DNA of 64,000 nucleotides from contig NZ_CSTE01000003.1 of NCBI RefSeq assembly GCF_001368915.1, forward strand, positions 1-64,000, read 5' to 3'. A program made the translations under genes and the position numbers. This document shows, piece by piece, positions 1 to 64,000 of the stretch; the stretch's first letter is position 1, and each line of letters begins with the position of its first letter. The stretch is from Haloferax massiliensis. Its GTDB lineage: Archaea; Halobacteriota; Halobacteria; Halobacteriales; Haloferacaceae. The notes under the pieces were generated by a model, which had not been told where the DNA came from, searched no databases, and saw nothing but the letters and a program-made list of their open reading frames with translations.

Positions 1-292
1 CTCGTCGGCCGCCACCGCCGCCGCTCTTGCCTTTCGCGCTCGCGACCCCGACGGGGCTGAGCGCGGCCAGCGACTGCGGGTCGAATCCCGACAGCGACGA
101 CTGGTCGGCGGCTTCGTAGCGGGACATCACCCACGTCTGGTCGGCGAGGTCGACGACGAGCGAGCCGTCGGACACCTCGAAGTCGGAGACGACGCTCGAT
201 TTCCGCGGGGGAGGGGAGTTCGAACCGAGACAGCCGGCGAGTCCGCCGACGGCCCCGAGACCGGTCAGTTGGAGGAACGTACGACGCTTCAT
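1..292 (-). CDS. Tat-exported lipoprotein, N-terminal part only (cut by window edge)
   Basis: The first about 97 codons of a minus-strand gene that runs off the window. The protein starts MKRRTFLQLTGLG, a twin-arginine signal, followed by a lipobox ending AGC at about residue 21, so it is probably a lipid-anchored surface protein. The mature part starts Ser/Pro-rich and becomes Gly/Ser/Lys-rich near the window edge. No enzymatic domain is visible and I do not recognise the family. The start is the ATG directly before the RR signal. Its 5' side faces a short gap before the stop of the next minus-strand gene. Confidence 0.75.
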   Translation of the reverse strand, partial: MKRRTFLQLTGLGAVGGLAGCLGSNSPPPRKSSVVSDFEVSDGSLVVDLADQTWVMSRYEAADQSSLSGFDPQSLAALSPVGVASAKGKSGGGGGRR

Positions 293-385
293 GGGGACTC
301 TCGTCTCTGTCAATCAGAAAACTAGGATAACAGTCTTGTGGTTCGATACGTCTCGCGCGACGGACAGTACGGTTCGCTGATCGGT

Positions 386-988
386 CTAGGAGGGAACCAC
401 CCGGAACGCGGCTCTGACGCTCCCGACGACCAGCCTGTCGAGCGAGCGCGTCGCCGCGCCGAACGAGACGAAGAAGACGACCATCACGAGGAACTCGACG
501 AGGGGGAACGCGCCGAACAGGAAGACGCCGAGACCGAGGTCCGCGACGAGTCGGATGAGCGCGATGCCCGCGTCGACGGCGCGGTCGAACGTGACCGCGG
601 CGATGAACCCGGCGACGACGGCGACGACGGCGGACGACAGAAGTCGGAGCGCAGAGGGGGCGGCCCGCACCGACCGCGCGCCGTCGGTTCGGCGGCCGTC
701 GTCGGAGACGAGCCCGAGCGCCGCGAGTTGCCGGCGGAGTTGGTCGAGCGTCGTCACCGCGAAGACGAACCACAGCACCGCCGCGAGTCCGAAGCCGACC
801 GCCGACGCAGAGAGCCCGGTGACGGCGCTCGTCAGGATATCGACGACGGTCGGCGTGGCGCGCTCGACGAACAGGTAGAAGACGACGAACCCGAGTGCCG
901 CGTCCACGGGTCCGTACGCCGGGAAGGGCTCGCGTCCCCGGGGCCGGTCCGGGTCGGGTTCGGGGTCGGCCCCCGCATGCGCGTTCAT
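386..988 (-). CDS. Small integral membrane protein of unknown function
   Basis: About 200 residues with four to five hydrophobic helices and an Arg/Pro/Asp-rich N-terminal tail. No catalytic motif or recognisable family. I chose the ATG at 988 (MNAHAGADPE) because the 17 codons before it (GTG at 1039, ATG at 1015) are not hydrophobic and no ribosome binding site favours them, so the start is uncertain. It lies downstream of the AspT-like permease on the same strand, 160 bp away, and may be cotranscribed. Frame, composition and lack of a competing gene support it as real; the function is unknown. Confidence 0.6.
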   Translation of the reverse strand: MNAHAGADPEPDPDRPRGREPFPAYGPVDAALGFVVFYLFVERATPTVVDILTSAVTGLSASAVGFGLAAVLWFVFAVTTLDQLRRQLAALGLVSDDGRRTDGARSVRAAPSALRLLSSAVVAVVAGFIAAVTFDRAVDAGIALIRLVADLGLGVFLFGAFPLVEFLVMVVFFVSFGAATRSLDRLVVGSVRAAFRVVPS

Positions 989-1148
989 GTGTGAGCGGAC
1001 GTGCCCCGAGCCCATCAATCGGCCAGTCGATTTTGTCACGGCGCGGGAGCCGGCCCCCGAGCGTCGTCGGTGTCACCGACTTCGACCGAGGGCGGGCGCG
1101 ACCGCACTGGGCGCGCGACCGCGTCGAACGCACTCGATTCTCGACTCG

Positions 1149-2315
1149 CTACGCGGCGAGCGGGATGACGAGGACGAGTAGCTTCGCGTAGACTACCATG
1201 AACAGGAGCGCGAAGGGGTAGGTGTTACCGTAGCCCGCGGCGACCTCGTCGGCCCCGGTGGCGTCGACGGCGGCCGCGAGCCCTTTCGTGTCGGTGTGGC
1301 CGCCGGTGATGCCGCCGGCGGCGCTTATCCAGTCCATGCCCCAGACGTACCGCGTGAGCGCGAGGCCGGCGAGGATGGCGACGAAGCTCGTGAGCGCCGA
1401 GGCCGCCACGATTTGGAGGCCGTACTCGGCGATGGTGGCGAGGAAGCCGCCGCCGGCACCCACGCCGACGACCGCGAGGAACATCGCCAGCGTGAACGCC
1501 CGAATCTCCGAGAGGATGCCGGTGTCCATCCGCGTCGGTACGGGGCCGACCCGGCCGAAGTAGCCGAAGACGAGCGCCGCGACGAGCACGCCGCCGGTCG
1601 TCCCGAGCGAGGGCGTGCCGAACGGTCCCATCGGAATCGGAATCGACCCGATGACCGCGCCGGCGACGATGACGAGCGCGTAGCCCATCACGCTGAACGT
1701 CACCTCGGTGACCGACGAGCCCGATTCGTCGTCGTCGGTGCCGCCGATAGCCTCGTCGAAGCGGCGTTTTTCGTCATCGAGGTCGAGGCGGGCGATGACG
1801 GGGTACAACTGCTGGAACACGACGATGACGAGCACGCCGACGACGTAGCCGACGGAGTGACCGATTTGGTAGTCCTGCCGGACGGCCGCGGGGAGCGCCT
1901 CGATGGCCGACCCGAGCCCCGGACTGCTCGTCAGCGCGCCCGAGAACGACCCCATGATGAGGGGCGTCGACGCGTTGGGGAAGACGAACTGCGTCCAGAC
2001 GTACGTGAGCGCCAGCGCGACGGTCGGCATCAGCACCGCGACGGCGACGAAGTTGAGGCCGTACGCCTTGACGGTTCCCTCGATTTCGTGGGCCGCGATG
2101 AGGCCGACCGCGGCGACGAACAGCGCCAGCGTGAGTCCGCTGTACGCGTCGGGGACGGTGAAGCCGAAGTGGCCGAGCACCAACCCCGCGAACAGCGGCC
2201 CCGCGACGCCGAACTTGACGCCGCGGACGCTGATTTTGCCGAGCCCCATCCCGATGAGCACCGCGAGGAACAGGACGAACAACCCGTTGCCGACGAGTGA
2301 GTCGACTATCGCCAC
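1149..2315 (-). CDS. AspT/YidE-type membrane permease
   Basis: A 388-residue polytopic protein of about ten helices. Both halves carry the duplicated signature of the AspT/YidE/YbjL transporter family: SGALTSSPGL near residue 125 and GGITGGHTDTKGL near residue 336. The family includes the aspartate:alanine antiporter and several putative exporters. Bacterial members usually have about 550 residues with central RCK (TrkA-C) domains; here only a short acidic linker separates the halves, so this is a compact version. The substrate cannot be read from sequence: an amino- or organic-acid carrier is likely. The ATG at 2315 sits just before the first hydrophobic helix. An AT-rich upstream stretch probably holds its promoter. 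Confidence 0.75.
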   Translation of the reverse strand: MAIVDSLVGNGLFVLFLAVLIGMGLGKISVRGVKFGVAGPLFAGLVLGHFGFTVPDAYSGLTLALFVAAVGLIAAHEIEGTVKAYGLNFVAVAVLMPTVALALTYVWTQFVFPNASTPLIMGSFSGALTSSPGLGSAIEALPAAVRQDYQIGHSVGYVVGVLVIVVFQQLYPVIARLDLDDEKRRFDEAIGGTDDDESGSSVTEVTFSVMGYALVIVAGAVIGSIPIPMGPFGTPSLGTTGGVLVAALVFGYFGRVGPVPTRMDTGILSEIRAFTLAMFLAVVGVGAGGGFLATIAEYGLQIVAASALTSFVAILAGLALTRYVWGMDWISAAGGITGGHTDTKGLAAAVDATGADEVAAGYGNTYPFALLFMVVYAKLLVLVIPLAA

Positions 2316-2574
2316 GGGAACTCACCCCCGGTACCGAGACGGTACGCGCGGGCCGTCGTGCCGGTCACAGCCGAGCGCCGTGAACGATAATGATGAATTT
2401 GATTTCTCGGTGACATACGAGTAACAGTTCGCGGATTCGGTGGATAAGGCTTGATTCGATTCCCACGGGATGGCGACGCGGGAAAATCGACAGACAGTAC
2501 CGGCGAACACGCTGTATTTATCGGGGTATTATCGGGCGCAACCGCGAGAACGACTCGGCTCGGACGAGCCCATA

Positions 2575-3837
2575 TTAATCATCATCGATATGAAACGATT
2601 CGCGGAGTTCGCTCGTGAATCTGGTCACATCCAGCTGTTCCGGCAGGTCGTTCCGGCCGTCGTGGTCCGTGAGCGAGCCGGGTTCGAACGCGGGGTTGCG
2701 CTCTTCGACCGTCTCCAGCGGCACCTTCGTCGTGACGGTGAAGTGTTCGACCGGGGAGACGAACCCCCAGAGGGCGCCCGCGGTGTTGAGGACGACGAGA
2801 ATCGGCGTCCACGGGACCGCGAGGAGCGCGAGTTTCGACTCGGCCCAGTAGCTCGCGACGCCGACGCCCGTCACGACGAACAGCGTGGCGAACTCGATGA
2901 GCGAGCCGATTCGGTAGAGCATCAGGTCGGGGAGCGCGCCGGGGACGAGGAACGTGACGACCGTTATCAGCGGGATGAGCGGCGAAAAGCCCCACGCGAC
3001 GAGGCGGAACTGCAGGAACGCCTGATAGTGCAGCGGGAGCAAGTCTGAGTCCTGCCGCGTCCCGGAGAACCACCGCCGCCGCTGTTTGAGCATCGTCGGC
3101 ACCGACGGCGGGGCCTGATTGCGGAACTTGCAGTTCAGCACGGTGAAATCGAGGTCCGACGCGCTGGCGGCGCGCCACGCGAAGTCCGTGTCCTCGGTGA
3201 TGGTCTTCGAGTCCCACGTGATTTCGTTTTCGAGGCTCGACCGAATCGCGATGCCGCCGCCCCACGCGTACAGCGGGAAGCTGAACCGGCCGAACGCCCG
3301 CTGTTCGCGCTGGTAGCCGATGCGGAACACCTCCGAGAGGTACGTCACCCACGACCCGGTGTACAGCGGAAGCTCCGTAATCTGGACGATATCGCCCTCC
3401 GGCAACCCCGCGAAGTTCGCCATCAGCGTGTCCTCGTCGAGGTAGAGGACGAACTCCTCGTCGCAGGGCACCTCGCGGCGCGCCCATTCGAGCGCTCGGC
3501 CCTTGTGGGTCGCCGTGCAGGTGAACTCCTCCGGGACGACGTGGACCGACGCGCCGTCCACCGAAATCGGCTTCTCGGCGACGACTCGCACGTCCGCGAG
3601 GTCGTCGGGGACCGCGTCGACCGTCGACTGGACGATGTCCGCGGCGTCGATGGTGATGACGCGCACTTGGATGTCGTCGTAGCCGTAGACGACATCGCCG
3701 GCGGAGGTCGTCTGTCGCCACGCGAGGACGAGCACCTCGACGAGCCACGTGAAGACCGACGCCGAGTAGAGCACGAAGACGGTCCAGACGAGCATCAGGA
3801 GGACGAATACCGCCAGCTCGGACTGGACCCCGAACAT
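2575..3837 (-). CDS. Membrane glycosyltransferase, family GT2 (processive type)
   Basis: A 420-residue protein with N-terminal helices, a cytosolic GT-A domain and three to four C-terminal helices. The catalytic signatures are in order: DEDT (metal/nucleotide-sugar binding), EDTDFAWR (the general-base ED) and QRRRW, the hallmark of processive or membrane GT2 enzymes such as cellulose, hyaluronan and Egghead-like synthases. It probably makes a beta-linked surface polysaccharide or glycolipid. The open frame extends about 87 codons upstream, but that part overlaps the divergent dmsR promoter and gene and does not look coding, so I start at MFGVQSE, ahead of the first helix. A perfect 7-3-7 inverted repeat lies 6 nt upstream of this start. 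Confidence 0.8.
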   Translation of the reverse strand: MFGVQSELAVFVLLMLVWTVFVLYSASVFTWLVEVLVLAWRQTTSAGDVVYGYDDIQVRVITIDAADIVQSTVDAVPDDLADVRVVAEKPISVDGASVHVVPEEFTCTATHKGRALEWARREVPCDEEFVLYLDEDTLMANFAGLPEGDIVQITELPLYTGSWVTYLSEVFRIGYQREQRAFGRFSFPLYAWGGGIAIRSSLENEITWDSKTITEDTDFAWRAASASDLDFTVLNCKFRNQAPPSVPTMLKQRRRWFSGTRQDSDLLPLHYQAFLQFRLVAWGFSPLIPLITVVTFLVPGALPDLMLYRIGSLIEFATLFVVTGVGVASYWAESKLALLAVPWTPILVVLNTAGALWGFVSPVEHFTVTTKVPLETVEERNPAFEPGSLTDHDGRNDLPEQLDVTRFTSELRESFHIDDD

Positions 3838-3842
3838 GTAAT

Positions 3843-3859
3843 TCAGAAATGCTTTCTGA
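3843..3859. promoter_or_regulatory. 7-3-7 inverted repeat upstream of the GT2 gene
   Basis: A perfect inverted repeat TCAGAAA-tgc-TTTCTGA lies in the 158-bp divergent region between the GT2 gene and dmsR, ending 6 bp from the GT2 start codon. It could be an operator at a leaderless start or a leader hairpin. No binding protein can be named. Confidence 0.4.
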
Positions 3860-3995
3860 GAATAATGAATGTGTGGATTTCGGACCCGACGCCTCGATTC
3901 GGGCCGGCGACCGTCTATGCGCCGACGAGACGGCGGAGTTCCGAAACCTGAGAACCAGCACAACCCACTTCCCCGGTGTTGACCGACTGAACACG

Positions 3996-4637
3996 ATGGC
4001 TGATTCCACGGGCGGCGTCGCGGAGGCGGAACACGACACGTCGCGAGAGCAACACATCCGACTCCTGTTGGAAATCGAGCCCGCGAAACGCTGTTCATGC
4101 CCGTTAGCCGCCCCCGAGTCGTCGGTCGAGAACGTTCACACCCAGCTTGACGGAGACACCTGCCACGCCGAAGTAACCGTCGGCGACGGGGAAACCTCGA
4201 AGGTGGTTCACACGACGACGCACGTCGGCGACGACTGCCTCTGTCGGGCGTTCGGGGAGTTCGGGTGCGTGCCGCGTATCCGACGCGCCGACGGGAAACA
4301 CATCGTCGTCGAGACGTATCTCTCGGACCGCGAGACGATTTCGAACCTCGTGGGGCGGCTCGACGAGGTGGCCGAGCGCGTCTGTCTCAGGCGGCTCACC
4401 TCCGACGGGCGCGGCGATTCGAACGAGTCGAAGACGGCGACCATCGACCTCTCGTCGCTCACGGCGAAACAGCGCGAGGCGGCGCTCATCGCCGTCCACC
4501 ACGGCTACTACGAGACGCCGCGGCGGACGGAGTTGGCGGCGCTCGCGGAGGCGCTCGGCATCTCGAAGTCGGCGCTCTCCCAGCGGCTGAACGCGGTGGA
4601 AGCGAAGCTCGCGACGGCGGTGTTCGACTCCGAGTGA
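3996..4637 (+). CDS. dmsR: DmsR-like Bat-type activator of DMSO respiration
   Basis: A 213-residue regulator. The C-terminal 60 residues form an HTH_10 (Bat/bacterio-opsin activator) DNA-binding domain: LSSLTAKQREA, then LAEALGISKSALSQRLNAVE. The N-terminal half has cysteines C33, C35, C56, C81, C83 and C91. The last three make C-x-C-x7-C, the cysteine pattern I remember for the haloarchaeal DmsR, thought to sense redox or oxygen. The start at 3996 (MADSTGG) is preferred over upstream in-frame ATGs because the added segment lies in the divergent promoter region. It sits directly upstream of the dms structural genes in the same direction. The family role is induction of dms under anoxia with DMSO or TMAO; its action here is inferred. 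Confidence 0.85.
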   Translation: MADSTGGVAEAEHDTSREQHIRLLLEIEPAKRCSCPLAAPESSVENVHTQLDGDTCHAEVTVGDGETSKVVHTTTHVGDDCLCRAFGEFGCVPRIRRADGKHIVVETYLSDRETISNLVGRLDEVAERVCLRRLTSDGRGDSNESKTATIDLSSLTAKQREAALIAVHHGYYETPRRTELAALAEALGISKSALSQRLNAVEAKLATAVFDSE

Positions 4638-4703
4638 CGGCCGAGTCGGCCGAGCGAAAAACGGCAGACGGTTGACGTCCGAGGCGGTCCGCGCGTCGGC
4701 GAG

Positions 4704-4768
4704 TACATAAACTGCTTCATTATCCAGCGGGCGGCCTACCGGGGGAGGCCTCCACAGTACGTGTGTAC
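4704..4768 (+). promoter_or_regulatory. Probable dms operon promoter region
   Basis: A TATA-like element (tacataaa, 4704-4711) lies 60 bp before the first dms structural gene. Downstream is an inverted repeat GGCCT-8-AGGCC (4733-4750) and GTAC-gtgt-GTAC (4757-4768), both possible regulator contacts. Assignment rests only on position and symmetry. Confidence 0.45.
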
Positions 4769-4770
4769 CT

Positions 4771-5010
4771 ATGACCGACCCACAACAGCCGCGACTGACT
4801 CCGCTCGACGAGTGGGAGTCGGAAGCGGCGACCATCCTCGACGGGGGCGACTACGACGCCGAGTTGGGACTGCGGATGGCCCGCGACGCGATTCGGGTCT
4901 CGAACGGCGAGCTCTCCGACGCGGCGTTCCACGAGAAATATCACGAGGCGGTCGTCGCGGAGTTCGGCGAGGACTCCCGCCCGACCGAGCCGGAGGGGTT
5001 CGATGAGTGA
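4771..5010 (+). CDS. dmsE: DmsE-like small acidic protein heading the dms operon
   Basis: A 79-residue acidic protein with no cysteine and no transmembrane segment, so it is neither a ferredoxin nor a membrane anchor. It is mainly helical by appearance, with a segment LRMARDAIRVSNGELSDA. The gene overlaps the dmsA start by 8 bp, which suggests translational coupling. I remember dmsE as the small first gene of haloarchaeal dmsEABCD operons, and the symbol is given by position and size. A role in assembly or as an accessory subunit of the reductase is possible but not shown by the sequence. Confidence 0.65.
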   Translation: MTDPQQPRLTPLDEWESEAATILDGGDYDAELGLRMARDAIRVSNGELSDAAFHEKYHEAVVAEFGEDSRPTEPEGFDE

Positions 5011-7522
5011 CGACGGGAGCGGCCCGAAGGGGGGTGACGGCGACGGCGTGTTCAGACGCGACGTGCTGAAGGCCAGCGGGGCCGCGGCCGTCGCGCTCGG
5101 ACTCGGGGGCGGCGGCTACGCCTCCTCGCTGGCCGAGACCGGCGACGAGGCGGCGTCGAGACAGAACCCCGGCATCGAGAGCTACGTCGGACAGGACGAG
5201 ATTATCAGGACGGCGTGCGCGCCGAACTGCCGCGGGAAATGCCCGCTCGAAGCGCACGTCCGCGACGGGCGCGTCAGGAAAATCGAGCCGCAGATTCCCG
5301 AAGACGAGCGGTACAAGCGCGCCTGCACCCTCGGGCTGTCGCACACCCAGCGCATCTACAACGCCACGCGGCTCAAATACCCGATGAAGCGCGTCGGCTG
5401 GGAGCCGGGGAGTCCGAACCCCGAGGGCCGCGGCGACGACGCCGAGTTCGAGCGCGTCGCGTGGGACGAGGCGCTCGACTACATCGCCGCCGAGATGGAG
5501 CGCGTCCGCGACGACTACGGCCCCGAGAGCGTCTACTTCGAGACGGGGTCGGGAAACAACGGCGTCAGCGGCACCATCCAGAGCCGGCTGTCGTCGCTGT
5601 TCGGCGGGACCCAGAAGTCGTGGTCCATCGACATCAACGTCGGACTCGGCTTCAGCCGGCTCGCCGGGGCCGGCTTCTTCAACGTGCCGACCAACGAGGT
5701 GGTCGACTGGCGGAACGCGAACACCGTCATCGTCTGGGGGTCGGACATCTTCGCCAGCAACCTCCAACAGGACGCCTCGAAGCTCCTCGACGCGGTCGAA
5801 AACGGCGCGAAGCTCGTCTGCGTCGACCCCGTGTTCACGAACACCGCCGCGAAGGCCGATCTCTGGCTCCCCATCAAGCCGGGCAAGGACACGCTCCTGA
5901 CCCTGTCGATGATTAAGACGGTCCTCGACGACGAGACCTACGACACCGAGTTCCTCAGAAGGCGGACGCTCGGGCCGGCGCTCGTCCGCGACGACACGGG
6001 CGAACTGCTCGACGCGAGCGACGTGTTCGACGACGTGACCGAGGACCTGCCCGTCGCGGTCGACGAGTCGACGGGCGAGCCGGTCGCGCTCGAACCCGAA
6101 ACGTACGGCGAGTACGCGCTGTTCGGCGAGTACACCGTCGCCGGCGTCGCCTGCCACACGGCGCTTTCGCTCCTCGAAGCCCACGTCGCCGACTACGACG
6201 CCGACGCCGTCGCGGCCGAGGTCGGCATCAACGCCGACAACATCCGGACCGCGGTCCGGTGGCTCGCCACGCGCGGCCCCGGCGGCATCGCCTCGGGCTA
6301 CGGCGTCGACCGCTACAAGTACGGCCACACCTTCGGGCAGGCGTACGCCATCCTCCTCGGGCTGACCGGCGACTTCGGTCGCCACGGGAGCATTCAGGGG
6401 AGCCACCCGCTCGGCGGGTCGTACGACGACGGCGGCTACGGCTCACCCGAGGACGGGCCCGGAACGACGTCGCTCCCGCAGACGGACATCCTCACCGCGA
6501 TAGAGTCCGGCGACCCCTATCAGCTGAAGGTGATGTACTCCCAGGAGTCGAACTTCATCGCCAACCAGATGCCGGACAGACAGCGGTGGCTGGAGGCGTC
6601 GAAGAACCTCGACCTCATCGCCGTCGCCGACATGCACCACACGCCGTCGGTCCAGCACGCGGACATCATCCTGCCCGCGTCCCACTGGTTCGAACGCGAG
6701 GACGTCGTGGACACGTGGGGCGGCCACCCCCACATCATGTACCGCCAGCCCGCCCACGACCCGCTGTGGGAGTCGAAGTCCGACCACTGGATGCTGGTCA
6801 GGCTGGCCGAGCGCCTCGGCTTCGGCGACTACTTCAACCGCGACAAGTCGGCGACGCTGCGCGAGATGCTCGCCCACGACGACGAGGTGGACTACGAGAC
6901 GCTGAGAGAACAGGGGACGGTGAAGGTGAGCACGCCGGTCGTCAAGTTCACGGGGCCGTTCAACACCCCGTCGGGCCGGCTGGAACTGTACGACGAGGAC
7001 GCGCCGACCGAAAACGGCGTCACGCTGGAACTGCCGAAGCACATGGAGAGCCGGACGGCCGACGACTGGGACACGGCGGCGGACTATCCGCTGATGTTCA
7101 TCCAGAAGCACTCGAAGTGGCGCATCCACTCGCAGTACGAGTACCAAAACTGGCTCCGGGAGATAAACAACGAGCCGCAGTTGGACATCAACCCGAAGGA
7201 CGCCGCCGCCCGCGGCATCGAGGACGGCGACTACGTCCGCGTCCACAACGAGCGCGGCGAGATGGTCGTGAAGGCGAAACTGAACGACGGCATGCAACCC
7301 GGGCTGGTGAACACCGACCAGGGCTGGTGGGGACGCGACTACGTCCGCGGCCACCACAACGACCTGACGCACACGGACGTCTGCGAGGTGACCGGGAACT
7401 TCGCGTTCTACGACACCAGGGTCGAGGTCGAACCGGCACCGAGCGACGTCGACACGAGCAAGTACACGAGCGGCCAGCCGACCGGTTCGGGCGCGACCAG
7501 CGCCGGGGCGGGAGGTGACTGA
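5003..7522 (+). CDS. dmsA: DMSO/TMAO reductase catalytic subunit, molybdopterin oxidoreductase
   Basis: An 839-residue member of the bis-MGD molybdopterin family, the terminal reductase for DMSO and probably TMAO in anaerobic respiration. A Tat signal (FRRDVLK, residues 17-23) directs export of the folded enzyme. A [4Fe-4S] motif follows at C72, C76, C80 and C108, then the family body with RACTLG, WDEALDYIAAEM and GSGNNGVSG, and C-terminal MGD-binding strands (KHSKWRIHSQ, DYVRVHNERG). The length is normal for DmsA. It starts inside dmsE and is followed at 2 bp by dmsB. Formate dehydrogenase or nitrate reductase identity is unlikely given the dmsR-E-A-B-C-D order. Confidence 0.9.
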   Translation: MSDDGSGPKGGDGDGVFRRDVLKASGAAAVALGLGGGGYASSLAETGDEAASRQNPGIESYVGQDEIIRTACAPNCRGKCPLEAHVRDGRVRKIEPQIPEDERYKRACTLGLSHTQRIYNATRLKYPMKRVGWEPGSPNPEGRGDDAEFERVAWDEALDYIAAEMERVRDDYGPESVYFETGSGNNGVSGTIQSRLSSLFGGTQKSWSIDINVGLGFSRLAGAGFFNVPTNEVVDWRNANTVIVWGSDIFASNLQQDASKLLDAVENGAKLVCVDPVFTNTAAKADLWLPIKPGKDTLLTLSMIKTVLDDETYDTEFLRRRTLGPALVRDDTGELLDASDVFDDVTEDLPVAVDESTGEPVALEPETYGEYALFGEYTVAGVACHTALSLLEAHVADYDADAVAAEVGINADNIRTAVRWLATRGPGGIASGYGVDRYKYGHTFGQAYAILLGLTGDFGRHGSIQGSHPLGGSYDDGGYGSPEDGPGTTSLPQTDILTAIESGDPYQLKVMYSQESNFIANQMPDRQRWLEASKNLDLIAVADMHHTPSVQHADIILPASHWFEREDVVDTWGGHPHIMYRQPAHDPLWESKSDHWMLVRLAERLGFGDYFNRDKSATLREMLAHDDEVDYETLREQGTVKVSTPVVKFTGPFNTPSGRLELYDEDAPTENGVTLELPKHMESRTADDWDTAADYPLMFIQKHSKWRIHSQYEYQNWLREINNEPQLDINPKDAAARGIEDGDYVRVHNERGEMVVKAKLNDGMQPGLVNTDQGWWGRDYVRGHHNDLTHTDVCEVTGNFAFYDTRVEVEPAPSDVDTSKYTSGQPTGSGATSAGAGGD

Positions 7523-7524
7523 CC

Positions 7525-8346
7525 ATGACTAACTACGGCTTAGTAATCGACCAGGAGCGGTGTATCGGCTGTCACGCCTGCGCCGTGACGTGTAAACAGG
7601 AGAACAACGTCGGCCTCGGCCAGTACTGGAACCGCGTGCTCACCGAGGGGGGCGACAAGATGGACACGCCGGCCGGGACGTACCCGGAGAACGGCGAGGA
7701 CGGCACGCTGGAGATGTCCTACCAGCCGACGGCCTGCCAGCACTGCGAGAACGCGCCGTGCGTGAAAGTGTGTCCGGTCAACGCGACCTACACCCGCGAG
7801 GACGGCATCGTCGAAATCGACTACGACAAGTGTATCGGCTGTCGCTACTGCATGGCCGCCTGCCCGTACAACGCCCGCGTGTTCAACTGGGACGAACCGC
7901 AGACGGTCCCCGAAGACGGGACCGGCGACGTGCCGGCCCGCCCGCAGGGCGTCGTCGAGAAGTGTACGTTCTGTTCCCACCGCGTCGAGGAGGGGCTCGA
8001 CCCCGCCTGCGTCGTGAACTGCCCGGCTGACGCCCGCATCTTCGGCGACCTCGACAACGAGGAAAGCACCGTCTCGAAGTACATCAGGAAGTACCAGACG
8101 ACGCGACTGCTCGAAGACCGCGGCACCGACCCGAAGACGTACTACATCCGCGGCGAGATGAGTCCGGGTCGCCCGCAGACCTCCGACAAGATGGAGAGCG
8201 AACTCGACGACGTGTCGGTCTGGTCGGAGCCGAAGGACAACGGTCCGGTCGAGGAAACCGGCGGAAGCGGCGGCGGCGGGTCGCACGGCTCGCTGTCGAA
8301 CGACGCGCTTCCGCACGTCCCCGCGTTCGAGGGGGGTGACGACTGA
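7525..8346 (+). CDS. dmsB: DMSO reductase iron-sulfur electron-transfer subunit
   Basis: A 273-residue ferredoxin-like subunit that passes electrons from the quinol-oxidising anchor to DmsA. Four cysteine clusters are visible: CIGCHACAVTC near the N-terminus, CQHCENAPCVKVCP, CIGCRYCMAACP, and CTFCSHRVEEG followed by CVVNCPADAR, so four [4Fe-4S] centres as in DmsB/NrfC. The C-terminal tail (Gly/Ser-rich, about 40 residues) is an extra flexible segment. There is no signal peptide; export would be with DmsA by the Tat system. The stop overlaps the dmsC start (TGATG). Confidence 0.92.
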   Translation: MTNYGLVIDQERCIGCHACAVTCKQENNVGLGQYWNRVLTEGGDKMDTPAGTYPENGEDGTLEMSYQPTACQHCENAPCVKVCPVNATYTREDGIVEIDYDKCIGCRYCMAACPYNARVFNWDEPQTVPEDGTGDVPARPQGVVEKCTFCSHRVEEGLDPACVVNCPADARIFGDLDNEESTVSKYIRKYQTTRLLEDRGTDPKTYYIRGEMSPGRPQTSDKMESELDDVSVWSEPKDNGPVEETGGSGGGGSHGSLSNDALPHVPAFEGGDD

Positions 8347-9659
8347 TGTCGAGAGAGACCGCCACCTCGCGGTTCGTCGTCCCCGAGTTCGGGAGCGCCG
8401 GGAAGCTCTGGGTGGGCTTCCTCGCCGCGCTCGTCGTAGTCGGCGTCGCCGCGTGGGCCTACCAACTCGCCACCGGCCTCGTCGTCACGGGGATGCGCAA
8501 CGTGTTCTCGTGGGGGCTGTACATCATGATGTTCGTCCTGTTCGTCGGGCTGTCGGCCGGCGGGCTCATCATCTCCAGCGCGCCGAAGTTCTTCCACTCG
8601 CACCGCTACGAGGGATTCGCCCGCCTCGGCGTGCTGGTGAGCCTCGCGTGCATCACCGTCGCCGGGCTCCTCATCCTGCCCGACATCGGCCGCCCCGAGC
8701 GCCTCTACCAGTTTTTCACCTCGCCGGACTTCCGGTCGCCGATGGTGTGGGACTTCGGCATCGTCATCCTCTACGGCGCGCTGAACCTCTGGTATCTCTG
8801 GCTCCTGACCCGGCGCGACCTCGCGGCCCGCGGGTCGCGGCTGGCGCTCGGCGTCGAGGACACGGACGCCGGCCGCGAGCGCGACCGGACGCTCATGTTC
8901 TGGACCGCCGCCGTCGCACTGCCGACCGCGGTCGCGCTCCACTCGGTCACCGGGTGGATTTTCGCCACGCAAATCGGCCGCGGCGACTGGTTCAGCCCGC
9001 TCGTCGCGCCGGTGTTCATCGCCAAGGCGCTCGTCTCCGGCCTCGGCCTGCTGTTGGTCGTGTCCGTCCTCGCCTCGCGGTTCACCCGCTTTACCGTCGA
9101 CCGCGAGGAACTCACGAGCCTCGGGAAGGTGCTCGGCATCTTCCTCGCGTTCCACGTCGTCTACCTGCTCGCGGCCGAGCGCCTCCCGCACGCGTGGGCC
9201 GACCACTTCGGGTTCTGGGCCATCACGGGGAGCTTCCTCATCGGCGAGTCGGCGTACTTCTGGCTCTGGACGGTCGTCGGCGGGGCGGTCCCGCTGGCGA
9301 TGCTCGCGCTCCCGTCGTTCCGCGAGCGCGTGTCGGTCATCTTCACCGCCAGCGCCCTCGCGGTGTTCGGGACGACGTTCGAGGGGGTTCGGTTGGTCTT
9401 CACGGGCTACGACGCGGCCAACATCGACGCCGCGCCCGGCATCTCCGTCGGCGGCGAGTACGCCGGGGTGACGACCGACATCTGGGCGAGCGCGGGGTCG
9501 TACACCCCCACGCTCGTCGAGATTGCGGTCACCGCGGGCGTCATCGCCATCGGCGCGCTCATCGTCACCTTCGGACTCCGGTACGTCCCGATTCAAGCCG
9601 AAAACGAATCGACCGCGGTGGCGACCGACGGAGGCGAGACGCGGGGGGAAGACCGATGA
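8346..9659 (+). CDS. dmsC: DMSO reductase membrane anchor, NrfD/DmsC-like
   Basis: A 437-residue polytopic protein with about ten helices of the NrfD/PsrC type, which oxidises menaquinol and anchors the DmsAB heterodimer. Visible features include FSWGLYIMMFVLFVGLSAGGL and FHSHRYEGFARLG in the N-terminal half, resembling quinol-site segments of NrfD proteins. It is longer than E. coli DmsC (about 290) and closer to PsrC/NrfD-type anchors. The start overlaps dmsB and the stop overlaps dmsD, so the complex is tightly coupled in translation. Confidence 0.88.
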   Translation: MSRETATSRFVVPEFGSAGKLWVGFLAALVVVGVAAWAYQLATGLVVTGMRNVFSWGLYIMMFVLFVGLSAGGLIISSAPKFFHSHRYEGFARLGVLVSLACITVAGLLILPDIGRPERLYQFFTSPDFRSPMVWDFGIVILYGALNLWYLWLLTRRDLAARGSRLALGVEDTDAGRERDRTLMFWTAAVALPTAVALHSVTGWIFATQIGRGDWFSPLVAPVFIAKALVSGLGLLLVVSVLASRFTRFTVDREELTSLGKVLGIFLAFHVVYLLAAERLPHAWADHFGFWAITGSFLIGESAYFWLWTVVGGAVPLAMLALPSFRERVSVIFTASALAVFGTTFEGVRLVFTGYDAANIDAAPGISVGGEYAGVTTDIWASAGSYTPTLVEIAVTAGVIAIGALIVTFGLRYVPIQAENESTAVATDGGETRGEDR

Positions 9660-10243
9660 ACGAACCCGCCGCGCGAAACGCGAGCGAGGAACACGACGCG
9701 GCCGGCGGCGCGGCCGGCGACGCCTTCGAGTCGGCCCGGACGGCGACGTACGCGGTCCTCGCGGCCTGCTGGCGCGAGCCGACCGAGCGGTTGGTCGACG
9801 TCGCCAACGGCGGCGGGCTGTCGGCGCTTTTCGGCCCGCTGGAATCGCTCGAACTCCACGCGCTTCGGAGCGAGTACGCCCGGCTGTTCATCGGCCCGGA
9901 CGGGCCGCCGTGTCCGCCCTACGAGAGCGTCTACCGCGACAGGGAGAGCGACGACGAGTTCGGCGAGGTACTGGGGCCGGCGACGATGGCAGTCGAGCGC
10001 TGGTATCGGGCGTTCGGCGTCGAGCACCGGCCCGAGCAGCGCGACCTGCCGGACCACGTGGCGACGGAACTGGAGTTCTGCGCGCACCTCGCCGAACGCG
10101 GCCGCGACGACCGCCTCGACCAGTTCCGCGACGAACATCTCACGCGGTGGGTCGGCGACCTCTGCGACCGGGTCGAAGCCGAGACGCGGTCGCCGTTCTA
10201 CGCGGCGCTCGCCCGGACGACGCGAGAGGTGGTCAAAGACTGA
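9656..10243 (+). CDS. dmsD: TorD/DmsD-family chaperone
   Basis: A 195-residue all-helical protein with TorD-family hallmarks: YARLFIGPDGPPCPPYESVY near residue 80, and DHVATELEF with the conserved acidic pair near residue 140. Members bind the Tat signal of their reductase and help insert the MGD cofactor. The ATG at 9656 overlaps the dmsC stop by 4 nt (ATGA). The frame is open far upstream, but that part is a shadow of dmsC. Confidence 0.88.
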   Translation: MNEPAARNASEEHDAAGGAAGDAFESARTATYAVLAACWREPTERLVDVANGGGLSALFGPLESLELHALRSEYARLFIGPDGPPCPPYESVYRDRESDDEFGEVLGPATMAVERWYRAFGVEHRPEQRDLPDHVATELEFCAHLAERGRDDRLDQFRDEHLTRWVGDLCDRVEAETRSPFYAALARTTREVVKD

Positions 10244-10325
10244 CACTCGGCCGCGTTGGAACCGCCGAACCGAATAGAATCGCCAGTTCGCTCTCGCACC
10301 GAGCCGACTCGGTTTTCGGGGGCTC

Positions 10326-10333
10326 TTTAAAAG
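10326..10333 (+). promoter_or_regulatory. TATA-like element ahead of the Mo-cofactor genes
   Basis: tttaaaag lies within the short symmetric stretch GGCT-ctttaaa-AGCC after dmsD, 63 bp before the next start codon. It is the best TATA candidate in the 150-bp gap and would start the mobA-modAB transcript. Confidence 0.4.
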
Positions 10334-10395
10334 CCTTAATTATCAGCGGTTACATACACCGTTAGAGTCAACCAATATCGGACTAGTGAGTACGC

Positions 10396-10869
10396 ATGCA
10401 CGCACACCACGACCGGTCGCGGCCGGCGACCCCCCTCTCCGAGCCGATTCTCGTCCGCGGCGACAGTAGGGTGTCGCTGTCCGGCCCGGAGCTACGCGGG
10501 TTGCCCGCCGAGGACCGAACGGTGACGGTCGCGTGCGCGTCGGGGACGCGACACACCGCGACGTGGACCGGGGTTCCGGTCCTCGACCTCTTTGCCGACG
10601 CCGGCCTCGACGACGAGACGACGCACCTCGTGGTCGAGAGCGCCGACGGCTATCGGGTCTGCATCGACGTGTACGCCGCGTTCGACGCCGTCGTCGCCTA
10701 CGCCCGCGACGGGACGCCCATCCGCGAGGAACACGACTACGAGACGCGCTTTATTGCCCCCGACGTCGACGGGTCGCGGACGGTGAAAGGCGTCCGCGCC
10801 GTCGAGGCGCGCGCGCTCGACCCCGCAACCGACCCCGAATCGCTCGAAGACATCTTCAAGAAGCCCTGA
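10396..10869 (+). CDS. Small molybdopterin-binding-domain protein (sulfite-oxidase-like fold)
   Basis: A 157-residue soluble protein resembling the oxidoreductase molybdopterin-binding (sulfite oxidase Mo-co) domain in reduced form: VACASGTRHTATWTGVPVLDLF, with a Cys where the Mo-ligating Cys would sit, and ETRFIAPDVDGSRTVKGVRA near the C-terminus. It has no signal peptide. It stands between dmsD and mobA, among genes for Mo enzymes and Mo uptake, which fits a role in Mo-cofactor handling; an enzyme activity is not established. A TATA-like tttaaaag at 10326-10333 suggests its own promoter. Only 4 bp separate it from mobA. Confidence 0.65.
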   Translation: MHAHHDRSRPATPLSEPILVRGDSRVSLSGPELRGLPAEDRTVTVACASGTRHTATWTGVPVLDLFADAGLDDETTHLVVESADGYRVCIDVYAAFDAVVAYARDGTPIREEHDYETRFIAPDVDGSRTVKGVRAVEARALDPATDPESLEDIFKKP

Positions 10870-10873
10870 CCAG

Positions 10874-11644
10874 ATGACGCGAGAGAGACAGAACCGACCG
10901 AGCCGGACGGACGCGCCGACAGCGGCGACCCCGCCGAGTCCACGGACCGCGCCGGACGCGACGGCCGTCGTCCTCGCCGGCGGCGAGAGCAGTCGCTTCG
11001 GACCCGGACACAAGGCCCTCGCGACGCTCGACGGAGAGCCGCTAATTCGGCGCGTCGTCGGGACGCTCCGAACCGTGACGGGTCGCCCCCCGATAGTCGC
11101 GGTTCGGACCGCCGGCCAGCACGAGCGTCTCACCGCGGCGCTTCCGGCGGCGTGGGGCGTGCGGTTCGTCGGCGACGACCCGAGTCTGTCGGGGCCGCTC
11201 GCCGGCGTCGCCGCGGCCGCCGAGGCGGCCGCGACACCGTGGCTGTTCGTCGCCGGCTGTGATATGCCGCTTCTCGAACCGCACGCGGTGGCGGCGCTGT
11301 TCGAGCGCGCCGCCCGGCGAGACGGCGACGGCGACCACCTCGTCTCCGCGGACGGTGACCGCCTCGCCTCCACCGGCGGCGACCGTTCCGTCCCGCCGGC
11401 CATCGTCCCCGTCTCCGAGCGGGGTCACGAACCGCTCCACGCCCTGTACCGTCGGTCTGCGGTCCGGGACAACGCCTTCGAACTCGCTCCCGACGACGGC
11501 CTCGGGGCGCTCTTGGACCGCGTCGACGGCGTCGAGTACGTCGGGTTCGACGCGCTTCCCGAGAGCGTCGGCCGGTCGGTGACGAACGTGAACACGCGCA
11601 CTGAGTTGGCGCGGGTCGCCGCCGGGTGCGAGGTGCGGCGATGA
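10874..11644 (+). CDS. mobA: Molybdenum cofactor guanylyltransferase
   Basis: A 256-residue NTP-transferase. It attaches GMP to molybdopterin to make the MGD cofactor that DmsA requires. The N-terminal nucleotide-binding loop is VVLAGGESSRFGPGHKAL (about residues 34-51). The Mg-binding Asp lies in VAGCDMPLL near residue 133. A 30-residue Thr/Pro-rich leader precedes the fold, so a later start is possible, but no good internal ATG is present. The last five codons (CEVRR) coincide with the 20-bp unit that is then repeated three times downstream, and the stop overlaps an ATG (ATGA). Confidence 0.88.
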   Translation: MTRERQNRPSRTDAPTAATPPSPRTAPDATAVVLAGGESSRFGPGHKALATLDGEPLIRRVVGTLRTVTGRPPIVAVRTAGQHERLTAALPAAWGVRFVGDDPSLSGPLAGVAAAAEAAATPWLFVAGCDMPLLEPHAVAALFERAARRDGDGDHLVSADGDRLASTGGDRSVPPAIVPVSERGHEPLHALYRRSAVRDNAFELAPDDGLGALLDRVDGVEYVGFDALPESVGRSVTNVNTRTELARVAAGCEVRR

Positions 11645-11700
11645 GATGCGAGGTGCGGCGATGAGATGCGAGGTGCGGCGATGAGATGCGAGGTGCGGCG
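11627..11700 (+). repeat. 20-bp tandem repeat joining mobA to modA
   Basis: Three perfect copies of a 20-bp unit (atgagatgcgaggtgcggcg, 11641-11700), preceded by a 14-bp partial copy that is the end of mobA. Each unit holds a Shine-Dalgarno-like GAGGTG 6 nt before the next ATG. Each encodes MRCEVRR and stops in a TGA overlapping the following ATG (ATGA). The units therefore form a chain of three 7-codon reading frames from the mobA stop to the modA start. Confidence 0.95.
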
Positions 11701-12615
11701 ATGAGTCGTGACGCGCGCGGTGCGTCGAGCAGGCGGACGTTCCTCGCGGCCGTCGGCGGGGTCGCGGCGGCCGGTTTCACCGCGACGGCGGGCTGTCTCG
11801 GCCGGGCGGGCTCGACACCGACCGTGTCGGTTCTCGCCGCCGGAAGCCTCCAGCGGGCGCTCACCACCGAATTCGAATCGCCGGAAGGGACCCGCGTCGA
11901 GGTCGAGGCTCACGGCTCAGCGCGCGTGGCTCGGATGGTCGCCGACGGCCAACGCGACCCCGACATCGTCGCGCTCGCGGACCCGACGCTGTTCGACGCG
12001 CCGCTTTCGGTGCCGTGGTACGCCACGTTCGCCAACAACGCGCTCGTCGTCGCGTACAACCCGCAGACCGACGGCGGAACGCGGGTCGCCGAAGCCGCGT
12101 CGTGGCCCGACGCCCTCCTCGACGACGCGGTCAGCCTCGGCCGAACCGACCCCGACCTCGACCCGCTGGGCTACCGGACGCGGTTCGCGCTCGCGCTCGC
12201 GGCCGACCACTACGACCGGCCGGCGCTGGCCGACGACCTGCTCCGGCGCGACCAGGTATACCCCGAGACGCAACTGCTCGCGCAGTTCGACGCCGGCGGC
12301 GTCGACGCGGCGTTCGTCTACCGGAGCATGGCCGTCGAGCGCGGCTACCCGTCCCTCGAACTCCCGGCCGCAATCAACCTGAGCGACCCCGACCACGCGT
12401 CGGCGTACGAGACGGCTTCCTACACGCTTCCGGGGGGCGTCACCGTCCGCGGTGCGCCAATCCGGTACGCCGCGACGCGCCGCACCGACACGGCGGCGGC
12501 GAAGTCGGTGTTCGAGGCGCTCGTCGGGACCGCCGGCGACCTCCTCGAACCCTCCGGGTTCACCGTGCGCGAGAGCCACCCACACTACTTCGGAGATGTC
12601 CCACCGACAGCCTAA
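11701..12615 (+). CDS. modA: Molybdate/tungstate-binding lipoprotein of an ABC importer
   Basis: A 304-residue solute-binding protein. A Tat lipoprotein signal (SSRRTFLAAVGG, lipobox TAGC) anchors it outside the membrane. The mature part starts VSVLAAGSLQRAL with an SARVARMV segment, typical of ModA/WtpA oxyanion-binding proteins, whose Ser residues bind the anion. The ATG at 11701 is the last of a series of repeat-borne ATGs and directly precedes the signal; an ATG at 11686 would add five codons. It overlaps the permease gene by 20 bp. Molybdate and tungstate types cannot be told apart here. Confidence 0.82.
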   Translation: MSRDARGASSRRTFLAAVGGVAAAGFTATAGCLGRAGSTPTVSVLAAGSLQRALTTEFESPEGTRVEVEAHGSARVARMVADGQRDPDIVALADPTLFDAPLSVPWYATFANNALVVAYNPQTDGGTRVAEAASWPDALLDDAVSLGRTDPDLDPLGYRTRFALALAADHYDRPALADDLLRRDQVYPETQLLAQFDAGGVDAAFVYRSMAVERGYPSLELPAAINLSDPDHASAYETASYTLPGGVTVRGAPIRYAATRRTDTAAAKSVFEALVGTAGDLLEPSGFTVRESHPHYFGDVPPTA

Positions 12616-13405
12616 CCGCCGCGAGCGCGGCGTCACGCGACTCCTGCCCGAGACGTGGCGAGGCCTGACGCTGGTTCTCGCCGGGATGCTCCTCATCTAC
12701 TACCTGCTTCCCATCGGCGCGCTCGTCCTCGCGCAGTCGCCGGCGTCGCTGGCCGCCGACGTGACGAGCGAGGTCGTCCTGACCGCCGCCACCAACTCCG
12801 TCGTCGCGGCGACGCTCAGCACGCTGGTCGCCGTCGCCTTCGGCGTCCCCTTGGCCTACTGGCTCTCGCGCACGTCGTTCCGCGGCCGCGACGTGATTCT
12901 GGCGCTGGTGATGCTCCCGCTGGTTCTCCCGCCGGTCGTCAGCGGGATGCTACTCCTCAAGCTCGTCGGCCCCGCCGGCCTCGGCCAACTGACGAGCGTC
13001 CCGCTGACGCGCTCGCTCGTCGGGGTCGTCCTCGCCCAGACCTACGTCGCCTCGCCGTTTCTGGTCGTGACCGCGAAGACGGCCTTCGACGGCGTGGACA
13101 GACAGCTCGAAGCGGCGGCCCGCTCGCTCGGCGAGGACCGCGTCGGGAGCGTCCGGCGCGTGACGCTCCCGCTGGCGAAACAGGGCATCCTCGCCGGCGT
13201 GACTCTGACGTTCGCCCGGGCGATGGGCGAGTTCGGCGCGACGCTCATGCTGGCGTACTACCCGCGGACGCTCCCGGTGCAAATCTGGGTGTCGTATCTC
13301 TCGACCGGCCTCGACGCCGCGTTCCCCGTCGCGCTCGTCCTCGTCGGCATCGCCGTCGGGGCGATTTTGCTGGTCCACGCGCTGGGGACAAACCCGTGGG
13401 AGTGA
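12596..13405 (+). CDS. modB: Molybdate/tungstate ABC transporter permease
   Basis: A 269-residue permease with six helices and the EAA-type cytoplasmic loop (EAAARSLGEDRVGSVRRVTLPLAK, residues about 177-200), close to ModB/WtpB proteins. The start at 12596 lies within the end of modA, so the two are translationally coupled; the frame is open further upstream only as a modA shadow. No ATPase gene follows: the next gene is a MaoC-type hydratase. The importer must use an ATPase encoded elsewhere or shared. Confidence 0.85.
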   Translation: MSHRQPNRRERGVTRLLPETWRGLTLVLAGMLLIYYLLPIGALVLAQSPASLAADVTSEVVLTAATNSVVAATLSTLVAVAFGVPLAYWLSRTSFRGRDVILALVMLPLVLPPVVSGMLLLKLVGPAGLGQLTSVPLTRSLVGVVLAQTYVASPFLVVTAKTAFDGVDRQLEAAARSLGEDRVGSVRRVTLPLAKQGILAGVTLTFARAMGEFGATLMLAYYPRTLPVQIWVSYLSTGLDAAFPVALVLVGIAVGAILLVHALGTNPWE

Positions 13406-13472
13406 GGGCGGGCGAGACATCGGCGTCACGCCGCACCCGAGGATTGAGTTCGGCGGCCGTCGAAGCGACCGT

Positions 13473-13874
13473 ATGCCAGTCGCGACCGTCGGCGACCGCG
13501 CGGGAGCGGAGCGCGCAGTGACCGAGGAGACAATCGACCGATTCGCCGAGGTATCGGGCGACGAGAACCCGATTCACCTCGACGCGGAGTACGCCGCCGA
13601 GACGACGTTCGGCGGGCGCATCGCCCACGGGATGCTCGCCGCGTCGGTCGTCAGCGCCGCGCTCGCGCGGCTTCCGGGCGATATTGTCTACCTCTCGCAG
13701 GACCTGTCCTTCGAGCGGCCGGTCCGCCCCGGTGACACGGTGGTCGCCGAGGTGGCCGTGGTCGAGTCGCTCGGCGGCGACCGACTCGCCGTCGAGACGA
13801 CCGCGAGCGTCGGCGACGAGACGGTCGTCTCCGGCGAGGCCGTCGTGTTGTCGCTGGCGCACGACGGGGCGTGA
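13473..13874 (+). CDS. MaoC-like (R)-specific enoyl-CoA hydratase
   Basis: A 133-residue hot-dog-fold protein carrying the hydratase-2 motif FAEVSGDENPIHLD (Asp and His catalytic dyad) followed by IAHGML. Members hydrate trans-2-enoyl-CoA to (R)-3-hydroxyacyl-CoA. PhaJ-type enzymes feed polyhydroxyalkanoate synthesis; others act in fatty-acid or polyketide metabolism. No PHA gene is adjacent, so the pathway is open. The start at 13473 follows modB by 67 bp. Confidence 0.85.
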   Translation: MPVATVGDRAGAERAVTEETIDRFAEVSGDENPIHLDAEYAAETTFGGRIAHGMLAASVVSAALARLPGDIVYLSQDLSFERPVRPGDTVVAEVAVVESLGGDRLAVETTASVGDETVVSGEAVVLSLAHDGA

Positions 13875-13941
13875 GAGGACGGAACGAAGGGAGGAATCGG
13901 GCCACCGACCGCAGTTCTCACTCAGTTCGGCGTCGTCCGGC

Positions 13942-15432
13942 TTACAGCGGGTAGTCGCGCGGTTCGTGCTGGAGAGAAATCCACTTGTCCTCCGTGATTT
14001 CGTCGAGGAAGGCGTCGCTGTTGTAGGTGCCGACGCCGGAGGCTCCGATACCGCTGAACGGGACGTGCGCCTCGTCGTTGATGGGTTGGTCGTTGACGTG
14101 GACGTTGCCGGTCTCCATGCGGAGGGCGATTTCCTTGCCTGCGGCGAGGTCGCCGGCGTGGACCGACCCGGAGAGACCGTACTCGGTCGCGTTGGCGAGT
14201 TCGACCGCCTCGTCCACGTCCGAGAACGGAATGACGGGCGCGATGGGACCGAAGTGCTCGTTGCAGGCCGCGGCCATGTCGTTCGTCACGCCCGAGAGGA
14301 CGGTCGGTTCGACGACCAGCGAGTCGTCGACGCCGTCGAGGTCGGCCGTCGAGCCGCCGGTTTCCAGCGTCGCGCCGGCGTCGACCGTCTCCTCGACGTA
14401 GCCCAGCATCTCGTCGCGCTGGGACTCGTCGATGATGGGGCCGACGACCGTGTCGCCCTCGTGGGCGGAGCCGACGGGCAACTCCTCGGCCCGGGCGGTC
14501 AGCTTCTCGACGTACTCGTCGTAGACCGACTCGTGGACGATGTGGCGGTTGATGGAGATACAGACCTGCCCCTGGTGGACGAAGCTCCCGAAGACCGCGG
14601 CGTCGACCGCGCGGTCGACGTCAGCGTCCTCGGTCACGACGTGGGCGTTGTTGCCGCCGAGTTCCATCGCGGGGACGGCGAGGTTCTCTCCGGCGATGCC
14701 CGAGACGCGCTTGCCGACTTCGGTCGAGCCGGTGAACGCCACCACGTCGCTCTCGGGGTGGCCGGCGACGCGGTCGCCGATTTCGGAGCCGCGGCCGGTG
14801 ACGACGTTGACGACGCCCTCGGGGAGGTCGGTCTCCTCGAACAGCTTGGCGAACAGCAGCCCGCCGGTGATGGGGGAGTTGGTCGAGGGCTTCAGCACGA
14901 CCGCGTTGCCCGCGGCGACCGCGGGCGCGACCGCCCGCATCGACAGGTTCAGCGGGAAGTTCCACGGCGAGATGACCGTCACCACGCCCTTCGGGTTCTT
15001 CTGGACGATGTTCTCCTTGCCGGGGATGTTGGAATCGACGTACTCGCCCCGCATCCGCCGGGGGAGCGTCGCGGCCTCGCTCGCGTGGTCGGTGGCGATC
15101 TGGACGGACGTCTCGCCCATGATGCGCGAGCCGCCGACCTCGTGTGCGAGAAGGTCGATGATTTCCGCTTCGTACTCCCGCAGTTTCTGGAGGAACTGCT
15201 CGACGACTTCCTGTCGTCTCGCGGGCGGCGCTTCGGCCCACTCCGCTTGGGCTTCGGCGGCCGCCTCGTAGGCGGCGTCGACGTCGGCCTCCGTCCCGCG
15301 AGGGACGTGCGCGACCGTCTCGCGGGTCGACGGGTCCTCGACTGCGATGCTCTCACCGCTCTCGCTTTCGGTCCACTCGCCGTCGATGTACAGGGCGTTC
15401 CAGTCGGCGTCGGTGGCGATTTCGTCGACCAT
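13942..15432 (-). CDS. NAD(P)-dependent aldehyde dehydrogenase
   Basis: A 496-residue member of the ALDH superfamily, of normal length. It shows the cofactor segment VISPWNFPLNLSMR, the loop FTGSTEVGKR, the catalytic Glu motif MELGGNNA and the catalytic cysteine in GQVCISINR. It oxidises an aldehyde to the acid; the closest functional types are benzaldehyde/vanillin-like and succinate-semialdehyde-like dehydrogenases, but the substrate cannot be deduced. It is convergent with the MaoC-like gene and appears monocistronic. Confidence 0.88.
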   Translation of the reverse strand: MVDEIATDADWNALYIDGEWTESESGESIAVEDPSTRETVAHVPRGTEADVDAAYEAAAEAQAEWAEAPPARRQEVVEQFLQKLREYEAEIIDLLAHEVGGSRIMGETSVQIATDHASEAATLPRRMRGEYVDSNIPGKENIVQKNPKGVVTVISPWNFPLNLSMRAVAPAVAAGNAVVLKPSTNSPITGGLLFAKLFEETDLPEGVVNVVTGRGSEIGDRVAGHPESDVVAFTGSTEVGKRVSGIAGENLAVPAMELGGNNAHVVTEDADVDRAVDAAVFGSFVHQGQVCISINRHIVHESVYDEYVEKLTARAEELPVGSAHEGDTVVGPIIDESQRDEMLGYVEETVDAGATLETGGSTADLDGVDDSLVVEPTVLSGVTNDMAAACNEHFGPIAPVIPFSDVDEAVELANATEYGLSGSVHAGDLAAGKEIALRMETGNVHVNDQPINDEAHVPFSGIGASGVGTYNSDAFLDEITEDKWISLQHEPRDYPL

Positions 15433-15820
15433 GTGCAGCCGTTCGTTGGGGACTGCCGGATAAATGGGGCCGTAATGGGGAGAAGGGCTCGCGTTGCGAC
15501 AGCCTCAAAAACGTCTGTCCCTACGACGCCGGCCGACGGTTCGAAGTCCCACGGTAACAGCAGGACGAGGCAGACAGGACAAGGCAGGACAAGACAGCAC
15601 AGGACAGCTATCGGTTCACGCATCCGCGAACGGAGCGAGCGGTTCACCGCCGGCTTCGAGGCGGAAGCCCGAGGAGTCGGCCATTTTCGCCCGGGGGGTT
15701 TCGAGGAGCGGTGTGCGACGAAGCGAGAACACCCGACGAAGAAGAACGGAGGGTATCGGAACACCCGAATCGACACCCACCTTCTTTACGGAGCGCTCCG
15801 TGGTTGCGAATAGAGGCTCG
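15433..15820. other. 388-bp intergenic region with a purine-rich degenerate repeat
   Basis: It contains the promoter of the minus-strand ALDH gene and, at 15560-15608, a low-complexity run of degenerate units related to aggacaaggc/aggacaagac. I see no convincing gene: the frames across it are short and not halophile-like. Confidence 0.6.
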
Positions 15821-16036
15821 ATGACACCGAATCAGGGTGGACACACGCCGCTTTCTCCTCGCGCGACGCGAGCGTTCGAGCATCTCCGACCCCTCGTCAC
15901 CGACCGCGACGCGGGGATGCCCGTGGCGGACGCTCGCCGCCGGGTTCGCTCGGCGGGCGAAGACCCCGAGGCCGTCGACGAACTCCTGAACAAGGGGTAT
16001 CTCTACGAAGTCGAAGGCGACGTGTACGTGACGTGA
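15821..16036 (+). CDS. Small basic/acidic mixed protein, possible winged-helix
   Basis: A 71-residue protein: helices around ATRAFEHLRPLV and VADARRRVRSAG, then LLNKGYLYEVEGDVYVT, which looks like the wing hairpin of a small winged-helix domain. The ATG at 15821 precedes the coherent part; the frame is open upstream without coding character. No partner gene is close. A DNA-binding or protein-binding role is only a guess from the fold-like pattern. Confidence 0.55.
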   Translation: MTPNQGGHTPLSPRATRAFEHLRPLVTDRDAGMPVADARRRVRSAGEDPEAVDELLNKGYLYEVEGDVYVT

Positions 16037-16280
16037 CGGCCGTCGCGCCGGCCTAACCGGACCCCGATGGTGGGCACCGAACCCGGTCCGGACGCGAAGC
16101 GGCGCGAGGCCGAACGCCGACCCGTGACCCGCTTTCGGGGTCGGGGGTCGACTACCCCGTGACACGCGAAATCCTCGAACGATATACCGACCGGCCGACT
16201 CGTGAGACGCACGGATCCGTCACGAGAATCGCGAGGGCCACGAGATACTTACACCGCGAGCGACACCTGCGGCGTGCATC

Positions 16281-17018
16281 ATGAAGAAGGTCCTCGCACG
16301 AATCGGGATCGGCAACGCGACCGTCGATACCGTCCTCCCCTCCGACACCGTCCGCCCCGGTGAGACGGTCGACGCCGAGGTTCGCATCGAAGGAGGGTCG
16401 ACGGAACAGGAAATCGGGAAGATTCGGTTCGAACTGGAGACCCGCTACCGGACCGAAGAGGGCTACCGTGAGATCGATATCGCGCAGTACACCCTCGCGG
16501 AGAGCCTCACGGTCCACCCCGACGAACAGGAGGTCCGGGACGTGTCGCTCGACATCCCTCACGGAGCCCCAGTCACCCTCGGGAACGTCGACGTGTGGGT
16601 CGAGACGGAACTCGACATCGAACTGGCAGTCGACCCCGAGGACAAAGACTACCTGAACGTCCAACCGACGCCGCGGCTGCAGTCCGTCTTCGACGCGCTC
16701 GACGACCTCGGCTTCTCGCTGCACAGCGCCGAGTGCGAGGCCGACCCCCACGGCGTTTTCGCCTCGACCCGGCGGTTCGTTCAGGAGTTCGAGTTCCGAC
16801 CCACGTCGGGGCCGTTCGCCGGTGAGTTGGACGAACTCGAAGTCGTCCCCCGACCGGGAGAAGACGCGCTCGAACTGTACCTCGAAGTCGACCGCCGCGG
16901 CGGCGTGCTGAGCGAACTCGGCGACTTCGACGAGCGGGCGGTTCAGACGACGGTTCGGACCACCGACGCGAGCGAGGTACGCGACGAACTGGCGTCGCTG
17001 ATTCGCGCGAACGCCTGA
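16281..17018 (+). CDS. Spo0M-family (arrestin-fold) protein
   Basis: A 245-residue protein of the sporulation-control Spo0M family, seen from MKKVLARIGIGNATVDTVL, the segment VRPGETVDAEVRIEGG and the repeated beta-rich arrestin-like halves. Family members are cytosolic and beta-sandwich in structure. In Bacillus Spo0M affects sporulation; in archaea, which do not sporulate, the role is unknown. It stands alone between unrelated genes. A TATA-like stretch (gatacttac) lies about 30 bp before the ATG, so the message may have almost no leader. Confidence 0.82.
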   Translation: MKKVLARIGIGNATVDTVLPSDTVRPGETVDAEVRIEGGSTEQEIGKIRFELETRYRTEEGYREIDIAQYTLAESLTVHPDEQEVRDVSLDIPHGAPVTLGNVDVWVETELDIELAVDPEDKDYLNVQPTPRLQSVFDALDDLGFSLHSAECEADPHGVFASTRRFVQEFEFRPTSGPFAGELDELEVVPRPGEDALELYLEVDRRGGVLSELGDFDERAVQTTVRTTDASEVRDELASLIRANA

Positions 17019-17096
17019 CTGGAACGCGGTCAACTCACCCCAATCGCCTTCCGGCTACCCAACGTTTTTGCGGTAATTCGGCGTATCTGCGCGGGC

Positions 17097-18107
17097 ATGA
17101 CGACACTCGAAGACATCGACCTGGATTTCGTTCCGTTCGGCGAGACGGGCCTCCGGACGAGCGAACTCCAGTTCGGGACCTGGCGGTTCGGCAAGGAGAC
17201 CGAACGGGGGAACGTCGAAATCGACGAGGAGCGCGCGCACGAACTCCTCGACGCCTACGAAGCGGCCGGCGGTCGCTTCATCGACACCGCGGACATCTAC
17301 GGCGGCGGGGCGAGCGAGCGCTGGATCGGCGACTGGCTCGAAGATCGAGACCGAGAGCGGTTCACCATCGCGTCCAAAATCTACTGGCAGATTCGAAGCG
17401 GCGACCCGAACAGCCTCGGGACGAACCGGAAGAACGTCCGCCACCGCATCGACGCCCTGCTCGACCGCCTCGATACCGACTACGTCGACGTGCTCTACAT
17501 CCACCGCTGGGACGACGAAACCCCCACGCGCGAGATGATGAAGACGCTCAACGGCCTCGTCGAAGACGGGAAGGTCCACTACCTCGGCGCGTCGACGCTC
17601 CGACCGAACGCGTGGAAGGTGGCGAAGGCGAACGAAATCGCCCGCGCCGAGGGCTGGGAACCGTTCACCGTCGCACAGCCGCGGTACAACCTCGTCGACC
17701 GCGAAATCGAGGGAGACTACTTGGAGATGACCCGCTCGTACGGCATCGCGGTGTGCCCGTGGAGCCCGCTCGGACAGGGCTTCCTCACCGGGAAGTACAC
17801 CCGCGAGGAGGGCCTCACCGGCGAGTCCCGCGCCGCGGAGTCCAGTCGGTTCGAGGACTCCTACCTGACCGAGGAGAACTTCGACGCGCACGACGAACTC
17901 GACGCGGTCGCCGAGGAAGTCGACGCGACGCCCGCACAGACGGCGCTCGCGTGGCTCATGCACCGCGACGGCGTGACCGCCCCCATCGTCGGCGCGCGCA
18001 CGGTCGAACAGCTGACCGAGAACCTCGAAGCCGCCGCCATCGACCTCAGCGACGAGCAGGTCGACCGCCTGACCGAGGCGAAGCCCGACCCCTACGCGGG
18101 GCTCTAA
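17097..18107 (+). CDS. Aldo/keto reductase
   Basis: A 336-residue (beta/alpha)8 oxidoreductase using NADPH. The catalytic tetrad is visible: Asp and Tyr in FIDTADIYGGG, Lys in IASKIY and His in LYIHRWD. The C-terminal NADP-binding part includes VGARTVEQLTENLEA. The type resembles bacterial YghZ/IolS and potassium-channel beta-like reductases. The physiological aldehyde or ketone is unknown. The neighbours give no pathway clue. Confidence 0.88.
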   Translation: MTTLEDIDLDFVPFGETGLRTSELQFGTWRFGKETERGNVEIDEERAHELLDAYEAAGGRFIDTADIYGGGASERWIGDWLEDRDRERFTIASKIYWQIRSGDPNSLGTNRKNVRHRIDALLDRLDTDYVDVLYIHRWDDETPTREMMKTLNGLVEDGKVHYLGASTLRPNAWKVAKANEIARAEGWEPFTVAQPRYNLVDREIEGDYLEMTRSYGIAVCPWSPLGQGFLTGKYTREEGLTGESRAAESSRFEDSYLTEENFDAHDELDAVAEEVDATPAQTALAWLMHRDGVTAPIVGARTVEQLTENLEAAAIDLSDEQVDRLTEAKPDPYAGL

Positions 18108-18132
18108 CAGTCAGGCGAGGCAGTATAGTCCG

Positions 18133-19152
18133 CTACACCCCCTCGCGAATCGTCTTGTAGAGGTGCGCGAGCGTCTTCATCCCCGCCGCGTTCCGTTCGA
18201 GGCTGTAGAAGGGGTGGAGTTCGGGGTTGAACTTCGCCTTGTATCGGTTGATGCGGCGGTTGTTCGCGCCGACGAGGTCGTAGGTGGTCCGCCCGCGGTC
18301 CATCGCGTCGCGCATGATGCGCCAGTCGAGCAGGTCGTTGATGGCGAGGTCGGAGTCGATGTCCGTCCGAACGCCGCCTTGCCACCGCGAGACCGTCTCC
18401 TTGTAGTCGACGACGAGGATACCGCCCGCGAACTCGCCGTCGGTTCGGAGGACGTAGGGTCGAATCTGTCCCTCGGGGAGGGTCGAATAGAGGTCCCTGA
18501 CGAACCCCGGAGTCGACCGATAGGAGATACCCTGCGACTCGTAGCGCGAGGCGACCTGTTCGACGATCTGTTCGATTGCCTCCGGGCCGCCTTCCTCGAT
18601 GGTGTACGCGTCGTCGGGCGCGTTCCGGATGTTCGACCGGGCGTCGCTGCTGAAACTCATGAACACGTCGTCGACGCCGGGCGAGAGGTCGACGTGGTAG
18701 GTGTACTGCGGCGTTATCGCGTAGTCGTTCCACGAGAACGCTCTGAGGTCGTCGTACCGGCCGCCGAGGCGGATGTGAGTGTACCGCGGACGAATCTCCT
18801 CGCGGACCCAGTCGAGGCAGTCGTCGATGAACTCGTGGTGTCGGCCCTCGCGCTTTCGCTGTTTCATGTGGTCCATGTTCAGGAGGACCGGACCGAGGTA
18901 CGCCACCCGAAGCTCCGGCGGCGGTGAGAACACCGTCGCTATCGGCCCCTTGTTGATTCGGAACAGCGGGAACAGCCCGACGACTTCCTCGCCTTTGCGA
19001 CCGACGAGCGGAATCAACTCCGCGCCGGCGTGCGCCGCCTGAATCTCCAGTGCGTCGAACTGATGGAACGCGTTGCCGTGGGGTGACTGTTCGACGAACG
19101 TGTCCCAGTTGTGGACGTCGTCTTCAGTCGCCCGCCGAACCTCGATACTCAT
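18133..19152 (-). CDS. FemAB/BioF2-like GNAT-fold acyl- or aminoacyl-transferase
   Basis: A 339-residue protein with two GNAT-like halves. The first half includes FPLFRINKGPIATVFSPPPE; the second holds YVLRTDGEFAGGILVVDY and LVGANNRRINRYKAKFNPEL, typical of FemAB-like proteins. In haloarchaea such proteins are often near surface-glycan genes, where they may modify lipid-linked or glycan amino groups, but no such neighbours are present here. It is convergent with the aldo/keto reductase. The acceptor is unknown. Confidence 0.75.
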   Translation of the reverse strand: MSIEVRRATEDDVHNWDTFVEQSPHGNAFHQFDALEIQAAHAGAELIPLVGRKGEEVVGLFPLFRINKGPIATVFSPPPELRVAYLGPVLLNMDHMKQRKREGRHHEFIDDCLDWVREEIRPRYTHIRLGGRYDDLRAFSWNDYAITPQYTYHVDLSPGVDDVFMSFSSDARSNIRNAPDDAYTIEEGGPEAIEQIVEQVASRYESQGISYRSTPGFVRDLYSTLPEGQIRPYVLRTDGEFAGGILVVDYKETVSRWQGGVRTDIDSDLAINDLLDWRIMRDAMDRGRTTYDLVGANNRRINRYKAKFNPELHPFYSLERNAAGMKTLAHLYKTIREGV

Positions 19153-19349
19153 GAGTAAGCTGCCTGAACTGTCGCGTCCGACCCCTTTGTTATGCGCCCG
19201 TTATGCGGGGGATTTCACCCGGTTCGGACGGGTCACAACCGCATCACGGCATCGGTTAACGGCAAATTTCTGATAAGAATCCGAAGACGGTGCGAACGTT
19301 TACGGGTCGGAAGTCGGCGAGCCGGGAGACAACCGTCGAAGCAGGGACT

Positions 19350-19365
19350 ACCCTCGCGTTTGTAA
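19350..19365 (-). repeat. Isolated copy of the origin repeat core
   Basis: accctcgcgtttgtaa is identical over 16 bp to the core of the ORB-like repeats at 23.85-24.28 kb, but lies about 4.5 kb away, upstream of the FMN-binding protein gene. A 16-bp exact match by chance in this window is unlikely. Confidence 0.8.
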
Positions 19366-19412
19366 AATCGGGTCGGAGCCACCGTTTTACGCCGGGAGAC
19401 AGATATCTAACC

Positions 19413-19805
19413 ATGTCAAGCCTCTCCGAACGCGCCGCGGCGCTCGTGACGAGCGAACCGCTCATGGCGCACCTCGCGACCAGCGTCGACGACCGGCCTC
19501 ACGTCGCCCCCGTCTGGTTCGACTACGCGGCCGACCGCGGGGTGTTCGAGGTGCTCACTTCGGGTCGAAAGCTCGAAAACATCCGCGAGAATCCGCGCGT
19601 CGCGCTCTCCATTCAGAAAGACGAGCGGGGACAGGCGCAATGGAAGGTGACGGTGCTCGGGACGGCCACCGTCGTCACCGACGAGGACGCCGTTCGAGAC
19701 GCCACGCGGCGAATCAACCGGAAGTACGGGACCGAGGAGTCGGCGTGGCCCGAAAACGAGTTGGTCCGAATCTCGGTGGGGACCGCGGCGGTCAGCGAGT
19801 ACTGA
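19413..19805 (+). CDS. Pyridoxamine 5'-phosphate oxidase-like FMN-binding protein
   Basis: A 130-residue split-barrel flavin or deazaflavin-binding protein: LMAHLATSVDDRPHVAPVWF is the typical N-terminal strand pair, followed by SGRKLENIRENPRVALSI. Such small proteins reduce diverse substrates with F420 or FMN, or bind flavin or haem; true PdxH is longer. The ATG at 19413 is preferred because upstream in-frame sequence crosses the ORB-like repeat and has no coding look. Confidence 0.8.
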   Translation: MSSLSERAAALVTSEPLMAHLATSVDDRPHVAPVWFDYAADRGVFEVLTSGRKLENIRENPRVALSIQKDERGQAQWKVTVLGTATVVTDEDAVRDATRRINRKYGTEESAWPENELVRISVGTAAVSEY

Positions 19806-19828
19806 GGCGGACAGCCGGAAGGCCCGCG

Positions 19829-21358
19829 TCAGTCGGACGACCGCGCGTCGGTTCGGCCGTCGTCGAACCGCCGAATCTCCCGCGAGAGCCGGCCGAGGTC
19901 GAACCCGGCGTCCGTGAGTCGGGCGGCGACGAGCGCCGCCGCCGTCGACACCACGAACGCGCCGCCGAAGGAGGTGAGATACAGCGGGTCGGCGGCGGGC
20001 AGCAGGCCGCCGACGACCGGAATCGACGTGATGACGCCGCGGAGGTCGGGGAAGAACGCGAGGCCCACAGCGAGCCCGGTGAGACTGCTCGCGAGCGCGC
20101 CGGGACCGGTGATTCGCGTCGAGTACAAGCCGTAGACGAGCGGGAAGGCGACGGCCGCGCCGAGCAGGTCGGCGAAGAAGAACAGCCGGAGGACGCTCTG
20201 TGCGCGGAGGCTGACGTAAATCGCGGCGACCGCGACGGCGATTGTGAGCGCCCGCGACCCGAGGGCGAGGCGGCGGTCGCTCGGCGCCGCGAGCAGGCGG
20301 GCGAGGTCCGCGGTCACGAGGCTCGAAAGCGCGTTGAACAGCGTGTCGATGGAGCTCATCACGAGCAGGAGCGCGAGGAGGACCGCCGCGAGGACGAGCC
20401 ACTCGGGGAACGCCTCGCCGAGGAGGACGAAGAAGGCGGCGTCGGCGTTGTAGCCCGCGCTCGCGGGGTCGGTGACCACGGCGGCGTTGCCGACCGCGAC
20501 GACGCCGAAGAAGGCGGTGACGAACACGATGGCACCGTTGGCGAGCGCCGCGGTCCGAAAGCTCCGCCCGACCGTCTCCGACGAGTCGGCCGCGTAGATG
20601 CGTTGCCACCACGTCTGGTTGATGAGTTCCGCGCCGAGGATGGCGAACGCGAGCGCGAGTCCGAACTGGAGGCCGGCGACCGCGCCGAGGTCGAGGAGCG
20701 CGGGGTTCGTCTCCGTGATGCCGTCGATGGCGGCGGCGGGGCCGCCGAGCGCGACGAGCGCGCCGGCGAACGCAAGCAGGAGAAGCGGGATGACGATGAC
20801 CGCTTGAACCGCATCGGTCGCGATGCTGGCCCGGAGGCCGCCGTAACTCGTGTAGAGGAGGACGAAGCCGCCGACGAGGAGCGCGGTCTGCCACTGCGGG
20901 ACGCCGGCGACGAGCGAGAGCGCGCCCGCGATGCCGGTCAGTTCGGCGGCGAGGAAGATGAACATGTAGAGCGCGCTCACGAGGAGGACGAAGGCGTACA
21001 TCGCGGTCCCGTAGCGCGCGTGGGCGTACTCGGTCAGCGAGTGGCCCTCGGGGATGAGCTTCCGGATTCGCGGGCCGAGGCGGGCATAGACGAGCATCGG
21101 GACGGCCTCGCCGACCGCGTAGCCGACGACGGCCGCGATACCGAAACTTGCGCCCGCTTCGGGAGCCGAAAAGAGCACCCAGACGCCCATGACGGACGCG
21201 ACGAGCGTCGCCGTCGTTCGCCGACTCCCCGCGGAGTCGCGCGCGGTGATGAGGTCCTCGACGGAGCCGACGCGACCCCGGGAGAACCACACGCCGACGC
21301 CCGTGAAGGCGACGAGCGTTGCGACGGTCAGTCCGAGCGCGACGGTCGAGCTCACCAT
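19829..21358 (-). CDS. Sodium:solute symporter (SSS), candidate thiamine-precursor carrier
   Basis: A 509-residue transporter with about 13 helices of the SSS family: an N-terminal helix, ITARDSAGS after TM1, SLTEYAHARYG, YTSYGGLRASIATDAVQ (the conserved SSS signature) and SSIDTLFNALSSL. Its start overlaps the stop of the upstream TenA_E-type gene by 7 bp, so it is translated with two thiamine-salvage enzymes. I infer that it imports thiamine, HMP or a degradation product; the family itself covers sugars, amino acids, vitamins and urea. Confidence 0.8.
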   Translation of the reverse strand: MVSSTVALGLTVATLVAFTGVGVWFSRGRVGSVEDLITARDSAGSRRTTATLVASVMGVWVLFSAPEAGASFGIAAVVGYAVGEAVPMLVYARLGPRIRKLIPEGHSLTEYAHARYGTAMYAFVLLVSALYMFIFLAAELTGIAGALSLVAGVPQWQTALLVGGFVLLYTSYGGLRASIATDAVQAVIVIPLLLLAFAGALVALGGPAAAIDGITETNPALLDLGAVAGLQFGLALAFAILGAELINQTWWQRIYAADSSETVGRSFRTAALANGAIVFVTAFFGVVAVGNAAVVTDPASAGYNADAAFFVLLGEAFPEWLVLAAVLLALLLVMSSIDTLFNALSSLVTADLARLLAAPSDRRLALGSRALTIAVAVAAIYVSLRAQSVLRLFFFADLLGAAVAFPLVYGLYSTRITGPGALASSLTGLAVGLAFFPDLRGVITSIPVVGGLLPAADPLYLTSFGGAFVVSTAAALVAARLTDAGFDLGRLSREIRRFDDGRTDARSSD

Positions 21359-22122
21359 CGGCCGTCACCCGGCTGGGAAGAACCGCCGGTCGAATCGGTG
21401 GACGGAGCCAGTTCGTACGCCTCGTCGAAGAAGGCGACTTCGAGTTCGACCGTGCGACGGAACAGCTGTTCGAGCCGCCGTTGCCGACGCGGCGAGGCCG
21501 CTGCGCCCTCGCGGTCGAGTTCGGTTCGGAGCCACCCGACGAACGCCGCGAAGTCGTCGACCGCGTGGAGATCGATCCACTCGGAGAGGTAGAACCGCGA
21601 GGGAGAGTTGGCAGAGTCCGCCGCGGCGGTCGCCCACGACAGGTAGACCCACTCGGCGGGGACGAGCACCGCCAGCGTCTCGGCGTACCCGCCCTGCCCC
21701 CCGGCGCGTTCGAGGAGGTCGATAAAGGCGCGCGTCGTCGGCGTGGTTTTCGGGTCCGCGTAGACCGACTCGGGAACGTCGAGCGCGTCGAACGCCCGCA
21801 GGAAGTAGTCGTCCTCGTCGTCGGTCAGAACGCCGAGAAACGAGACGAGTTCGGACTTCGACTCCATGGTCGGCGCGGTGCCGACGGCGTGGCCGAAGAC
21901 GCCGACGAGCGTCTCCACGAAGGCGTAGTCCTGCACGAGATACTGCCTGAACACGTCGTCTGCGAGTTCGTCGGCGGCGAGTTCGCGCGTCAGTCGGTGA
22001 GCGGTCGCGTCGTCCCACGACTCGCCCGCGCGCTCGCGGAGCCAGTCGGTAAAGCGCGGGTCCGACCGCGACGCGGCGAACTCGTCGTACGTCTCGGGGG
22101 CCGACGGCTCCGTGTTGCTCAT
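21352..22122 (-). CDS. TenA-like protein, TenA_E type (no active-site Cys)
   Basis: A 256-residue all-helical TenA/THI-4 family protein. The conserved YLVQDYAFVE segment is present near residue 62, but the loop that holds the catalytic cysteine in TenA_C enzymes reads VPAEWVYL here, with Glu instead of Cys. A C-terminal Glu (FFDEAY) remains. TenA_E proteins have been linked in plants to hydrolysis of formylaminopyrimidine and aminopyrimidine in thiamine salvage. The ATG at 22122 overlaps the stop of the TenA_C gene (ATGA), and its own stop overlaps the SSS transporter gene. Confidence 0.8.
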   Translation of the reverse strand: MSNTEPSAPETYDEFAASRSDPRFTDWLRERAGESWDDATAHRLTRELAADELADDVFRQYLVQDYAFVETLVGVFGHAVGTAPTMESKSELVSFLGVLTDDEDDYFLRAFDALDVPESVYADPKTTPTTRAFIDLLERAGGQGGYAETLAVLVPAEWVYLSWATAAADSANSPSRFYLSEWIDLHAVDDFAAFVGWLRTELDREGAAASPRRQRRLEQLFRRTVELEVAFFDEAYELAPSTDSTGGSSQPGDGRW

Positions 22123-22784
22123 AGCGGCCACTCCTCTTGCCGCCACGCGGCGTCCCAAAACAGGTACTCGTACTGCGCCGACGTGCGGAACAGGTCGCGG
22201 AAGCGCTCGCGGTCCGATTCGGTGGCGCTCGCGGCCACGTCGTCCATGAGCGACTTACACCAGTCGGTGAGTTCGGTGAACTCGTCGCCGGCGTACATCT
22301 CGACCCACGCGGCGTACTGGTCGTGGTCCGGAACGCCCGCGTCGGCGAGTCGGCGTCCAGTCTCGTTGAACCCCCACATACAGGGGAGCAGGGCGGCGAC
22401 GATGTCGCCGAACGAGCCGAGCGTCGCGGTGCGAACGAGGAAGTCCGTGTAGGCGCGGGTCGTCGGCGACGGCGTCGTCGCTTCGAGGTCGGCGGTGTCG
22501 ATGCCGAACTCGGCGGCGTAGCTCCGGTGGAGGTCCATCTCCTCGTTGACGGTCGATTCGAGGAGGCTCGCGAACGTCCCCATCGAGTCGAGCGTCGGGG
22601 CCTTCGCGGCACCGAGCGCGAAGAGGCGACTGTACTCGACGAGGTAGACGTAGTCCTGCCGCACCCAGTAGCGGAACGGCCCCTCGTCGAGGCTCCCCTC
22701 CCCGAGTCGGGCGACCATCGGATGGTCGAGGATGGCCGACCAGAACTCGTCGGCCTCGTCGTGAATCGTATCTGTGAACGCCAT
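22119..22784 (-). CDS. tenA: TenA-like aminopyrimidine aminohydrolase, TenA_C type
   Basis: A 221-residue TenA (thiaminase II) family protein. It hydrolyses base-degraded thiamine (aminomethyl-HMP) to HMP for thiamine salvage. The active-site cysteine is C135 in LLPCMWGF; YWVRQDYVYLVEYSRL and NEEMDLHRSYA are family signatures. It is the first gene of the three-gene operon, transcribed away from the tbp gene. A TATA-like cataattc on the minus strand lies about 30 bp upstream of the start. I saw no TPP-riboswitch core in the leader. Confidence 0.85.
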   Translation of the reverse strand: MAFTDTIHDEADEFWSAILDHPMVARLGEGSLDEGPFRYWVRQDYVYLVEYSRLFALGAAKAPTLDSMGTFASLLESTVNEEMDLHRSYAAEFGIDTADLEATTPSPTTRAYTDFLVRTATLGSFGDIVAALLPCMWGFNETGRRLADAGVPDHDQYAAWVEMYAGDEFTELTDWCKSLMDDVAASATESDRERFRDLFRTSAQYEYLFWDAAWRQEEWPL

Positions 22785-22962
22785 AGCGAGTAATCGGAGA
22801 AGACGCTGAAAAGAATTATGAAGAGATGATATTCGCCGGTTATCCGTCGCGTAAGAAACCCCGTTTCTCGGTTTTTGTCTCGTGGGTTAGCCATCGACTT
22901 CGTCGTGCGTTTCGATTGTTGTCCAGTTGTCCGGTGATTAACGCGGGCGAACGACCCCGGTA

Positions 22963-22970
22963 GTTTAACA
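22963..22970 (+). promoter_or_regulatory. TATA-like box of the tbp gene
   Basis: gtttaaca lies about 30 bp before the ATG, the distance expected for a leaderless haloarchaeal transcript. Confidence 0.4.
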
Positions 22971-22996
22971 CGACCGAGTGTCAACGAGTTCACAAG

Positions 22997-23563
22997 ATGT
23001 CGCACGTGAACGCCGTCAGGTCCATCGAGATTCAGAACGTCGTCGCTTCGACGGAGGTCCCGGTCGAACTCGACCTCGAACGACTCTCGCTCGATATGGA
23101 CGGAACCGACTACGACCCGGAGAACTTCCCCGGTCTCGTGTATCGAACCCGCGACCCGAAGTCGGCGTGTCTCGTCTTTCGGTCGGGGAAGATCGTCTGT
23201 ACCGGCGCGAACAGCGTCGACGACGTGAACACGGCCATCGAAACGCTGTTCGACGAGTTCACCGACTTCGGAATACCGATTCCCGACGAGCCGGACATCA
23301 CGGTTCAAAACATCGTGTCGAGCGCCGACCTCGGTGCGGCGCTCAACCTGAACGCGCTGGCTATCGGCCTCGGTCTCGAAGCCGTCGAGTACGAACCCGA
23401 GCAGTTCCCCGGACTCGTCTACCGCCTCGACGGACCGAGCGTCGTCGTCCTCATGTTCGGGAGCGGGAAAGTCGTGATTACGGGAGCGAAGCGAGTCTCC
23501 GACGCTGAAACGGCTCTCGAAGTGGTCGATGAGGACGTCCGCGAACTCGGACTGCTCGGGTGA
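22997..23563 (+). CDS. tbp: TATA-box binding protein paralogue
   Basis: A 188-residue general transcription factor with the two direct repeats of the TBP saddle: IEIQNVVASTEV with FPGLVYRTRDPKSACLVFRSGKIVCTGAN in the first, and ITVQNIVSSADLG with FPGLVYRLDGPSVVVLMFGSGKVVITGAK in the second. Haloarchaea carry several TBPs, and the accessory ones often sit on megaplasmids. The DNA-facing Phe/Leu pattern is partly changed in the second repeat (VVVLMF). It lies directly upstream of the replication origin and divergent from the TenA operon. It may recruit RNA polymerase at a subset of promoters. Confidence 0.92.
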   Translation: MSHVNAVRSIEIQNVVASTEVPVELDLERLSLDMDGTDYDPENFPGLVYRTRDPKSACLVFRSGKIVCTGANSVDDVNTAIETLFDEFTDFGIPIPDEPDITVQNIVSSADLGAALNLNALAIGLGLEAVEYEPEQFPGLVYRLDGPSVVVLMFGSGKVVITGAKRVSDAETALEVVDEDVRELGLLG

Positions 23564-23709
23564 GCACTCGGCAGGTACTCGGTGGGCGTCGAGGGACGGG
23601 ATGTCGTACTGACGTGCTGGCGTCGCTGGGTAGGCGGTGGACTGGAACCCGGTAGACTGGTCTCTGGTTCGTTGTTCGTTGTTGTGTTGTGTTGTGTTGA
23701 GTAGTAGAA

Positions 23710-23750
23710 CTAGTAGTGTAGCTAGACTACTAGTGTGGCTACACTACTAG
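23710..23750. repeat. 13-bp inverted repeat in a TAG/CTA-rich segment
   Basis: ctagtagtgtagc at 23710-23722 is the exact reverse complement of 23738-23750, with a 15-bp spacer. Around it (23700-23770) the motif ACTAGT/CTACT recurs. The composition is unlike the rest of the window. It may be part of the unwinding element or a transcription end signal. Confidence 0.75.
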
Positions 23751-23850
23751 CCTAGCTACTAGTGATAGCTCGGTGTCGAGAATCGTGGCTGTTCTTCGAG
23801 AAACGGGTGTTGCTCGTGATTTGTCCGTCTACGTCCGGGAACACACACAC

Positions 23851-23920
23851 ACCACCCTCGCGTTTGTAACGGCTACGCCAGTCCCTAGGAGGATTCGACA
23901 CACCCCCCTCGCGTTTGTAA
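23851..23920 (-). repeat. Left ORB-like repeats (two copies)
   Basis: Two copies of the reverse-oriented unit, accaccctcgcgtttgtaac at 23851-23870 and cacccccctcgcgtttgtaa at 23901-23920. They face the six forward copies across the AT-rich spacer. Confidence 0.85.
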
Positions 23921-23981
23921 ATCTAGGGGCAAAATAAACCGATAACACCTCGCTCGTCGACCCACCCCCACACCGATTCGC

Positions 23982-24280
23982 GTTACAAACGCGAGGGTGG
24001 TGTGTCTGCACCACCGCTCCCAGCGCTCGGCGTTACAAACGCGACGGTACTCCCCCGCTCGATTACAAACGCGAGGGTGGTCTGTCGGGTCCCGTGTTAC
24101 AAACGCGAGTGTACCCCCACGAACCGTGTCATCCACGTGACCGTCTCGCGCGTTACAAACGCGAGGGTGGTGTCTGACGGTCTTACTTGCGCGACACTAC
24201 TCGTTGATCATCGAATCCAAAACCGGGTTCAAAGTACGGTTCAAACGGCCGTATTTGTCGCTGTTACAAACGCGAGACCA
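23982..24280 (+). repeat. Right ORB-like repeats (six copies)
   Basis: Forward copies of gttacaaacgcgagggtggt start at about 23982, 24032, 24061, 24096, 24152 and 24263. Three (23982, 24061, 24152) are near perfect. Those at 24032, 24096 and 24263 change the distal half (gcgacggta, gcgagtgta, gcgagacca). The core acaaacgcga is kept in all. Spacing is irregular (29-111 bp). Confidence 0.88.
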
Positions 24281-24290
24281 CCCCTTCACC

Positions 24291-24297
24291 TTTATTA
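24291..24297 (+). promoter_or_regulatory. TATA-like box of orc
   Basis: tttatta lies 27-33 bp before the chosen ATG, giving an almost leaderless message, and directly follows the last ORB-like repeat, so Orc bound there could repress its own gene. Confidence 0.45.
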
Positions 24298-24323
24298 GGG
24301 GTGAGTATGAATACCGAACTCAC

Positions 24324-25556
24324 ATGACATCGGACGAGGGCGAGGGTGGGACTCGCGACCCGCTGTTCCGGTACGACCAACCCATCTTCGCGAACGAGGA
24401 TATCCTCAAAATCTCTCATCTTCCCGGTCCCGACAAGATTGTCGGCCGCGACGAGCACATGTCGAAAGTCGCGCAGGCGCTCAACCCCGCCATCTTCGGA
24501 CGCGAACCGACCCACCTGTTCATCTTCGGGAAGACGGGGTCGGGCAAGACGCTCACCGCCCGGCTCGTGAGCGAGCGACTCCAACAAGAGGCGGTCCGCG
24601 AGGACGTCGACGTCCGTATCGCCGTCATCGACTGCGGCGAACAGCACACCGAGGCGTCGGTCATCAAGACGCTCGCCTCGCAGGTCAACGACCCGGCGAA
24701 AAGCGGGATGACGATTCCCGAGCGCGGGCTGTCGACCGGCGACTACTACAATCGACTGTGGCAGGTGCTCGACACCTGCTCCGACGTGACCATCGTCATC
24801 CTCGACGAGATAGACATGCTCCGCGACGACGAGGTGCTTCGAAAGCTCTCGCGTGCGGGCGAAAACCAGAAGATAGTGGACTCGCGCATCGGCATCATCG
24901 GCATCTCGAACAAGATCGATTACCCCGAGGAACTCACGGAGCGCGTCAAATCGAGTTTCGCCCACGACGAACTCGTCTTTCCGTCCTACGACGCGAACCA
25001 GCTTCGCGAAATCCTCGCAAACCGGAAGGACGCCTTCAAACCCGGCGTTCTCACCGACGACGTGATTCCCCTCGCGAGCGCGCTCGCCGCCCAGGAACAC
25101 GGCGACGCTCGGAAGGCCATCGACATCCTCCGGAACGCCGGCCGCATCGCGCGAAACGAGAGTGCCGAGACCGTCACCGACGACCACGTGCGGGCGGCCA
25201 AGGAGAAAAGCGAGGCCGACCGCTTCAGCGAACTCCTCGAAGGGACCGCCACGCAGTCGAAGGCCGTCCTCTACTCGCTGGTCCTCCAGACCGGCGGCCG
25301 AAAGACCGCCGAAATCACGACGAACAAGATTTACCGGCAGTACCTCACCGTCGCCGACGACCTCGACATGGACCAGCTCTCCGAGCGTCGCGTGCAGGAA
25401 CTCCTGCAGGAACTCGACTTCCTCAACGTCATCCAGTCCGAAGTCCGCGGGCGCGGGCGCGGTCAGGGCGTCCACGGGACTCACCGTCTTCTCGAAGACC
25501 CGGACATCGTCAAGCGGGTGCTCCTCCGAGACAGCCGTATCTCCACGCTCGAATAG
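24324..25556 (+). CDS. orc: Orc1/Cdc6 replication initiator
   Basis: A 410-residue AAA+ initiator. Walker A is GKTGSGKT (residues 69-76) and Walker B is VIVILDEIDML; sensor-2 residues lie in HGDARKAIDILRNAGRIA. The C-terminal winged helix follows (about residues 310-400), ending with the VHGTHRLLEDPDIV region. It binds ORB repeats and loads the MCM helicase. The ATG at 24324 is chosen because the TATA-like box sits about 30 bp upstream; a start at 24204 would cover the last ORB-like repeat. Its specific recognition of the adjacent repeats is inferred from the usual pairing of an orc gene with its own origin. Confidence 0.92.
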   Translation: MTSDEGEGGTRDPLFRYDQPIFANEDILKISHLPGPDKIVGRDEHMSKVAQALNPAIFGREPTHLFIFGKTGSGKTLTARLVSERLQQEAVREDVDVRIAVIDCGEQHTEASVIKTLASQVNDPAKSGMTIPERGLSTGDYYNRLWQVLDTCSDVTIVILDEIDMLRDDEVLRKLSRAGENQKIVDSRIGIIGISNKIDYPEELTERVKSSFAHDELVFPSYDANQLREILANRKDAFKPGVLTDDVIPLASALAAQEHGDARKAIDILRNAGRIARNESAETVTDDHVRAAKEKSEADRFSELLEGTATQSKAVLYSLVLQTGGRKTAEITTNKIYRQYLTVADDLDMDQLSERRVQELLQELDFLNVIQSEVRGRGRGQGVHGTHRLLEDPDIVKRVLLRDSRISTLE

Positions 25557-25679
25557 CGACGCGCGACGCACGGCGTTCGAACGGGGCCGGAACCCTCCGA
25601 CGCTGACAGTCGAATCGGAAAAAAGCTACCGCACGAACCATTATCCCGCGCCCGTCTCTGTCGATAGACGACCGAAACC

Positions 25680-26837
25680 ATGGACGAGGAGTTACTATCG
25701 TTGCTCACGAGTCTCGTCGAAATCGAGACCGAGAACCCGCCGGGAGACGAGGCGGCGGCGGCGAACTTCGTGTACGACTGGCTCGAATCCCGAGGCGTCT
25801 CGGCGACGCTCGTCGAGGAACCGTATCCCGACCGACCGCAGGTCGCGGCCCGCGTCGGCGAGGGCGAACCCTCGGTCGTCCTCAACGGCCACCTCGACGT
25901 GGTTCCGGCCGGCGACCGAGACCAGTGGGACCACCCGCCGTACGAGCCGACCGTCCGAGACGGAAGGCTGTACGGCCGCGGGAGCGCGGACATGAAATGC
26001 GGCGTCGCCCTCGCGATGCTCGCGACGGTCGAGTTCGCCGACGCGCTCGACTCCGGAGAGCTCGACGGCTCGCTCGTGTTCCACGCGGCGGTCGGCGAGG
26101 AGACGGCCGAACCGGGGACGAAGACGCTCCTCGAACGCGGCTACGACGCCACCTACGGCGTCGTGCTCGAACCCACGTCGTTGCGGACCGCGACGAGCGC
26201 GAAGGGGCTCGGCTGGTACGAAATCTCGGTCGGCGGCGACCCGTCGCACGCCAGCCGACCGGACGAGGGAGACAACGCGATACAGAACGCCCGGCCGGTT
26301 CTCGACGCGCTCGAAGCGTACGACGAGGAGATTCGAGCGCGCTCCGACTCGCTCGTCGGTCGGCCGACCGCGACGGTCACGCGGTTCGAGGCGGGGACGA
26401 AGGAGAACGTCGTCCCGGAGGGCGCGACGATAACGGTCGACAGGCGGTTCGTTCCATCGGAATCCGTCGAGGCGGTCGACGCCGAAATCGACGCGCTGCT
26501 GTCCGACGTGGCGGCCGAACACGACCTGCGCGTCGAGTGGACGCGAACGCGGGTCTACGAGTCCGCGGCGGTTCCGACCGACAGCGAGGTCGCGGCGCGC
26601 TTTCGGGACGCGGCCGCCGAGCGGGCAGACGTCGACCCCGAGCCGTGGGGTATCCGGGCGGCGACCGACGTTCGGAACCTCGTCAACGACGCCGGGATGG
26701 ACGCGATTACGTGGGGACCGGGGTCGATGGCGCAGGCCCACGCCTACGACGAGTACATCGAGCTGTCGGAGGTCGAGGTCGGATACGACATCCTCCGCTC
26801 GGCGCTCCGGGCACTGTTCGAAGACGGCGGGAACTGA
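25680..26837 (+). CDS. M20-family metallopeptidase/deacylase (ArgE/DapE/ACY1 type)
   Basis: A 385-residue dizinc hydrolase. Metal ligands sit in NGHLDVVPAG (His, Asp), GRGSADMKCG (Asp), GEETAE (Glu-Glu pair) and the C-terminal WGPGSMAQAH region. A dimerisation domain spans about residues 175-290. Members remove acyl groups from amino acids (ArgE, DapE, acylase) or cleave dipeptides. No lysine or arginine biosynthetic gene is nearby, so the substrate is open. It follows orc by 123 bp with its own apparent promoter. Confidence 0.85.
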   Translation: MDEELLSLLTSLVEIETENPPGDEAAAANFVYDWLESRGVSATLVEEPYPDRPQVAARVGEGEPSVVLNGHLDVVPAGDRDQWDHPPYEPTVRDGRLYGRGSADMKCGVALAMLATVEFADALDSGELDGSLVFHAAVGEETAEPGTKTLLERGYDATYGVVLEPTSLRTATSAKGLGWYEISVGGDPSHASRPDEGDNAIQNARPVLDALEAYDEEIRARSDSLVGRPTATVTRFEAGTKENVVPEGATITVDRRFVPSESVEAVDAEIDALLSDVAAEHDLRVEWTRTRVYESAAVPTDSEVAARFRDAAAERADVDPEPWGIRAATDVRNLVNDAGMDAITWGPGSMAQAHAYDEYIELSEVEVGYDILRSALRALFEDGGN

Positions 26838-26890
26838 GCACTCGGCCGTCGAACGAACGGCTCGAAAAAAGCGGCTGACGGCCAGTTCGG

Positions 26891-27310
26891 CTATTCGACG
26901 AGCTCTTCGAACCGCTCGACCGCGGCGCTCGCGACCGCCATATCCTCGGACACTTCGCCGCCGCTGACGCCGACGGTCCCGACGAGTTCGCCGTCGACTT
27001 CGAGGGGATAACCGCCGCCGAAGACGACGAGTCGGTTCTCGTCGGTCGTCTGGAGTCCCCACAGCGACTCGCCGGGCTGGCTCCCCTCGGCGAGTTCGTG
27101 GGTGGGCATCTGCAGCGCGGCCGCCGTGTACGCCTTGTTCCGAGAGATGTTGACGCTCGCCAGCCACGCGTCGTCCATCCGGTGCTGTGCGACGAGGTTA
27201 CCCTCCGGGTTCGCGACCGTAATCACCATCCGCAGCCCCATCGACTCGGCCTCCGCTTCGGCCGCCTCGATGAGTACCTTCGCGGTTTCGAGATTGATTG
27301 CGTCGGACAT
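26891..27310 (-). CDS. GlcG/HbpS-family haem-binding-like protein
   Basis: A 139-residue protein of the GlcG/HbpS family (DUF336): LRMVITVANPEGNLVAQHRMD near the N-terminus, KAYTAAALQMPTHEL in the middle and VFGGGYPLEVDGELVGTVGVSGG near the C-terminus are its signatures. Streptomyces HbpS binds haem, and GlcG proteins accompany glycolate or propanediol pathways. I start at MSDAINL (27310); the longer frame adds 28 Arg-rich residues not like the family. It is adjacent to glyA on the same strand, but separated by about 220 bp. Confidence 0.82.
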   Translation of the reverse strand: MSDAINLETAKVLIEAAEAEAESMGLRMVITVANPEGNLVAQHRMDDAWLASVNISRNKAYTAAALQMPTHELAEGSQPGESLWGLQTTDENRLVVFGGGYPLEVDGELVGTVGVSGGEVSEDMAVASAAVERFEELVE

Positions 27311-27531
27311 ATCGCTTCGTCGAAACCGGTCTCGACGACCGTACTTATACGTGTGCCGCCGCCCCGACTCGGCGGCCGAAATCGGCGTGTACACGCCGAT
27401 TTCGGCCGCTTGAGGCTCCCCGAACGACGCTGCCGGCGAAACAATAGTAGTCGAAATACCGACAACTCGTGTCGGCGACGACGGGAGCGACCCGGGGACC
27501 GGTCGGTTCGAGGTGAGTCGCTCGGACCGAC

Positions 27532-28779
27532 TCAGTCGTACAGTGGGTACTCCTCGGTCAGTTCGTCGACCTTCTGGTCGACGAACCCCTTGACCGACTC
27601 GTCGTGCGGCGCCTCGACGATTTCGTAGATGAGGTCGGCGACGGTCCGGCAGGCCTCCTCGTCGAAACCGCGGGTCGTCAGCGCGGGCGTGCCGGCGCGA
27701 ATCCCGCTGGGGTTGAACGCCGAGCGACTCTCGCCGGGGACCGTGTTGGCGTTGAGGACGATGCCGACCTCTTCGAGGGCCGCTTCCACGTCCTTGCCGG
27801 TCGTGTCCGGGTGCGACGGACGGAGGTCGACAAGGACTAAGTGCGTGTCAGTTCCGCCGGAGACGAGTTCGAGGCCGCGCTCCTGTAGCCGCTCGCCGAG
27901 GGCGGCGGCGTTATCGACGACCTGCGAGGCGTACTCCTCGAACTCGGGGGAAAGCGCCTCGCCGAAGCCGACGGCCTTACCGGCGACGTTGTGCAGTATC
28001 GGCCCGCCTTGGAGGCCGGGGAACACCGCGGAATCGACGTCGTCGGCGTGTTCTTCGTCGCACATGATGATACCGCCGCGACCCGAGCGAATCGTCTTGT
28101 GGGTCGAGCCGGTGACGAAGTCCGCGATGCCGACGGGCGAGGAGTGTTCGCCCGCGGCGACGAGGCCCGTGATGTGGGCGATGTCGGCGAGGTGGTAGGC
28201 GTCGACCTCCTCGGCCGCGGCCTGCACGCGCTCCCACTCGACCTCCCGGGGGTACGCGGAGTAGCCCGAGATGACGATGTCCGGGTCGAACTCCTCGGCC
28301 TTTTCGGCCAACTGGTCGTAGTCGACGTAGCCGGTCTCGGCGTCGACCTCGTACTGTTCGACCTCGTACGTCTTCCCCGCGACGTTCACCGGGTGTCCGT
28401 GGCTCAGGTGACCGCCGTGGGTCAAATCGAGCGAGAGAATCTTGTCGCCGGGGTCGAGCACCGCGAGGAACACTCCCATGTTCGCCTGCGACCCGGAGTG
28501 CGGTTGGACGTTCACGTGGTCGGCTCCCCAGAGTTCCTTCGCGCGGTCGATGGCGAGCTGTTCGACCTCGTCGGCGTACGCACAGCCGCCGTAGTACCGA
28601 CTTCCCGGGTAGCCCTCGGCGTAGTTGTTCGTCAGCTCCGAGCTTTGGGCCTCCATGACCGCCTCGCTGACGTGGTTCTCGCTCGCTATCATCGCGAGGG
28701 TGTCGTTCTGTCGCCCGCGTTCGCCTTCCAGCGCGTCGGCGACGGCCGGGTCGGTCTCTCGAACGGTGTCGTAAGGCAT
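27532..28779 (-). CDS. glyA: Serine hydroxymethyltransferase
   Basis: A 415-residue PLP enzyme interconverting glycine plus methylene-tetrahydrofolate with serine. Signatures: ENHVSEAVMEAQ, YAEGYPGSRYYGG, the PLP lysine in VTGSTHKTIRSGRGG and SGIRAGTPALTTRGF near the C-terminus. Length is normal. A TATA-like element (gttatacc on the minus strand, about 28802-28809) lies 26 bp upstream, fitting a leaderless transcript. Divergent from the IlvA-type dehydratase, it stands at the edge of the N-methylglycine island, where it would turn the glycine product into serine while using the one-carbon units released upstream. A copy for general metabolism elsewhere in the genome is likely. Confidence 0.92.
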   Translation of the reverse strand: MPYDTVRETDPAVADALEGERGRQNDTLAMIASENHVSEAVMEAQSSELTNNYAEGYPGSRYYGGCAYADEVEQLAIDRAKELWGADHVNVQPHSGSQANMGVFLAVLDPGDKILSLDLTHGGHLSHGHPVNVAGKTYEVEQYEVDAETGYVDYDQLAEKAEEFDPDIVISGYSAYPREVEWERVQAAAEEVDAYHLADIAHITGLVAAGEHSSPVGIADFVTGSTHKTIRSGRGGIIMCDEEHADDVDSAVFPGLQGGPILHNVAGKAVGFGEALSPEFEEYASQVVDNAAALGERLQERGLELVSGGTDTHLVLVDLRPSHPDTTGKDVEAALEEVGIVLNANTVPGESRSAFNPSGIRAGTPALTTRGFDEEACRTVADLIYEIVEAPHDESVKGFVDQKVDELTEEYPLYD

Positions 28780-29153
28780 CGTGGGTGCATCTCGACTCTG
28801 CGGTATAACGCTTCGCTGCGGCCGGACCTGAGGCGACGACGACCGACGAAAACCACAAATTGACAGAAAACGTATGGTATGTGGTCGCGTCGGTCGCCCC
28901 GACGAGGTGGCCCTTGGTGGTCACGAAGAATCTCCGAACATGAGGTCTCTAATTCCCGGAATCGACGTTTTCAGTGTTTCGTACGCCTCACCGCAGTTCG
29001 TCGACCGGCGATAGCTCTATATTGGAACTTCGTCACGTTCGTCACACATACCGTGCTAAGAACTATCACAGCTCACCGGAAGTCCCGGGGCCGAGGCGAC
29101 GGGCGTGCGTCGCCTCACCGCGCAGGACGGCGGATCGCCGGAGTGGGTCGCCG
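28780..29153. other. 374-bp divergent promoter region between glyA and ilvA
   Basis: It carries the glyA TATA-like element (28802-28809) and, for the other direction, ctctatatt at 29016-29024, which leaves a leader of about 100 nt before the dehydratase start. Short frames across it lack halophile composition, so I see no gene. Confidence 0.55.
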
Positions 29154-30395
29154 ATGAACGAGACGCGGCCGTCCCCGATACAGTACAGCGACATCGAACG
29201 CGCGCGTGAGCGTCTCGAAAACGACCGCGTCGTCAAGCGGACGCCGATAGAGCGGAGCACCTCCCTCGGCGACCTCGTCGGCGCGGACGTCTACCTGAAG
29301 ATGGAACACCTCCAGTGGACGGGGTCGTTCAAGACGCGGGGCGCGTACAACAAGATTCGACAGGACACCGACCGGGGAATCGACGAGTTCGTGGCCGCGA
29401 GCGCCGGCAACCACGCGCAGGGCGTCGCGCTCGCCGCGACCGAGTGCGGCGCCGACTCCACGGTCGCGATGCCGGAGAACGCCCCGCAGACGAAAATCGA
29501 CGCGACGCGCGACTACGGCGCGGACGTCGAACTCGTCGGCGAGGACTTCCAGGAGACGATGGCGTACGCGCAGTCGCTCGCCGAGGGCTCGGACGCCGAG
29601 TTCGTCCACGCGTACGACGACCGCGACATCGTCGCCGGGCAGGGGACGCTCGGCGCGGAGATGTATCGCGACCTTCCCGAGATGGACACCGTGGTCGTCC
29701 CCATCGGCGGCGGCGGACTCATCTCGGGCATCGCCACCGCCATCAAACACCACGACCCCGAGATTCGCGTCGTCGGCGTGCAGGCCGCGGGCGCGGAGAC
29801 GGTCCACGAGAGCCTCGACAAGGGCGTTCCCGTGACGCTCGACGACACGAACACCATCGCCGACGGCATCGCCACCGGCGGCATCTCCGAGTTGACGCTC
29901 CGAACCATCGAGGAACACGTCGACGAGGTGGTCACGGTCTCCGACGGGGAAATCGCAGAGGCGATTCTCCTCCTGCTCGAACGCGCCAAGCAGGTCGTCG
30001 AGGGAGCCGGTGCCGCCTCGGTCGCCGCCGTGCTGAGCGACGACCTCGACGTCGAGGGCGAGACCGTCATGCCGCTTCTCTGCGGGGGGAACCTCGACAT
30101 GACGATGCTCCAGACGGTGCTCGTCCACGCGCTCACCGGCCGCCGACAGACCCTCCGACTGCGAGTTCGGATACGCGATCGACCGGGCGAGATGGCGCGG
30201 CTCTCCCGACTCATCGCCGACCGCGACGCGAACATCCACGACGTTCGGCACGTCCGCGCCGTCGACGCCCTCGACGTCGGCGAGGCCCATCTCCTGTTCC
30301 GCATCGAGACCAAAGGAGCAGAGCACGCGGCCGCCGTCGTGGACACCATCGAAGACGCGGGCTACGCGGTCGACGACGTCTCGGAGGAGAGATAG
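29154..30395 (+). CDS. ilvA: Threonine/serine dehydratase with ACT domain
   Basis: A 413-residue PLP enzyme of the threonine ammonia-lyase family. The Schiff-base lysine lies in WTGSFKTRGAYNKI; SAGNHAQGVALAA binds the substrate carboxylate; PIGGGGLISGIA holds the PLP phosphate; an ACT domain occupies about residues 330-413. It deaminates threonine to 2-oxobutyrate and usually also serine to pyruvate. In this context the serine activity would complete glycine to pyruvate conversion, which is inference; isoleucine synthesis is the alternative. The ATG at 29154 precedes the conserved part; earlier in-frame codons are Arg-rich and non-coding in character. Confidence 0.88.
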   Translation: MNETRPSPIQYSDIERARERLENDRVVKRTPIERSTSLGDLVGADVYLKMEHLQWTGSFKTRGAYNKIRQDTDRGIDEFVAASAGNHAQGVALAATECGADSTVAMPENAPQTKIDATRDYGADVELVGEDFQETMAYAQSLAEGSDAEFVHAYDDRDIVAGQGTLGAEMYRDLPEMDTVVVPIGGGGLISGIATAIKHHDPEIRVVGVQAAGAETVHESLDKGVPVTLDDTNTIADGIATGGISELTLRTIEEHVDEVVTVSDGEIAEAILLLLERAKQVVEGAGAASVAAVLSDDLDVEGETVMPLLCGGNLDMTMLQTVLVHALTGRRQTLRLRVRIRDRPGEMARLSRLIADRDANIHDVRHVRAVDALDVGEAHLLFRIETKGAEHAAAVVDTIEDAGYAVDDVSEER

Positions 30396-30514
30396 CTCCG
30401 ACCTCCCGGCGTCTCGACCGTTCTCGTCGCCGAACCACGTGCTATCTCACTTCTAACAGGAGCCGCGGGCCGCGGCCGTCGAAGCCGTCGCCGCGGCCGA
30501 GTCGCGCAGCGCCG

Positions 30515-31390
30515 CTAGTTCTCGCCGGCCGACTGTCTGATACGCGCGACGACGTCGTTCCGACTCACGTCGGGGTCGTCGTCGGTCGTGAGACGCCCCA
30601 TCACGAACTCCAGCAGGTCGAGCGTCTGGAGTAGTTCGAGCGCTTCGGTTCGGTCGAGGTCGATGGATTTCCCGAACTCGCGAATCGTCTTCGCGTCGTT
30701 GGCGGCGTCGGCGAGTTGGTCTATCGTCACGGACTCGGGCAGGCCGATTCCGTCGGCGAGCGCCTCGGGCGACCCGCCGGAATCGTCCGCGGCCGTCGGT
30801 CCCGGTGTTTCCACCGGCGACTCGTCGGCGAGCGACGTCTCGTAGGAGTCCGGTTCGTGGACGCCCTGTGCGATCATGTACCGTCGGACCGTCTCGTCCG
30901 ACACGTCCATCTCGAACGCCGCCGCCATCCGGTCGAACGTCTCGTACCTCGCGTACACCGCTTCGAGATACGCCGTGTCCTCGAACGCCGGCACGTCCGG
31001 ACTCCGCACGCTACCGAGCGATTCGGGAACGTCGGGCCCCGCGGAACCCTCCGCGGAGGGCGCGTCGGTTGTGACCGTCACGACGGCCGTCGGCTCGGCG
31101 TCGAGCGAGACTTCGGCCGCGTCGACGTCGACGTGTTCGTGGTCGCTCGGAACGACGTCGTCGATTTCGAGCGTGAGCCCGATGGTCCCGTCGGACTCGA
31201 TTGCAGTCTCCCGGGTCCGGGTCCGCACGGGCGACTCGGCTTCGTCGCTCGGCGAGAGCGCGAACTCGATGTCCGCCGACGCTCCCGACTCCGTGACCGC
31301 CACGGACGAGTCCCGGACGCTCGCGGCTCCCGCCCGCTCGCACTCTTCGAGGAATTCACCCAGTCGCCGAAGCGATGTGCCCACGCTCAT
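30515..31390 (-). CDS. Haloarchaeal acidic protein with possible helix-turn-helix, function unknown
   Basis: A 291-residue acidic protein that I do not recognise. The N-terminal third is Ser/Glu-rich with beta-strand-like segments (TIGLTLEIDDVV, AVVTVTTDA). A middle segment, AVYARYETFDRMAAAFEMD followed by VSDETVRRYMIAQG, looks like a helix-turn-helix, and the C-terminal helices include IREFGKSIDLDRTEALELL. Low-complexity acidic linkers join them. It is divergent from the Bat-like regulator gene and next to the dehydratase, so a regulatory role in the betaine island is possible. Confidence 0.6.
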   Translation of the reverse strand: MSVGTSLRRLGEFLEECERAGAASVRDSSVAVTESGASADIEFALSPSDEAESPVRTRTRETAIESDGTIGLTLEIDDVVPSDHEHVDVDAAEVSLDAEPTAVVTVTTDAPSAEGSAGPDVPESLGSVRSPDVPAFEDTAYLEAVYARYETFDRMAAAFEMDVSDETVRRYMIAQGVHEPDSYETSLADESPVETPGPTAADDSGGSPEALADGIGLPESVTIDQLADAANDAKTIREFGKSIDLDRTEALELLQTLDLLEFVMGRLTTDDDPDVSRNDVVARIRQSAGEN

Positions 31391-31449
31391 TGTGCGGTTC
31401 CCCAGACGCGCCGAGGCCCCCTGAAAAGCGGTGTGGAATACTGAGTCGG

Positions 31450-31459
31450 TTTATATAAC
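31450..31459 (+). promoter_or_regulatory. TATA-like element between two putative regulator genes
   Basis: tttatataac in the AT-rich 242-bp divergent region. A second weaker candidate, ctatacc, lies at about 31511. Either could serve the Bat-like gene at 31633; neither fits a leaderless start there. Confidence 0.35.
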
Positions 31460-31632
31460 CCCACAGAATATACGGCGAAAACTATAAACGAGAATCTGCT
31501 GTTCAAAATACTATACCGTGCCCATGAGACACGTTTCTATCGCGAACGTCGAAACGACTTCGCGTACTTCAACCGATTCGACACTCTGGTTTGGTCGGTG
31601 TCGAATCCACTGGGCCACGAGGTGAAGCCACA

Positions 31633-32283
31633 ATGAGCTTGATAACTGTCGCCGACATCGCGCACGACGACCTCGCGCTGACGCCGACGATTCAGTCGGA
31701 AGCCGCGAGCGAGATAGACGTTGTCTCTCAGTCCGGGACTGATCCCGAGACGGGCCAGTTCTTCTTCGCCGTGAAGAACGCGGACGTCGCCGCGTTCGAA
31801 GAGGCGTTGGAAGCCGACCACACCGTCCGCGACTGGTGGCTCGTCTCCGAGCGTGAGGACTCCGTCGTCTATCGCATCGGCCACACGAACGACGCGATAC
31901 TGCTGTCGCCGATAGTCACGGAACTCGGCGGACTCATGCTCGACGCGTGCAGCAACGAGACGTCCGGGTGGCGGGTCCGTCTCCAGTTGTCGGACCGCGA
32001 GGCGCTCGCGGAGCTCTGGGAGTACTGCGAGGCCAACGACATCTCCTTCGACCTGAATCGGATGTTCCAGCAGGACGGCTGGATGAACGGCGAGCCGAGT
32101 AAGCTGACCGACGCGCAGCGCGACGCGCTCGTGGCCGCCTACGAGCACGGCTACTTCGAGGAGCCGCGAGAGGCGGCGTTAGACGACCTTTCGGACGTAC
32201 TCGACATCTCGCCGACTGCTGTTAGTGGGCGTATCAGGAGAGGGACCGCGGAGCTGGTCGAGTCGATTCTCGTAGACGAGTGA
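31633..32283 (+). CDS. Bat-like HTH_10 transcriptional regulator of the N-methylglycine island
   Basis: A 216-residue regulator. A C-terminal HTH_10 domain is clear: LTDAQRDALVAAYEHGYFEEPREA and then LSDVLDISPTAVSGRIRRG. The N-terminal half matches the bacterio-opsin-activator-associated sensor region, with VKNADVAAFEEALEAD and YRIGHTNDAILLSP. No cysteine cluster is present, unlike dmsR, so the signal is likely a metabolite. It lies between the dehydratase gene and the Rieske oxygenase operon, the natural candidate to control the island. Start MSLITV at 31633; 14 further codons upstream are possible. Confidence 0.8.
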   Translation: MSLITVADIAHDDLALTPTIQSEAASEIDVVSQSGTDPETGQFFFAVKNADVAAFEEALEADHTVRDWWLVSEREDSVVYRIGHTNDAILLSPIVTELGGLMLDACSNETSGWRVRLQLSDREALAELWEYCEANDISFDLNRMFQQDGWMNGEPSKLTDAQRDALVAAYEHGYFEEPREAALDDLSDVLDISPTAVSGRIRRGTAELVESILVDE

Positions 32284-32307
32284 CCGCCTCAGAAGGGGCT
32301 GCGGGAG

Positions 32308-32682
32308 TCAGACCGCGAGAACGTGGTCGTCCCGCGGTTCGTAGATTTCTCCGCTCATTCGCAGGTCGTAGACGGCGTCGAGCGCGTCGCCGATGGCGAC
32401 GCCGCTGTCCGTGAGCGCCGCGGCGAGTCGCCCGAGTTCGACGCCGTCCGGGTGACGTTCGCCGAGTTCGACGAGGGCTGTTTTCACGTCTTCGGCGTCG
32501 ACTTCGGCGTCGAACGCGACGCGTTCCCACTCGACGTCGTGGCCGGTGACGTCCGCGTGTCGCCGGTACAGTTCGACGGCGTCGTTGGGCTCCGAAACCG
32601 CGACGTGGAGGTCGCACGACGGGCAGGTGACGACCCCGGCGCGGGGCTTTTCGGCCGGTTCGACGTCCCCGTCGTCAGGCAT
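32308..32682 (-). CDS. Small zinc-finger-like protein coupled to the Rieske oxygenase
   Basis: A 124-residue protein with a CPSC...H-x5-H pattern (TCPSCDLHVAV, then RRHADVTGH) typical of a small zinc-binding domain, followed by a winged-helix-like region (VKTALVELGERHPDGVELGRLAAAL). Its start overlaps the Rieske gene stop by 8 bp, so the two are translated together. It could be a regulator or an accessory protein of the oxygenase; it has no flavin or ferredoxin motif and cannot replace the missing reductase. Confidence 0.65.
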   Translation of the reverse strand: MPDDGDVEPAEKPRAGVVTCPSCDLHVAVSEPNDAVELYRRHADVTGHDVEWERVAFDAEVDAEDVKTALVELGERHPDGVELGRLAAALTDSGVAIGDALDAVYDLRMSGEIYEPRDDHVLAV

Positions 32683-33817
32683 TGTAAGCGTCCTGCGCGA
32701 GCCGGTGGAGTTTGTGGACCGTGTGTTCGTTCGGCCCGAGCTGCGCCTGCCCGAGCGCGCCGGACGTGAGCCCCTCGTACTGCCGCTCGACGAGCTCGAA
32801 GTCCTCCTCTTGGAGCTGGCGGCTCGTCTGGACGAACTCCTCTTCTTCGTCCGAGAGGTCGGCGTCGCGGAAGTAGTAGTCCGCGATGAGCTGGAAGCGC
32901 CCCTCGTCGATTGGGTCGATGATGTACGTGCCGTAGCCGTCGGCGGTGCCGTACATGTTGACCGTGAAGTTCGGCCAGAAGTAGTAGAACTTGGCCTCGT
33001 GTTCGGGGTGGATGCGCATCTCGTCGTCGACGTCCTCTCTGTGCTTGTAGTGGAGCACCCAGTGGTAGTCGTTGACTTCGAGCTCGGATTCCATGAGTTC
33101 GAGCCCCTGCACCCAGTCTTGGTGGTTCGCCTGACAGTGGTCGCACTCCGAGTAGTTCCCGCTGAACGTCTTCCAGTTGCACTCGACCTCGGAGACGTAG
33201 CGCCGGGCGTGTTCGTACTCGCCGAGCGGCAGGTCTTCGAGTTCCGTCTTCATCGACCCTGCCTGTTCGGCAAGCGAGAGGCTCGGTTCATCCTCGAAGT
33301 TGACGAACACGAGCGGCCCGATGGCGTCCGTGTTGACCTCCATGAGGCCGTTTTCTTCGGGGTCGAGCTCGCCGACGGCGTCGTCGTCGAGGTCGGGGTT
33401 CAGACTCGCCTCCTCGAAGCTCTTCGGGGTGCTCTGGAGCGACCCGTCGAGTTCGTACGCCCAGAGGTGGTACGGGCAGGTGATTCGACTCAGGCTTCCG
33501 GGGTCGGTCATCGGCGTCTCGTCGAGCATCTTCGACCCGCGGTGGGCACAGACGTTGTAGAACGCCCGAACGTCGCCGTCGCCGTCGCGGGTGACGATAA
33601 TCTGCTTGTCGCCGATGGTCCGCGTGAAGTAGTCGCCCGCGTCCGGGATGTGGGTCTCGTGACCCGCGTAGACCCAGTACTGACCGAACACTTTCTCCTT
33701 TTCCATCTCGTGGACTTCGGGGTCCGTGAAGTACTTCGCCGGTAACGCGTTCGTTTCCGCGGTGATGTCGGCACTTACTGCACCGATTTCGTCACGACCG
33801 TTGTTCCACCGTGTCAT
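32675..33817 (-). CDS. Rieske N-demethylase/oxygenase alpha subunit (betaine, choline or carnitine type)
   Basis: A 380-residue ring-hydroxylating-type oxygenase. The Rieske [2Fe-2S] ligands are C90, H92, C114 and H117 (CAHRGS...CPYH). The mononuclear iron site is in NYSECDHCQANHQDW with H227 and H232. It groups by look with GbcA (glycine betaine monooxygenase), CntA (carnitine) and stachydrine demethylase, not with aromatic dioxygenases. Beside a BCCT carrier, a dimethylglycine-dehydrogenase-like protein and sarcosine oxidase, glycine betaine to dimethylglycine plus formaldehyde is the best reading. The reductase partner (GbcB type) is not nearby. Start MTRWNN is preferred over an ATG five codons earlier. 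Confidence 0.85.
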   Translation of the reverse strand: MTRWNNGRDEIGAVSADITAETNALPAKYFTDPEVHEMEKEKVFGQYWVYAGHETHIPDAGDYFTRTIGDKQIIVTRDGDGDVRAFYNVCAHRGSKMLDETPMTDPGSLSRITCPYHLWAYELDGSLQSTPKSFEEASLNPDLDDDAVGELDPEENGLMEVNTDAIGPLVFVNFEDEPSLSLAEQAGSMKTELEDLPLGEYEHARRYVSEVECNWKTFSGNYSECDHCQANHQDWVQGLELMESELEVNDYHWVLHYKHREDVDDEMRIHPEHEAKFYYFWPNFTVNMYGTADGYGTYIIDPIDEGRFQLIADYYFRDADLSDEEEEFVQTSRQLQEEDFELVERQYEGLTSGALGQAQLGPNEHTVHKLHRLAQDAYNA

Positions 33818-33832
33818 GGGAGGAAGAAACAC

Positions 33833-34014
33833 ACATCCGATGAAAAGGATTCGTCGGGAATAGTTGAGCCGTATAAGTGGCGGTGGATATCCGCGAGCGG
33901 TCGGCGTTCGGCCGCCAGCGCCGATATCGACGACTCAGGCGTCGTCTCCCTGAAAAAGGGGCTCCGTGATACAGGTCAAGAGTGAAGGGGGGACGTTCCG
34001 AACCGCCGGACACC
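33833..34014. promoter_or_regulatory. Divergent promoter of the Rieske and sarcosine-oxidase genes
   Basis: A 182-bp region with gtataag (33871-33877), which can serve either direction as a TATA box, and a palindrome GGATATCC at 33885-33892. The octamer GATATCCG also occurs in the leader of the dimethylglycine-dehydrogenase-like gene, a weak hint of a shared operator. Confidence 0.4.
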
Positions 34015-35157
34015 ATGAGTGTCCGTGACAACCGATACGACGTCGCCGTCGTCGGGGTCGGCGGGATGGGGAGCGCGACCGCGTACCACCTCGCCGACCG
34101 CGGCCTCGACGTCGTCGGTCTCGAACGCTACGACATCCCCCACTCGCAGGGGTCCTCGCACGGTATCACGCGCATCATCCGGCGCGCGTACTACGAACAC
34201 CCCTCGTACGTCCCGCTCATCGAGCGGGCGTACGACCTCTGGGACGACCTCGCCGAGGAGACCGGCCGCGATGTCATCCACCGAACCGGCTCCATCGACG
34301 CCGGGCCGGTCGACAACGACGTGTTCGCGGGTTCGAAACGCTCCTGCGAGGAACACGACATCCCCCACGAGGTGCTGACCGGCGCGGAGGTCAACGAGCG
34401 GTTCCCCGGCTACGAACTCCCAGAGGAGTACCGCGCGGTCTATCAGGAAGACGGCGGGTTCGTCGTCCCCGAGCAGGCGATTATCGCGCACATCGAGGCC
34501 GCACAAGCACGGGGTGCCGAGATTCGCGCGCGCGAGCGGGTCGAAGACTGGGCGGAGACGAACGACGGCGGGGTGCGCGTCCGCACCGACCGGGGGGTCT
34601 ACGTCGCGGACGCGCTCGTGCTCGCCGCGGGCGCGTGGAACTACAAACTCGCCGACGCCCTCGACGGGCTTGCGGTCCCCGAGCGACAGGCGCTCGCGTG
34701 GTTCCAGCCCGAGTCGCCGGCGACGTTCGCGCCCGAGGAGTTCCCCGTCTGGAACCTCAGCGTCCCCGAGGGCCGGTTCTACGGGTTCCCGGTCCACGAC
34801 GTGCCGGGGTTCAAACTCGGCAAGTACCACCACCGCGACGAGGATGTCGACCCCGACGACTTCGACCGCGAGCCGAACCGCGCCGACGAGGCGATACTCC
34901 GGGACGTCACGGAGAAGTACTTCCCGGAGGCCGCGGGGCCGACGATGTCGCTCGCGACGTGCATGTTCACGAACTCGCCGGACGAACACTTCATCCTCGA
35001 CACGCTGCCCGACCACCCGCAGGTCGCGGTGGGAGCCGGCTTCTCGGGACACGGCTTCAAGTTCGCCAGCGTCATCGGCGAAATCCTCGCCGACCTCGCC
35101 GTCGACGGCGAGAGCGACCTGCCGCTCGGCATGTTCTCGCTCGACCGGTTCGAGTGA
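34015..35157 (+). CDS. Monomeric sarcosine oxidase-like flavoprotein
   Basis: A 380-residue FAD amine oxidase of the MSOX/N-methyltryptophan oxidase family. The dinucleotide motif is VAVVGVGGMGSATAYHLA near the N-terminus. TCMFTNSPDEHFILD (about residue 310) matches the MSOX segment whose cysteine binds FAD covalently, and AGFSGHGFKF is the conserved C-terminal active-site loop. It would oxidise sarcosine to glycine, formaldehyde and hydrogen peroxide. It is divergent from the Rieske gene and followed by the BCCT transporter. Start MSVRDN at 34015, 11 codons inside the longest frame. Pipecolate or other N-methyl amino acids are alternatives. Confidence 0.87.
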   Translation: MSVRDNRYDVAVVGVGGMGSATAYHLADRGLDVVGLERYDIPHSQGSSHGITRIIRRAYYEHPSYVPLIERAYDLWDDLAEETGRDVIHRTGSIDAGPVDNDVFAGSKRSCEEHDIPHEVLTGAEVNERFPGYELPEEYRAVYQEDGGFVVPEQAIIAHIEAAQARGAEIRARERVEDWAETNDGGVRVRTDRGVYVADALVLAAGAWNYKLADALDGLAVPERQALAWFQPESPATFAPEEFPVWNLSVPEGRFYGFPVHDVPGFKLGKYHHRDEDVDPDDFDREPNRADEAILRDVTEKYFPEAAGPTMSLATCMFTNSPDEHFILDTLPDHPQVAVGAGFSGHGFKFASVIGEILADLAVDGESDLPLGMFSLDRFE

Positions 35158-35230
35158 CGACGGACGCGTTTCGATTGTCATCCGTAAACTGTTCATGCGA
35201 TATTATCTTTGCACTATCTATTCATTTGCG

Positions 35231-35237
35231 TATAAAT
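35231..35237 (+). promoter_or_regulatory. TATA-like box upstream of the BCCT gene
   Basis: tataaat in an AT-rich stretch after the sarcosine oxidase gene. It leaves a leader of almost 190 nt, which holds two short reading frames (44 codons from 35318; 19 codons from 35400). Confidence 0.5.
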
Positions 35238-35448
35238 ACCACTATTATCGGAGACTACTCGTTATGATGTGTAATACCAATGGGTTGGTTGAATCGTGAG
35301 GGGTGTGGACTCGCAACATGGGTCAAACTGACGTGCCGAACCTGACCATCGACCGTCTCTCGGCGGTCGCGGCGGGTGCCCCAAAGCGGGGAAAACAACA
35401 TGATCGAACACGAACTCAAGTGGCGGTCGTCCACGGAGGGTGTGACGG

Positions 35449-37203
35449 ATGACAGATAACAACGACTCGGCCGGTCGGTCGACGAGCGGACTACAGGCGG
35501 ACCTGTTCTACCCCGAGACGGAGCGGGAACCCGGCGACGGGAACATCCAGCGGTGGGGGTTCGACATCCACCCCGTCGTCTTTCCGGTCGCGCTCTTGAT
35601 CATCGGCGTCTTCGTCGCGGTGACGCTCGTTCTCGGTGAACAGGCGGCGACTATCTACTCGGACGTCAGGGGCTTCTTTGAGGGCAACTTCGGTTGGTTC
35701 TACCTCCTGTCGGTGAACCTCTTTATCGTCGTCTTGGCGTACTTCGCGCTGAGTAAGTACGGCGAGATAACCCTCGGCGGCGTCGAGGCCGAAAAGGAGT
35801 TCAGCGACTTCTCCTGGATGGCGATGCTGTTCAGCGCGGGCATGGGTATCGGGCTCATGTTCTACAGCGTCTCGGAGCCGCTGTACTACTTCACCAACGT
35901 CCCCGGCTTCTTCGACGTCGAGGCCGGGACCGGTGGTGCGGGCATCGCAGCGATGACCCAGACGTTCTTCCATTGGGGGTTCCACCCGTGGGCCATCTAC
36001 GGTCTCGTCGGACTGGGGCTCGCGTTCTTCTCGTTCAACCGGGGGCTCCCGCTCACCTTCCGGTCGATTTTCTGGCCGCTCCTCGGCGAACGAATCTACG
36101 GCTGGCCGGGTCACCTCATCGACCTCGTCTCGGTGTTCGCGACGCTGTTCGGCCTCGCCACGTCGCTCGGTCTCGGGGTCGCACAGATAAACACGGGCGT
36201 GTCGTACATCCTCGGCGAGAACATGCTCGGCATTCTGAGCGTTCCCAACAACACCGGCATGCAAATCGCGCTCATCGCCGTGATAACTCTCATCGCCACC
36301 GCCTCCGTCGCGGCCGGACTCGAAGCCGGAGTGCGGCGGCTGAGCACGGTGAACGTCTTCTTTATGTTCGCGCTGTTGGCGTTCCTGCTCGTCGTCGGCC
36401 CGACGATGAGTATCTTCGGCGCGTGGGTGCAGGGTCTCGGGAACTACTTCAGCGACTTCCTCTCGCTCGCGTTCTTCACCGGGACGCTCGGCGACGGCGC
36501 GTCGACCGTCCACAGTTGGACGGTGTTCTACTGGGCGTGGTGGATCGCCTGGTCGCCGTTCGTCGGCATGTTCGTCGCGCGCATCTCCAAGGGTCGCACG
36601 GTCCGCGAGTTCGTCTTCGGCGTGTTCGTCCTGCCGTCGCTGTTCTCGACCGTTTGGCTCTCGGCGTTCGGCGGCAGCGCGCTGTTCAACTCGCTTCAGG
36701 GTAACGGCGCGGTTCTCGCGACCTACGGCGAGGCAGGACAGACGGTGGCGATGTTCGCGCTCCTCGAACAGTTCCCGTTCAGCGCCGTCTCGGGGCTGCT
36801 CGCCGTGACGCTCGTGGTGACGTTCTTCGTGACCTCCTCGGACTCGGGGTCGCTCGTCGTCGACCACCTCACGTCGGGCGGTAAACACAACGTTCCGCGG
36901 AGGCAGCGTGTCTTCTGGGCGGTCACGGAGGGCCTCGTCGCGTCGCTTCTCCTCTACGGCGGCGGGCTCGGCGCGCTCCAGACCGCGGCCATCGCCACGG
37001 GATTCCCGTTCGCCGTCGTCCTCGTCGTCATGTGCTACACGGTGTATCTCGGCCTCGACAAGGAGTACGAACTCCTGCAGTCCGAGGAGTTCGCCGAGCG
37101 GATCGAGGACTTGGCCGACGAGGACATCGACTTCGCCGTCGGTCGCTCTCGGACGTCGGTCGTGACCAACGTTCGGGAGAACCCCGGCACGACGGACGAT
37201 TGA
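35449..37203 (+). CDS. BCCT-family betaine/choline/carnitine transporter
   Basis: A 584-residue secondary transporter with 12 helices. The family signature in TM8 and the loop after it, WAWWIAWSPFVGMFVARISK followed by GRTVREF, is complete, and TM4 has GFHPWAIYGLVGLGLAFFSF with the Trp of the substrate box. An N-terminal acidic tail and a C-terminal 40-residue tail are short, so osmosensing of the BetP type is not evident, which fits uptake for catabolism. The start overlaps a 44-codon upstream frame by ATGA, with ggaggg just before it. The stop overlaps the next small gene. Confidence 0.9.
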   Translation: MTDNNDSAGRSTSGLQADLFYPETEREPGDGNIQRWGFDIHPVVFPVALLIIGVFVAVTLVLGEQAATIYSDVRGFFEGNFGWFYLLSVNLFIVVLAYFALSKYGEITLGGVEAEKEFSDFSWMAMLFSAGMGIGLMFYSVSEPLYYFTNVPGFFDVEAGTGGAGIAAMTQTFFHWGFHPWAIYGLVGLGLAFFSFNRGLPLTFRSIFWPLLGERIYGWPGHLIDLVSVFATLFGLATSLGLGVAQINTGVSYILGENMLGILSVPNNTGMQIALIAVITLIATASVAAGLEAGVRRLSTVNVFFMFALLAFLLVVGPTMSIFGAWVQGLGNYFSDFLSLAFFTGTLGDGASTVHSWTVFYWAWWIAWSPFVGMFVARISKGRTVREFVFGVFVLPSLFSTVWLSAFGGSALFNSLQGNGAVLATYGEAGQTVAMFALLEQFPFSAVSGLLAVTLVVTFFVTSSDSGSLVVDHLTSGGKHNVPRRQRVFWAVTEGLVASLLLYGGGLGALQTAAIATGFPFAVVLVVMCYTVYLGLDKEYELLQSEEFAERIEDLADEDIDFAVGRSRTSVVTNVRENPGTTDD

Positions 37204-37397
37204 CGACCGACTCACCAAACGATGACTCGACGCTATCGATGAACGCGCTCGCTGTCGGTTCGGCGGCGTTCGCGGTCTTCCTTTTCGCCGTTGCGCTGGT
37301 CGCGATGACCGTCGGTGAGCTACGGGGGGCGGGGCTCGCGTTCCTGAGCGCCAGCCTCGTCATCTACCTCAGAGAGAAGCACCTCGTCGGCGACTGA
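37200..37397 (+). CDS. Small two-helix membrane protein coupled to the BCCT gene
   Basis: A 65-residue protein if read from the TTG at 37200, whose TTGA overlaps the BCCT stop; a 52-residue protein from the ATG at 37239. Two hydrophobic helices (LAVGSAAFAVFLFAVALVAM and AGLAFLSASLVIYL) are separated by a short GELRG loop, and a basic/acidic tail ends EKHLVGD. Such small partners are common downstream of SSS transporters; for BCCT carriers I do not know one. It may stabilise or regulate the carrier. Confidence 0.65.
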   Translation: MTTDSPNDDSTLSMNALAVGSAAFAVFLFAVALVAMTVGELRGAGLAFLSASLVIYLREKHLVGD

Positions 37398-37528
37398 CGC
37401 CCGCCGGCGACCGCTATTCGTCGGCGTGCGATTCTCGCCGGCGCACAATTCTTGCCGAGGCCGACGTTCGTCCGCGACGAGACCCGGCTCTCGTCACCCC
37501 CCGGTACGTATACACCTCAGATAGTGGA

Positions 37529-37546
37529 CCCGGAGAGATATCCGGG
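37529..37546. promoter_or_regulatory. 6-6-6 inverted repeat before the dimethylglycine-dehydrogenase-like gene
   Basis: CCCGGA-gagata-TCCGGG, a perfect inverted repeat ending 25 bp before the ATG at 37572. It overlaps where TBP or RNA polymerase would sit, so it could be an operator. Confidence 0.45.
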
Positions 37547-37571
37547 GGCCGCAGTCACTACTGTTTGGTAC

Positions 37572-40085
37572 ATGAACACATGGTCTACGTTTCCCGAACG
37601 CGCCGGAACGGTTGTCGTCGGGGCCGGCTGTGTCGGCTGTAGCGCGGCGTATCACCTCGCCGAGTCGGGCCGCGAAGACGTCGTCGTCCTCGACCGCGGA
37701 CCGCTGTTCGAGACCGGGGGGTCGACGTCTCACGCACCCGGGCTCGTGTTCCAGACGGCCGGGAACAAGCTGATGACGGAGATGGCGTCGTACACGCGCG
37801 ACCTCTACGACGGGTTCGGCGACTTCCGGACGTGCGGCGGCATCGAAGTCGCCTACTCCGAAGCGCGCTGGGACTTCCTCAAGCGCAAGCGCGAGTGGGG
37901 ACAGTCCTACGGCATCGACGAGGGCGAACTGCTCACGCCCGAGGAGGTCGAAGCGCGCGTCCCGCAGATAAACTCCGACGTCATCTACGGCGGGTACTAC
38001 GTCCCGTCGGACGGGAAGGCTGACGCCGTCAGCGCCGCCGAGTCGATGGCGGAGGAGGCGCGTGAGGTCGGCGTCGAGTTCTACGGCCACACCGAGGTCA
38101 CGGACATCGACGTCTCCGACGGCAGTATCGACGCGGTCGACACCGAACACGGCCGCATCGAGGCCGACGAGGTGCTCGTCGCCACGAACATCTGGGGGCC
38201 GCTGTTCGGCGAGATGGTCGGCACGGACATCCCGCTCGTTCCCTGCGCGCACCAGTATCTCGTCTCCGACGAACTGGACGAACTCGAAGGCGCGGAGCGC
38301 GAAATCGAACAGCCGCTCCTCCGGCATCAGGACCACTCGCTGTACTACCGCCAGCACGGCGAGCGCTACGGTATCGGCTCGTACAACCACGAGTCGCTTC
38401 TGGTCGACCCGGCGGACATCTACGGTCCCGACAAGCTCGACGACCTCGGACTCGAATACCCGTCGCTCCGCGAGTTCACGGAGGAGCACTTCTACGAGAA
38501 CACCCACCCGGACCACGACCGGTCGGCGTTCGACGCCGCTAGCGAACTCGTCCCCGGCTTCGAGGACTGCGAGTGGACCTCCGCCATCAACGGCATGTTC
38601 TCGTTCACCCCCGACGGGATGCCCATCCTCGGACCGGACGAGGACACCGAGGGACTCTGGTGGGCGCTCGCCGTCTGGGTCACGCAGTCCGGCGGCGCGG
38701 GCGACATCGTCGCCAGCTGGATGGAAGACGGGACGCCGCGGCTCGACGGCTCCCGCGTCAACGCTTCCGGCGCGCACGTCTCTCGGTTCCAATCGCACAC
38801 GGGCAGTCGAGAGTACACCTACGGGCGCGGCGCACAGCAGTACCGCGAGGTGTACCAGCTCATCCATCCGCGCGAGCAACCGAGCGGGCAGCGCGCGCTC
38901 CGCCGGAGCCCGTTTTACGACCGGCAGGACGACCTCGGCGCGGAGTTCTACGACAGCGACGGCTGGGAGGTCCCGCAGTGGTACGAGTCCAACGAGACGC
39001 TGCTCGAAACGTACGACGTGCCGGACCGCCCCGACTGGCTCTCCCAGAACTGGTCGAAGGTCCACGGCGCGGAACACCAGCACCTCCGCGAGAAGGTCGG
39101 CATGGTCGACATGACGACGTTCACGCCAATCGAAGTGACGGGACCGGGCGCGCTGGAGTTCCTGCAGGGTCTCCTGACCAACGATATGGACGTCACGCCG
39201 GGTCGGATGCGCTACTCGGCGATGCTCAACGAGGACGGCGGCGTGCTCGCCGACCTGACGGTCGCCCGTCTCGGCGACGACCGATTCGTGCTGTTCACCG
39301 GCGGCGGAAGCTCGGCGACGCTCCACTCGCGGTGGGTCGAAGAGCACGCGCCCGACGACGGCTCCGTCGACGTGACCGCACACGTCTCCAGTCGGACCGG
39401 CATCGGCGTCTTCGGACCCGACTCCCGGAAGGTGCTTTCGGACCTCGTCGAGGCCGACCTCTCGAACGACGAGTTCCCGTTCTACTCCGCACAGGAGACC
39501 TACCTCGGAAGCATCCCCGTCACGATGCTTCGACTCTCGTACGCCGGCGAACTCGGCTGGGAAATCTACGCCCCGACCGAGTACGGAAGCCAGCTCTGGG
39601 ACGCGATTCGGGAGGCCGGCGAGGAGTACGACATCGCGCCGGTCGGCTGGGCCGCGCTCGACTCGACGAGCATGGAGAAGGGGTTCCGCCTCTGGGGGAC
39701 GGACCTCACGCCCGAGCACAATCCGTACGAGGCCGGAATCGGCTTCGCGGTCGACCTCGACACCGACTTCGTCGGGAAGGCGGCGCTGGTGGAGGACAGG
39801 GAGGGCGACGGTCCGAGCGACCGAATCGTCCCGATAACGCTCGACGAGGAGGAAGCCGTCGTCGACGCGGGCCATCCGGTGGTCGCCGACGGTGACGTCG
39901 TCGGCTACTGCTGTCGGGCGGACTACGGCTACACCATCGACGCCGGCATCGCGTACGCCTACCTCCCCGAGAAATACGCCAGTTCGGGGCAAGACGTCGA
40001 AATTCGGTACGAGGGCGACGCCCACCCCGCGACGGTCCGGTCCGGGCCGCTTTTCGACCCCGACCGAGACAAGATGATTCGGTGA
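37572..40085 (+). CDS. Dimethylglycine/sarcosine dehydrogenase-like FAD and folate-binding fusion
   Basis: An 837-residue fusion. Domain order: DAO-type FAD domain (VVVGAGCVGCSAAYHLA near residue 14) to about residue 370, an FAO_M bridge, then an aminomethyltransferase (GcvT-like) folate domain from about residue 490 (VDMTTFTPIEVTGPGALEFL; LSYAGELGWEIY) and its C-terminal barrel. Animal and bacterial dimethylglycine and sarcosine dehydrogenases have this layout and pass the methyl carbon to tetrahydrofolate. Here it would make sarcosine or glycine and methylene-THF, which GlyA can use. Start MNTWSTF at 37572; the 40 codons upstream are leader with the inverted repeat. Which N-methyl compound is preferred cannot be read. 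Confidence 0.88.
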   Translation: MNTWSTFPERAGTVVVGAGCVGCSAAYHLAESGREDVVVLDRGPLFETGGSTSHAPGLVFQTAGNKLMTEMASYTRDLYDGFGDFRTCGGIEVAYSEARWDFLKRKREWGQSYGIDEGELLTPEEVEARVPQINSDVIYGGYYVPSDGKADAVSAAESMAEEAREVGVEFYGHTEVTDIDVSDGSIDAVDTEHGRIEADEVLVATNIWGPLFGEMVGTDIPLVPCAHQYLVSDELDELEGAEREIEQPLLRHQDHSLYYRQHGERYGIGSYNHESLLVDPADIYGPDKLDDLGLEYPSLREFTEEHFYENTHPDHDRSAFDAASELVPGFEDCEWTSAINGMFSFTPDGMPILGPDEDTEGLWWALAVWVTQSGGAGDIVASWMEDGTPRLDGSRVNASGAHVSRFQSHTGSREYTYGRGAQQYREVYQLIHPREQPSGQRALRRSPFYDRQDDLGAEFYDSDGWEVPQWYESNETLLETYDVPDRPDWLSQNWSKVHGAEHQHLREKVGMVDMTTFTPIEVTGPGALEFLQGLLTNDMDVTPGRMRYSAMLNEDGGVLADLTVARLGDDRFVLFTGGGSSATLHSRWVEEHAPDDGSVDVTAHVSSRTGIGVFGPDSRKVLSDLVEADLSNDEFPFYSAQETYLGSIPVTMLRLSYAGELGWEIYAPTEYGSQLWDAIREAGEEYDIAPVGWAALDSTSMEKGFRLWGTDLTPEHNPYEAGIGFAVDLDTDFVGKAALVEDREGDGPSDRIVPITLDEEEAVVDAGHPVVADGDVVGYCCRADYGYTIDAGIAYAYLPEKYASSGQDVEIRYEGDAHPATVRSGPLFDPDRDKMIR

Positions 40086-40230
40086 GTGCCGGATTTCGAC
40101 GCGTCACCGCCTCCGCCTCGATTTATCGGCGCTGTCGAACTTCAGTCGCTGATAATCCGCCGCGGCCGTGTTGAACTCGGCAGATCTGTGGGGAACCGGG
40201 ACTGTCTGCAGAATAACTGCCCTACCGCTG

Positions 40231-40605
40231 TCACTCGTCTCGGACGGCCTTCAGGTCGAGCCGCGGGGCAAACGACTCGTACGTCTCGTCGCTCGACACG
40301 ATCGTGTCGCCATCGGACTCGACGAGATGGAGCGCGTCGAAGGGCGTGAACCCGTGGTCTTCCACGTAGGTCGCGGCCGTGAGAACCGTGTCCACGTCCC
40401 CGCGCACTTCCAACAGCGTGGCGACGTTCGCGACGACCCGCTCCGTGTCCCGCTCTTCTCGATACGCGACCATGAGGAGTTCGATGAGCGTGAACTGCGA
40501 CGTCCACAGCTCGTCTCGGTGGTCTCGGTAGACCGCCTCTGCGGCGTCGCCGAGCCAGTCCTCGTCCTTGATGAGCGCCAGCAGGAAGTCCGTCTCGGCG
40601 TACAT
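40231..40605 (-). CDS. vapC: PIN-domain toxin, VapC family
   Basis: A 124-residue PIN-domain RNase. Acidic active-site residues lie at D5 (YAETDFLLALI), E in FTLIELLMV, and FTPFDALHL near the C-terminus. It directly follows the AbrB-type antitoxin (no gap), the usual order for a vapBC pair. It would cleave tRNA or rRNA when free of its antitoxin; the pair next to parA fits plasmid maintenance. Confidence 0.85.
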   Translation of the reverse strand: MYAETDFLLALIKDEDWLGDAAEAVYRDHRDELWTSQFTLIELLMVAYREERDTERVVANVATLLEVRGDVDTVLTAATYVEDHGFTPFDALHLVESDGDTIVSSDETYESFAPRLDLKAVRDE

Positions 40606-40836
40606 TCAGCGGCCGGCCTCGTCTATCGCCGCGTTCCGGGCCCCGTGGCGGAGTTCTTCGGCCGTCTTCTCGACGTCCGCGAACTCGGTGCGGAGCGCAT
40701 CGAGCGGGTCGTCCTCGATTGGTATCAGCTTGATACCGTCGTGCAGTTGGACGATGCGGTAGTGTTCGCCGTACCGCTCTCTGACCTCTTTGGGGAGCGT
40801 GAGGCGTCCGCGACCGTCCAGCGTCGCTTCGGACAT
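40606..40836 (-). CDS. vapB: AbrB/SpoVT-type antitoxin, VapB family
   Basis: A 76-residue protein with an N-terminal swapped-hairpin DNA-binding domain: ATLDGRGRLTLPKEVRERYG is diagnostic. The C-terminal helices (DALRTEFADVEKTAEELRHG) would hold the toxin. Start MSEATLD at 40836; nine more residues upstream are hydrophobic and do not belong to the family. It normally represses its own operon. Confidence 0.88.
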   Translation of the reverse strand: MSEATLDGRGRLTLPKEVRERYGEHYRIVQLHDGIKLIPIEDDPLDALRTEFADVEKTAEELRHGARNAAIDEAGR

Positions 40837-40931
40837 ACGTCCTACTACGATGGGTAGAAACAAGAGTTTTCCCCATATTTCGATTCACGACCCACTCGGA
40901 TAGAACCTTCGACGGTTTCGGATTATTCGAA

Positions 40932-41342
40932 TTACTCGGACTCCTCGTCGTCGACGCCGCGCTGTTCGAGGACGCGTTCGACGATTTCTTCGGGGTGTTC
41001 GGTCGCCACGGCGAGCGCGGCGTTGTGGAGTTCGCTCTTCGTGACGCCCCTGAGACCGTGGTCGCGGGTCAGTTCGCGCTCCACGTCGTAGGTGATGATG
41101 TCGTCGAACTCGTCGGCGACCGCTTCGAGGACGTACAGCGCCTTGTGGACGGTCTCGTCGAACTCGAAGGCGGGGCGCTCGCGGGGGTCTACGGGTTCGG
41201 CGGACGCCGATTCCGACTCCCCCTCCGATTCGACCGCGTCGTCGGTGCCGGCGTCTTCGGGTTCGGGTTCCGGCTCTGGCTCCGAGGCGGTTTCGCCGCT
41301 CCCCATCGCGGCGTCGAGGTCGCCGAAGGGGTCTTCGCTCAT
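40932..41342 (-). CDS. Acidic partner protein of ParA
   Basis: A 136-residue protein. Its first 60 residues are a very acidic tail with Glu-Pro repeats, and the rest is helical (FDETVHKALYVLEAVADEFD; THE-like TKSELHNAALAVATEHPEE). Its start overlaps the ParA stop (ATGA), so the two are made together. It lacks ParB motifs; by position it would be the centromere- or ParA-binding adaptor. Function is inferred from the operon only. Confidence 0.7.
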   Translation of the reverse strand: MSEDPFGDLDAAMGSGETASEPEPEPEPEDAGTDDAVESEGESESASAEPVDPRERPAFEFDETVHKALYVLEAVADEFDDIITYDVERELTRDHGLRGVTKSELHNAALAVATEHPEEIVERVLEQRGVDDEESE

Positions 41343-42202
41343 CGGGCCACCTCGCCCTCTTCGACGATTTGCGCGAGTTCGTCGTAGCACGCCAACTGGT
41401 CGCAGGTGCTGTCGTAGTCCCGCAGGGGCATGTGCTCGCGAATCGACGCGTCGATGGCCGACCGATGCCGAATCCCCGGCTTCGGCAGGTCGCCGTCCCA
41501 CTCGCCGTTGTCGATGGCCTCGAACACTTCAGGGTCGGTGTACGCGAAGTTCGGGAGCTTCGAGGCGATGTTCGGCTTCGAGACGAGCGCCTCCACGAGC
41601 CGTCTCGTCGGGCGGTCGTGGTCGATTCGGTCCCGGAGGTCGGTCGGTACGACGGCGAGGATTTCGAGGTCGAAGTGCTCCCGCGCGGGCGTGATAAGCC
41701 GCTTGACCGTCTTTTCGAGCCCCGAGAGCGCGCCCGACTCGGGGCGCATCGGCAAGACGAGGTTCTGCGTGGCGTACAGCGCGTTGTCGTTGAGTTTCCC
41801 GCGCGCCGCGGGGCAGTCCACGACGACGTAGTCGTAGTCGTCGCCGAGAAGCGGGTCGATGACGCGCTGTTTGAGCCGCGCCGACCCCATCATCACGCCG
41901 CCGAGGTCCGACTCGACCTGTTCGATGCGGTCGTTCGACGGGAGGAGGTCGATTTCGAACCCGGTCTCCAAGATGAGCTCCCGCGGCTCCAACTCGGCGT
42001 CGTCGAGGAGCACGTCGCCGAGGTGCGCTTCCGAGTAGAACTCCTCGCCGAACCCGAGGCCCGTCGTGGTGTGTCCGTTCGGGTCGAGGTCGACGAGCAG
42101 CACGTCGCTGCCCCGGTGTGCGAGCTCGCGGGCGAGGTTGATGGAGGTCGTCGACTTTCCGATACCGCCTTTGAGGAGACAGACGCTGACTGCACGTGAC
42201 AT
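41339..42202 (-). CDS. parA: ParA-family partition ATPase
   Basis: A 287-residue deviant-Walker ATPase. LLKGGIGKSTTSINLARELA carries the signature lysine pair (KGGIGKS), LLVDLDPNGHTTTGLG is the switch I region, and YDYVVVDCPAARG is Walker B. It drives segregation of low-copy replicons. Start MSRAVSV at 42202; 29 codons upstream lie in the AT-rich promoter. About 17 kb from the orc gene, and with the acidic partner and vapBC downstream, it forms the maintenance module of this replicon. A chromosomal Soj-like role is the alternative. Confidence 0.88.
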   Translation of the reverse strand: MSRAVSVCLLKGGIGKSTTSINLARELAHRGSDVLLVDLDPNGHTTTGLGFGEEFYSEAHLGDVLLDDAELEPRELILETGFEIDLLPSNDRIEQVESDLGGVMMGSARLKQRVIDPLLGDDYDYVVVDCPAARGKLNDNALYATQNLVLPMRPESGALSGLEKTVKRLITPAREHFDLEILAVVPTDLRDRIDHDRPTRRLVEALVSKPNIASKLPNFAYTDPEVFEAIDNGEWDGDLPKPGIRHRSAIDASIREHMPLRDYDSTCDQLACYDELAQIVEEGEVAR

Positions 42203-42407
42203 GATGGGGATATCCGTGATAGCGAGATTCTCGGCACAGTTGAAATAATTATGGTTACTCCGACTCTTTGAGAAGTTCAAATAATCCAAGTAATTCTAAT
42301 AGTTTCTATTCGGGTCGTGTCAACTCGATTCGCGCTCTCTCCTTCGACTGGCGGCCCGAATTGTCGCCGGCAGTAGCTATTTGGGCCCGTTGTGTGCAGA
42401 TAAATTC
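42203..42407. promoter_or_regulatory. AT-rich divergent region before parA with short repeats
   Basis: Two near-identical direct repeats, gttgaaataat (42239-42249) and gttcaaataat (42275-42285), 36 bp apart, plus agtaattctaatag nearby. These could be TATA-containing promoter, autoregulatory sites or a centromere for the Par proteins. Symmetry and composition only; not proven. Confidence 0.45.
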
Positions 42408-43835
42408 GTGACAGATTGGTTGCCCGGCCGAGGGCTACGCGCCCCCGAACTCTCGCCGCAGACGGTGACGCTCGCGGTCGCCGCCGCCTTGCTCCTCGCA
42501 GTCGTCGGGCTCCACCCAGTCTCCGTCCTTCCGGTCCGGTCGCAGTACGCGCTCTCGGTTTTCGTCGTCGCGCTCCTGCTTTGGTTGACGAAACCGGTTC
42601 CGTACGTGATTTCGAGTCTGGCCTGCGTCTCCCTGTTGTACGCCCTCGGCGTCGTGGACTCCTTCGAGGCCGCGGTGAGCGGCTTCACCTCCTCGCTCGT
42701 GTACTTCCTCCTCGTGCTGTTACTCCTCGGCAACGCGGTCCGGTCGGTGGGGTTGGATACCCGGTTAGCGAGCCGACTGCTGTCCCCGGACAGCACCCCT
42801 CGCGGGGCGTTTCGTTCCATCGCGCGAAACGTCCTCGTGCTGGCGCTGTTCATGCCGTCCGCGATGGCCCGTGCGGTCGCGTTCATCCCCATCGTCGAGG
42901 AGGTGACCGAGGAGTTCGACCTCCCGGCGCGAAGCGGGTTCGAACGGGCGACGTTCCTCCTCTTGGGTCACATCAATCCCATCGCGTCGATGGCGCTCAT
43001 GACCGGCGGCGGGATGGCGCTGGTCACCTCGGGCATCCTCGCGACGAGCGTCCGACCGCTCTCGTGGGTCGAGTGGGCCGTCTTGATGATTCCGCCGACA
43101 GTGGTTCTCTACGCGCTCGCCGCCGCGGCCGCCGGTCTCTTCCACGCCGTCGATGCCGACTCGACTGTCGACCCCGGCGAGCCGGGGATTGCGGACGCGC
43201 CCCCCGACGGCGAGTTGACCCGCGAACAGGGACTCGTCGCGGCGGTGATGGCCGGTACCGTCCTCGCGTGGGTCGTCGGTTCGTTCGTCGGACTCCCCGA
43301 GATTCTCCCGGCGGTCGTCGCCGTCACAGTCCTCGCGCTTCCGGGAGTCGACGTTATCGACGCCGACGACGTCAAGCAACTCAGTTGGGGCGTCCTCTTT
43401 CTCATCGGCGCGACGCTGTCGATTCTGGACGCCCTGGAAGCGACCCAAACCATCGCGCTCGTCGTCGACCTCCTCGCGCGGTTCGTCCCGTTCGAGGCGT
43501 TCAGCCACTGGCAACTCGTCGGGCTGCTTCTCGGGTTCGCGGTCGTCGTTCGCGTGCTGTTTTCGACCGGGTCGGCCGCCATCGTGGTGATTCTCCCCAT
43601 CGTGCTGCGATTCGCGGAGACGTTCGGCGTGACGCAACTCTATCTCGGACTCGCGGTCCTCCTCGTGGTGGGGTCGACCACGATTCTCCCGTTCAACACG
43701 ACCGCCGTCCTCGTCTCGCTAGACCGCGGACCGCTGACGAACCGGGACGTGACGCTGTTCGGGTTCGTGACGATGGGCCTGTCGCTCGTCGTCGTGACCC
43801 TCTCGTGGCTCTTCTACTGGCCGCTCGTCGCCTGA
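42408..43835 (+). CDS. SLC13/DASS-type anion transporter
   Basis: A 475-residue membrane protein with about 12 helices, alternating hairpins and the family motifs around INPIASMALMTGGGMALVTSG and GSTTILPFNTTAVLVS, which resemble the Ser-Asn-Thr signatures of DASS carriers for di- and tricarboxylates, sulfate or sulfonates. No ATG is available: GTG at 42408 (VTDWLPG) is the best start, TTG at 42381 the alternative. It stands alone, divergent from parA. Confidence 0.72.
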   Translation: MTDWLPGRGLRAPELSPQTVTLAVAAALLLAVVGLHPVSVLPVRSQYALSVFVVALLLWLTKPVPYVISSLACVSLLYALGVVDSFEAAVSGFTSSLVYFLLVLLLLGNAVRSVGLDTRLASRLLSPDSTPRGAFRSIARNVLVLALFMPSAMARAVAFIPIVEEVTEEFDLPARSGFERATFLLLGHINPIASMALMTGGGMALVTSGILATSVRPLSWVEWAVLMIPPTVVLYALAAAAAGLFHAVDADSTVDPGEPGIADAPPDGELTREQGLVAAVMAGTVLAWVVGSFVGLPEILPAVVAVTVLALPGVDVIDADDVKQLSWGVLFLIGATLSILDALEATQTIALVVDLLARFVPFEAFSHWQLVGLLLGFAVVVRVLFSTGSAAIVVILPIVLRFAETFGVTQLYLGLAVLLVVGSTTILPFNTTAVLVSLDRGPLTNRDVTLFGFVTMGLSLVVVTLSWLFYWPLVA

Positions 43836-43980
43836 AACGTTGACGAGGGCGTCGCGAACTCGGGCCGGTATCCTCGCCCGTTGCGGTAACCACCGGTCTA
43901 TTTGTAGGTGAACGGTATCTGCCCGGTACGGGTGAGTTCGCATCTTACGTGTTGAGTTTACGACGGCTCCGACCGGCGTC

Positions 43981-44634
43981 ATGTCGAAGATAGATCGCCG
44001 CCTGCGAGACGCACGGAGCATCGAGTTGGACAACGCGTTTTACGTCGAGGACGGGACGTGGATCGAGTCGCTCACCATCGCCTCGAACGGCCCCTTCGAC
44101 GTGGAGTCCCTCCTCGCCGACATCTCGGGCGTGACCGTCTTCTACGACGAGGAGATTCCGACCGCCTCGACCGACGTGCAGATACGTCGAGTGACGATTC
44201 TCGCCAACGAGTCGTACCCGTTCATCCTCGGACTGGTTCTCAGACAGGAGACGATTCCGAACCGCATCGTCCTCCAAGACGGCGTCTTCGAGGTCGTCGC
44301 CACCGCCCAGGACTGGGACCACTTCAGGGAACTCGCCGACGAGATTCAGGAGACGCTCGGGGAGTTCGAACTCCGCTCCGTCACGCAGGACGAAGCCCCG
44401 GGTGAACCGCTCGACAGCGGCCGATTAAAGGAGGTGTTAATCTCCAAGCTGACCGACGACCAACTCGCGGTTCTGGAGACGGCATTCAACCACGGCTACT
44501 TCCACATTCCGCGGGAGATCTCTGAGACCGAACTCGCCGAGGAACTGGGTATCGCGCAGTCCACGCTGAGCGAACGACTCCGGACCGCGGAGCGAAATCT
44601 GCTCGAACTCATCTACGGTCCGCGACAGGAGTAG
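43981..44634 (+). CDS. Bat-like HTH_10 transcriptional regulator
   Basis: A 217-residue regulator: LTDDQLAVLETAFNHGYFHIPREI and LAEELGIAQSTLSERLRTAER form the HTH_10 domain at the C-terminus. The N-terminal half (ARSIELDNAFYVEDGTW; LIL-like ILANESYPFILGLVLRQE) is the Bat-associated sensing region. It is located directly upstream of the oligopeptide ABC operon in the same direction, so it probably controls that importer. This is the third Bat-like regulator in the window, each beside a different catabolic or respiratory set. Confidence 0.82.
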   Translation: MSKIDRRLRDARSIELDNAFYVEDGTWIESLTIASNGPFDVESLLADISGVTVFYDEEIPTASTDVQIRRVTILANESYPFILGLVLRQETIPNRIVLQDGVFEVVATAQDWDHFRELADEIQETLGEFELRSVTQDEAPGEPLDSGRLKEVLISKLTDDQLAVLETAFNHGYFHIPREISETELAEELGIAQSTLSERLRTAERNLLELIYGPRQE

Positions 44635-44676
44635 CTCACTGCTTGTTGGAGAATATTGCCGCATCCCGCCGACCGA

Positions 44677-44737
44677 GTATATAAAGAACGATAGATATCG
44701 GGCCGTATCGGGAACAGCACCATGGAAGATACTCCAT
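44677..44737 (+). promoter_or_regulatory. Promoter and leader of the oligopeptide transporter operon
   Basis: gtatataaag at 44677-44686 is a strong TATA-like box. The leader holds an inverted repeat ATGGA-agatac-TCCAT (44722-44737), which is also a five-codon frame (MEDTP, stop). The 65-nt gap from the box makes a short leader likely. Confidence 0.55.
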
Positions 44738-44751
44738 AACAAGCGGTCGCA

Positions 44752-46683
44752 ATGTCGGAGAAAAATCGTGATAGTTCGGGTGTCGAACGTGGAACTGGCC
44801 TTACGCGACGCGACTACGTGGCGGCGACTGCGACCGCCCTCGGCGTGACCGGACTCGCCGGGTGTACCGGTGGCGGCGACGGAAGCGGCGGGAGCGACGG
44901 CGGGTCGAGTCTCACCCCCGAGGTCCCGTCCGGAACCCCGGAGACGGTCGAGACGAAGTACTGGCGCGAGTGGGAGACCATCGACGCCGACGAACCGCCG
45001 CTCGACTACAGCGCGACCGCCGGCGCGGTGTTGGACCCCGTCCCGGTCGAATTTTCGAGCGAGGACGACCCGTGGATGCGGGAACACGCGCTCATGGTCC
45101 AGCGCGGGCTTGACGCCCTCGGCGTCGGGACGCAACTCAACGACCGACCGCTGAACCAACTGTACGCCCAGAGTTGGGACACGAAGGGGCTCGAAGCGAT
45201 CATCTCGATGAGCACCCACGGTCCGGACCCGCAACGCGGGCTGGACCCGAACCCGCTTTTGATGCGGCGGAGCGAGACGAGCCTCTCGAACTACGACAAC
45301 TACTACCACCCCGACCTGCAGGAGGTGCTGACGGAACAGAGTCAGACGACCGACCGCACCGAGCGCGAGGAGCTCGTCGCCGAGGCGCAGCGCATCTTCA
45401 GCGAGGACGTGGGCGCGCTCATCACGCTGTTCCCCGATATCATCACCGCGGTCAACACGGAGCGCTGGAGCGGCTACGTCCAGACGCCGGGCAACGGGCC
45501 GACGAAGGACTCGTTCGTCTGGTCGGAGGTGAACCTGCAACCCCAGACCGACGACCGGACCTACATCAAGGGCGTGACCACCTCGATGAACTCGCTGAAC
45601 CTCCCGTGGGCCGCCGGCGGCGCGGAGGCGAAGCGGCTGACGTTCATCTACGACGGCCTCTTCGACGCCACGCCGGACCTCGAAGTCGTCCCCGCGCTGG
45701 CGACCGGCGGCGGGTTCGTCGACGACACCACCGTCGAACTCACTCTTCGCGAGGGCGTCGAGTGGCACGACGGCGAGCCGTTCACCGCGGAGGACGTGAA
45801 GTTCACCGTCGAACTGTACAAGGAACACTCCTCGACCAGTCAGACGCCGTTCTACGAACCGGTCGAGTCGGTCGAGGTGCTCGGCGACCACGAGGTTCGG
45901 TTCAATCTGAAGGGCCCCGACGCGGCGTTCATGACCCAGCGCGTCGTTCGCAGCGTCATCATCCCCAAGCACAAGTGGGAGGACGTGGAGAACCCGTCCC
46001 AGCACAACCCCGAGTCGCCCGTTGGCACGGGGCCGTTCACGTACGAGAACTGGGAGCAGGGAACCCGCTTCGAGGTCTCGAAAAACGAGGGCCACTGGAT
46101 GTTCGACGACGACTGGCGGGCAGACGTGCTCGGCGACCAGGCCACGACCGGCGAGGGCGTCGACCGCGTCATCTGGATAAACGTCGGCAACATCGACTCC
46201 ATGATCGGCTCGCTGCAGGGCGGCGAAATCGACGCCATCGGCACGACGCTCTCGAACTCGCAGGCCGACCGCGCCGCGAGCACCGGCGGCGTCGAAAAGA
46301 TGACCTCGGGCAACTTCGCGCCGCTCGACACGAAGCTGATGTTCTCCTGTCCGCTCGTCCGCGACAAGGAGTTCCGCGTCGCCCTCGCCAAGTCGGTCGA
46401 CACCGAGGGCTTCGCCGCCGACGTGCTGCAGGACCGCGCGACCGTTCCGAGCGGGGAGAACCCGATTTCGGACCTCACGCCGTGGCACACGTCGGACACG
46501 ACCCACTACGAGTTCGACATCGACGGGGCGAAATCGCTCCTCGAACAGGCCGGCTACACGCGGGACGGCGACGGCAACCTCCGGTTCCCCAACGGGGACG
46601 CGTGGGCCGCCTTCGTCGAGCGCATCCAGCCCGGGAACATGCACAAGCGCCGCGACGAACTCGGACAGGCGGACTTCTCGTGA
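44752..46683 (+). CDS. Oligopeptide/dipeptide-type solute-binding lipoprotein, probably circularly permuted
   Basis: A 643-residue SBP_bac_5-type protein with Tat signal (TRRDYVAATATA) and lipobox AGC. The order of segments is unusual: residues about 80-270 read as the C-terminal lobe of the family (ALMVQRGLDALGVGTQL ... AEAQRIFSEDVGALITLFPD), and residues about 285-643 as the N-terminal part (IYDGLFDATPDLEVVPALA; VEWHDGEPFTAEDVKFTVEL; GTGPFTYENWEQG), stopping where the C-lobe usually starts. It starts an operon with two permeases and a fused ATPase. The ligand may be peptides, sugars or another solute; the family is broad. Confidence 0.82.
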   Translation: MSEKNRDSSGVERGTGLTRRDYVAATATALGVTGLAGCTGGGDGSGGSDGGSSLTPEVPSGTPETVETKYWREWETIDADEPPLDYSATAGAVLDPVPVEFSSEDDPWMREHALMVQRGLDALGVGTQLNDRPLNQLYAQSWDTKGLEAIISMSTHGPDPQRGLDPNPLLMRRSETSLSNYDNYYHPDLQEVLTEQSQTTDRTEREELVAEAQRIFSEDVGALITLFPDIITAVNTERWSGYVQTPGNGPTKDSFVWSEVNLQPQTDDRTYIKGVTTSMNSLNLPWAAGGAEAKRLTFIYDGLFDATPDLEVVPALATGGGFVDDTTVELTLREGVEWHDGEPFTAEDVKFTVELYKEHSSTSQTPFYEPVESVEVLGDHEVRFNLKGPDAAFMTQRVVRSVIIPKHKWEDVENPSQHNPESPVGTGPFTYENWEQGTRFEVSKNEGHWMFDDDWRADVLGDQATTGEGVDRVIWINVGNIDSMIGSLQGGEIDAIGTTLSNSQADRAASTGGVEKMTSGNFAPLDTKLMFSCPLVRDKEFRVALAKSVDTEGFAADVLQDRATVPSGENPISDLTPWHTSDTTHYEFDIDGAKSLLEQAGYTRDGDGNLRFPNGDAWAAFVERIQPGNMHKRRDELGQADFS

Positions 46684-46734
46684 GGTGACACGCATGTCGA
46701 ACACTATCCACTCGTGGCGTTGGGTGGTCCGGCC

Positions 46735-47730
46735 ATGAGCGAGTTCCAGCGGTTTCTCGCAAAGCGGCTCGCCATCTCCATCGTGCTCACCCTCGTGGCC
46801 GTCTCGGTCATCTTCGTCGTCCTGCGGCTGCTTCCGGGGAGTCCGTTCGAATCTCTCGTCACCGCGGGCAACCTGAGCCAGCAACAAATCACCGAGATTC
46901 GAGCGATGTACGGCCTCGACCAGCCGATGTGGCGGCAGTACCTCAGCTACCTCCAGAGCATCCTGCTGTTCCAGTTCGGCTACTCCATCCTGCGGAGCCA
47001 GCCCGTCTGGGGGGTACTGGCCCCGCGGCTCGTCAACACGCTCATCCTGCTCGTCCCCGCGTTAGTGACGACGGCGGTCCTGAGCTCCCTGCTCGGGATG
47101 TACGTCGGTTGGAACCGCGGGAGTAAACTGGAGAAGCTCAGCATCATCGCCACGACGTTCCTCCGGTCGACGCCGGTGTTCATCACGGGCATCCTGTTCG
47201 TCATCGTCTTCGCGTACAACCTCGAACTGGTGCCCGCCTTCGGGATGCGCTCTATCAGCGCCTCGCCGGAGGGCTACGTCGAGACGTTCGCCTCGCTCGA
47301 CTTCCTGCACCACTACGTCCTGCCGTTTACCGTGTCGGTGCTGTACTACAGCGGCGACTTCCTGCTTTTGGCGCGCAACGGCGTCGTCGAAAAGCGGGGC
47401 TCTGAGTTCCTCAAGCTCCACCGCGCCAAGGGGCTCTCCGAGATGCAACAGCTCTCGCGGGCGGGTCGGAACTCCATGCTTCCGATTCTGACCTACTTCG
47501 CGCTCCGCCTCGGGATGATATTCCAGGGGCTCATCCTGCTCGAAGTCGTCTTCGGCTGGCCCGGCATCGGCCGCGAACTCGTGCTCGCCATCCAACAGCA
47601 GGACTACCCGCTGGTGCAGGCCGCCGTCTTCATCATGGCGCTCGCGGTCATCGTGGCGAACCTCGTCGCCGACGTGCTGTACGCCTACTTCGACCCGACC
47701 GTCTCGACCAGCGGAGGTGGTGCCGCGTGA
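46735..47730 (+). CDS. Dpp/Opp-type ABC permease, first subunit
   Basis: A 331-residue permease with six helices: an N-terminal LAISIVLTLVAVSVIFVVLR helix, the DppB marker LLPGSPFE, and the cytoplasmic loop region FLKLHRAKGLSEMQQLSRAG with the EAA-like Gly. It pairs with the next gene. Start MSEFQRF at 46735 (seven codons downstream of the longest frame). The gap of 51 bp to the binding-protein gene is small enough for one transcript. Confidence 0.87.
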   Translation: MSEFQRFLAKRLAISIVLTLVAVSVIFVVLRLLPGSPFESLVTAGNLSQQQITEIRAMYGLDQPMWRQYLSYLQSILLFQFGYSILRSQPVWGVLAPRLVNTLILLVPALVTTAVLSSLLGMYVGWNRGSKLEKLSIIATTFLRSTPVFITGILFVIVFAYNLELVPAFGMRSISASPEGYVETFASLDFLHHYVLPFTVSVLYYSGDFLLLARNGVVEKRGSEFLKLHRAKGLSEMQQLSRAGRNSMLPILTYFALRLGMIFQGLILLEVVFGWPGIGRELVLAIQQQDYPLVQAAVFIMALAVIVANLVADVLYAYFDPTVSTSGGGAA

Positions 47731-48647
47731 GCACCGAGACGAAGCCCGAAGCCGAACTGAAAAAGCGCGTCGAGGGGGTCGCGGAGACGCTCCGCGACCA
47801 GTTCACGTTCCTGCGCCGCGACCGCCTCGCGTTCGCCGGCGTCCTCATCGTCGCGGCGTTCGTCTTCCTCGGTCTCCTCGGCCCCGCGCTCGCCCCGCAC
47901 GACCCCATCGAGCACACCGTCCGCGACGACGCCGGCTCGATGCTGCGGCTGTCCGAACCGACCGGCGCGGCTCCGTTCGGGACGACCGCCTACGGCAAAG
48001 ACGTACTGAGCCAGTTCCTCGCCGGCGCGCAACCGACGTTCATCGTCGGACTGTTCGGCGGCATCGGGACCGGTGCGCTCGGCTTTCTCGTGGGACTCGT
48101 CAGCGGGTACTACGGCGGCTGGGTCGACGAGGTTCTCATGCGTATCACGGACCTCACGTTCTCGCTGCCGTTCACGCCGATGGCGCTGTTACTCCTGACG
48201 TTCGTGACGCCGAGCGTCTGGCTCATGACGGGTATCATCGTCGCGTTCCTCTGGAAGATGCCCGCCCGCGTCGTCCGCTCCGAGGTCCTCTCCGTCAGAG
48301 AGCGCACCTTCGTGAAGTCGGCGCGCGCCAGCGGCGCGAGCGACCTGCGGACGATGCTCTACCACGTCGCGCCGAACGTGCTTCCCATCGGATTTCTCTA
48401 CACGGCCTACGGCATCGCGTGGGCCATCGCCGCGCAGGCCAGCCTGGCGTTCCTCGGCTTCGGCGACCCGACCGTCACGAGTTGGGGCCGGATGCTCCGA
48501 CAGGTGTTCGAATCGGGCAACATGCGCGTCGCCTGGTGGTGGGTGCTCCCGCCCGCACTCGGCATCGCGGCCATCACCACCTCGGTGTTCCTCATCGGCC
48601 GCGCCTACGAAGAAGTCATCAACCCGGAAATTCAGACCGAACAATGA
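47727..48647 (+). CDS. Dpp/Opp-type ABC permease, second subunit
   Basis: A 306-residue permease of the DppC type: an N-terminal soluble stretch, FAGVLIVAAFVFLGLLGPAL as first helix, the ALAPHDPIEH marker, and RVVRSEVLSVRERTFVKSAR with the EAA-like loop before the last helices. The GTG start at 47727 overlaps the previous stop by 4 nt (GTGA), and its own stop overlaps the ATPase start (ATGA), a fully coupled operon. Confidence 0.87.
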   Translation: MSTETKPEAELKKRVEGVAETLRDQFTFLRRDRLAFAGVLIVAAFVFLGLLGPALAPHDPIEHTVRDDAGSMLRLSEPTGAAPFGTTAYGKDVLSQFLAGAQPTFIVGLFGGIGTGALGFLVGLVSGYYGGWVDEVLMRITDLTFSLPFTPMALLLLTFVTPSVWLMTGIIVAFLWKMPARVVRSEVLSVRERTFVKSARASGASDLRTMLYHVAPNVLPIGFLYTAYGIAWAIAAQASLAFLGFGDPTVTSWGRMLRQVFESGNMRVAWWWVLPPALGIAAITTSVFLIGRAYEEVINPEIQTEQ

Positions 48648-50758
48648 GCCTCCTCGACATCACGGACCTCACGGTCACGTACTCGACCGACAGCGGAACC
48701 GTCCACGCCGTCAACGACGTGTCGTTCAGCATCGACGAGGGCGTCAACTACGGCCTCGCCGGCGAGTCCGGCTCGGGGAAATCGACGCTGGCCGAGGCGG
48801 TTCTCGGCCTCCTCCCGAGCAACGGCTCCGTCGAATCCGGCAGCATCGAATTCCAGGGCCGCGACCTGACCGGCCTCAGCGAGCGCGAGCGCCGCGACGT
48901 GCTCTGGGAGGACATCGCCTACATCCCCCAGAGCGCGATGGACTCGCTCGACCCGGTGATGTCCACCGGCGCGCAGATTCGACAGGCGATTCAGACCCAT
49001 CGGAACGTCACCGACGACAAGGCGCGTTCGCGGGTCAGAGAACTGTTCGAAATCGTCGGGCTCGACCCCGACCGCATCGACGACTATCCCCACGAGTTCT
49101 CCGGCGGGATGCGCCAGCGCGTGACTATCGCCATGGCGCTCGCGCTCGAACCGGACCTCATCATCGCCGACGAGCCGACCACGGGTCTCGACGTCATCGT
49201 CCAAGACAAGATTATCGACAAGATTCTGGAGATACAGGACCGGATGGACAGTTCGCTGCTTCTCATCACCCACGAAATCGGCGTCATCGCCGAGACGTGC
49301 GACGAGCTGTCTATCCTCTACGGCGGGAAGGCGATGGAGCAGGGGAGCGTCGACAACGTCCTCGTCAACCCCACGAATCCGTACACGATGGGGCTGAAGA
49401 ACTCCTTCCCCGAGATTGAGGAGGGCGACCAAGACCCCGTCTCGATTCCGGGGTCGCCGCCGAACCTGAGCGAGTCACCCAGCGCGTGCGTCTTCAAGGA
49501 CAGGTGTCCGTTCGCGACCGAGGAATGCGAGGCGTCCCATCCGGACCTCGTCGACCTGCCGAACCGCAACCACCGCTCGGCGTGCCACCACGTCACCAAA
49601 GCCGCCCAGATGCGGCGCGACGCCACCGACCCGGAGACGTGGGGCATCCCCGACAGTCACGACGAATCGGACCGCGGCGAAGTGCTCCTCGAAACCGACG
49701 GCCTTGAGAAGTACTACGAGCAGAGCCAGCCGCTCTTGGAGAAACTCAGGGGCAACGACCCGAACTACGTCCGCGCCGTCGACGGCGTCTCCCTGCGGGT
49801 CCGGCGGTCAGAAATCCTCGGCGTCGCCGGCGAGTCCGGCTGTGGGAAGTCGACGCTCGGCGAGACCATCGCGCTTCTCAAACAGCCGACCGGCGGCGAG
49901 TTCGCCTTCGACGGCGAGTCCTACGAGCACTACGCCGACGGGAACATGCGCGAGTTCCGCCGGAAGGTGCAGATAATCTTCCAGGACCCCTTCGACTCGC
50001 TCAACCCGAGACAGACGGTTCGGCAGTTGGTCGGCGAACCGCTCACCATCCACGACTACCGGACCGACGAGCGCGAACGGGCCGTCGTCGAGACGCTGGA
50101 GAAAGTCGGGCTCACGCCCGCGCGGAAGTTCCTCGACCAGTACCCCCACCAGCTCTCGGGGGGCCAACGCCAGCGCGTCGCGGTGGCCAAAGCGCTCGTC
50201 CTCGACCCCGACTTCCTCATCTGCGACGAACCGGCGTCGATGCTCGACGTGTCGCTGAAGGTGAACCTGCTGAACCTCCTTCGAGAACTCGCGGACACGG
50301 AGGACATCGGTATCGTCTACATCTCTCACGACCTCGCCAGTCTGGTGCAGGTGTCGGACCGGCTCGCGATTATGTACCTCGGGCGGGTCATCGAGGAGGG
50401 TGACGTCGAGTCCGTCGCGGCCGAGCCGAAACACCCGTACACCACCTCGCTCCTCGCGGCCGCCCCCGAGAAGGACCCGACGGTCGACCGCGACCGCGTC
50501 CTGCTCGACGGCGAGCCTCCGAACCCGGTCGACCTCCCGCCGGGGTGCGTCTTCGCCCCGCGGTGCCCGAAGGCCGAAGACGAGTGCCGGGAGAGCGAAC
50601 CCGGACTCGACACCGCCCGAAGCGGCGACCACCGCGCCGCGTGCTACTTCCCGGACGGGGAGACCCCCGCCGCGGACGACCCCGCCGACGACCGCTCCGG
50701 CACATACGGGGACCCCGAGTTCTCGTCGCCGGCTAGTGGCGATTCGGCGAGCGACTGA
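48644..50758 (+). CDS. Fused DppD-DppF ABC ATPase
   Basis: A 704-residue protein carrying both ATPase halves of a peptide importer. The first half has Walker A GESGSGKS (about residues 40-47), signature FSGGMRQRV and Walker [13 protein letters not shown]; the second has GESGCGKS near residue 400, LSGGQRQRV and [12 protein letters not shown]. Each is followed by the oligopeptide-ATPase C-terminal Cys segment ([14 protein letters not shown] and [14 protein letters not shown]). In most bacteria these are separate genes. The fusion fixes a one-to-one heterodimer. Confidence 0.88.
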
Positions 50759-51152
50759 CGTCCTCCTTCGATTCCGCTCCCGTCGTCTCTTTGGCGACCT
50801 CCCGGTAGCGCCGCGTCTCGATTCGGATTCGAGGTCTGGACCGCTGCAGTAGTATTGTGGAAAATAAAAAATTACATCGGAAACTAGATTGGAAAGTCTC
50901 CAATATATCGGCTAAATTCATCTGTTTTGGCGGTTTAAAGCGACCACAACTGAATGAAAATGCTTCACCATTGGGTATGATTGATATTTCATCCGGAATA
51001 TCTGAATATGTCCGGTAGGAATCAGTTGAAAAGCAAAAAACACCGAGCTATTAGTGTTTATTTGGGGCTTTTCCCTGATTTCCTCCGTATATAGTATTGT
51101 GGTTGTTTTGGTTTTCCATCTCGGTTTGGGTTGCGGCCGTTCGAGGGCTCGC
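50759..51152. other. AT-rich island between convergent genes
   Basis: About 394 bp between the stops of the ATPase and the MDR dehydrogenase, therefore not a promoter of either. From 50855 to 51110 it is far richer in A and T than anything nearby. It is flanked by an 11-bp direct repeat tagtattgtgg at 50850-50860 and 51092-51102. No open frame of note, no terminal inverted repeats. Confidence 0.7.
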
Positions 51153-52193
51153 TTACGCCAACTCCGAGACGTCGAACACCGGCTTGCACGTCCCGCCCTC
51201 GATGAACGTCTCGAAGGCCTCGTCGGCTTCGAGCAGCGAAAACCGGGTGTCGACGAACGTCTCGCAGTCCACGTCGCCGTCGCGAATCAGGCGGAAAGAG
51301 CGCTCGAAGTCCTCGTACATGGAGGCGTACGAACACTGGAGGTCGATTTCGGCCCGGACGAGCGGGGAGTAGGGCATCGTGGTCTCGCCGGTCTGCCCGA
51401 CGAGGACGATTTGACCGCCCTTGCGGACCTCCTCGACGGCCGTCGTGAGCCCCGAGGGGTGGCCGGTCGTGTCGAACACCACGTCGTAGCCGACGCCGCC
51501 GGTGTGGCGCTCGCGTCGCGCCTCGGTGTCGTCGTCGGCGACGTTGACCGTCTCGAACCCGAGTTCCTCGGCGAGCGGGAGCCGATACTCGGCGTCCTGT
51601 CCCACGCCGGAGACGACGACGGTCCCGCCCTGCGCGGCCGCGATTTGGGCCGTGAGGAGGCCGATTGGCCCCGGTCCCTCGACCAGTACGCGGTCGCCCG
51701 CGCCGACCCGCGAGTTCTCGATGACGGCGCGCGCGGCGATGCTCGTCGGCTCCGCGACCGCGGCGTGTCGCTGTTCCACGTCGTCGGGAATCGGGTGCAG
51801 GGCGCGTTCCGGGACGGCGATGAAGCGCTCGTACGCGCCGTCGTGGTCGACGCCGGTGATGACCGCGTCCTGGCAGACGTTCTCCTCGCCGATGCGACAC
51901 TGGTAACACTCGCCGCAGCCCCGAATCGGCCGTTCGACCACGCGGTCGCCGACACCGAACTCAGTCACGCCGCCGCCGACTTCGACCACGCGCCCGGCGT
52001 ACTCGTGGCCGATGACGGTCGGGAGCTCCATCCGCTCGAAGGCGGATTCGAACTCGTAGATACCCGCGTCACTCCCGCAGAGGCCGGCGTAGTCGACCTC
52101 TACGAGCACTTCTCCCGTCCCCGGCTCCGGTTTCTGTCGCTCGACGAACTCCATAGCGCCGGAGCTACGCTCCACTTTGGCAAGTCCTCGCAT
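51153..52193 (-). CDS. Zinc-dependent medium-chain alcohol/sugar-alcohol dehydrogenase
   Basis: A 346-residue MDR enzyme. The catalytic zinc site is in AGLCGSDAG and GHEYAGRVVEVG; the structural zinc cysteines are in CGECYQCRIGEENVC; the NAD(P) fold starts at VLVEGPGPIGLLTAQ. It looks like sorbitol/xylitol or threonine dehydrogenase types, so a polyol or sugar substrate is plausible. It is divergent from the SDR at 52293, and both lie at the edge of the pentose cluster. Start MRGLAKVE at 52193. Confidence 0.85.
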   Translation of the reverse strand: MRGLAKVERSSGAMEFVERQKPEPGTGEVLVEVDYAGLCGSDAGIYEFESAFERMELPTVIGHEYAGRVVEVGGGVTEFGVGDRVVERPIRGCGECYQCRIGEENVCQDAVITGVDHDGAYERFIAVPERALHPIPDDVEQRHAAVAEPTSIAARAVIENSRVGAGDRVLVEGPGPIGLLTAQIAAAQGGTVVVSGVGQDAEYRLPLAEELGFETVNVADDDTEARRERHTGGVGYDVVFDTTGHPSGLTTAVEEVRKGGQIVLVGQTGETTMPYSPLVRAEIDLQCSYASMYEDFERSFRLIRDGDVDCETFVDTRFSLLEADEAFETFIEGGTCKPVFDVSELA

Positions 52194-52292
52194 GAGAGCA
52201 CATGTGGCACGGGTCGGTAAAAACGTATTGCATGCGGCACTCCAGTCGCGCGTTCCGCAACTATCATGTCGGCACCGTGCGGACTGGAACCC

Positions 52293-53066
52293 ATGGTCGC
52301 ATACGAGCACACGCCAGTCTCCGTCAGTGACAAGCGCGTCGTCGTCGTCGGCGGAACGAGCGGTATCGGACAGGCAATCGCCCTCGGATTCGCCAGCGAG
52401 GGCGCGGACGTCCTCGCAACCAGCCGACGCGAGTCGGCGGTCGACGAGACGGCCGACGCGATCGAGGACTTGGGGGCGAACGCGGTTCGAGAGACGTGCG
52501 ACGTGACCGACCCGGCCTCGCTCGAACGCGTCCGCGAGCGCGCCGTCGAGGAGTTCGGGGGCATCGACGTGGTCGTCGCCTCGCAGGGCGCGATTTCGCG
52601 CGACTCGGTCCTCGATATCGACGACGACGCGTGGGACCACGTCACCGACATCGCGCTCGGTGGCGTCCGCCGCGTCACGCAGGCGATGGCCCCGGCCGTC
52701 GCCGACGGCGGGTCGATAATCAACATCTCCTCTCTGGCCGCGCGACTCTCGATGGCGAACCTCCCCGCCTACTCGGCGGCGAAGGGTGGCGTCGAGGCGT
52801 TCACCCGCGCGTCCGCGAAGGAACTCGCGCCCGAGATACGCGTCAACGCCATCGCGCCCGGGTTCGTCATCACGCCGCAGAACGCCGACACCTACGCCGA
52901 GGGGACCGAAAAGCGCGAGCGAATCGACGAGCGAACGCCGCTCGGTCGGGTCGCGGAGCGAGAGGAAATCGTCGGTGCGGCGGTCTTCCTCGCGAGCGAC
53001 GCGTCTTCGTTCGTGACGGGCGAAGTCGTCACCGTCGACGGCGGCTTCGCGGACAGCGCGTTCTGA
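52293..53066 (+). CDS. Short-chain dehydrogenase/reductase
   Basis: A 257-residue classical SDR. VVGGTSGIGQAIALGFA is the cofactor motif; SSLAARLSMANLPAYSAAKGG gives the catalytic Ser, Tyr and Lys; FVTGEVVTVDGGFADSAF is the usual C-terminus. The Arg after the motif (TSRRES) suggests NADP(H). Possible roles are a sugar or sugar-acid 2/3-dehydrogenase; the neighbours point to carbohydrate oxidation. Start MVAYEHT at 52293, after nine possible leader codons. Confidence 0.85.
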   Translation: MVAYEHTPVSVSDKRVVVVGGTSGIGQAIALGFASEGADVLATSRRESAVDETADAIEDLGANAVRETCDVTDPASLERVRERAVEEFGGIDVVVASQGAISRDSVLDIDDDAWDHVTDIALGGVRRVTQAMAPAVADGGSIINISSLAARLSMANLPAYSAAKGGVEAFTRASAKELAPEIRVNAIAPGFVITPQNADTYAEGTEKRERIDERTPLGRVAEREEIVGAAVFLASDASSFVTGEVVTVDGGFADSAF

Positions 53067-53829
53067 CCGACTGTTCTCCTTTTGCGTCGCGGATTCGTCG
53101 CTCGTGACCGCGCGCGCCGCCTCTCGGGTAGTCTCCGGCCTCTCCCCGCTCCCCGGCGGGCCGTCTCCGTTTGATTCCGGTCACCGCAGGACGGTAATTC
53201 TGTAATAGGGAACGACACCGTCGAATCACACACCGCCTCGTCCGTGCCCGTTCGTCGCCGCGGTGACTCGGTAACATCGCGTCCGTTTCCCGTCGTCAGC
53301 CGTTCTGTATTACAAGCGTACTCGTGTAATTCATGCGGTCCTCTTCGACCGTAGAATGCACCAATCGCGCGATTTCTCGTTCGAATACGGCGAGACTCTG
53401 TTCTGTAATAGACAATATTCAGTTATCACTGCCTCTCGACTCGAAAGCCCCCGAATATCGACGTAGACGGTTCAAAGCGGTCGAACTGCCTTCTGTTCGA
53501 GACTCGTTTTCGTCAGTCCCTTCCTCAGTTCTCTGTGACGGTCTGATACGCCCATGTCCGAGTCGTTCGGTCGACAGTTCCCTGCATCCGACTCTGTTCT
53601 GTCTCTGAGAACATTTGTGTCGGCCTTCAGCACGGTGGTCCCGAGTGCGCGTCGACCACGATGCCCCGGCCTGCCGGCGGTCGAGCGAGACGAGGGCGGC
53701 CACTACCCGCGCTCGCCAGGGGTTCGAGACCGAACCCGCCGCCGTTTCGTGGTTCTGTGTCTCACCCCCTCGCACCCCGCTCGCGTCGGGACGTACTTTT
53801 TTAACAATCGCTGGTAATGGGGTTACTGA
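53067..53829. other. 763-bp gap with a repeated TTCTGTAATAG motif
   Basis: No convincing gene. The motif ttctgtaatag occurs at 53198-53208 and 53401-53411, and a variant ttctgtattac at 53303-53313, about 100 bp apart each. A 39-codon minus frame from a TTG (53296-53415) has halophile-like composition but no family. The region probably holds the promoter and operators of the sugar-acid operon that follows, and perhaps gene debris. Confidence 0.5.
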
Positions 53830-54699
53830 ATGCACTACCACCAGCTAGCGGTGTCGGGAGAGCGACACCTCACGGTGAGTCGTGACTCCACGACGTACGA
53901 CCTCACGAGCGCCGACCCGGACCTTCGGACGTTCGGAGACTTGGCTCGGGTGGCGAGTATCGCCCGGACTTCCATCGACCGACTCGCGGCCGAACTGACC
54001 GAGGACGCGGACGTGGTCGACGACGCGTTCGTCGACCGACACGCGACCGTCCCGGTCGACGCGGAGGAGGTTTGGGCCGCGGGCGTCACCTACCAAATCA
54101 GCGAACAGGCGCGCGAGGAGGAGAGTTCGATGCCGGACATGTACTTCGACGTGTACGACGCCGACCGGCCGGAGATCTTCTTCAAAGCGACACCGTCGCG
54201 AACGGTCGAACCGGGCGACGCCATCGGCGTCAGGGACGACTCAGAGTGGGACGTTCCCGAACCCGAACTCGGAATCGTCCTCCGCCGCGGCGAAATCGTC
54301 GGCTACACCGTCGGCAACGACGTGAGCAGTCGTTCCATCGAGGGCGAAAACCCGCTGTATCTGCCGCAGGCCAAGGTCTACGACCGCTGTTGCTCTATCG
54401 GTCCGTGCGTGGTCACGCCGGACGACGTCGACGACCCCCACGAGTTGGAGATGAGCATGACCATCGAACGCGACGGCGAGGTCGTCTACGACGACGCCAC
54501 GAACACGAGCGAGATGGTCCGGAGCTGTGAGGAACTCGTGTCGTACTTCACGCGCCACAACACGGTCCCCGAACTGGCGGTCATCCTCACGGGCACGTCG
54601 CTCGTCCCGGACCACCCGTTCGACCTGCAGGCGGGCGACCGCGTCGACATCACCGTCGAGGGCATCGGCACGCTCTCGAACTCCGTCACCACCGTATGA
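53830..54699 (+). CDS. xacE: FAH-family 2-keto-3-deoxypentonate dehydratase
   Basis: A 289-residue fumarylacetoacetase-family protein. The metal ligands sit in PEPELGIVL and [11 protein letters not shown], and the core ends [19 protein letters not shown]. In Haloferax volcanii the FAH-family XacE dehydrates 2-keto-3-deoxypentonate to 2-oxoglutarate semialdehyde, and the gene order there (xacE, xylose dehydrogenase) matches what follows here. The symbol is therefore assigned by homology recalled plus context. Its stop overlaps the start of the broken xylose dehydrogenase gene (ATGA). Confidence 0.78.
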
Positions 54700-54885
54700 G
54701 CCCACAGCCATCGACCTCGTCGAGGAGTTCACGCGCCGGGACTGGCGGGACGACGACGCGGCTGGCACCGACGGGGTCGCCGTGACCGGCCTCGGGTGGT
54801 GGACCCGCGACGAGGCGTCCGAGCTCTGAGAGACCGCGGTCGTCGTTAGCTCGAAGGCGAACCACGGTGCGACGGCGCATAGACC
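54696..54885 (+). pseudogene. xacA: Remnant of a Gfo/Idh-type xylose dehydrogenase gene
   Basis: Directly after xacE, an ATG overlapping its stop begins MSPQ; then, after a +1/-1 shift, a frame reads [32 protein letters not shown] and SEL, meets TGA at 54827-54829, and resumes ETAVVVSS before all similarity ends near 54885. This resembles my memory of the first 60 residues of the haloarchaeal xylose dehydrogenase ([16 protein letters not shown] followed by SEFCETTVVVSSS). About 300 codons are missing. I infer a frameshift, small deletions and loss of the 3' part. The next gene is intact and of the same superfamily. Confidence 0.7.
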
Positions 54886-54942
54886 CGATTCGACGGGGGT
54901 TTCTCCAGCAGTTTTATCACCGGAGTCGCCTGAATTCCTCCC

Positions 54943-55920
54943 ATGAAATTCGGCATCGTCGGCACGGCGGGCATCGGCGTCAAATCGGTCATCCCGGCGG
55001 TTCAGGCGAGCGAACACGCGGCGGCCGCCATCGCGTCCCGCGACGAGGCGCGGGCGAGCGCGGTCGCCGACGAACTCGGTATCCCCACCGCGTACGGGAG
55101 TTACGAGGCGCTTCTGGCCGACGACTCCCTCGACGCGGTCTACATCCCGCTTCCCAACAGCCTCCACGCCGACTGGGTCCGGGCGGCCGCCGACCGCGGC
55201 CTGCACGTCCTCTGCGAGAAGCCGCTGACCGCCAGCGCCGACGAGACGGCCGCCGTCTTCGACTACTGCGAGGACGCGGACGTCACGCTGATGGAGGGGT
55301 TCATGTACCGGTTCCACCCGCGGACCGAGCGGGCCGCGGAACTCGTCGCCTCCGAGCTCGGCGAGGTCGTCTCGGTCACGTCGAACTTCTCGTTCCGGCT
55401 CCCCGACGGGGCCGAGAACATCCGCATCGACCCCGACCTCGCCGGCGGGAGCGTCATGGACGTGGGCTGTTACGCCGTCAGCGCGGCGCGGCTCTTCCTC
55501 GGGACGCCCGACCGGGTGTACGCGACCACGACCGACACGTGCGACTGCGGCGTCGACACGCGGATGTCGGGCGTCTTGGAGTACGACGACGGCGCGACCG
55601 CCCGCGTCGAGTCGTCGTTCGACACGCCCGAGACCCAGTACTACCGCGTCCAGACCACCGACGGCTGGCTGGAGGCGAAGACCGCGTTCAACGTCGACCC
55701 GACGGCCTCGGCCGAACTCACCTACGCCACCGACGGCCGCGTCGTCACGGAGACGTTCGACCCGACCGACAGCTACCGCCGCGAGGTCGAGGCGTTCGCC
55801 CGCGCCGTCGAGACCGGCGAGACGCCGCGAATCGACCGCGAGGAGTCCGTTGCGGTCATGCGGACCATCGACGCGATTTACGAGAGCGCCGAGACCGGGG
55901 CCGCGGTCGACCTGAACTGA
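54943..55920 (+). CDS. Gfo/Idh/MocA-family NAD(P) sugar dehydrogenase
   Basis: A 325-residue oxidoreductase. N-terminal Rossmann fold with FGIVGTAGIGVKSVIPAV, the family tag CEKPLTAS near residue 95, and a C-terminal alpha/beta domain with MDVGCYAVSAARLFLG. It is shorter than the characterised haloarchaeal xylose dehydrogenase (about 360 residues as remembered) and differs in sequence from the remnant before it. It may oxidise xylose, arabinose or another aldose to the lactone; with the pseudogene upstream it is the best candidate for the missing step. Own promoter region with ttttatc about 30 bp before the ATG. Confidence 0.78.
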   Translation: MKFGIVGTAGIGVKSVIPAVQASEHAAAAIASRDEARASAVADELGIPTAYGSYEALLADDSLDAVYIPLPNSLHADWVRAAADRGLHVLCEKPLTASADETAAVFDYCEDADVTLMEGFMYRFHPRTERAAELVASELGEVVSVTSNFSFRLPDGAENIRIDPDLAGGSVMDVGCYAVSAARLFLGTPDRVYATTTDTCDCGVDTRMSGVLEYDDGATARVESSFDTPETQYYRVQTTDGWLEAKTAFNVDPTASAELTYATDGRVVTETFDPTDSYRREVEAFARAVETGETPRIDREESVAVMRTIDAIYESAETGAAVDLN

Positions 55921-55947
55921 CCGCCCGCGGTCGCTGTCCGCTTCGGC

Positions 55948-56808
55948 TCAGTCCAGCCGAACGTCAGAGCGGAACTCGGGCCGTCCGGTCGCCGCCACGT
56001 CGAGGCGGAACAGCGCACCCGCGTCCTCGTCCTCGTCTGCTCCGCCGTCCGGGTCGCCGCCGGCGGTCGTCACGTAGAGCGAATCGAGGTCGGCCCCGCC
56101 GAAGGCGACGCTCGTCACTTTCTCCGTCGGCACGTCGAACCGGTCGAGTTCGGTTCCGTCGGTGTCGTACTTGACCACACAGCTCCCTTCCCAGCGGGCC
56201 GACCAGATGTTGCCCGCCGAATCGACCGTCATCCCATCAGGGAGTCCCGGCGTTTCCGGCGACTCGACGAACCGCTCGCGGTCCGCGACGGCCCCCGTCT
56301 CCTCGTCGTAGGCGTACCGATAGATAGTGTGGGCCTCGGTCTCCGTGAAGTAGAACCGATCGCGGTCGCGGGTAAAGCCCATCCCGTTCGGGATGCCGAC
56401 GCCGGTTTCGACCGTCGTCACCGTTCCATCGGTGTCGAGTCGGAACAGCCGTCCGCCCGCAGCATCCGAGGGCATCGTCCCGCAGAACACTCGTCCCGCG
56501 GGGTCGGCGATGACGTCGTTGAACCGGGTCGGCGAGTCGACGATTTCCGTCGCCCCTGTGAGTTCGCCACCGACGACGCGCCCGACGCGGCCGCGGTCCA
56601 TGAACGCCAGGAGCGACCCGTCGCGCTGAATCGTCACGCCGGCGATGACCGACGTTTCGACGGGACAGTCGTGCGCCCCGGTTTCGGGGTCGTAGCGGTG
56701 CAACCGGCCACCTTCGATGTCCACCCAGTACAGTCGCTTCTCTTCGGGGTGCCAGACCGGCCCCTCGCCGAGTCGGCACGACGTGTCGACCACTCGCGTG
56801 ACGGTCAT
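55948..56808 (-). CDS. xacC: SMP-30/gluconolactonase-type sugar lactonase
   Basis: A 286-residue six-bladed propeller enzyme. CRLGEGPVWHPEEKRLYWVD holds the metal-binding Glu; FNDVIADPAGRVFCGTM and GIPNGMGFTRDRDRFYFTE hold the Asn and Asp ligands of the family. It hydrolyses aldonolactones. In the Haloferax pentose pathway XacC does this for xylono- and arabinolactone, and the neighbours agree, so the symbol is context-based. It is convergent with the Gfo/Idh gene and follows the SDR on the same strand. Confidence 0.8.
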   Translation of the reverse strand: MTVTRVVDTSCRLGEGPVWHPEEKRLYWVDIEGGRLHRYDPETGAHDCPVETSVIAGVTIQRDGSLLAFMDRGRVGRVVGGELTGATEIVDSPTRFNDVIADPAGRVFCGTMPSDAAGGRLFRLDTDGTVTTVETGVGIPNGMGFTRDRDRFYFTETEAHTIYRYAYDEETGAVADRERFVESPETPGLPDGMTVDSAGNIWSARWEGSCVVKYDTDGTELDRFDVPTEKVTSVAFGGADLDSLYVTTAGGDPDGGADEDEDAGALFRLDVAATGRPEFRSDVRLD

Positions 56809-56881
56809 AGGCGTTCGTTCGGAACCGACCGCAAAATACGCTTCCCTCGATTGTTGGGGGTGCCGTCGCGCCCGCCCCCGT

Positions 56882-57643
56882 TCAGAAGTGCGAGAGCTTG
56901 TCGCGCCGGTAGAGGTCGAGCGACAGCACCGTGTTCGGCGACCGCTGGCGGACCGCGTAGGCGATGGCGTCGGCGACCTCTATCGCCTCCGTCACCGACC
57001 CCTCCTCGAACGACTCTTCGAGCGTCTCGCCGCTCTCGGAGCCGAACTCGGTCCGGACCTCGGTCGGGTTGACGCAGGTCACGCCGACGTTCTCCTCGCC
57101 GATGGACCCCTGCAGGCTCGACGCGAACCCGCGGACCCACCACTTCGTCGCGGCGTACACCGGGTTGTGGGGTCGGGGGTGGTTCCCGGACATGCTCCCG
57201 AGGAAGACGAGGTTCCCCTCGGACTCCACGAGGTGCGGAATCGCCTCTCTCGCCGTGTAGAACATCCCGTCGACGTTGACGCCGGTCATCAGGCGGTACT
57301 CCTCGTCGGTGAGTTCGGCGACCGACTTGTCGATGCCGAGGCCGGCGTTGCAGACGACGATGTCGAGCGAGCCGAAGCGCTCGACGGTCGCGTCGACGAG
57401 CGCCCGGACCGCGTCGGAGTCGGTCACGTCCGTCGGCACGACGCTCACGGCGGCGTCCGTCGTCTCGCGAATCTCCTCTGCGAGCGATTCCAGCCGTTCG
57501 GCTCGGCGGGCGGCGAGACACACGTCCGCGCCGTCCTCGGCGAGCACGCGCGCGGTCGCCGCGCCGATTCCCGAACTCGCACCCGTGACGAGTGCTGTGC
57601 GTCCGTCGAGCGGATCGTCCATGGCGGTTGGTCGGTCGACCAT
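56882..57643 (-). CDS. Short-chain dehydrogenase/reductase of the pentose cluster
   Basis: A 253-residue classical SDR: LVTGASSGIGAATARVLAEDG, NAGLG with the family Asn, and the catalytic YAATK. CLAARRAERL after strand 2 suggests NADP(H). Start at 57643 (MVDRPTAM) or seven codons later at MDDPLDG. It shares strand and likely transcript with the lactonase gene. It may be an aldose dehydrogenase; the extended-SDR arabinose dehydrogenase (XacB) known from H. volcanii is longer and not this protein. Confidence 0.82.
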   Translation of the reverse strand: MVDRPTAMDDPLDGRTALVTGASSGIGAATARVLAEDGADVCLAARRAERLESLAEEIRETTDAAVSVVPTDVTDSDAVRALVDATVERFGSLDIVVCNAGLGIDKSVAELTDEEYRLMTGVNVDGMFYTAREAIPHLVESEGNLVFLGSMSGNHPRPHNPVYAATKWWVRGFASSLQGSIGEENVGVTCVNPTEVRTEFGSESGETLEESFEEGSVTEAIEVADAIAYAVRQRSPNTVLSLDLYRRDKLSHF

Positions 57644-57945
57644 ACGCCGTGATTAGCTCCCTGCCGCATACGTGTTTCCCCGCGACAACGTCGCGCCGAA
57701 CGCTGAGACTCGTCGAACGCCGTCTGCGGACCGCGACGCGAGCTAGAGCCCGCCTGCGAGGGGGTGTCGCGGCCGACGACAGTTCCCGCACGGGCTTCGC
57801 TCGGTTCTCGACCGCGCCCCCACGCTCGTCCGACGCAGTTCCGCCCGCAATTCTTGCGAAAGACGTTCGCTCGACCCTGTGGAGCTGTTACATAACCATC
57901 ATTCATTCACAACCTATATATGCGGGTAGCTAACATGGGTATAAC
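57644..57945. promoter_or_regulatory. 302-bp divergent region with the sugar-importer promoter
   Basis: ctatatatg at 57914-57922 centres 28 bp before the ATG of the binding-protein gene, indicating a strong leaderless promoter. attcattcacaac directly before it may be an activator (BRE or regulator) site. Nothing gene-like in the rest. Confidence 0.65.
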
Positions 57946-59328
57946 ATGGCTGAGAACGACAGTAGCGATAAAAGTGTGAACCGTCGAAAGTATCTCACTG
58001 TCCTGTCCGCGGGTGTCGCAACCGGCATCGCTGGATGTACCGGCGGTGGCGGCTCCGAGACGGATGGAACCGAAAGCGGAAGCGAAAGTGGAAGCGGTTC
58101 TGACGGTACCTCCGACACCGAGACCGGCGGGAGCAGTTCGGGCGGCACGTGGGACTCGCAACTCGAAGTGCTCCACGGTTGGGCCGGCGGCGACGGCGAG
58201 GCGGCGGTCACCGCGCTCATCGAGGCGTTCGAGGAGGAGTATCCAGAGATGGATACGAACTTCCAAGCGGTCGGCGCGAGCGCGAACGTGAACCTCAACG
58301 CGACGATTCTCCGACGACTGGCGAACAACAACCCGATGAGTTCGTTCGCCAACTGGCCGGGGAAGAACCTCGAACGGTACTCGGGCGCGCTGATGGACCT
58401 CGAAGCCGACGTGTGGGACGCCGAAGGATTCAAAGACACCATGCAGTCCCGCGCGGTCGAACTGTGTAAGTTCAACGACAAGATGCCGGCGGTCCCGATC
58501 GGCTCCCACCGGATGAACAACCTGTTTTACAACACCGCCGTGTTCGAGGAGGCCGGCATCGACGCGTCGAGCCTCGACAGCGTCGACGCGCTCCTCGACG
58601 CGCTCGAAGCTATCGACCAGAACACGGACGTGACGCCGATGGCGCAGGCGATGGTCGCGCCGTGGACGAACCTCCAACTTTGGGCGCAGATTCTGACGAG
58701 CCAGAGCGGTGTCGAGGCGTACACGAACTTCATCGAGGGCAACCCCGACAGGGCGGCCGTCGTCGAGGCGCTCGAAGCGCTGAAGACCATCAACGAGAAC
58801 TACATCACCGCCGACGCCTCGTCCATCAGCTTCACGACGGCGGGGCAGAAGGTCATCTCGGGGAACGCGGCGACCATCCATCAGGGGAACTGGGTGTACG
58901 GAATGTTCCGCGCCGACGACAGCTTCAACTACAAAGAGCAGTGGGACTGGATACCGTTCCCGGGGACGGAAGGTATCTACTTCTACCACGTCGACTCCAT
59001 CGTCGCGCCGAGCAACAACCCGAGCCGCGAGGAGACCATCGCGTGGCAGAAGTTCGTCGGCACGAAGAAGGCCCAAATCGCCTTCAACAACCCCAAGGGG
59101 TCGGTCCCGCTTCGCACCGACATCGACCCGAGCGAACTGACCGACTTCCTCGCGATGACGTACGAGGACCTCACCGACTCGGAGGCGTACCCGCCGACCA
59201 TCGCCCACGGTCTCGCCGTCACGCCCAAGACGATGGGCGCGTGTAAGACCGCCTTCGGCGATAACTTCATGGGGCCGTTCAAGGTCGAAGCCACCGCCGA
59301 CGCGCTCGTCGAAGCGGTCTCCGAGTAA
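57946..59328 (+). CDS. xacG: Pentose ABC importer, binding lipoprotein
   Basis: A 460-residue sugar-binding protein (SBP_bac_1 type). Tat lipoprotein signal with RR at 13-14 and lipobox Cys 31 (IAGC), then a 35-residue Ser/Gly/Glu linker, and the fold starting LEVLHGWAGGDGEAAVTALI. AVPIGSHRMNNLFYNTAVFEEAG is the hallmark hinge region. It opens the five-gene importer that corresponds to xacGHIJK for xylose and arabinose in Haloferax volcanii; substrate assignment is by that synteny and by the neighbouring oxidation genes. Confidence 0.85.
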   Translation: MAENDSSDKSVNRRKYLTVLSAGVATGIAGCTGGGGSETDGTESGSESGSGSDGTSDTETGGSSSGGTWDSQLEVLHGWAGGDGEAAVTALIEAFEEEYPEMDTNFQAVGASANVNLNATILRRLANNNPMSSFANWPGKNLERYSGALMDLEADVWDAEGFKDTMQSRAVELCKFNDKMPAVPIGSHRMNNLFYNTAVFEEAGIDASSLDSVDALLDALEAIDQNTDVTPMAQAMVAPWTNLQLWAQILTSQSGVEAYTNFIEGNPDRAAVVEALEALKTINENYITADASSISFTTAGQKVISGNAATIHQGNWVYGMFRADDSFNYKEQWDWIPFPGTEGIYFYHVDSIVAPSNNPSREETIAWQKFVGTKKAQIAFNNPKGSVPLRTDIDPSELTDFLAMTYEDLTDSEAYPPTIAHGLAVTPKTMGACKTAFGDNFMGPFKVEATADALVEAVSE

Positions 59329-59382
59329 CGCCTCGGTCGAAATCACAGCCCCATCATCAACAAATAACATATAGGTACATCG

Positions 59383-60336
59383 ATGGCAACACACGATAAC
59401 ACGGAGCACGTCGCCGACGCGACCGACGAGGCGGTCGGGTGGGAGTCGAAGCTCCGGTATTTCCTCAACAGCGACTTCGTTCGCTCCTCGCCGTACTGGG
59501 GAATCCCGTTCGTCCTCATGAGCATCGCCGTCTACGGTGGCATCGGCTACAACTTCGCAATCTCGTTTACGGATTACGAGGGCCTCGGGACGCCCGATTA
59601 CTCCACGCTCGACTTGGATATGTACGCACAGGCGCTGTCGAGCGAGGCGTTCAGGGCCGCCGCGCAGAACAACTTAGTCCTCCTCGTGGGCTTTACGACC
59701 GTCTGTCTGGTGCTCGGGCTGTTCCTCGCGGTCCTCTTGGACCACGGCATCAGGTTCTCCGAGAAGTTCCAGACGGTCTATCTCCTCCCGATGAGCCTCT
59801 CGTTCGTCGTCACCGCGCAACTGTGGCTCTGGATGTTCAACGTCGAAAGCGGCATCCTCAACCTCGTCGTGACGACTCTCGGGTTCAACCCGGTGGACTG
59901 GCTCGGGAATCCGTCGATAGCGCTCGGGGCGGTGATATTCGCCCTCATCTGGCAGTTCAGCGGGTACACGATGGTCGTCTACCTCGCGGGACTCCAGTCG
60001 ATTCCCGACGACCAGTTCGAGGCGGCCCGCGTCGACGGCGCGAGCATGATTCGGACCTACCTCCGCATCATCGTCCCGCAACTCAAGGAGGCGTCCGTCA
60101 GCGCGGCCGTCGTGCTGATGGTGTTCGCGCTGAAGGCGTTTACCTTCCTGTACGCGCTCGTCGGCCGGTACCGCCCGCCGAACGGGACGGACATCCTGGC
60201 GACGCTCATGGTCCGCCGGGCGTTCAAGTTCGGTGAGTGGGCCTACTCGGCCGCCATCGCGACCATGCTTCTCATCATGGCGCTCGGCGTCATCGGACCG
60301 TACCTCTACTACCAGTACAAACAGGGGAGCCTCTGA
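59383..60336 (+). CDS. xacH: Pentose ABC importer permease, first subunit
   Basis: A 317-residue CUT1-type permease (UgpA/MalF-like) with six helices. The EAA loop FEAARVDGASMIRTYLRIIVPQ lies near residue 210. It starts 54 bp after xacG and ends 2 bp before the next permease. A longer N-terminal cytosolic tail with acidic residues is present. Confidence 0.86.
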   Translation: MATHDNTEHVADATDEAVGWESKLRYFLNSDFVRSSPYWGIPFVLMSIAVYGGIGYNFAISFTDYEGLGTPDYSTLDLDMYAQALSSEAFRAAAQNNLVLLVGFTTVCLVLGLFLAVLLDHGIRFSEKFQTVYLLPMSLSFVVTAQLWLWMFNVESGILNLVVTTLGFNPVDWLGNPSIALGAVIFALIWQFSGYTMVVYLAGLQSIPDDQFEAARVDGASMIRTYLRIIVPQLKEASVSAAVVLMVFALKAFTFLYALVGRYRPPNGTDILATLMVRRAFKFGEWAYSAAIATMLLIMALGVIGPYLYYQYKQGSL

Positions 60337-60338
60337 CC

Positions 60339-61268
60339 ATGTCACAGCCGTCATCCACAGGCAGCTTCGACGTCGCATCGCTCGTCGAGGACGTGAACCT
60401 GCGGCGCGTCGCTCAGTACGCGCTCGTCGTGTTCTTCCTCGGATTCTTCCTCGTCCCGCTGGAGACGGGAATCATGACCGCCATCAAGACGAACGAGTCG
60501 GTCGCTCGCTCGCTTCCCTTCGCGCCGCCCGTCGGCGAGGGCTTCACCCTCGGGAACGTCCAGTTCGCCCTCGAACAGCTCTCGGGGTCGTTCTTCAACT
60601 CGCTCATCATGTCGATTCCGGCGACCATCGGGAGCGTCCTGTTCGGGAGTATGGCCGCCTACGGCCTGACGATGGTCAACTGGCGGGCGCAGATGGGCAT
60701 GCTGATGCTGTTCGTCATCGGCGTCTTCGTCCCGTATCAGGCCGTGTTGGTCCCGCTCGCGCGCTTCTGGAACAACATCTTCCCGCTCGCACGGATGATA
60801 GAGCCGATGGTGGCGTCGATACCCTTCTTCCAGGGGTACCACGCCGACCTCGTGCCGCTCGTCATCACCCACATCGCTTACGGGATTCCCATCTGTACGA
60901 TACTGTTCCGGTCGTACTACCAGAGCCTCCCGAACTCGCTCGTCGAGGCCGGGAAGATCGACGGCGCGAGCATCACGAAGATTTACCGGCGCGTCATCCT
61001 GCCCATCTCGAAGCCGATGTTCGGCGTCGTGTTCATCTACCAGTTCACGCAGATTTACAACGAGTTCCTCTTCGCGTTCACGCTGGTCACCGGGTCCGAC
61101 GCGCCCGCGGCACCGGTCACGCTGGTGCTGCCCGCAATCGGGGCGTCGACCTCCGGCATCGACTTCGGTATCAGGATGTCCGCGGCGTTCCTCGCGGCGG
61201 TTCCGACGCTCATCCTGTACGTCGCGTTCGCCGAACAGTTCGCCAAGGGACTTCGGACGGAGGCCTAA
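60339..61268 (+). CDS. xacI: Pentose ABC importer permease, second subunit
   Basis: A 309-residue CUT1-type permease (MalG-like). The EAA loop VEAGKIDGASITKIYRRVILP is near residue 205. Start MSQPSST at 60339; the longer frame upstream is a shadow of xacH. Only 3 bp separate its end from the first ATPase gene. Confidence 0.86.
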   Translation: MSQPSSTGSFDVASLVEDVNLRRVAQYALVVFFLGFFLVPLETGIMTAIKTNESVARSLPFAPPVGEGFTLGNVQFALEQLSGSFFNSLIMSIPATIGSVLFGSMAAYGLTMVNWRAQMGMLMLFVIGVFVPYQAVLVPLARFWNNIFPLARMIEPMVASIPFFQGYHADLVPLVITHIAYGIPICTILFRSYYQSLPNSLVEAGKIDGASITKIYRRVILPISKPMFGVVFIYQFTQIYNEFLFAFTLVTGSDAPAAPVTLVLPAIGASTSGIDFGIRMSAAFLAAVPTLILYVAFAEQFAKGLRTEA

Positions 61269-61271
61269 CCT

Positions 61272-62447
61272 ATGGGAGAGATTCAACTCACCGACCTGAC
61301 GAAGCGCTTCGGCGACACCGTCGCCGTCGACGACCTCTCGCTCGACATCGACGACGAGGAGTTCCTCGTTCTCGTCGGTCCCTCGGGGTGCGGCAAGTCG
61401 ACGACGCTCCGGATGCTCGCCGGCTTGGAGACCCCGACCAGCGGCGACATCTACATCGGCGGGGACCACATGAACTACCGCGTCCCGCAGAACCGCGACA
61501 TCGCGATGGTGTTCCAGGACTACGCGCTGTACCCGCACATGACCGTCCGGCAGAACATCCGGTTCGGGCTGGAAGAAGAGGAAGGGTACACGTCTGCGGA
61601 GCGCGACGAGCGCGTCGTCGAGGTCGCCGAGACGCTCGGCATCTCGGACCTGCTCGACCGGAAACCCGACGAACTCTCCGGCGGCCAGCAACAGCGTGTC
61701 GCCCTCGGTCGCGCCATCGTGCGTGACCCGGAGGTGTTCCTGATGGACGAGCCGCTGTCCAACTTGGACGCCAAACTGCGCGCGGAGATGCGCACCGAAC
61801 TCCAGAACCTACAGGACCAACTCGCGGTCACGACCGTCTACGTCACCCACAACCAGACCGAGGCGATGACGATGGCCGACCGCATCGCCGTCATGGACGA
61901 CGGCGAACTCCAACAGGTGGCCTCTCCCTTCGAGTGCTACCACCGCCCGAACAACCTGTTCGTCGCGGAGTTCATCGGCGAGCCGATGATAAACCTCGTC
62001 CGCGGGACGCGCTCGGAGACGACGTTCGTCGGCGAGCACTTCTCGTACCCGCTCGACGAAGACGTGATGGAGTCCGTCGGCGCCCGCGAGGACCTCGTCT
62101 TGGGGATTCGCCCCGAAGACATCGCGGTCGTTGACGCGACGACCGACGACACCGCCGACGACACCGCCGACGACACCGCGCTCGGCGACCACGAACTCCG
62201 GATGGACGTGACCGTCGTGGAACCCCACGGCGACCAGAACGTCCTCCACCTCTCGCACCCGGACCAACCCTCCGCCGACGACGCCCTGCAGGCGGTCACG
62301 GAGGGGATGCACCTCGTCACGCGGGGCGACCGCGTCACGGTGACGATTCCGCCGGACAAGATTCACGTGTTCGACGCGGAGACCGGAACCGCGGTGCACA
62401 ACCGCCGCTACGACCAGGAAGCCGACCGCACGCAACTCGAACAGTAG
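61272..62447 (+). CDS. xacJ: Pentose ABC importer ATPase 1
   Basis: A 391-residue MalK/UgpC-type ATPase. Walker A GPSGCGKST, signature LSGGQQQRVALGRAI, Walker B VFLMDEPLSNLDAKLR, then two TOBE-like regulatory domains. A (DDTA)3 repeat at 62145-62180 lies in the C-terminal part, coded by three 12-bp tandem units. The next gene is a second ATPase of the same type, so the pump probably uses a heterodimer. Confidence 0.87.
   Translation: MGEIQLTDLTKRFGDTVAVDDLSLDIDDEEFLVLVGPSGCGKSTTLRMLAGLETPTSGDIYIGGDHMNYRVPQNRDIAMVFQDYALYPHMTVRQNIRFGLEEEEGYTSAERDERVVEVAETLGISDLLDRKPDELSGGQQQRVALGRAIVRDPEVFLMDEPLSNLDAKLRAEMRTELQNLQDQLAVTTVYVTHNQTEAMTMADRIAVMDDGELQQVASPFECYHRPNNLFVAEFIGEPMINLVRGTRSETTFVGEHFSYPLDEDVMESVGAREDLVLGIRPEDIAVVDATTDDTADDTADDTALGDHELRMDVTVVEPHGDQNVLHLSHPDQPSADDALQAVTEGMHLVTRGDRVTVTIPPDKIHVFDAETGTAVHNRRYDQEADRTQLEQ
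62145..62180 (+). repeat. Three 12-bp in-frame tandem units in xacJ
   Basis: gacgacaccgcc repeated three times (last base of the third differs), coding (DDTA)3 in a linker of the C-terminal domain. A candidate site of length variation between strains. Confidence 0.9.
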
Positions 62448-62449
62448 CC

Positions 62450-63601
62450 ATGGCACGATTAACACTCGACGACGTGACGAAGGTGTACACTGACGACGGC
62501 GGCGGCGACATCGTCGCCGTCGAAGACCTCTCGCTCGACATCGACGACGGGGAGTTCCTCGTGCTCGTCGGTCCCTCGGGGTGCGGGAAGTCGACGACGC
62601 TCCGGATGATGGCGGGCCTCGAAACCGTCACCGAGGGCGAGCTCAGACTCGAAGAGCGCGTCCTCAACGACGTGTCCGCGCAGGACCGGGACATCGCGAT
62701 GGTGTTCCAGTCGTACGCGCTGTACCCGCACAAGAGCGTCCGCGGGAACATGTCGTTCGGTCTCGAAGAGTCGACCGACCTCCCTGACGACGAGATACGT
62801 CAGCGGGTCGAAGAGACGACCGATATGCTCGGCATCTCGGACCTGCTCGACCGCAAGCCCGGACAGCTTTCGGGCGGCCAGCAACAGCGGGTCGCGCTGG
62901 GGCGGGCCATCGTCCGTGACCCGGAAGTGTTCCTGATGGACGAGCCGCTGTCCAACTTGGACGCCAAACTCCGGGCGGAGATGCGGACCGAACTCCAGCG
63001 CCTGCAAGGGGAACTCGGTGTCACGACCGTCTACGTCACCCACGACCAGACCGAGGCGATGACGATGGGCGACCGCGTCGCCGTCCTCGACGACGGCGAA
63101 CTCCAGCAGGTCGGCACGCCGCTGGACTGCTACCACCGCCCGAACAACCTGTTCGTCGCGGGCTTCATCGGCGAACCGTCGATGAACTTCTTCGACGGGT
63201 CACTGGAAGGCGACACCTTCGGCGGCGACGGCTTCGACTACCCGCTTTCGGGCGCGACCAGAGACCAACTCGGCGACGTGAGCTCCCTCACACTCGGTAT
63301 CCGGCCCGAGGACGTCGCGGTCGGAGACCAGCGGTCGAGCGGCCGAACGTTCGACGCCGAGGTCGTCGTCGTCGAGCCGCAGGGGAACGAGAACACCGTC
63401 CACCTGCGGTTCGTCGGCGGGGGCGAGGGGACCCAGTTCACCGCCACCACGACCGGCAAGTCGAGAGTCGAAGCGGGCGACCGCACGACCGTCTCGTTCC
63501 CCGAAGACGCGGTTCACCTGTTCGACGGGGAGACCGGCGACGCGCTGAAGAACCGAGAGCTCCCGTCGAACCGCGCCATCGGCGCGTTCGTCTCGGACTG
63601 A
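62450..63601 (+). CDS. xacK: Pentose ABC importer ATPase 2
   Basis: A 383-residue MalK-type ATPase, closely similar to the preceding one (GPSGCGKSTTLRMMAGLE; LSGGQQQRVALGRAI; FLMDEPLSNLDAKLR). The C-terminal regulatory part (about residues 240-383) diverges most from its partner. The two genes probably arose by duplication. Start 2 bp after the previous stop, all five genes in one operon. Confidence 0.87.
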   Translation: MARLTLDDVTKVYTDDGGGDIVAVEDLSLDIDDGEFLVLVGPSGCGKSTTLRMMAGLETVTEGELRLEERVLNDVSAQDRDIAMVFQSYALYPHKSVRGNMSFGLEESTDLPDDEIRQRVEETTDMLGISDLLDRKPGQLSGGQQQRVALGRAIVRDPEVFLMDEPLSNLDAKLRAEMRTELQRLQGELGVTTVYVTHDQTEAMTMGDRVAVLDDGELQQVGTPLDCYHRPNNLFVAGFIGEPSMNFFDGSLEGDTFGGDGFDYPLSGATRDQLGDVSSLTLGIRPEDVAVGDQRSSGRTFDAEVVVVEPQGNENTVHLRFVGGGEGTQFTATTTGKSRVEAGDRTTVSFPEDAVHLFDGETGDALKNRELPSNRAIGAFVSD

Positions 63602-63869
63602 CCGGTCACCGCTTTCTGCGCTTTCTGTTTCTCGTCCGCGGTTCGCGCGCCGTTCTCAGCCGTCGAGCTATCCGCGTCGGCGTAGCGACTGTCTCCGCGA
63701 ATCGCGTCGCTCCGGTATCGAACTCCAGCGAGTGAAAAGGCGGCCGCGACGGCGCGCCGCGAGCCGAGAGACGCTCACTTCTCTCGTCCGCGGTGGTGCG
63801 TCCGGGTTATGGGTGTTGCATGTCAGGTTGATGCGGCCGCCGTGGGACAGTCTCGTCCTCGGTGTCGGC
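63602..63869. other. Convergent gap between xacK and the dehydratase gene
   Basis: 268 bp between two converging stops. I see no gene and no clear hairpin; it presumably holds the transcription ends of both operons. Confidence 0.5.
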
Positions 63870-64000
63870 TTACTCCTCGTCGAAGAGAGTCTCCCCTTCG
63901 ACCATGTGTTCTCCGACGGCGTCGAGGTCGAGCGTCAGCCCGAGACCGGGCTTCTCGGGAATCTCCATCCGACCGTTCTGAATCAGGTCGTCCTCCTCGA
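63870..64000 (-). CDS. xacD: Enolase-superfamily sugar-acid dehydratase, C-terminal end only
   Basis: The last 43 codons of a minus-strand gene: LIQNGRMEIPEKPGLGLTLD and then a tail ending LFDEE. The pattern (short beta strand, P-x-x-PGLG, acidic) is the usual C-terminus of mandelate-racemase/enolase-superfamily acid-sugar dehydratases. In Haloferax volcanii the xylonate/arabinonate dehydratase XacD stands next to xacK, so that identity is likely. The rest lies outside the window. Confidence 0.72.
   Translation of the reverse strand, partial: EEDDLIQNGRMEIPEKPGLGLTLDLDAVGEHMVEGETLFDEE

Follow-up and report, generated by a model that had tools for sequence, protein, structure and literature searches.

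A tandem array at the mobA/modA joint of a Haloferax genome, probably one of a recurrent class of junction duplications that preserve termination-reinitiation

A 20-bp segment is present as four tandem units at the joint between a mobA-like gene and a modA/wtpA-like gene in a Haloferax genome, and each unit carries a ribosome-binding sequence, a start codon and an overlapping stop codon. We consider it probable that this array is a recent expansion of the mobA/modA junction, and that it represents one case of a class of duplications, recurrent in Halobacteriales, that preserve termination-reinitiation between the flanking genes. The units (RTGCGAGGTGCGGCGATGAG) occupy positions 11626-11705 on the forward strand of the window, by which we mean the whole 64,000-nucleotide stretch of DNA that was analysed, and they lie at a 4-nt ATGA overlap of mobA with the modA/wtpA-like gene. 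TRF assigns the array a period of 20, 4.0 copies, a 100% match and a score of 158. A unit-by-unit listing reveals that units 2-4 are identical and that unit 1 deviates in its first base alone (G, not A).

The SD-like sequence GAGGTG, located by pattern scan, stands five bases 5′ of an ATG in every unit of the array (11630-11635 in unit 1, recurring at 11650, 11670 and 11690). The 16S rRNA of the same genome terminates in GATCACCTCCT, with the anti-SD CACCTCC at its 3′ end, and this terminus complements GAGGTG, so that SD pairing at the units is standard. GAGGTG-N5-ATG occurs five times in the window, where 0.19 would be expected, and the array units account for four of these occurrences. Three mini-ORFs, each encoding MRCEVRR followed by a stop, run through the array on the forward strand. 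The start of mini-ORF 1 (11641-11664) overlaps the mobA stop via ATGA, the TGA of mini-ORF 1 (11662-11664) overlaps the ATG at 11661 of mini-ORF 2 (11661-11684), and the final TGA of mini-ORF 3 (11681-11704) overlaps the modA ATG at 11701. The stop/start overlap is therefore 4 nt (ATGA) at all four junctions. Thus, both the tandem repeat and the chain of three seven-codon frames described at this joint by a sequence-only reading are present, each frame with its GAGGTG, its ATG and a TGA overlapping the next ATG.

Each unit also holds a second ATG (11646, 11666 and 11686), situated one base past the stop. Enumeration of all ATG and GTG routes shows that a start at this codon opens an alternative mini-ORF (MRGAAMRCEVRR; 11646-11684 and likewise 11666-11704) that bypasses one stop, and that a start at 11686 leads into the modA frame and supplies five extra N-terminal residues. 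All ATG routes through the array finish in modA.

The genes around the array are ordered as a molybdopterin-binding oxidoreductase domain gene, mobA, the modA/wtpA-like gene and a modB-like permease gene. The mobA-like gene (NTP_transf_3; Pfam PF12804, E 4e-31) spans 256 codons at 10874-11644 on the forward strand, and its TGA (11642-11644) falls inside the first ATGA. On the same strand, the modA/wtpA-like gene (11701-12615; Pfam SBP_bac_11, E 1e-20) encodes a Mo/W substrate-binding protein with a twin-arginine-type signal (SSRRTFLAA); WtpA models score below cut-off. It overlaps by 20 nt the permease gene (12596-13405, forward strand), which is recognized by Pfam BPD_transp_1 and by NCBIfam WtpB/ModB models. 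The nearest relatives at this locus are H. sulfurifontis and H. denitrificans, and only in these two species and the present one does mobA occupy the place adjacent to modA. The modA gene shares 95.5% DNA identity with its H. sulfurifontis orthologue, whereas mobA (10874-11644) is more diverged, at 89% identity with gaps. The genome contains three additional MobA-like genes. The modA of four other Haloferax species (loci L007-L010) opens with the codons that start the mobA of the window (MTRERRNRP..., 10874-10960). It therefore looks as though mobA was inserted behind the first codons of modA, or was deleted in the other Haloferax species with its ends fused.

In both H. sulfurifontis and H. 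denitrificans the junction holds a single unit, with mobA ending in CEVRR-TGA over the ATG of modA. A search for two adjacent units (with up to 3 mismatches) in 392 Halobacteriales genomes found one place in total, the other 391 genomes having none. Because the sister species are single-unit and the unit pair is found nowhere else in the 392 genomes, the comparison indicates that the array arose by lineage-specific tandem expansion of a single mobA/modA junction. This agrees with the earlier proposal that the repeat was copied from the end of mobA, and a change in copy number, which had been raised as a possibility, is seen between related species, with one unit in the two sisters and four here. 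No match to the region was found among plasmid records.

Such structures are rare within the genome itself. A census covering 2.58 Mb, or 64% of the genome, yielded only 10 arrays with about three or more copies of a near-identical unit of at least 8 bp, and this array alone forms a chain of at least three mini-ORFs between two long ORFs. The array is not a chance product. Other tandem duplications in this genome (G000) include a 139-bp duplication on contig 2 (L104; 715869-716160), which generates a chain of coupled mini-ORFs, 22 and 25 codons long, and precedes an integrase-like (tyrosine-recombinase-like) gene. A 121-bp tandem duplication near position 384251 of the same contig, on the minus strand, lies in the leader immediately 5′ of a 16S rRNA gene.

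The length of the unit determines whether a duplicated junction retains its frames. A TGA starts one base after the ATG starts, and the unit must therefore be 2 mod 3 in length; the mini-ORF frame is open without further luck because its codons are the last codons of mobA reread. With a unit of 20 bp, which is 2 mod 3, the end of mobA stays at the first TGA and the start of modA stays at the last ATG whenever a unit is gained or lost. The sequence-only reading had attributed this neutrality to 20 not being a multiple of 3. Neutrality to unit number holds for the 20-bp unit, but the reason given is insufficient, since 2 mod 3 is required. The observation made in that reading is thus confirmed, and its interpretation is partly supported. 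One third of random junction duplications give a relay for free. Selection therefore cannot be read from this array by itself, its 20-bp length being weak evidence, and the evidence for selection comes instead from a survey of other genomes.

Work on H. volcanii provides the framework for a mechanism. ATGA gene pairs in this species are strictly coupled, with an SD that does not support de novo initiation (PMC6728339), and almost no re-initiation is left once the gap reaches ∼22 nt or more (PMC10666635). In E. coli, coupling needs just the last 15 nt of the upstream gene. The mobA stop and the modA start lie 56 nt apart, and a plain spacer of this length is expected to uncouple modA because coupling in H. 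volcanii is lost at ∼22 nt or more. The relay, by comparison, should keep modA coupled because the −4 geometry is held at each step.

The duplicated 20 bp carry the full set of signals of a haloarchaeal coupled junction (SD-like sequence, ATG and overlapping TGA), and, with 20 being 2 mod 3, the start in each unit reads exactly into the stop of the next. Serial termination-reinitiation through the array is the most likely course of translation. A ribosome finishing mobA would start again on the ATG overlapping the mobA stop, read seven codons to the next TGA, and repeat this cycle of termination and re-initiation until it reaches modA. Unit count would be free to change while both genes and their coupling stay intact. 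Each extra unit would scale the output of modA by one further factor of re-initiation efficiency, and the second ATG might soften this loss by allowing a step to be skipped. That ribosomes actually run the relay, and how large its effect on modA would be, we infer from the arrangement of these signals. More generally, junction duplications in Halobacteriales probably persist because stepwise termination-reinitiation is kept.

We searched 392 Halobacteriales genomes for two GGTG-N5-ATGA motifs spaced 16-46 bp apart, with frame left unconstrained; the survey covers one SD form and one SD-ATG spacing. The spacing is 2 mod 3 in 33 of 43 doublet places, 0 mod 3 in 8 and 1 mod 3 in 2 (p 7e-9 against one third). 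When five likely orthologous copies are subtracted, 28 of 38 places are 2 mod 3 (p 4e-7). All but one of the 33 places with 2-mod-3 spacing are open relays. Outside the order, only 6 of 25 places have this spacing (Fisher p 3e-5), and because no bias is seen there the class is claimed for Halobacteriales and not for archaea generally. We infer that selection acts as the filter of unit lengths within the order.

At 21 places, the upstream frame closed by the first TGA carries a coding GC3 signature and the last ATG opens a long ORF. This codon-position GC pattern and the long downstream ORF show that the 21 places contain true mini-ORFs between genes. A doublet could also arise where an in-frame Met of the upstream gene happens to accompany one true junction, and this is ruled out at the same 21 places, where codon-position GC ends the upstream gene at the first TGA. 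The junctions within a relay resemble one another, with an identity of 0.58 compared to 0.34 for mismatched pairs (2000 shuffles, maximum 0.41); the value for places with a single mini-ORF is 0.49. This likeness within places supports an origin of the mini-ORFs by tandem duplication.

Several doublet hits were set aside. Those in G182, G224, G377 (C2:757138) and G144 (C4) are glycine-rich coding repeats, and the array in G244 lies outside a gene-gene junction. The flanks of the hit in G025 (spacing 22) are not coding-like in the right frame, and the array at C2:189841 of G377 has merely a 41-codon open frame upstream. A search with an SD spacing of 6 returned 84 of 107 places at 0 mod 3; these are dominated by Gly/Asp-rich coding repeats, such that the search neither supports nor tests the 2-mod-3 claim, and it was left out of the support.

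Multi-unit arrays occur at other gene joints as well. One, in another Haloferax genome (G008, contig 17, 30163-30332; P29; L239 / L205), runs through at least six junctions and separates two chitinase-like genes. An array between an rRNA methyltransferase gene and a DUF7122 gene (P35) has four junctions in G015 or three in G342, one between RibD_C and HD-domain genes in G281 (P29) has four, and one between a LysX-like ligase gene and a semialdehyde dehydrogenase gene in G379 (P38) has three. With the window included, all five independent gene-flanked multi-unit arrays are at 2 mod 3 (chance 0.004); a sixth, in G377 (P29), has weaker flanks. The arrays at other genes have only SD, ATG and TGA in common, and their unit sequences are unrelated. 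These findings indicate that the layout is not a one-off, and that frame-preserving junction arrays recur at unrelated gene joints in other haloarchaea.

Orthologous arrays differ by whole units. By alignment coordinates, on which the comparisons for G008, G281 and G015 are based, the arrays of G015 and G342 differ by 35 bp, which is one unit, and the array of G281 differs from its orthologue in G389 by 87 bp, which is 3 × 29 bp or three units. For the G008 array, the gap in G009 does not correspond to an integral number of units, and the array is apparently absent in G012.

Another explanation for the array is that it is a remnant of neutral slippage at a harmless site, modA being transcribed or translated independently (from its own start site or as a leaderless message), so that the relay is without consequence. 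Near-identical units do point to a recent expansion, and a relay comes free with one third of junction duplications. We nevertheless consider this reading unlikely. Scanning the region with a sigma-70 style promoter consensus, which is bacterial and uninformative for archaea, gave no promoter-like site, and the GC-rich repeat lacks a TATA-like stretch. Moreover, the 2-mod-3 bias over many genomes suggests that frame matters at such sites generally, and the units of the G015 and G342 arrays have diverged while retaining SD, ATG and TGA. Alternatively, unit number could be an adaptive dial, selected to lower translation of modA (and modB) relative to mobA, with slippage frequent enough for tuning. 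Serial re-initiation would indeed attenuate geometrically, and unit number differs among related species both here and at two other loci. However, substrate-binding proteins are usually needed in excess rather than in reduced amounts, and mobA is one of several MobA-like genes, so that the mobA:modA ratio may be of no consequence. Selection for such a dial is accordingly improbable.

An assembly artefact or a wrong unit count is a further concern, since tandem repeats are prone to error and the G008 array contains an N inside the assembly as well as an odd 41-nt spacing. Here, however, the 80-bp array is shorter than an ordinary short read, unit 1 is marked by its first-base difference, and the flanks are contiguous and colinear with those of the sister species, making an error of this kind very unlikely. 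Direct repeats of ∼20 bp are also typical of iteron-like elements, and the unit might then act at the DNA or RNA level (as protein-binding iterons or stem-loops) rather than as part of a translation relay. This seems hardly credible: folding of the array region revealed no special RNA structure, the predicted fold being worse than that of shuffled sequence (z +2.4); the unit is a copy of the single junction of the sister species; and what the arrays at other genes share is SD, ATG and TGA, not sequence. Expansion of the junction with its termination-reinitiation preserved is the reading that we favor. A more ambitious version, in which haloarchaea possess a class of self-made, frame-neutral junction arrays forming chains of ORFs of 5-14 codons, whose slippage-set unit number would serve as an evolvable attenuator of operon stoichiometry, we regard as tentative and somewhat doubtful.

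If ribosomes do run the relay, the mobA/modA joint exists naturally with 1 and with 4 re-initiation steps, in the very genus that served to establish coupling (other loci have 3, 4 and at least 6), such that the efficiency per step would be directly measurable. The shortest ORF that permits archaeal re-initiation would likewise become measurable. The relay would account for the growth of tandem repeats within operons that nevertheless stay intact, and for start codons that gene finders may overlook or misplace at such arrays. The 2-mod-3 bias across the order constitutes genome-scale evidence for selection on overlapping-gene coupling in haloarchaea.

Among the papers searched, none describes junction-duplication relays in archaea, an absence that is no proof of novelty. 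The nearest precedent is provided by the MIRUs of mycobacteria. According to the account in a review (PMC12548453, for Supply et al. 1997), a small ORF in these short intergenic repeats is coupled at −4 spacing to the gene next to it, which keeps the impact of insertion on expression minimal, and the mini-ORFs at 11641-11704 resemble it in overlapping their neighbours at −4. As that review describes them, MIRUs are one mobile family inserted at many start codons, whereas the archaeal arrays are each built in place out of the local junction and have no sequence in common between loci. The units do not form a dispersed repeat family: the unit pair occurs at one place in 392 genomes, and the units of the other arrays are unrelated to it. 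The relay also resembles bicistronic design leaders (ref 78 in PMC12548453), in which a short leader ORF hands ribosomes on via an overlapping stop and start. As presented in that source, these designs are engineered and place one leader ORF at the front of the transcript, whereas the relay is natural, repeated and located between two genes. Phase-variable coding repeats, which change by slipped-strand mispairing, similarly place slippable tandem units where translation is affected. They toggle genes on and off by shifting frame; in contrast, because 20 is 2 mod 3, changes in unit number at the array shift neither frame and leave both genes intact. Finally, termination-reinitiation (TeRe) at the ATGA pairs of H. 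volcanii (Huber 2019, PMC6728339; Huber 2023, PMC10666635) shares with the array its 4-nt overlap and upstream SD-like sequence, and does so in the same genus, but involves one junction where the array places four in series through 7-codon ORFs.
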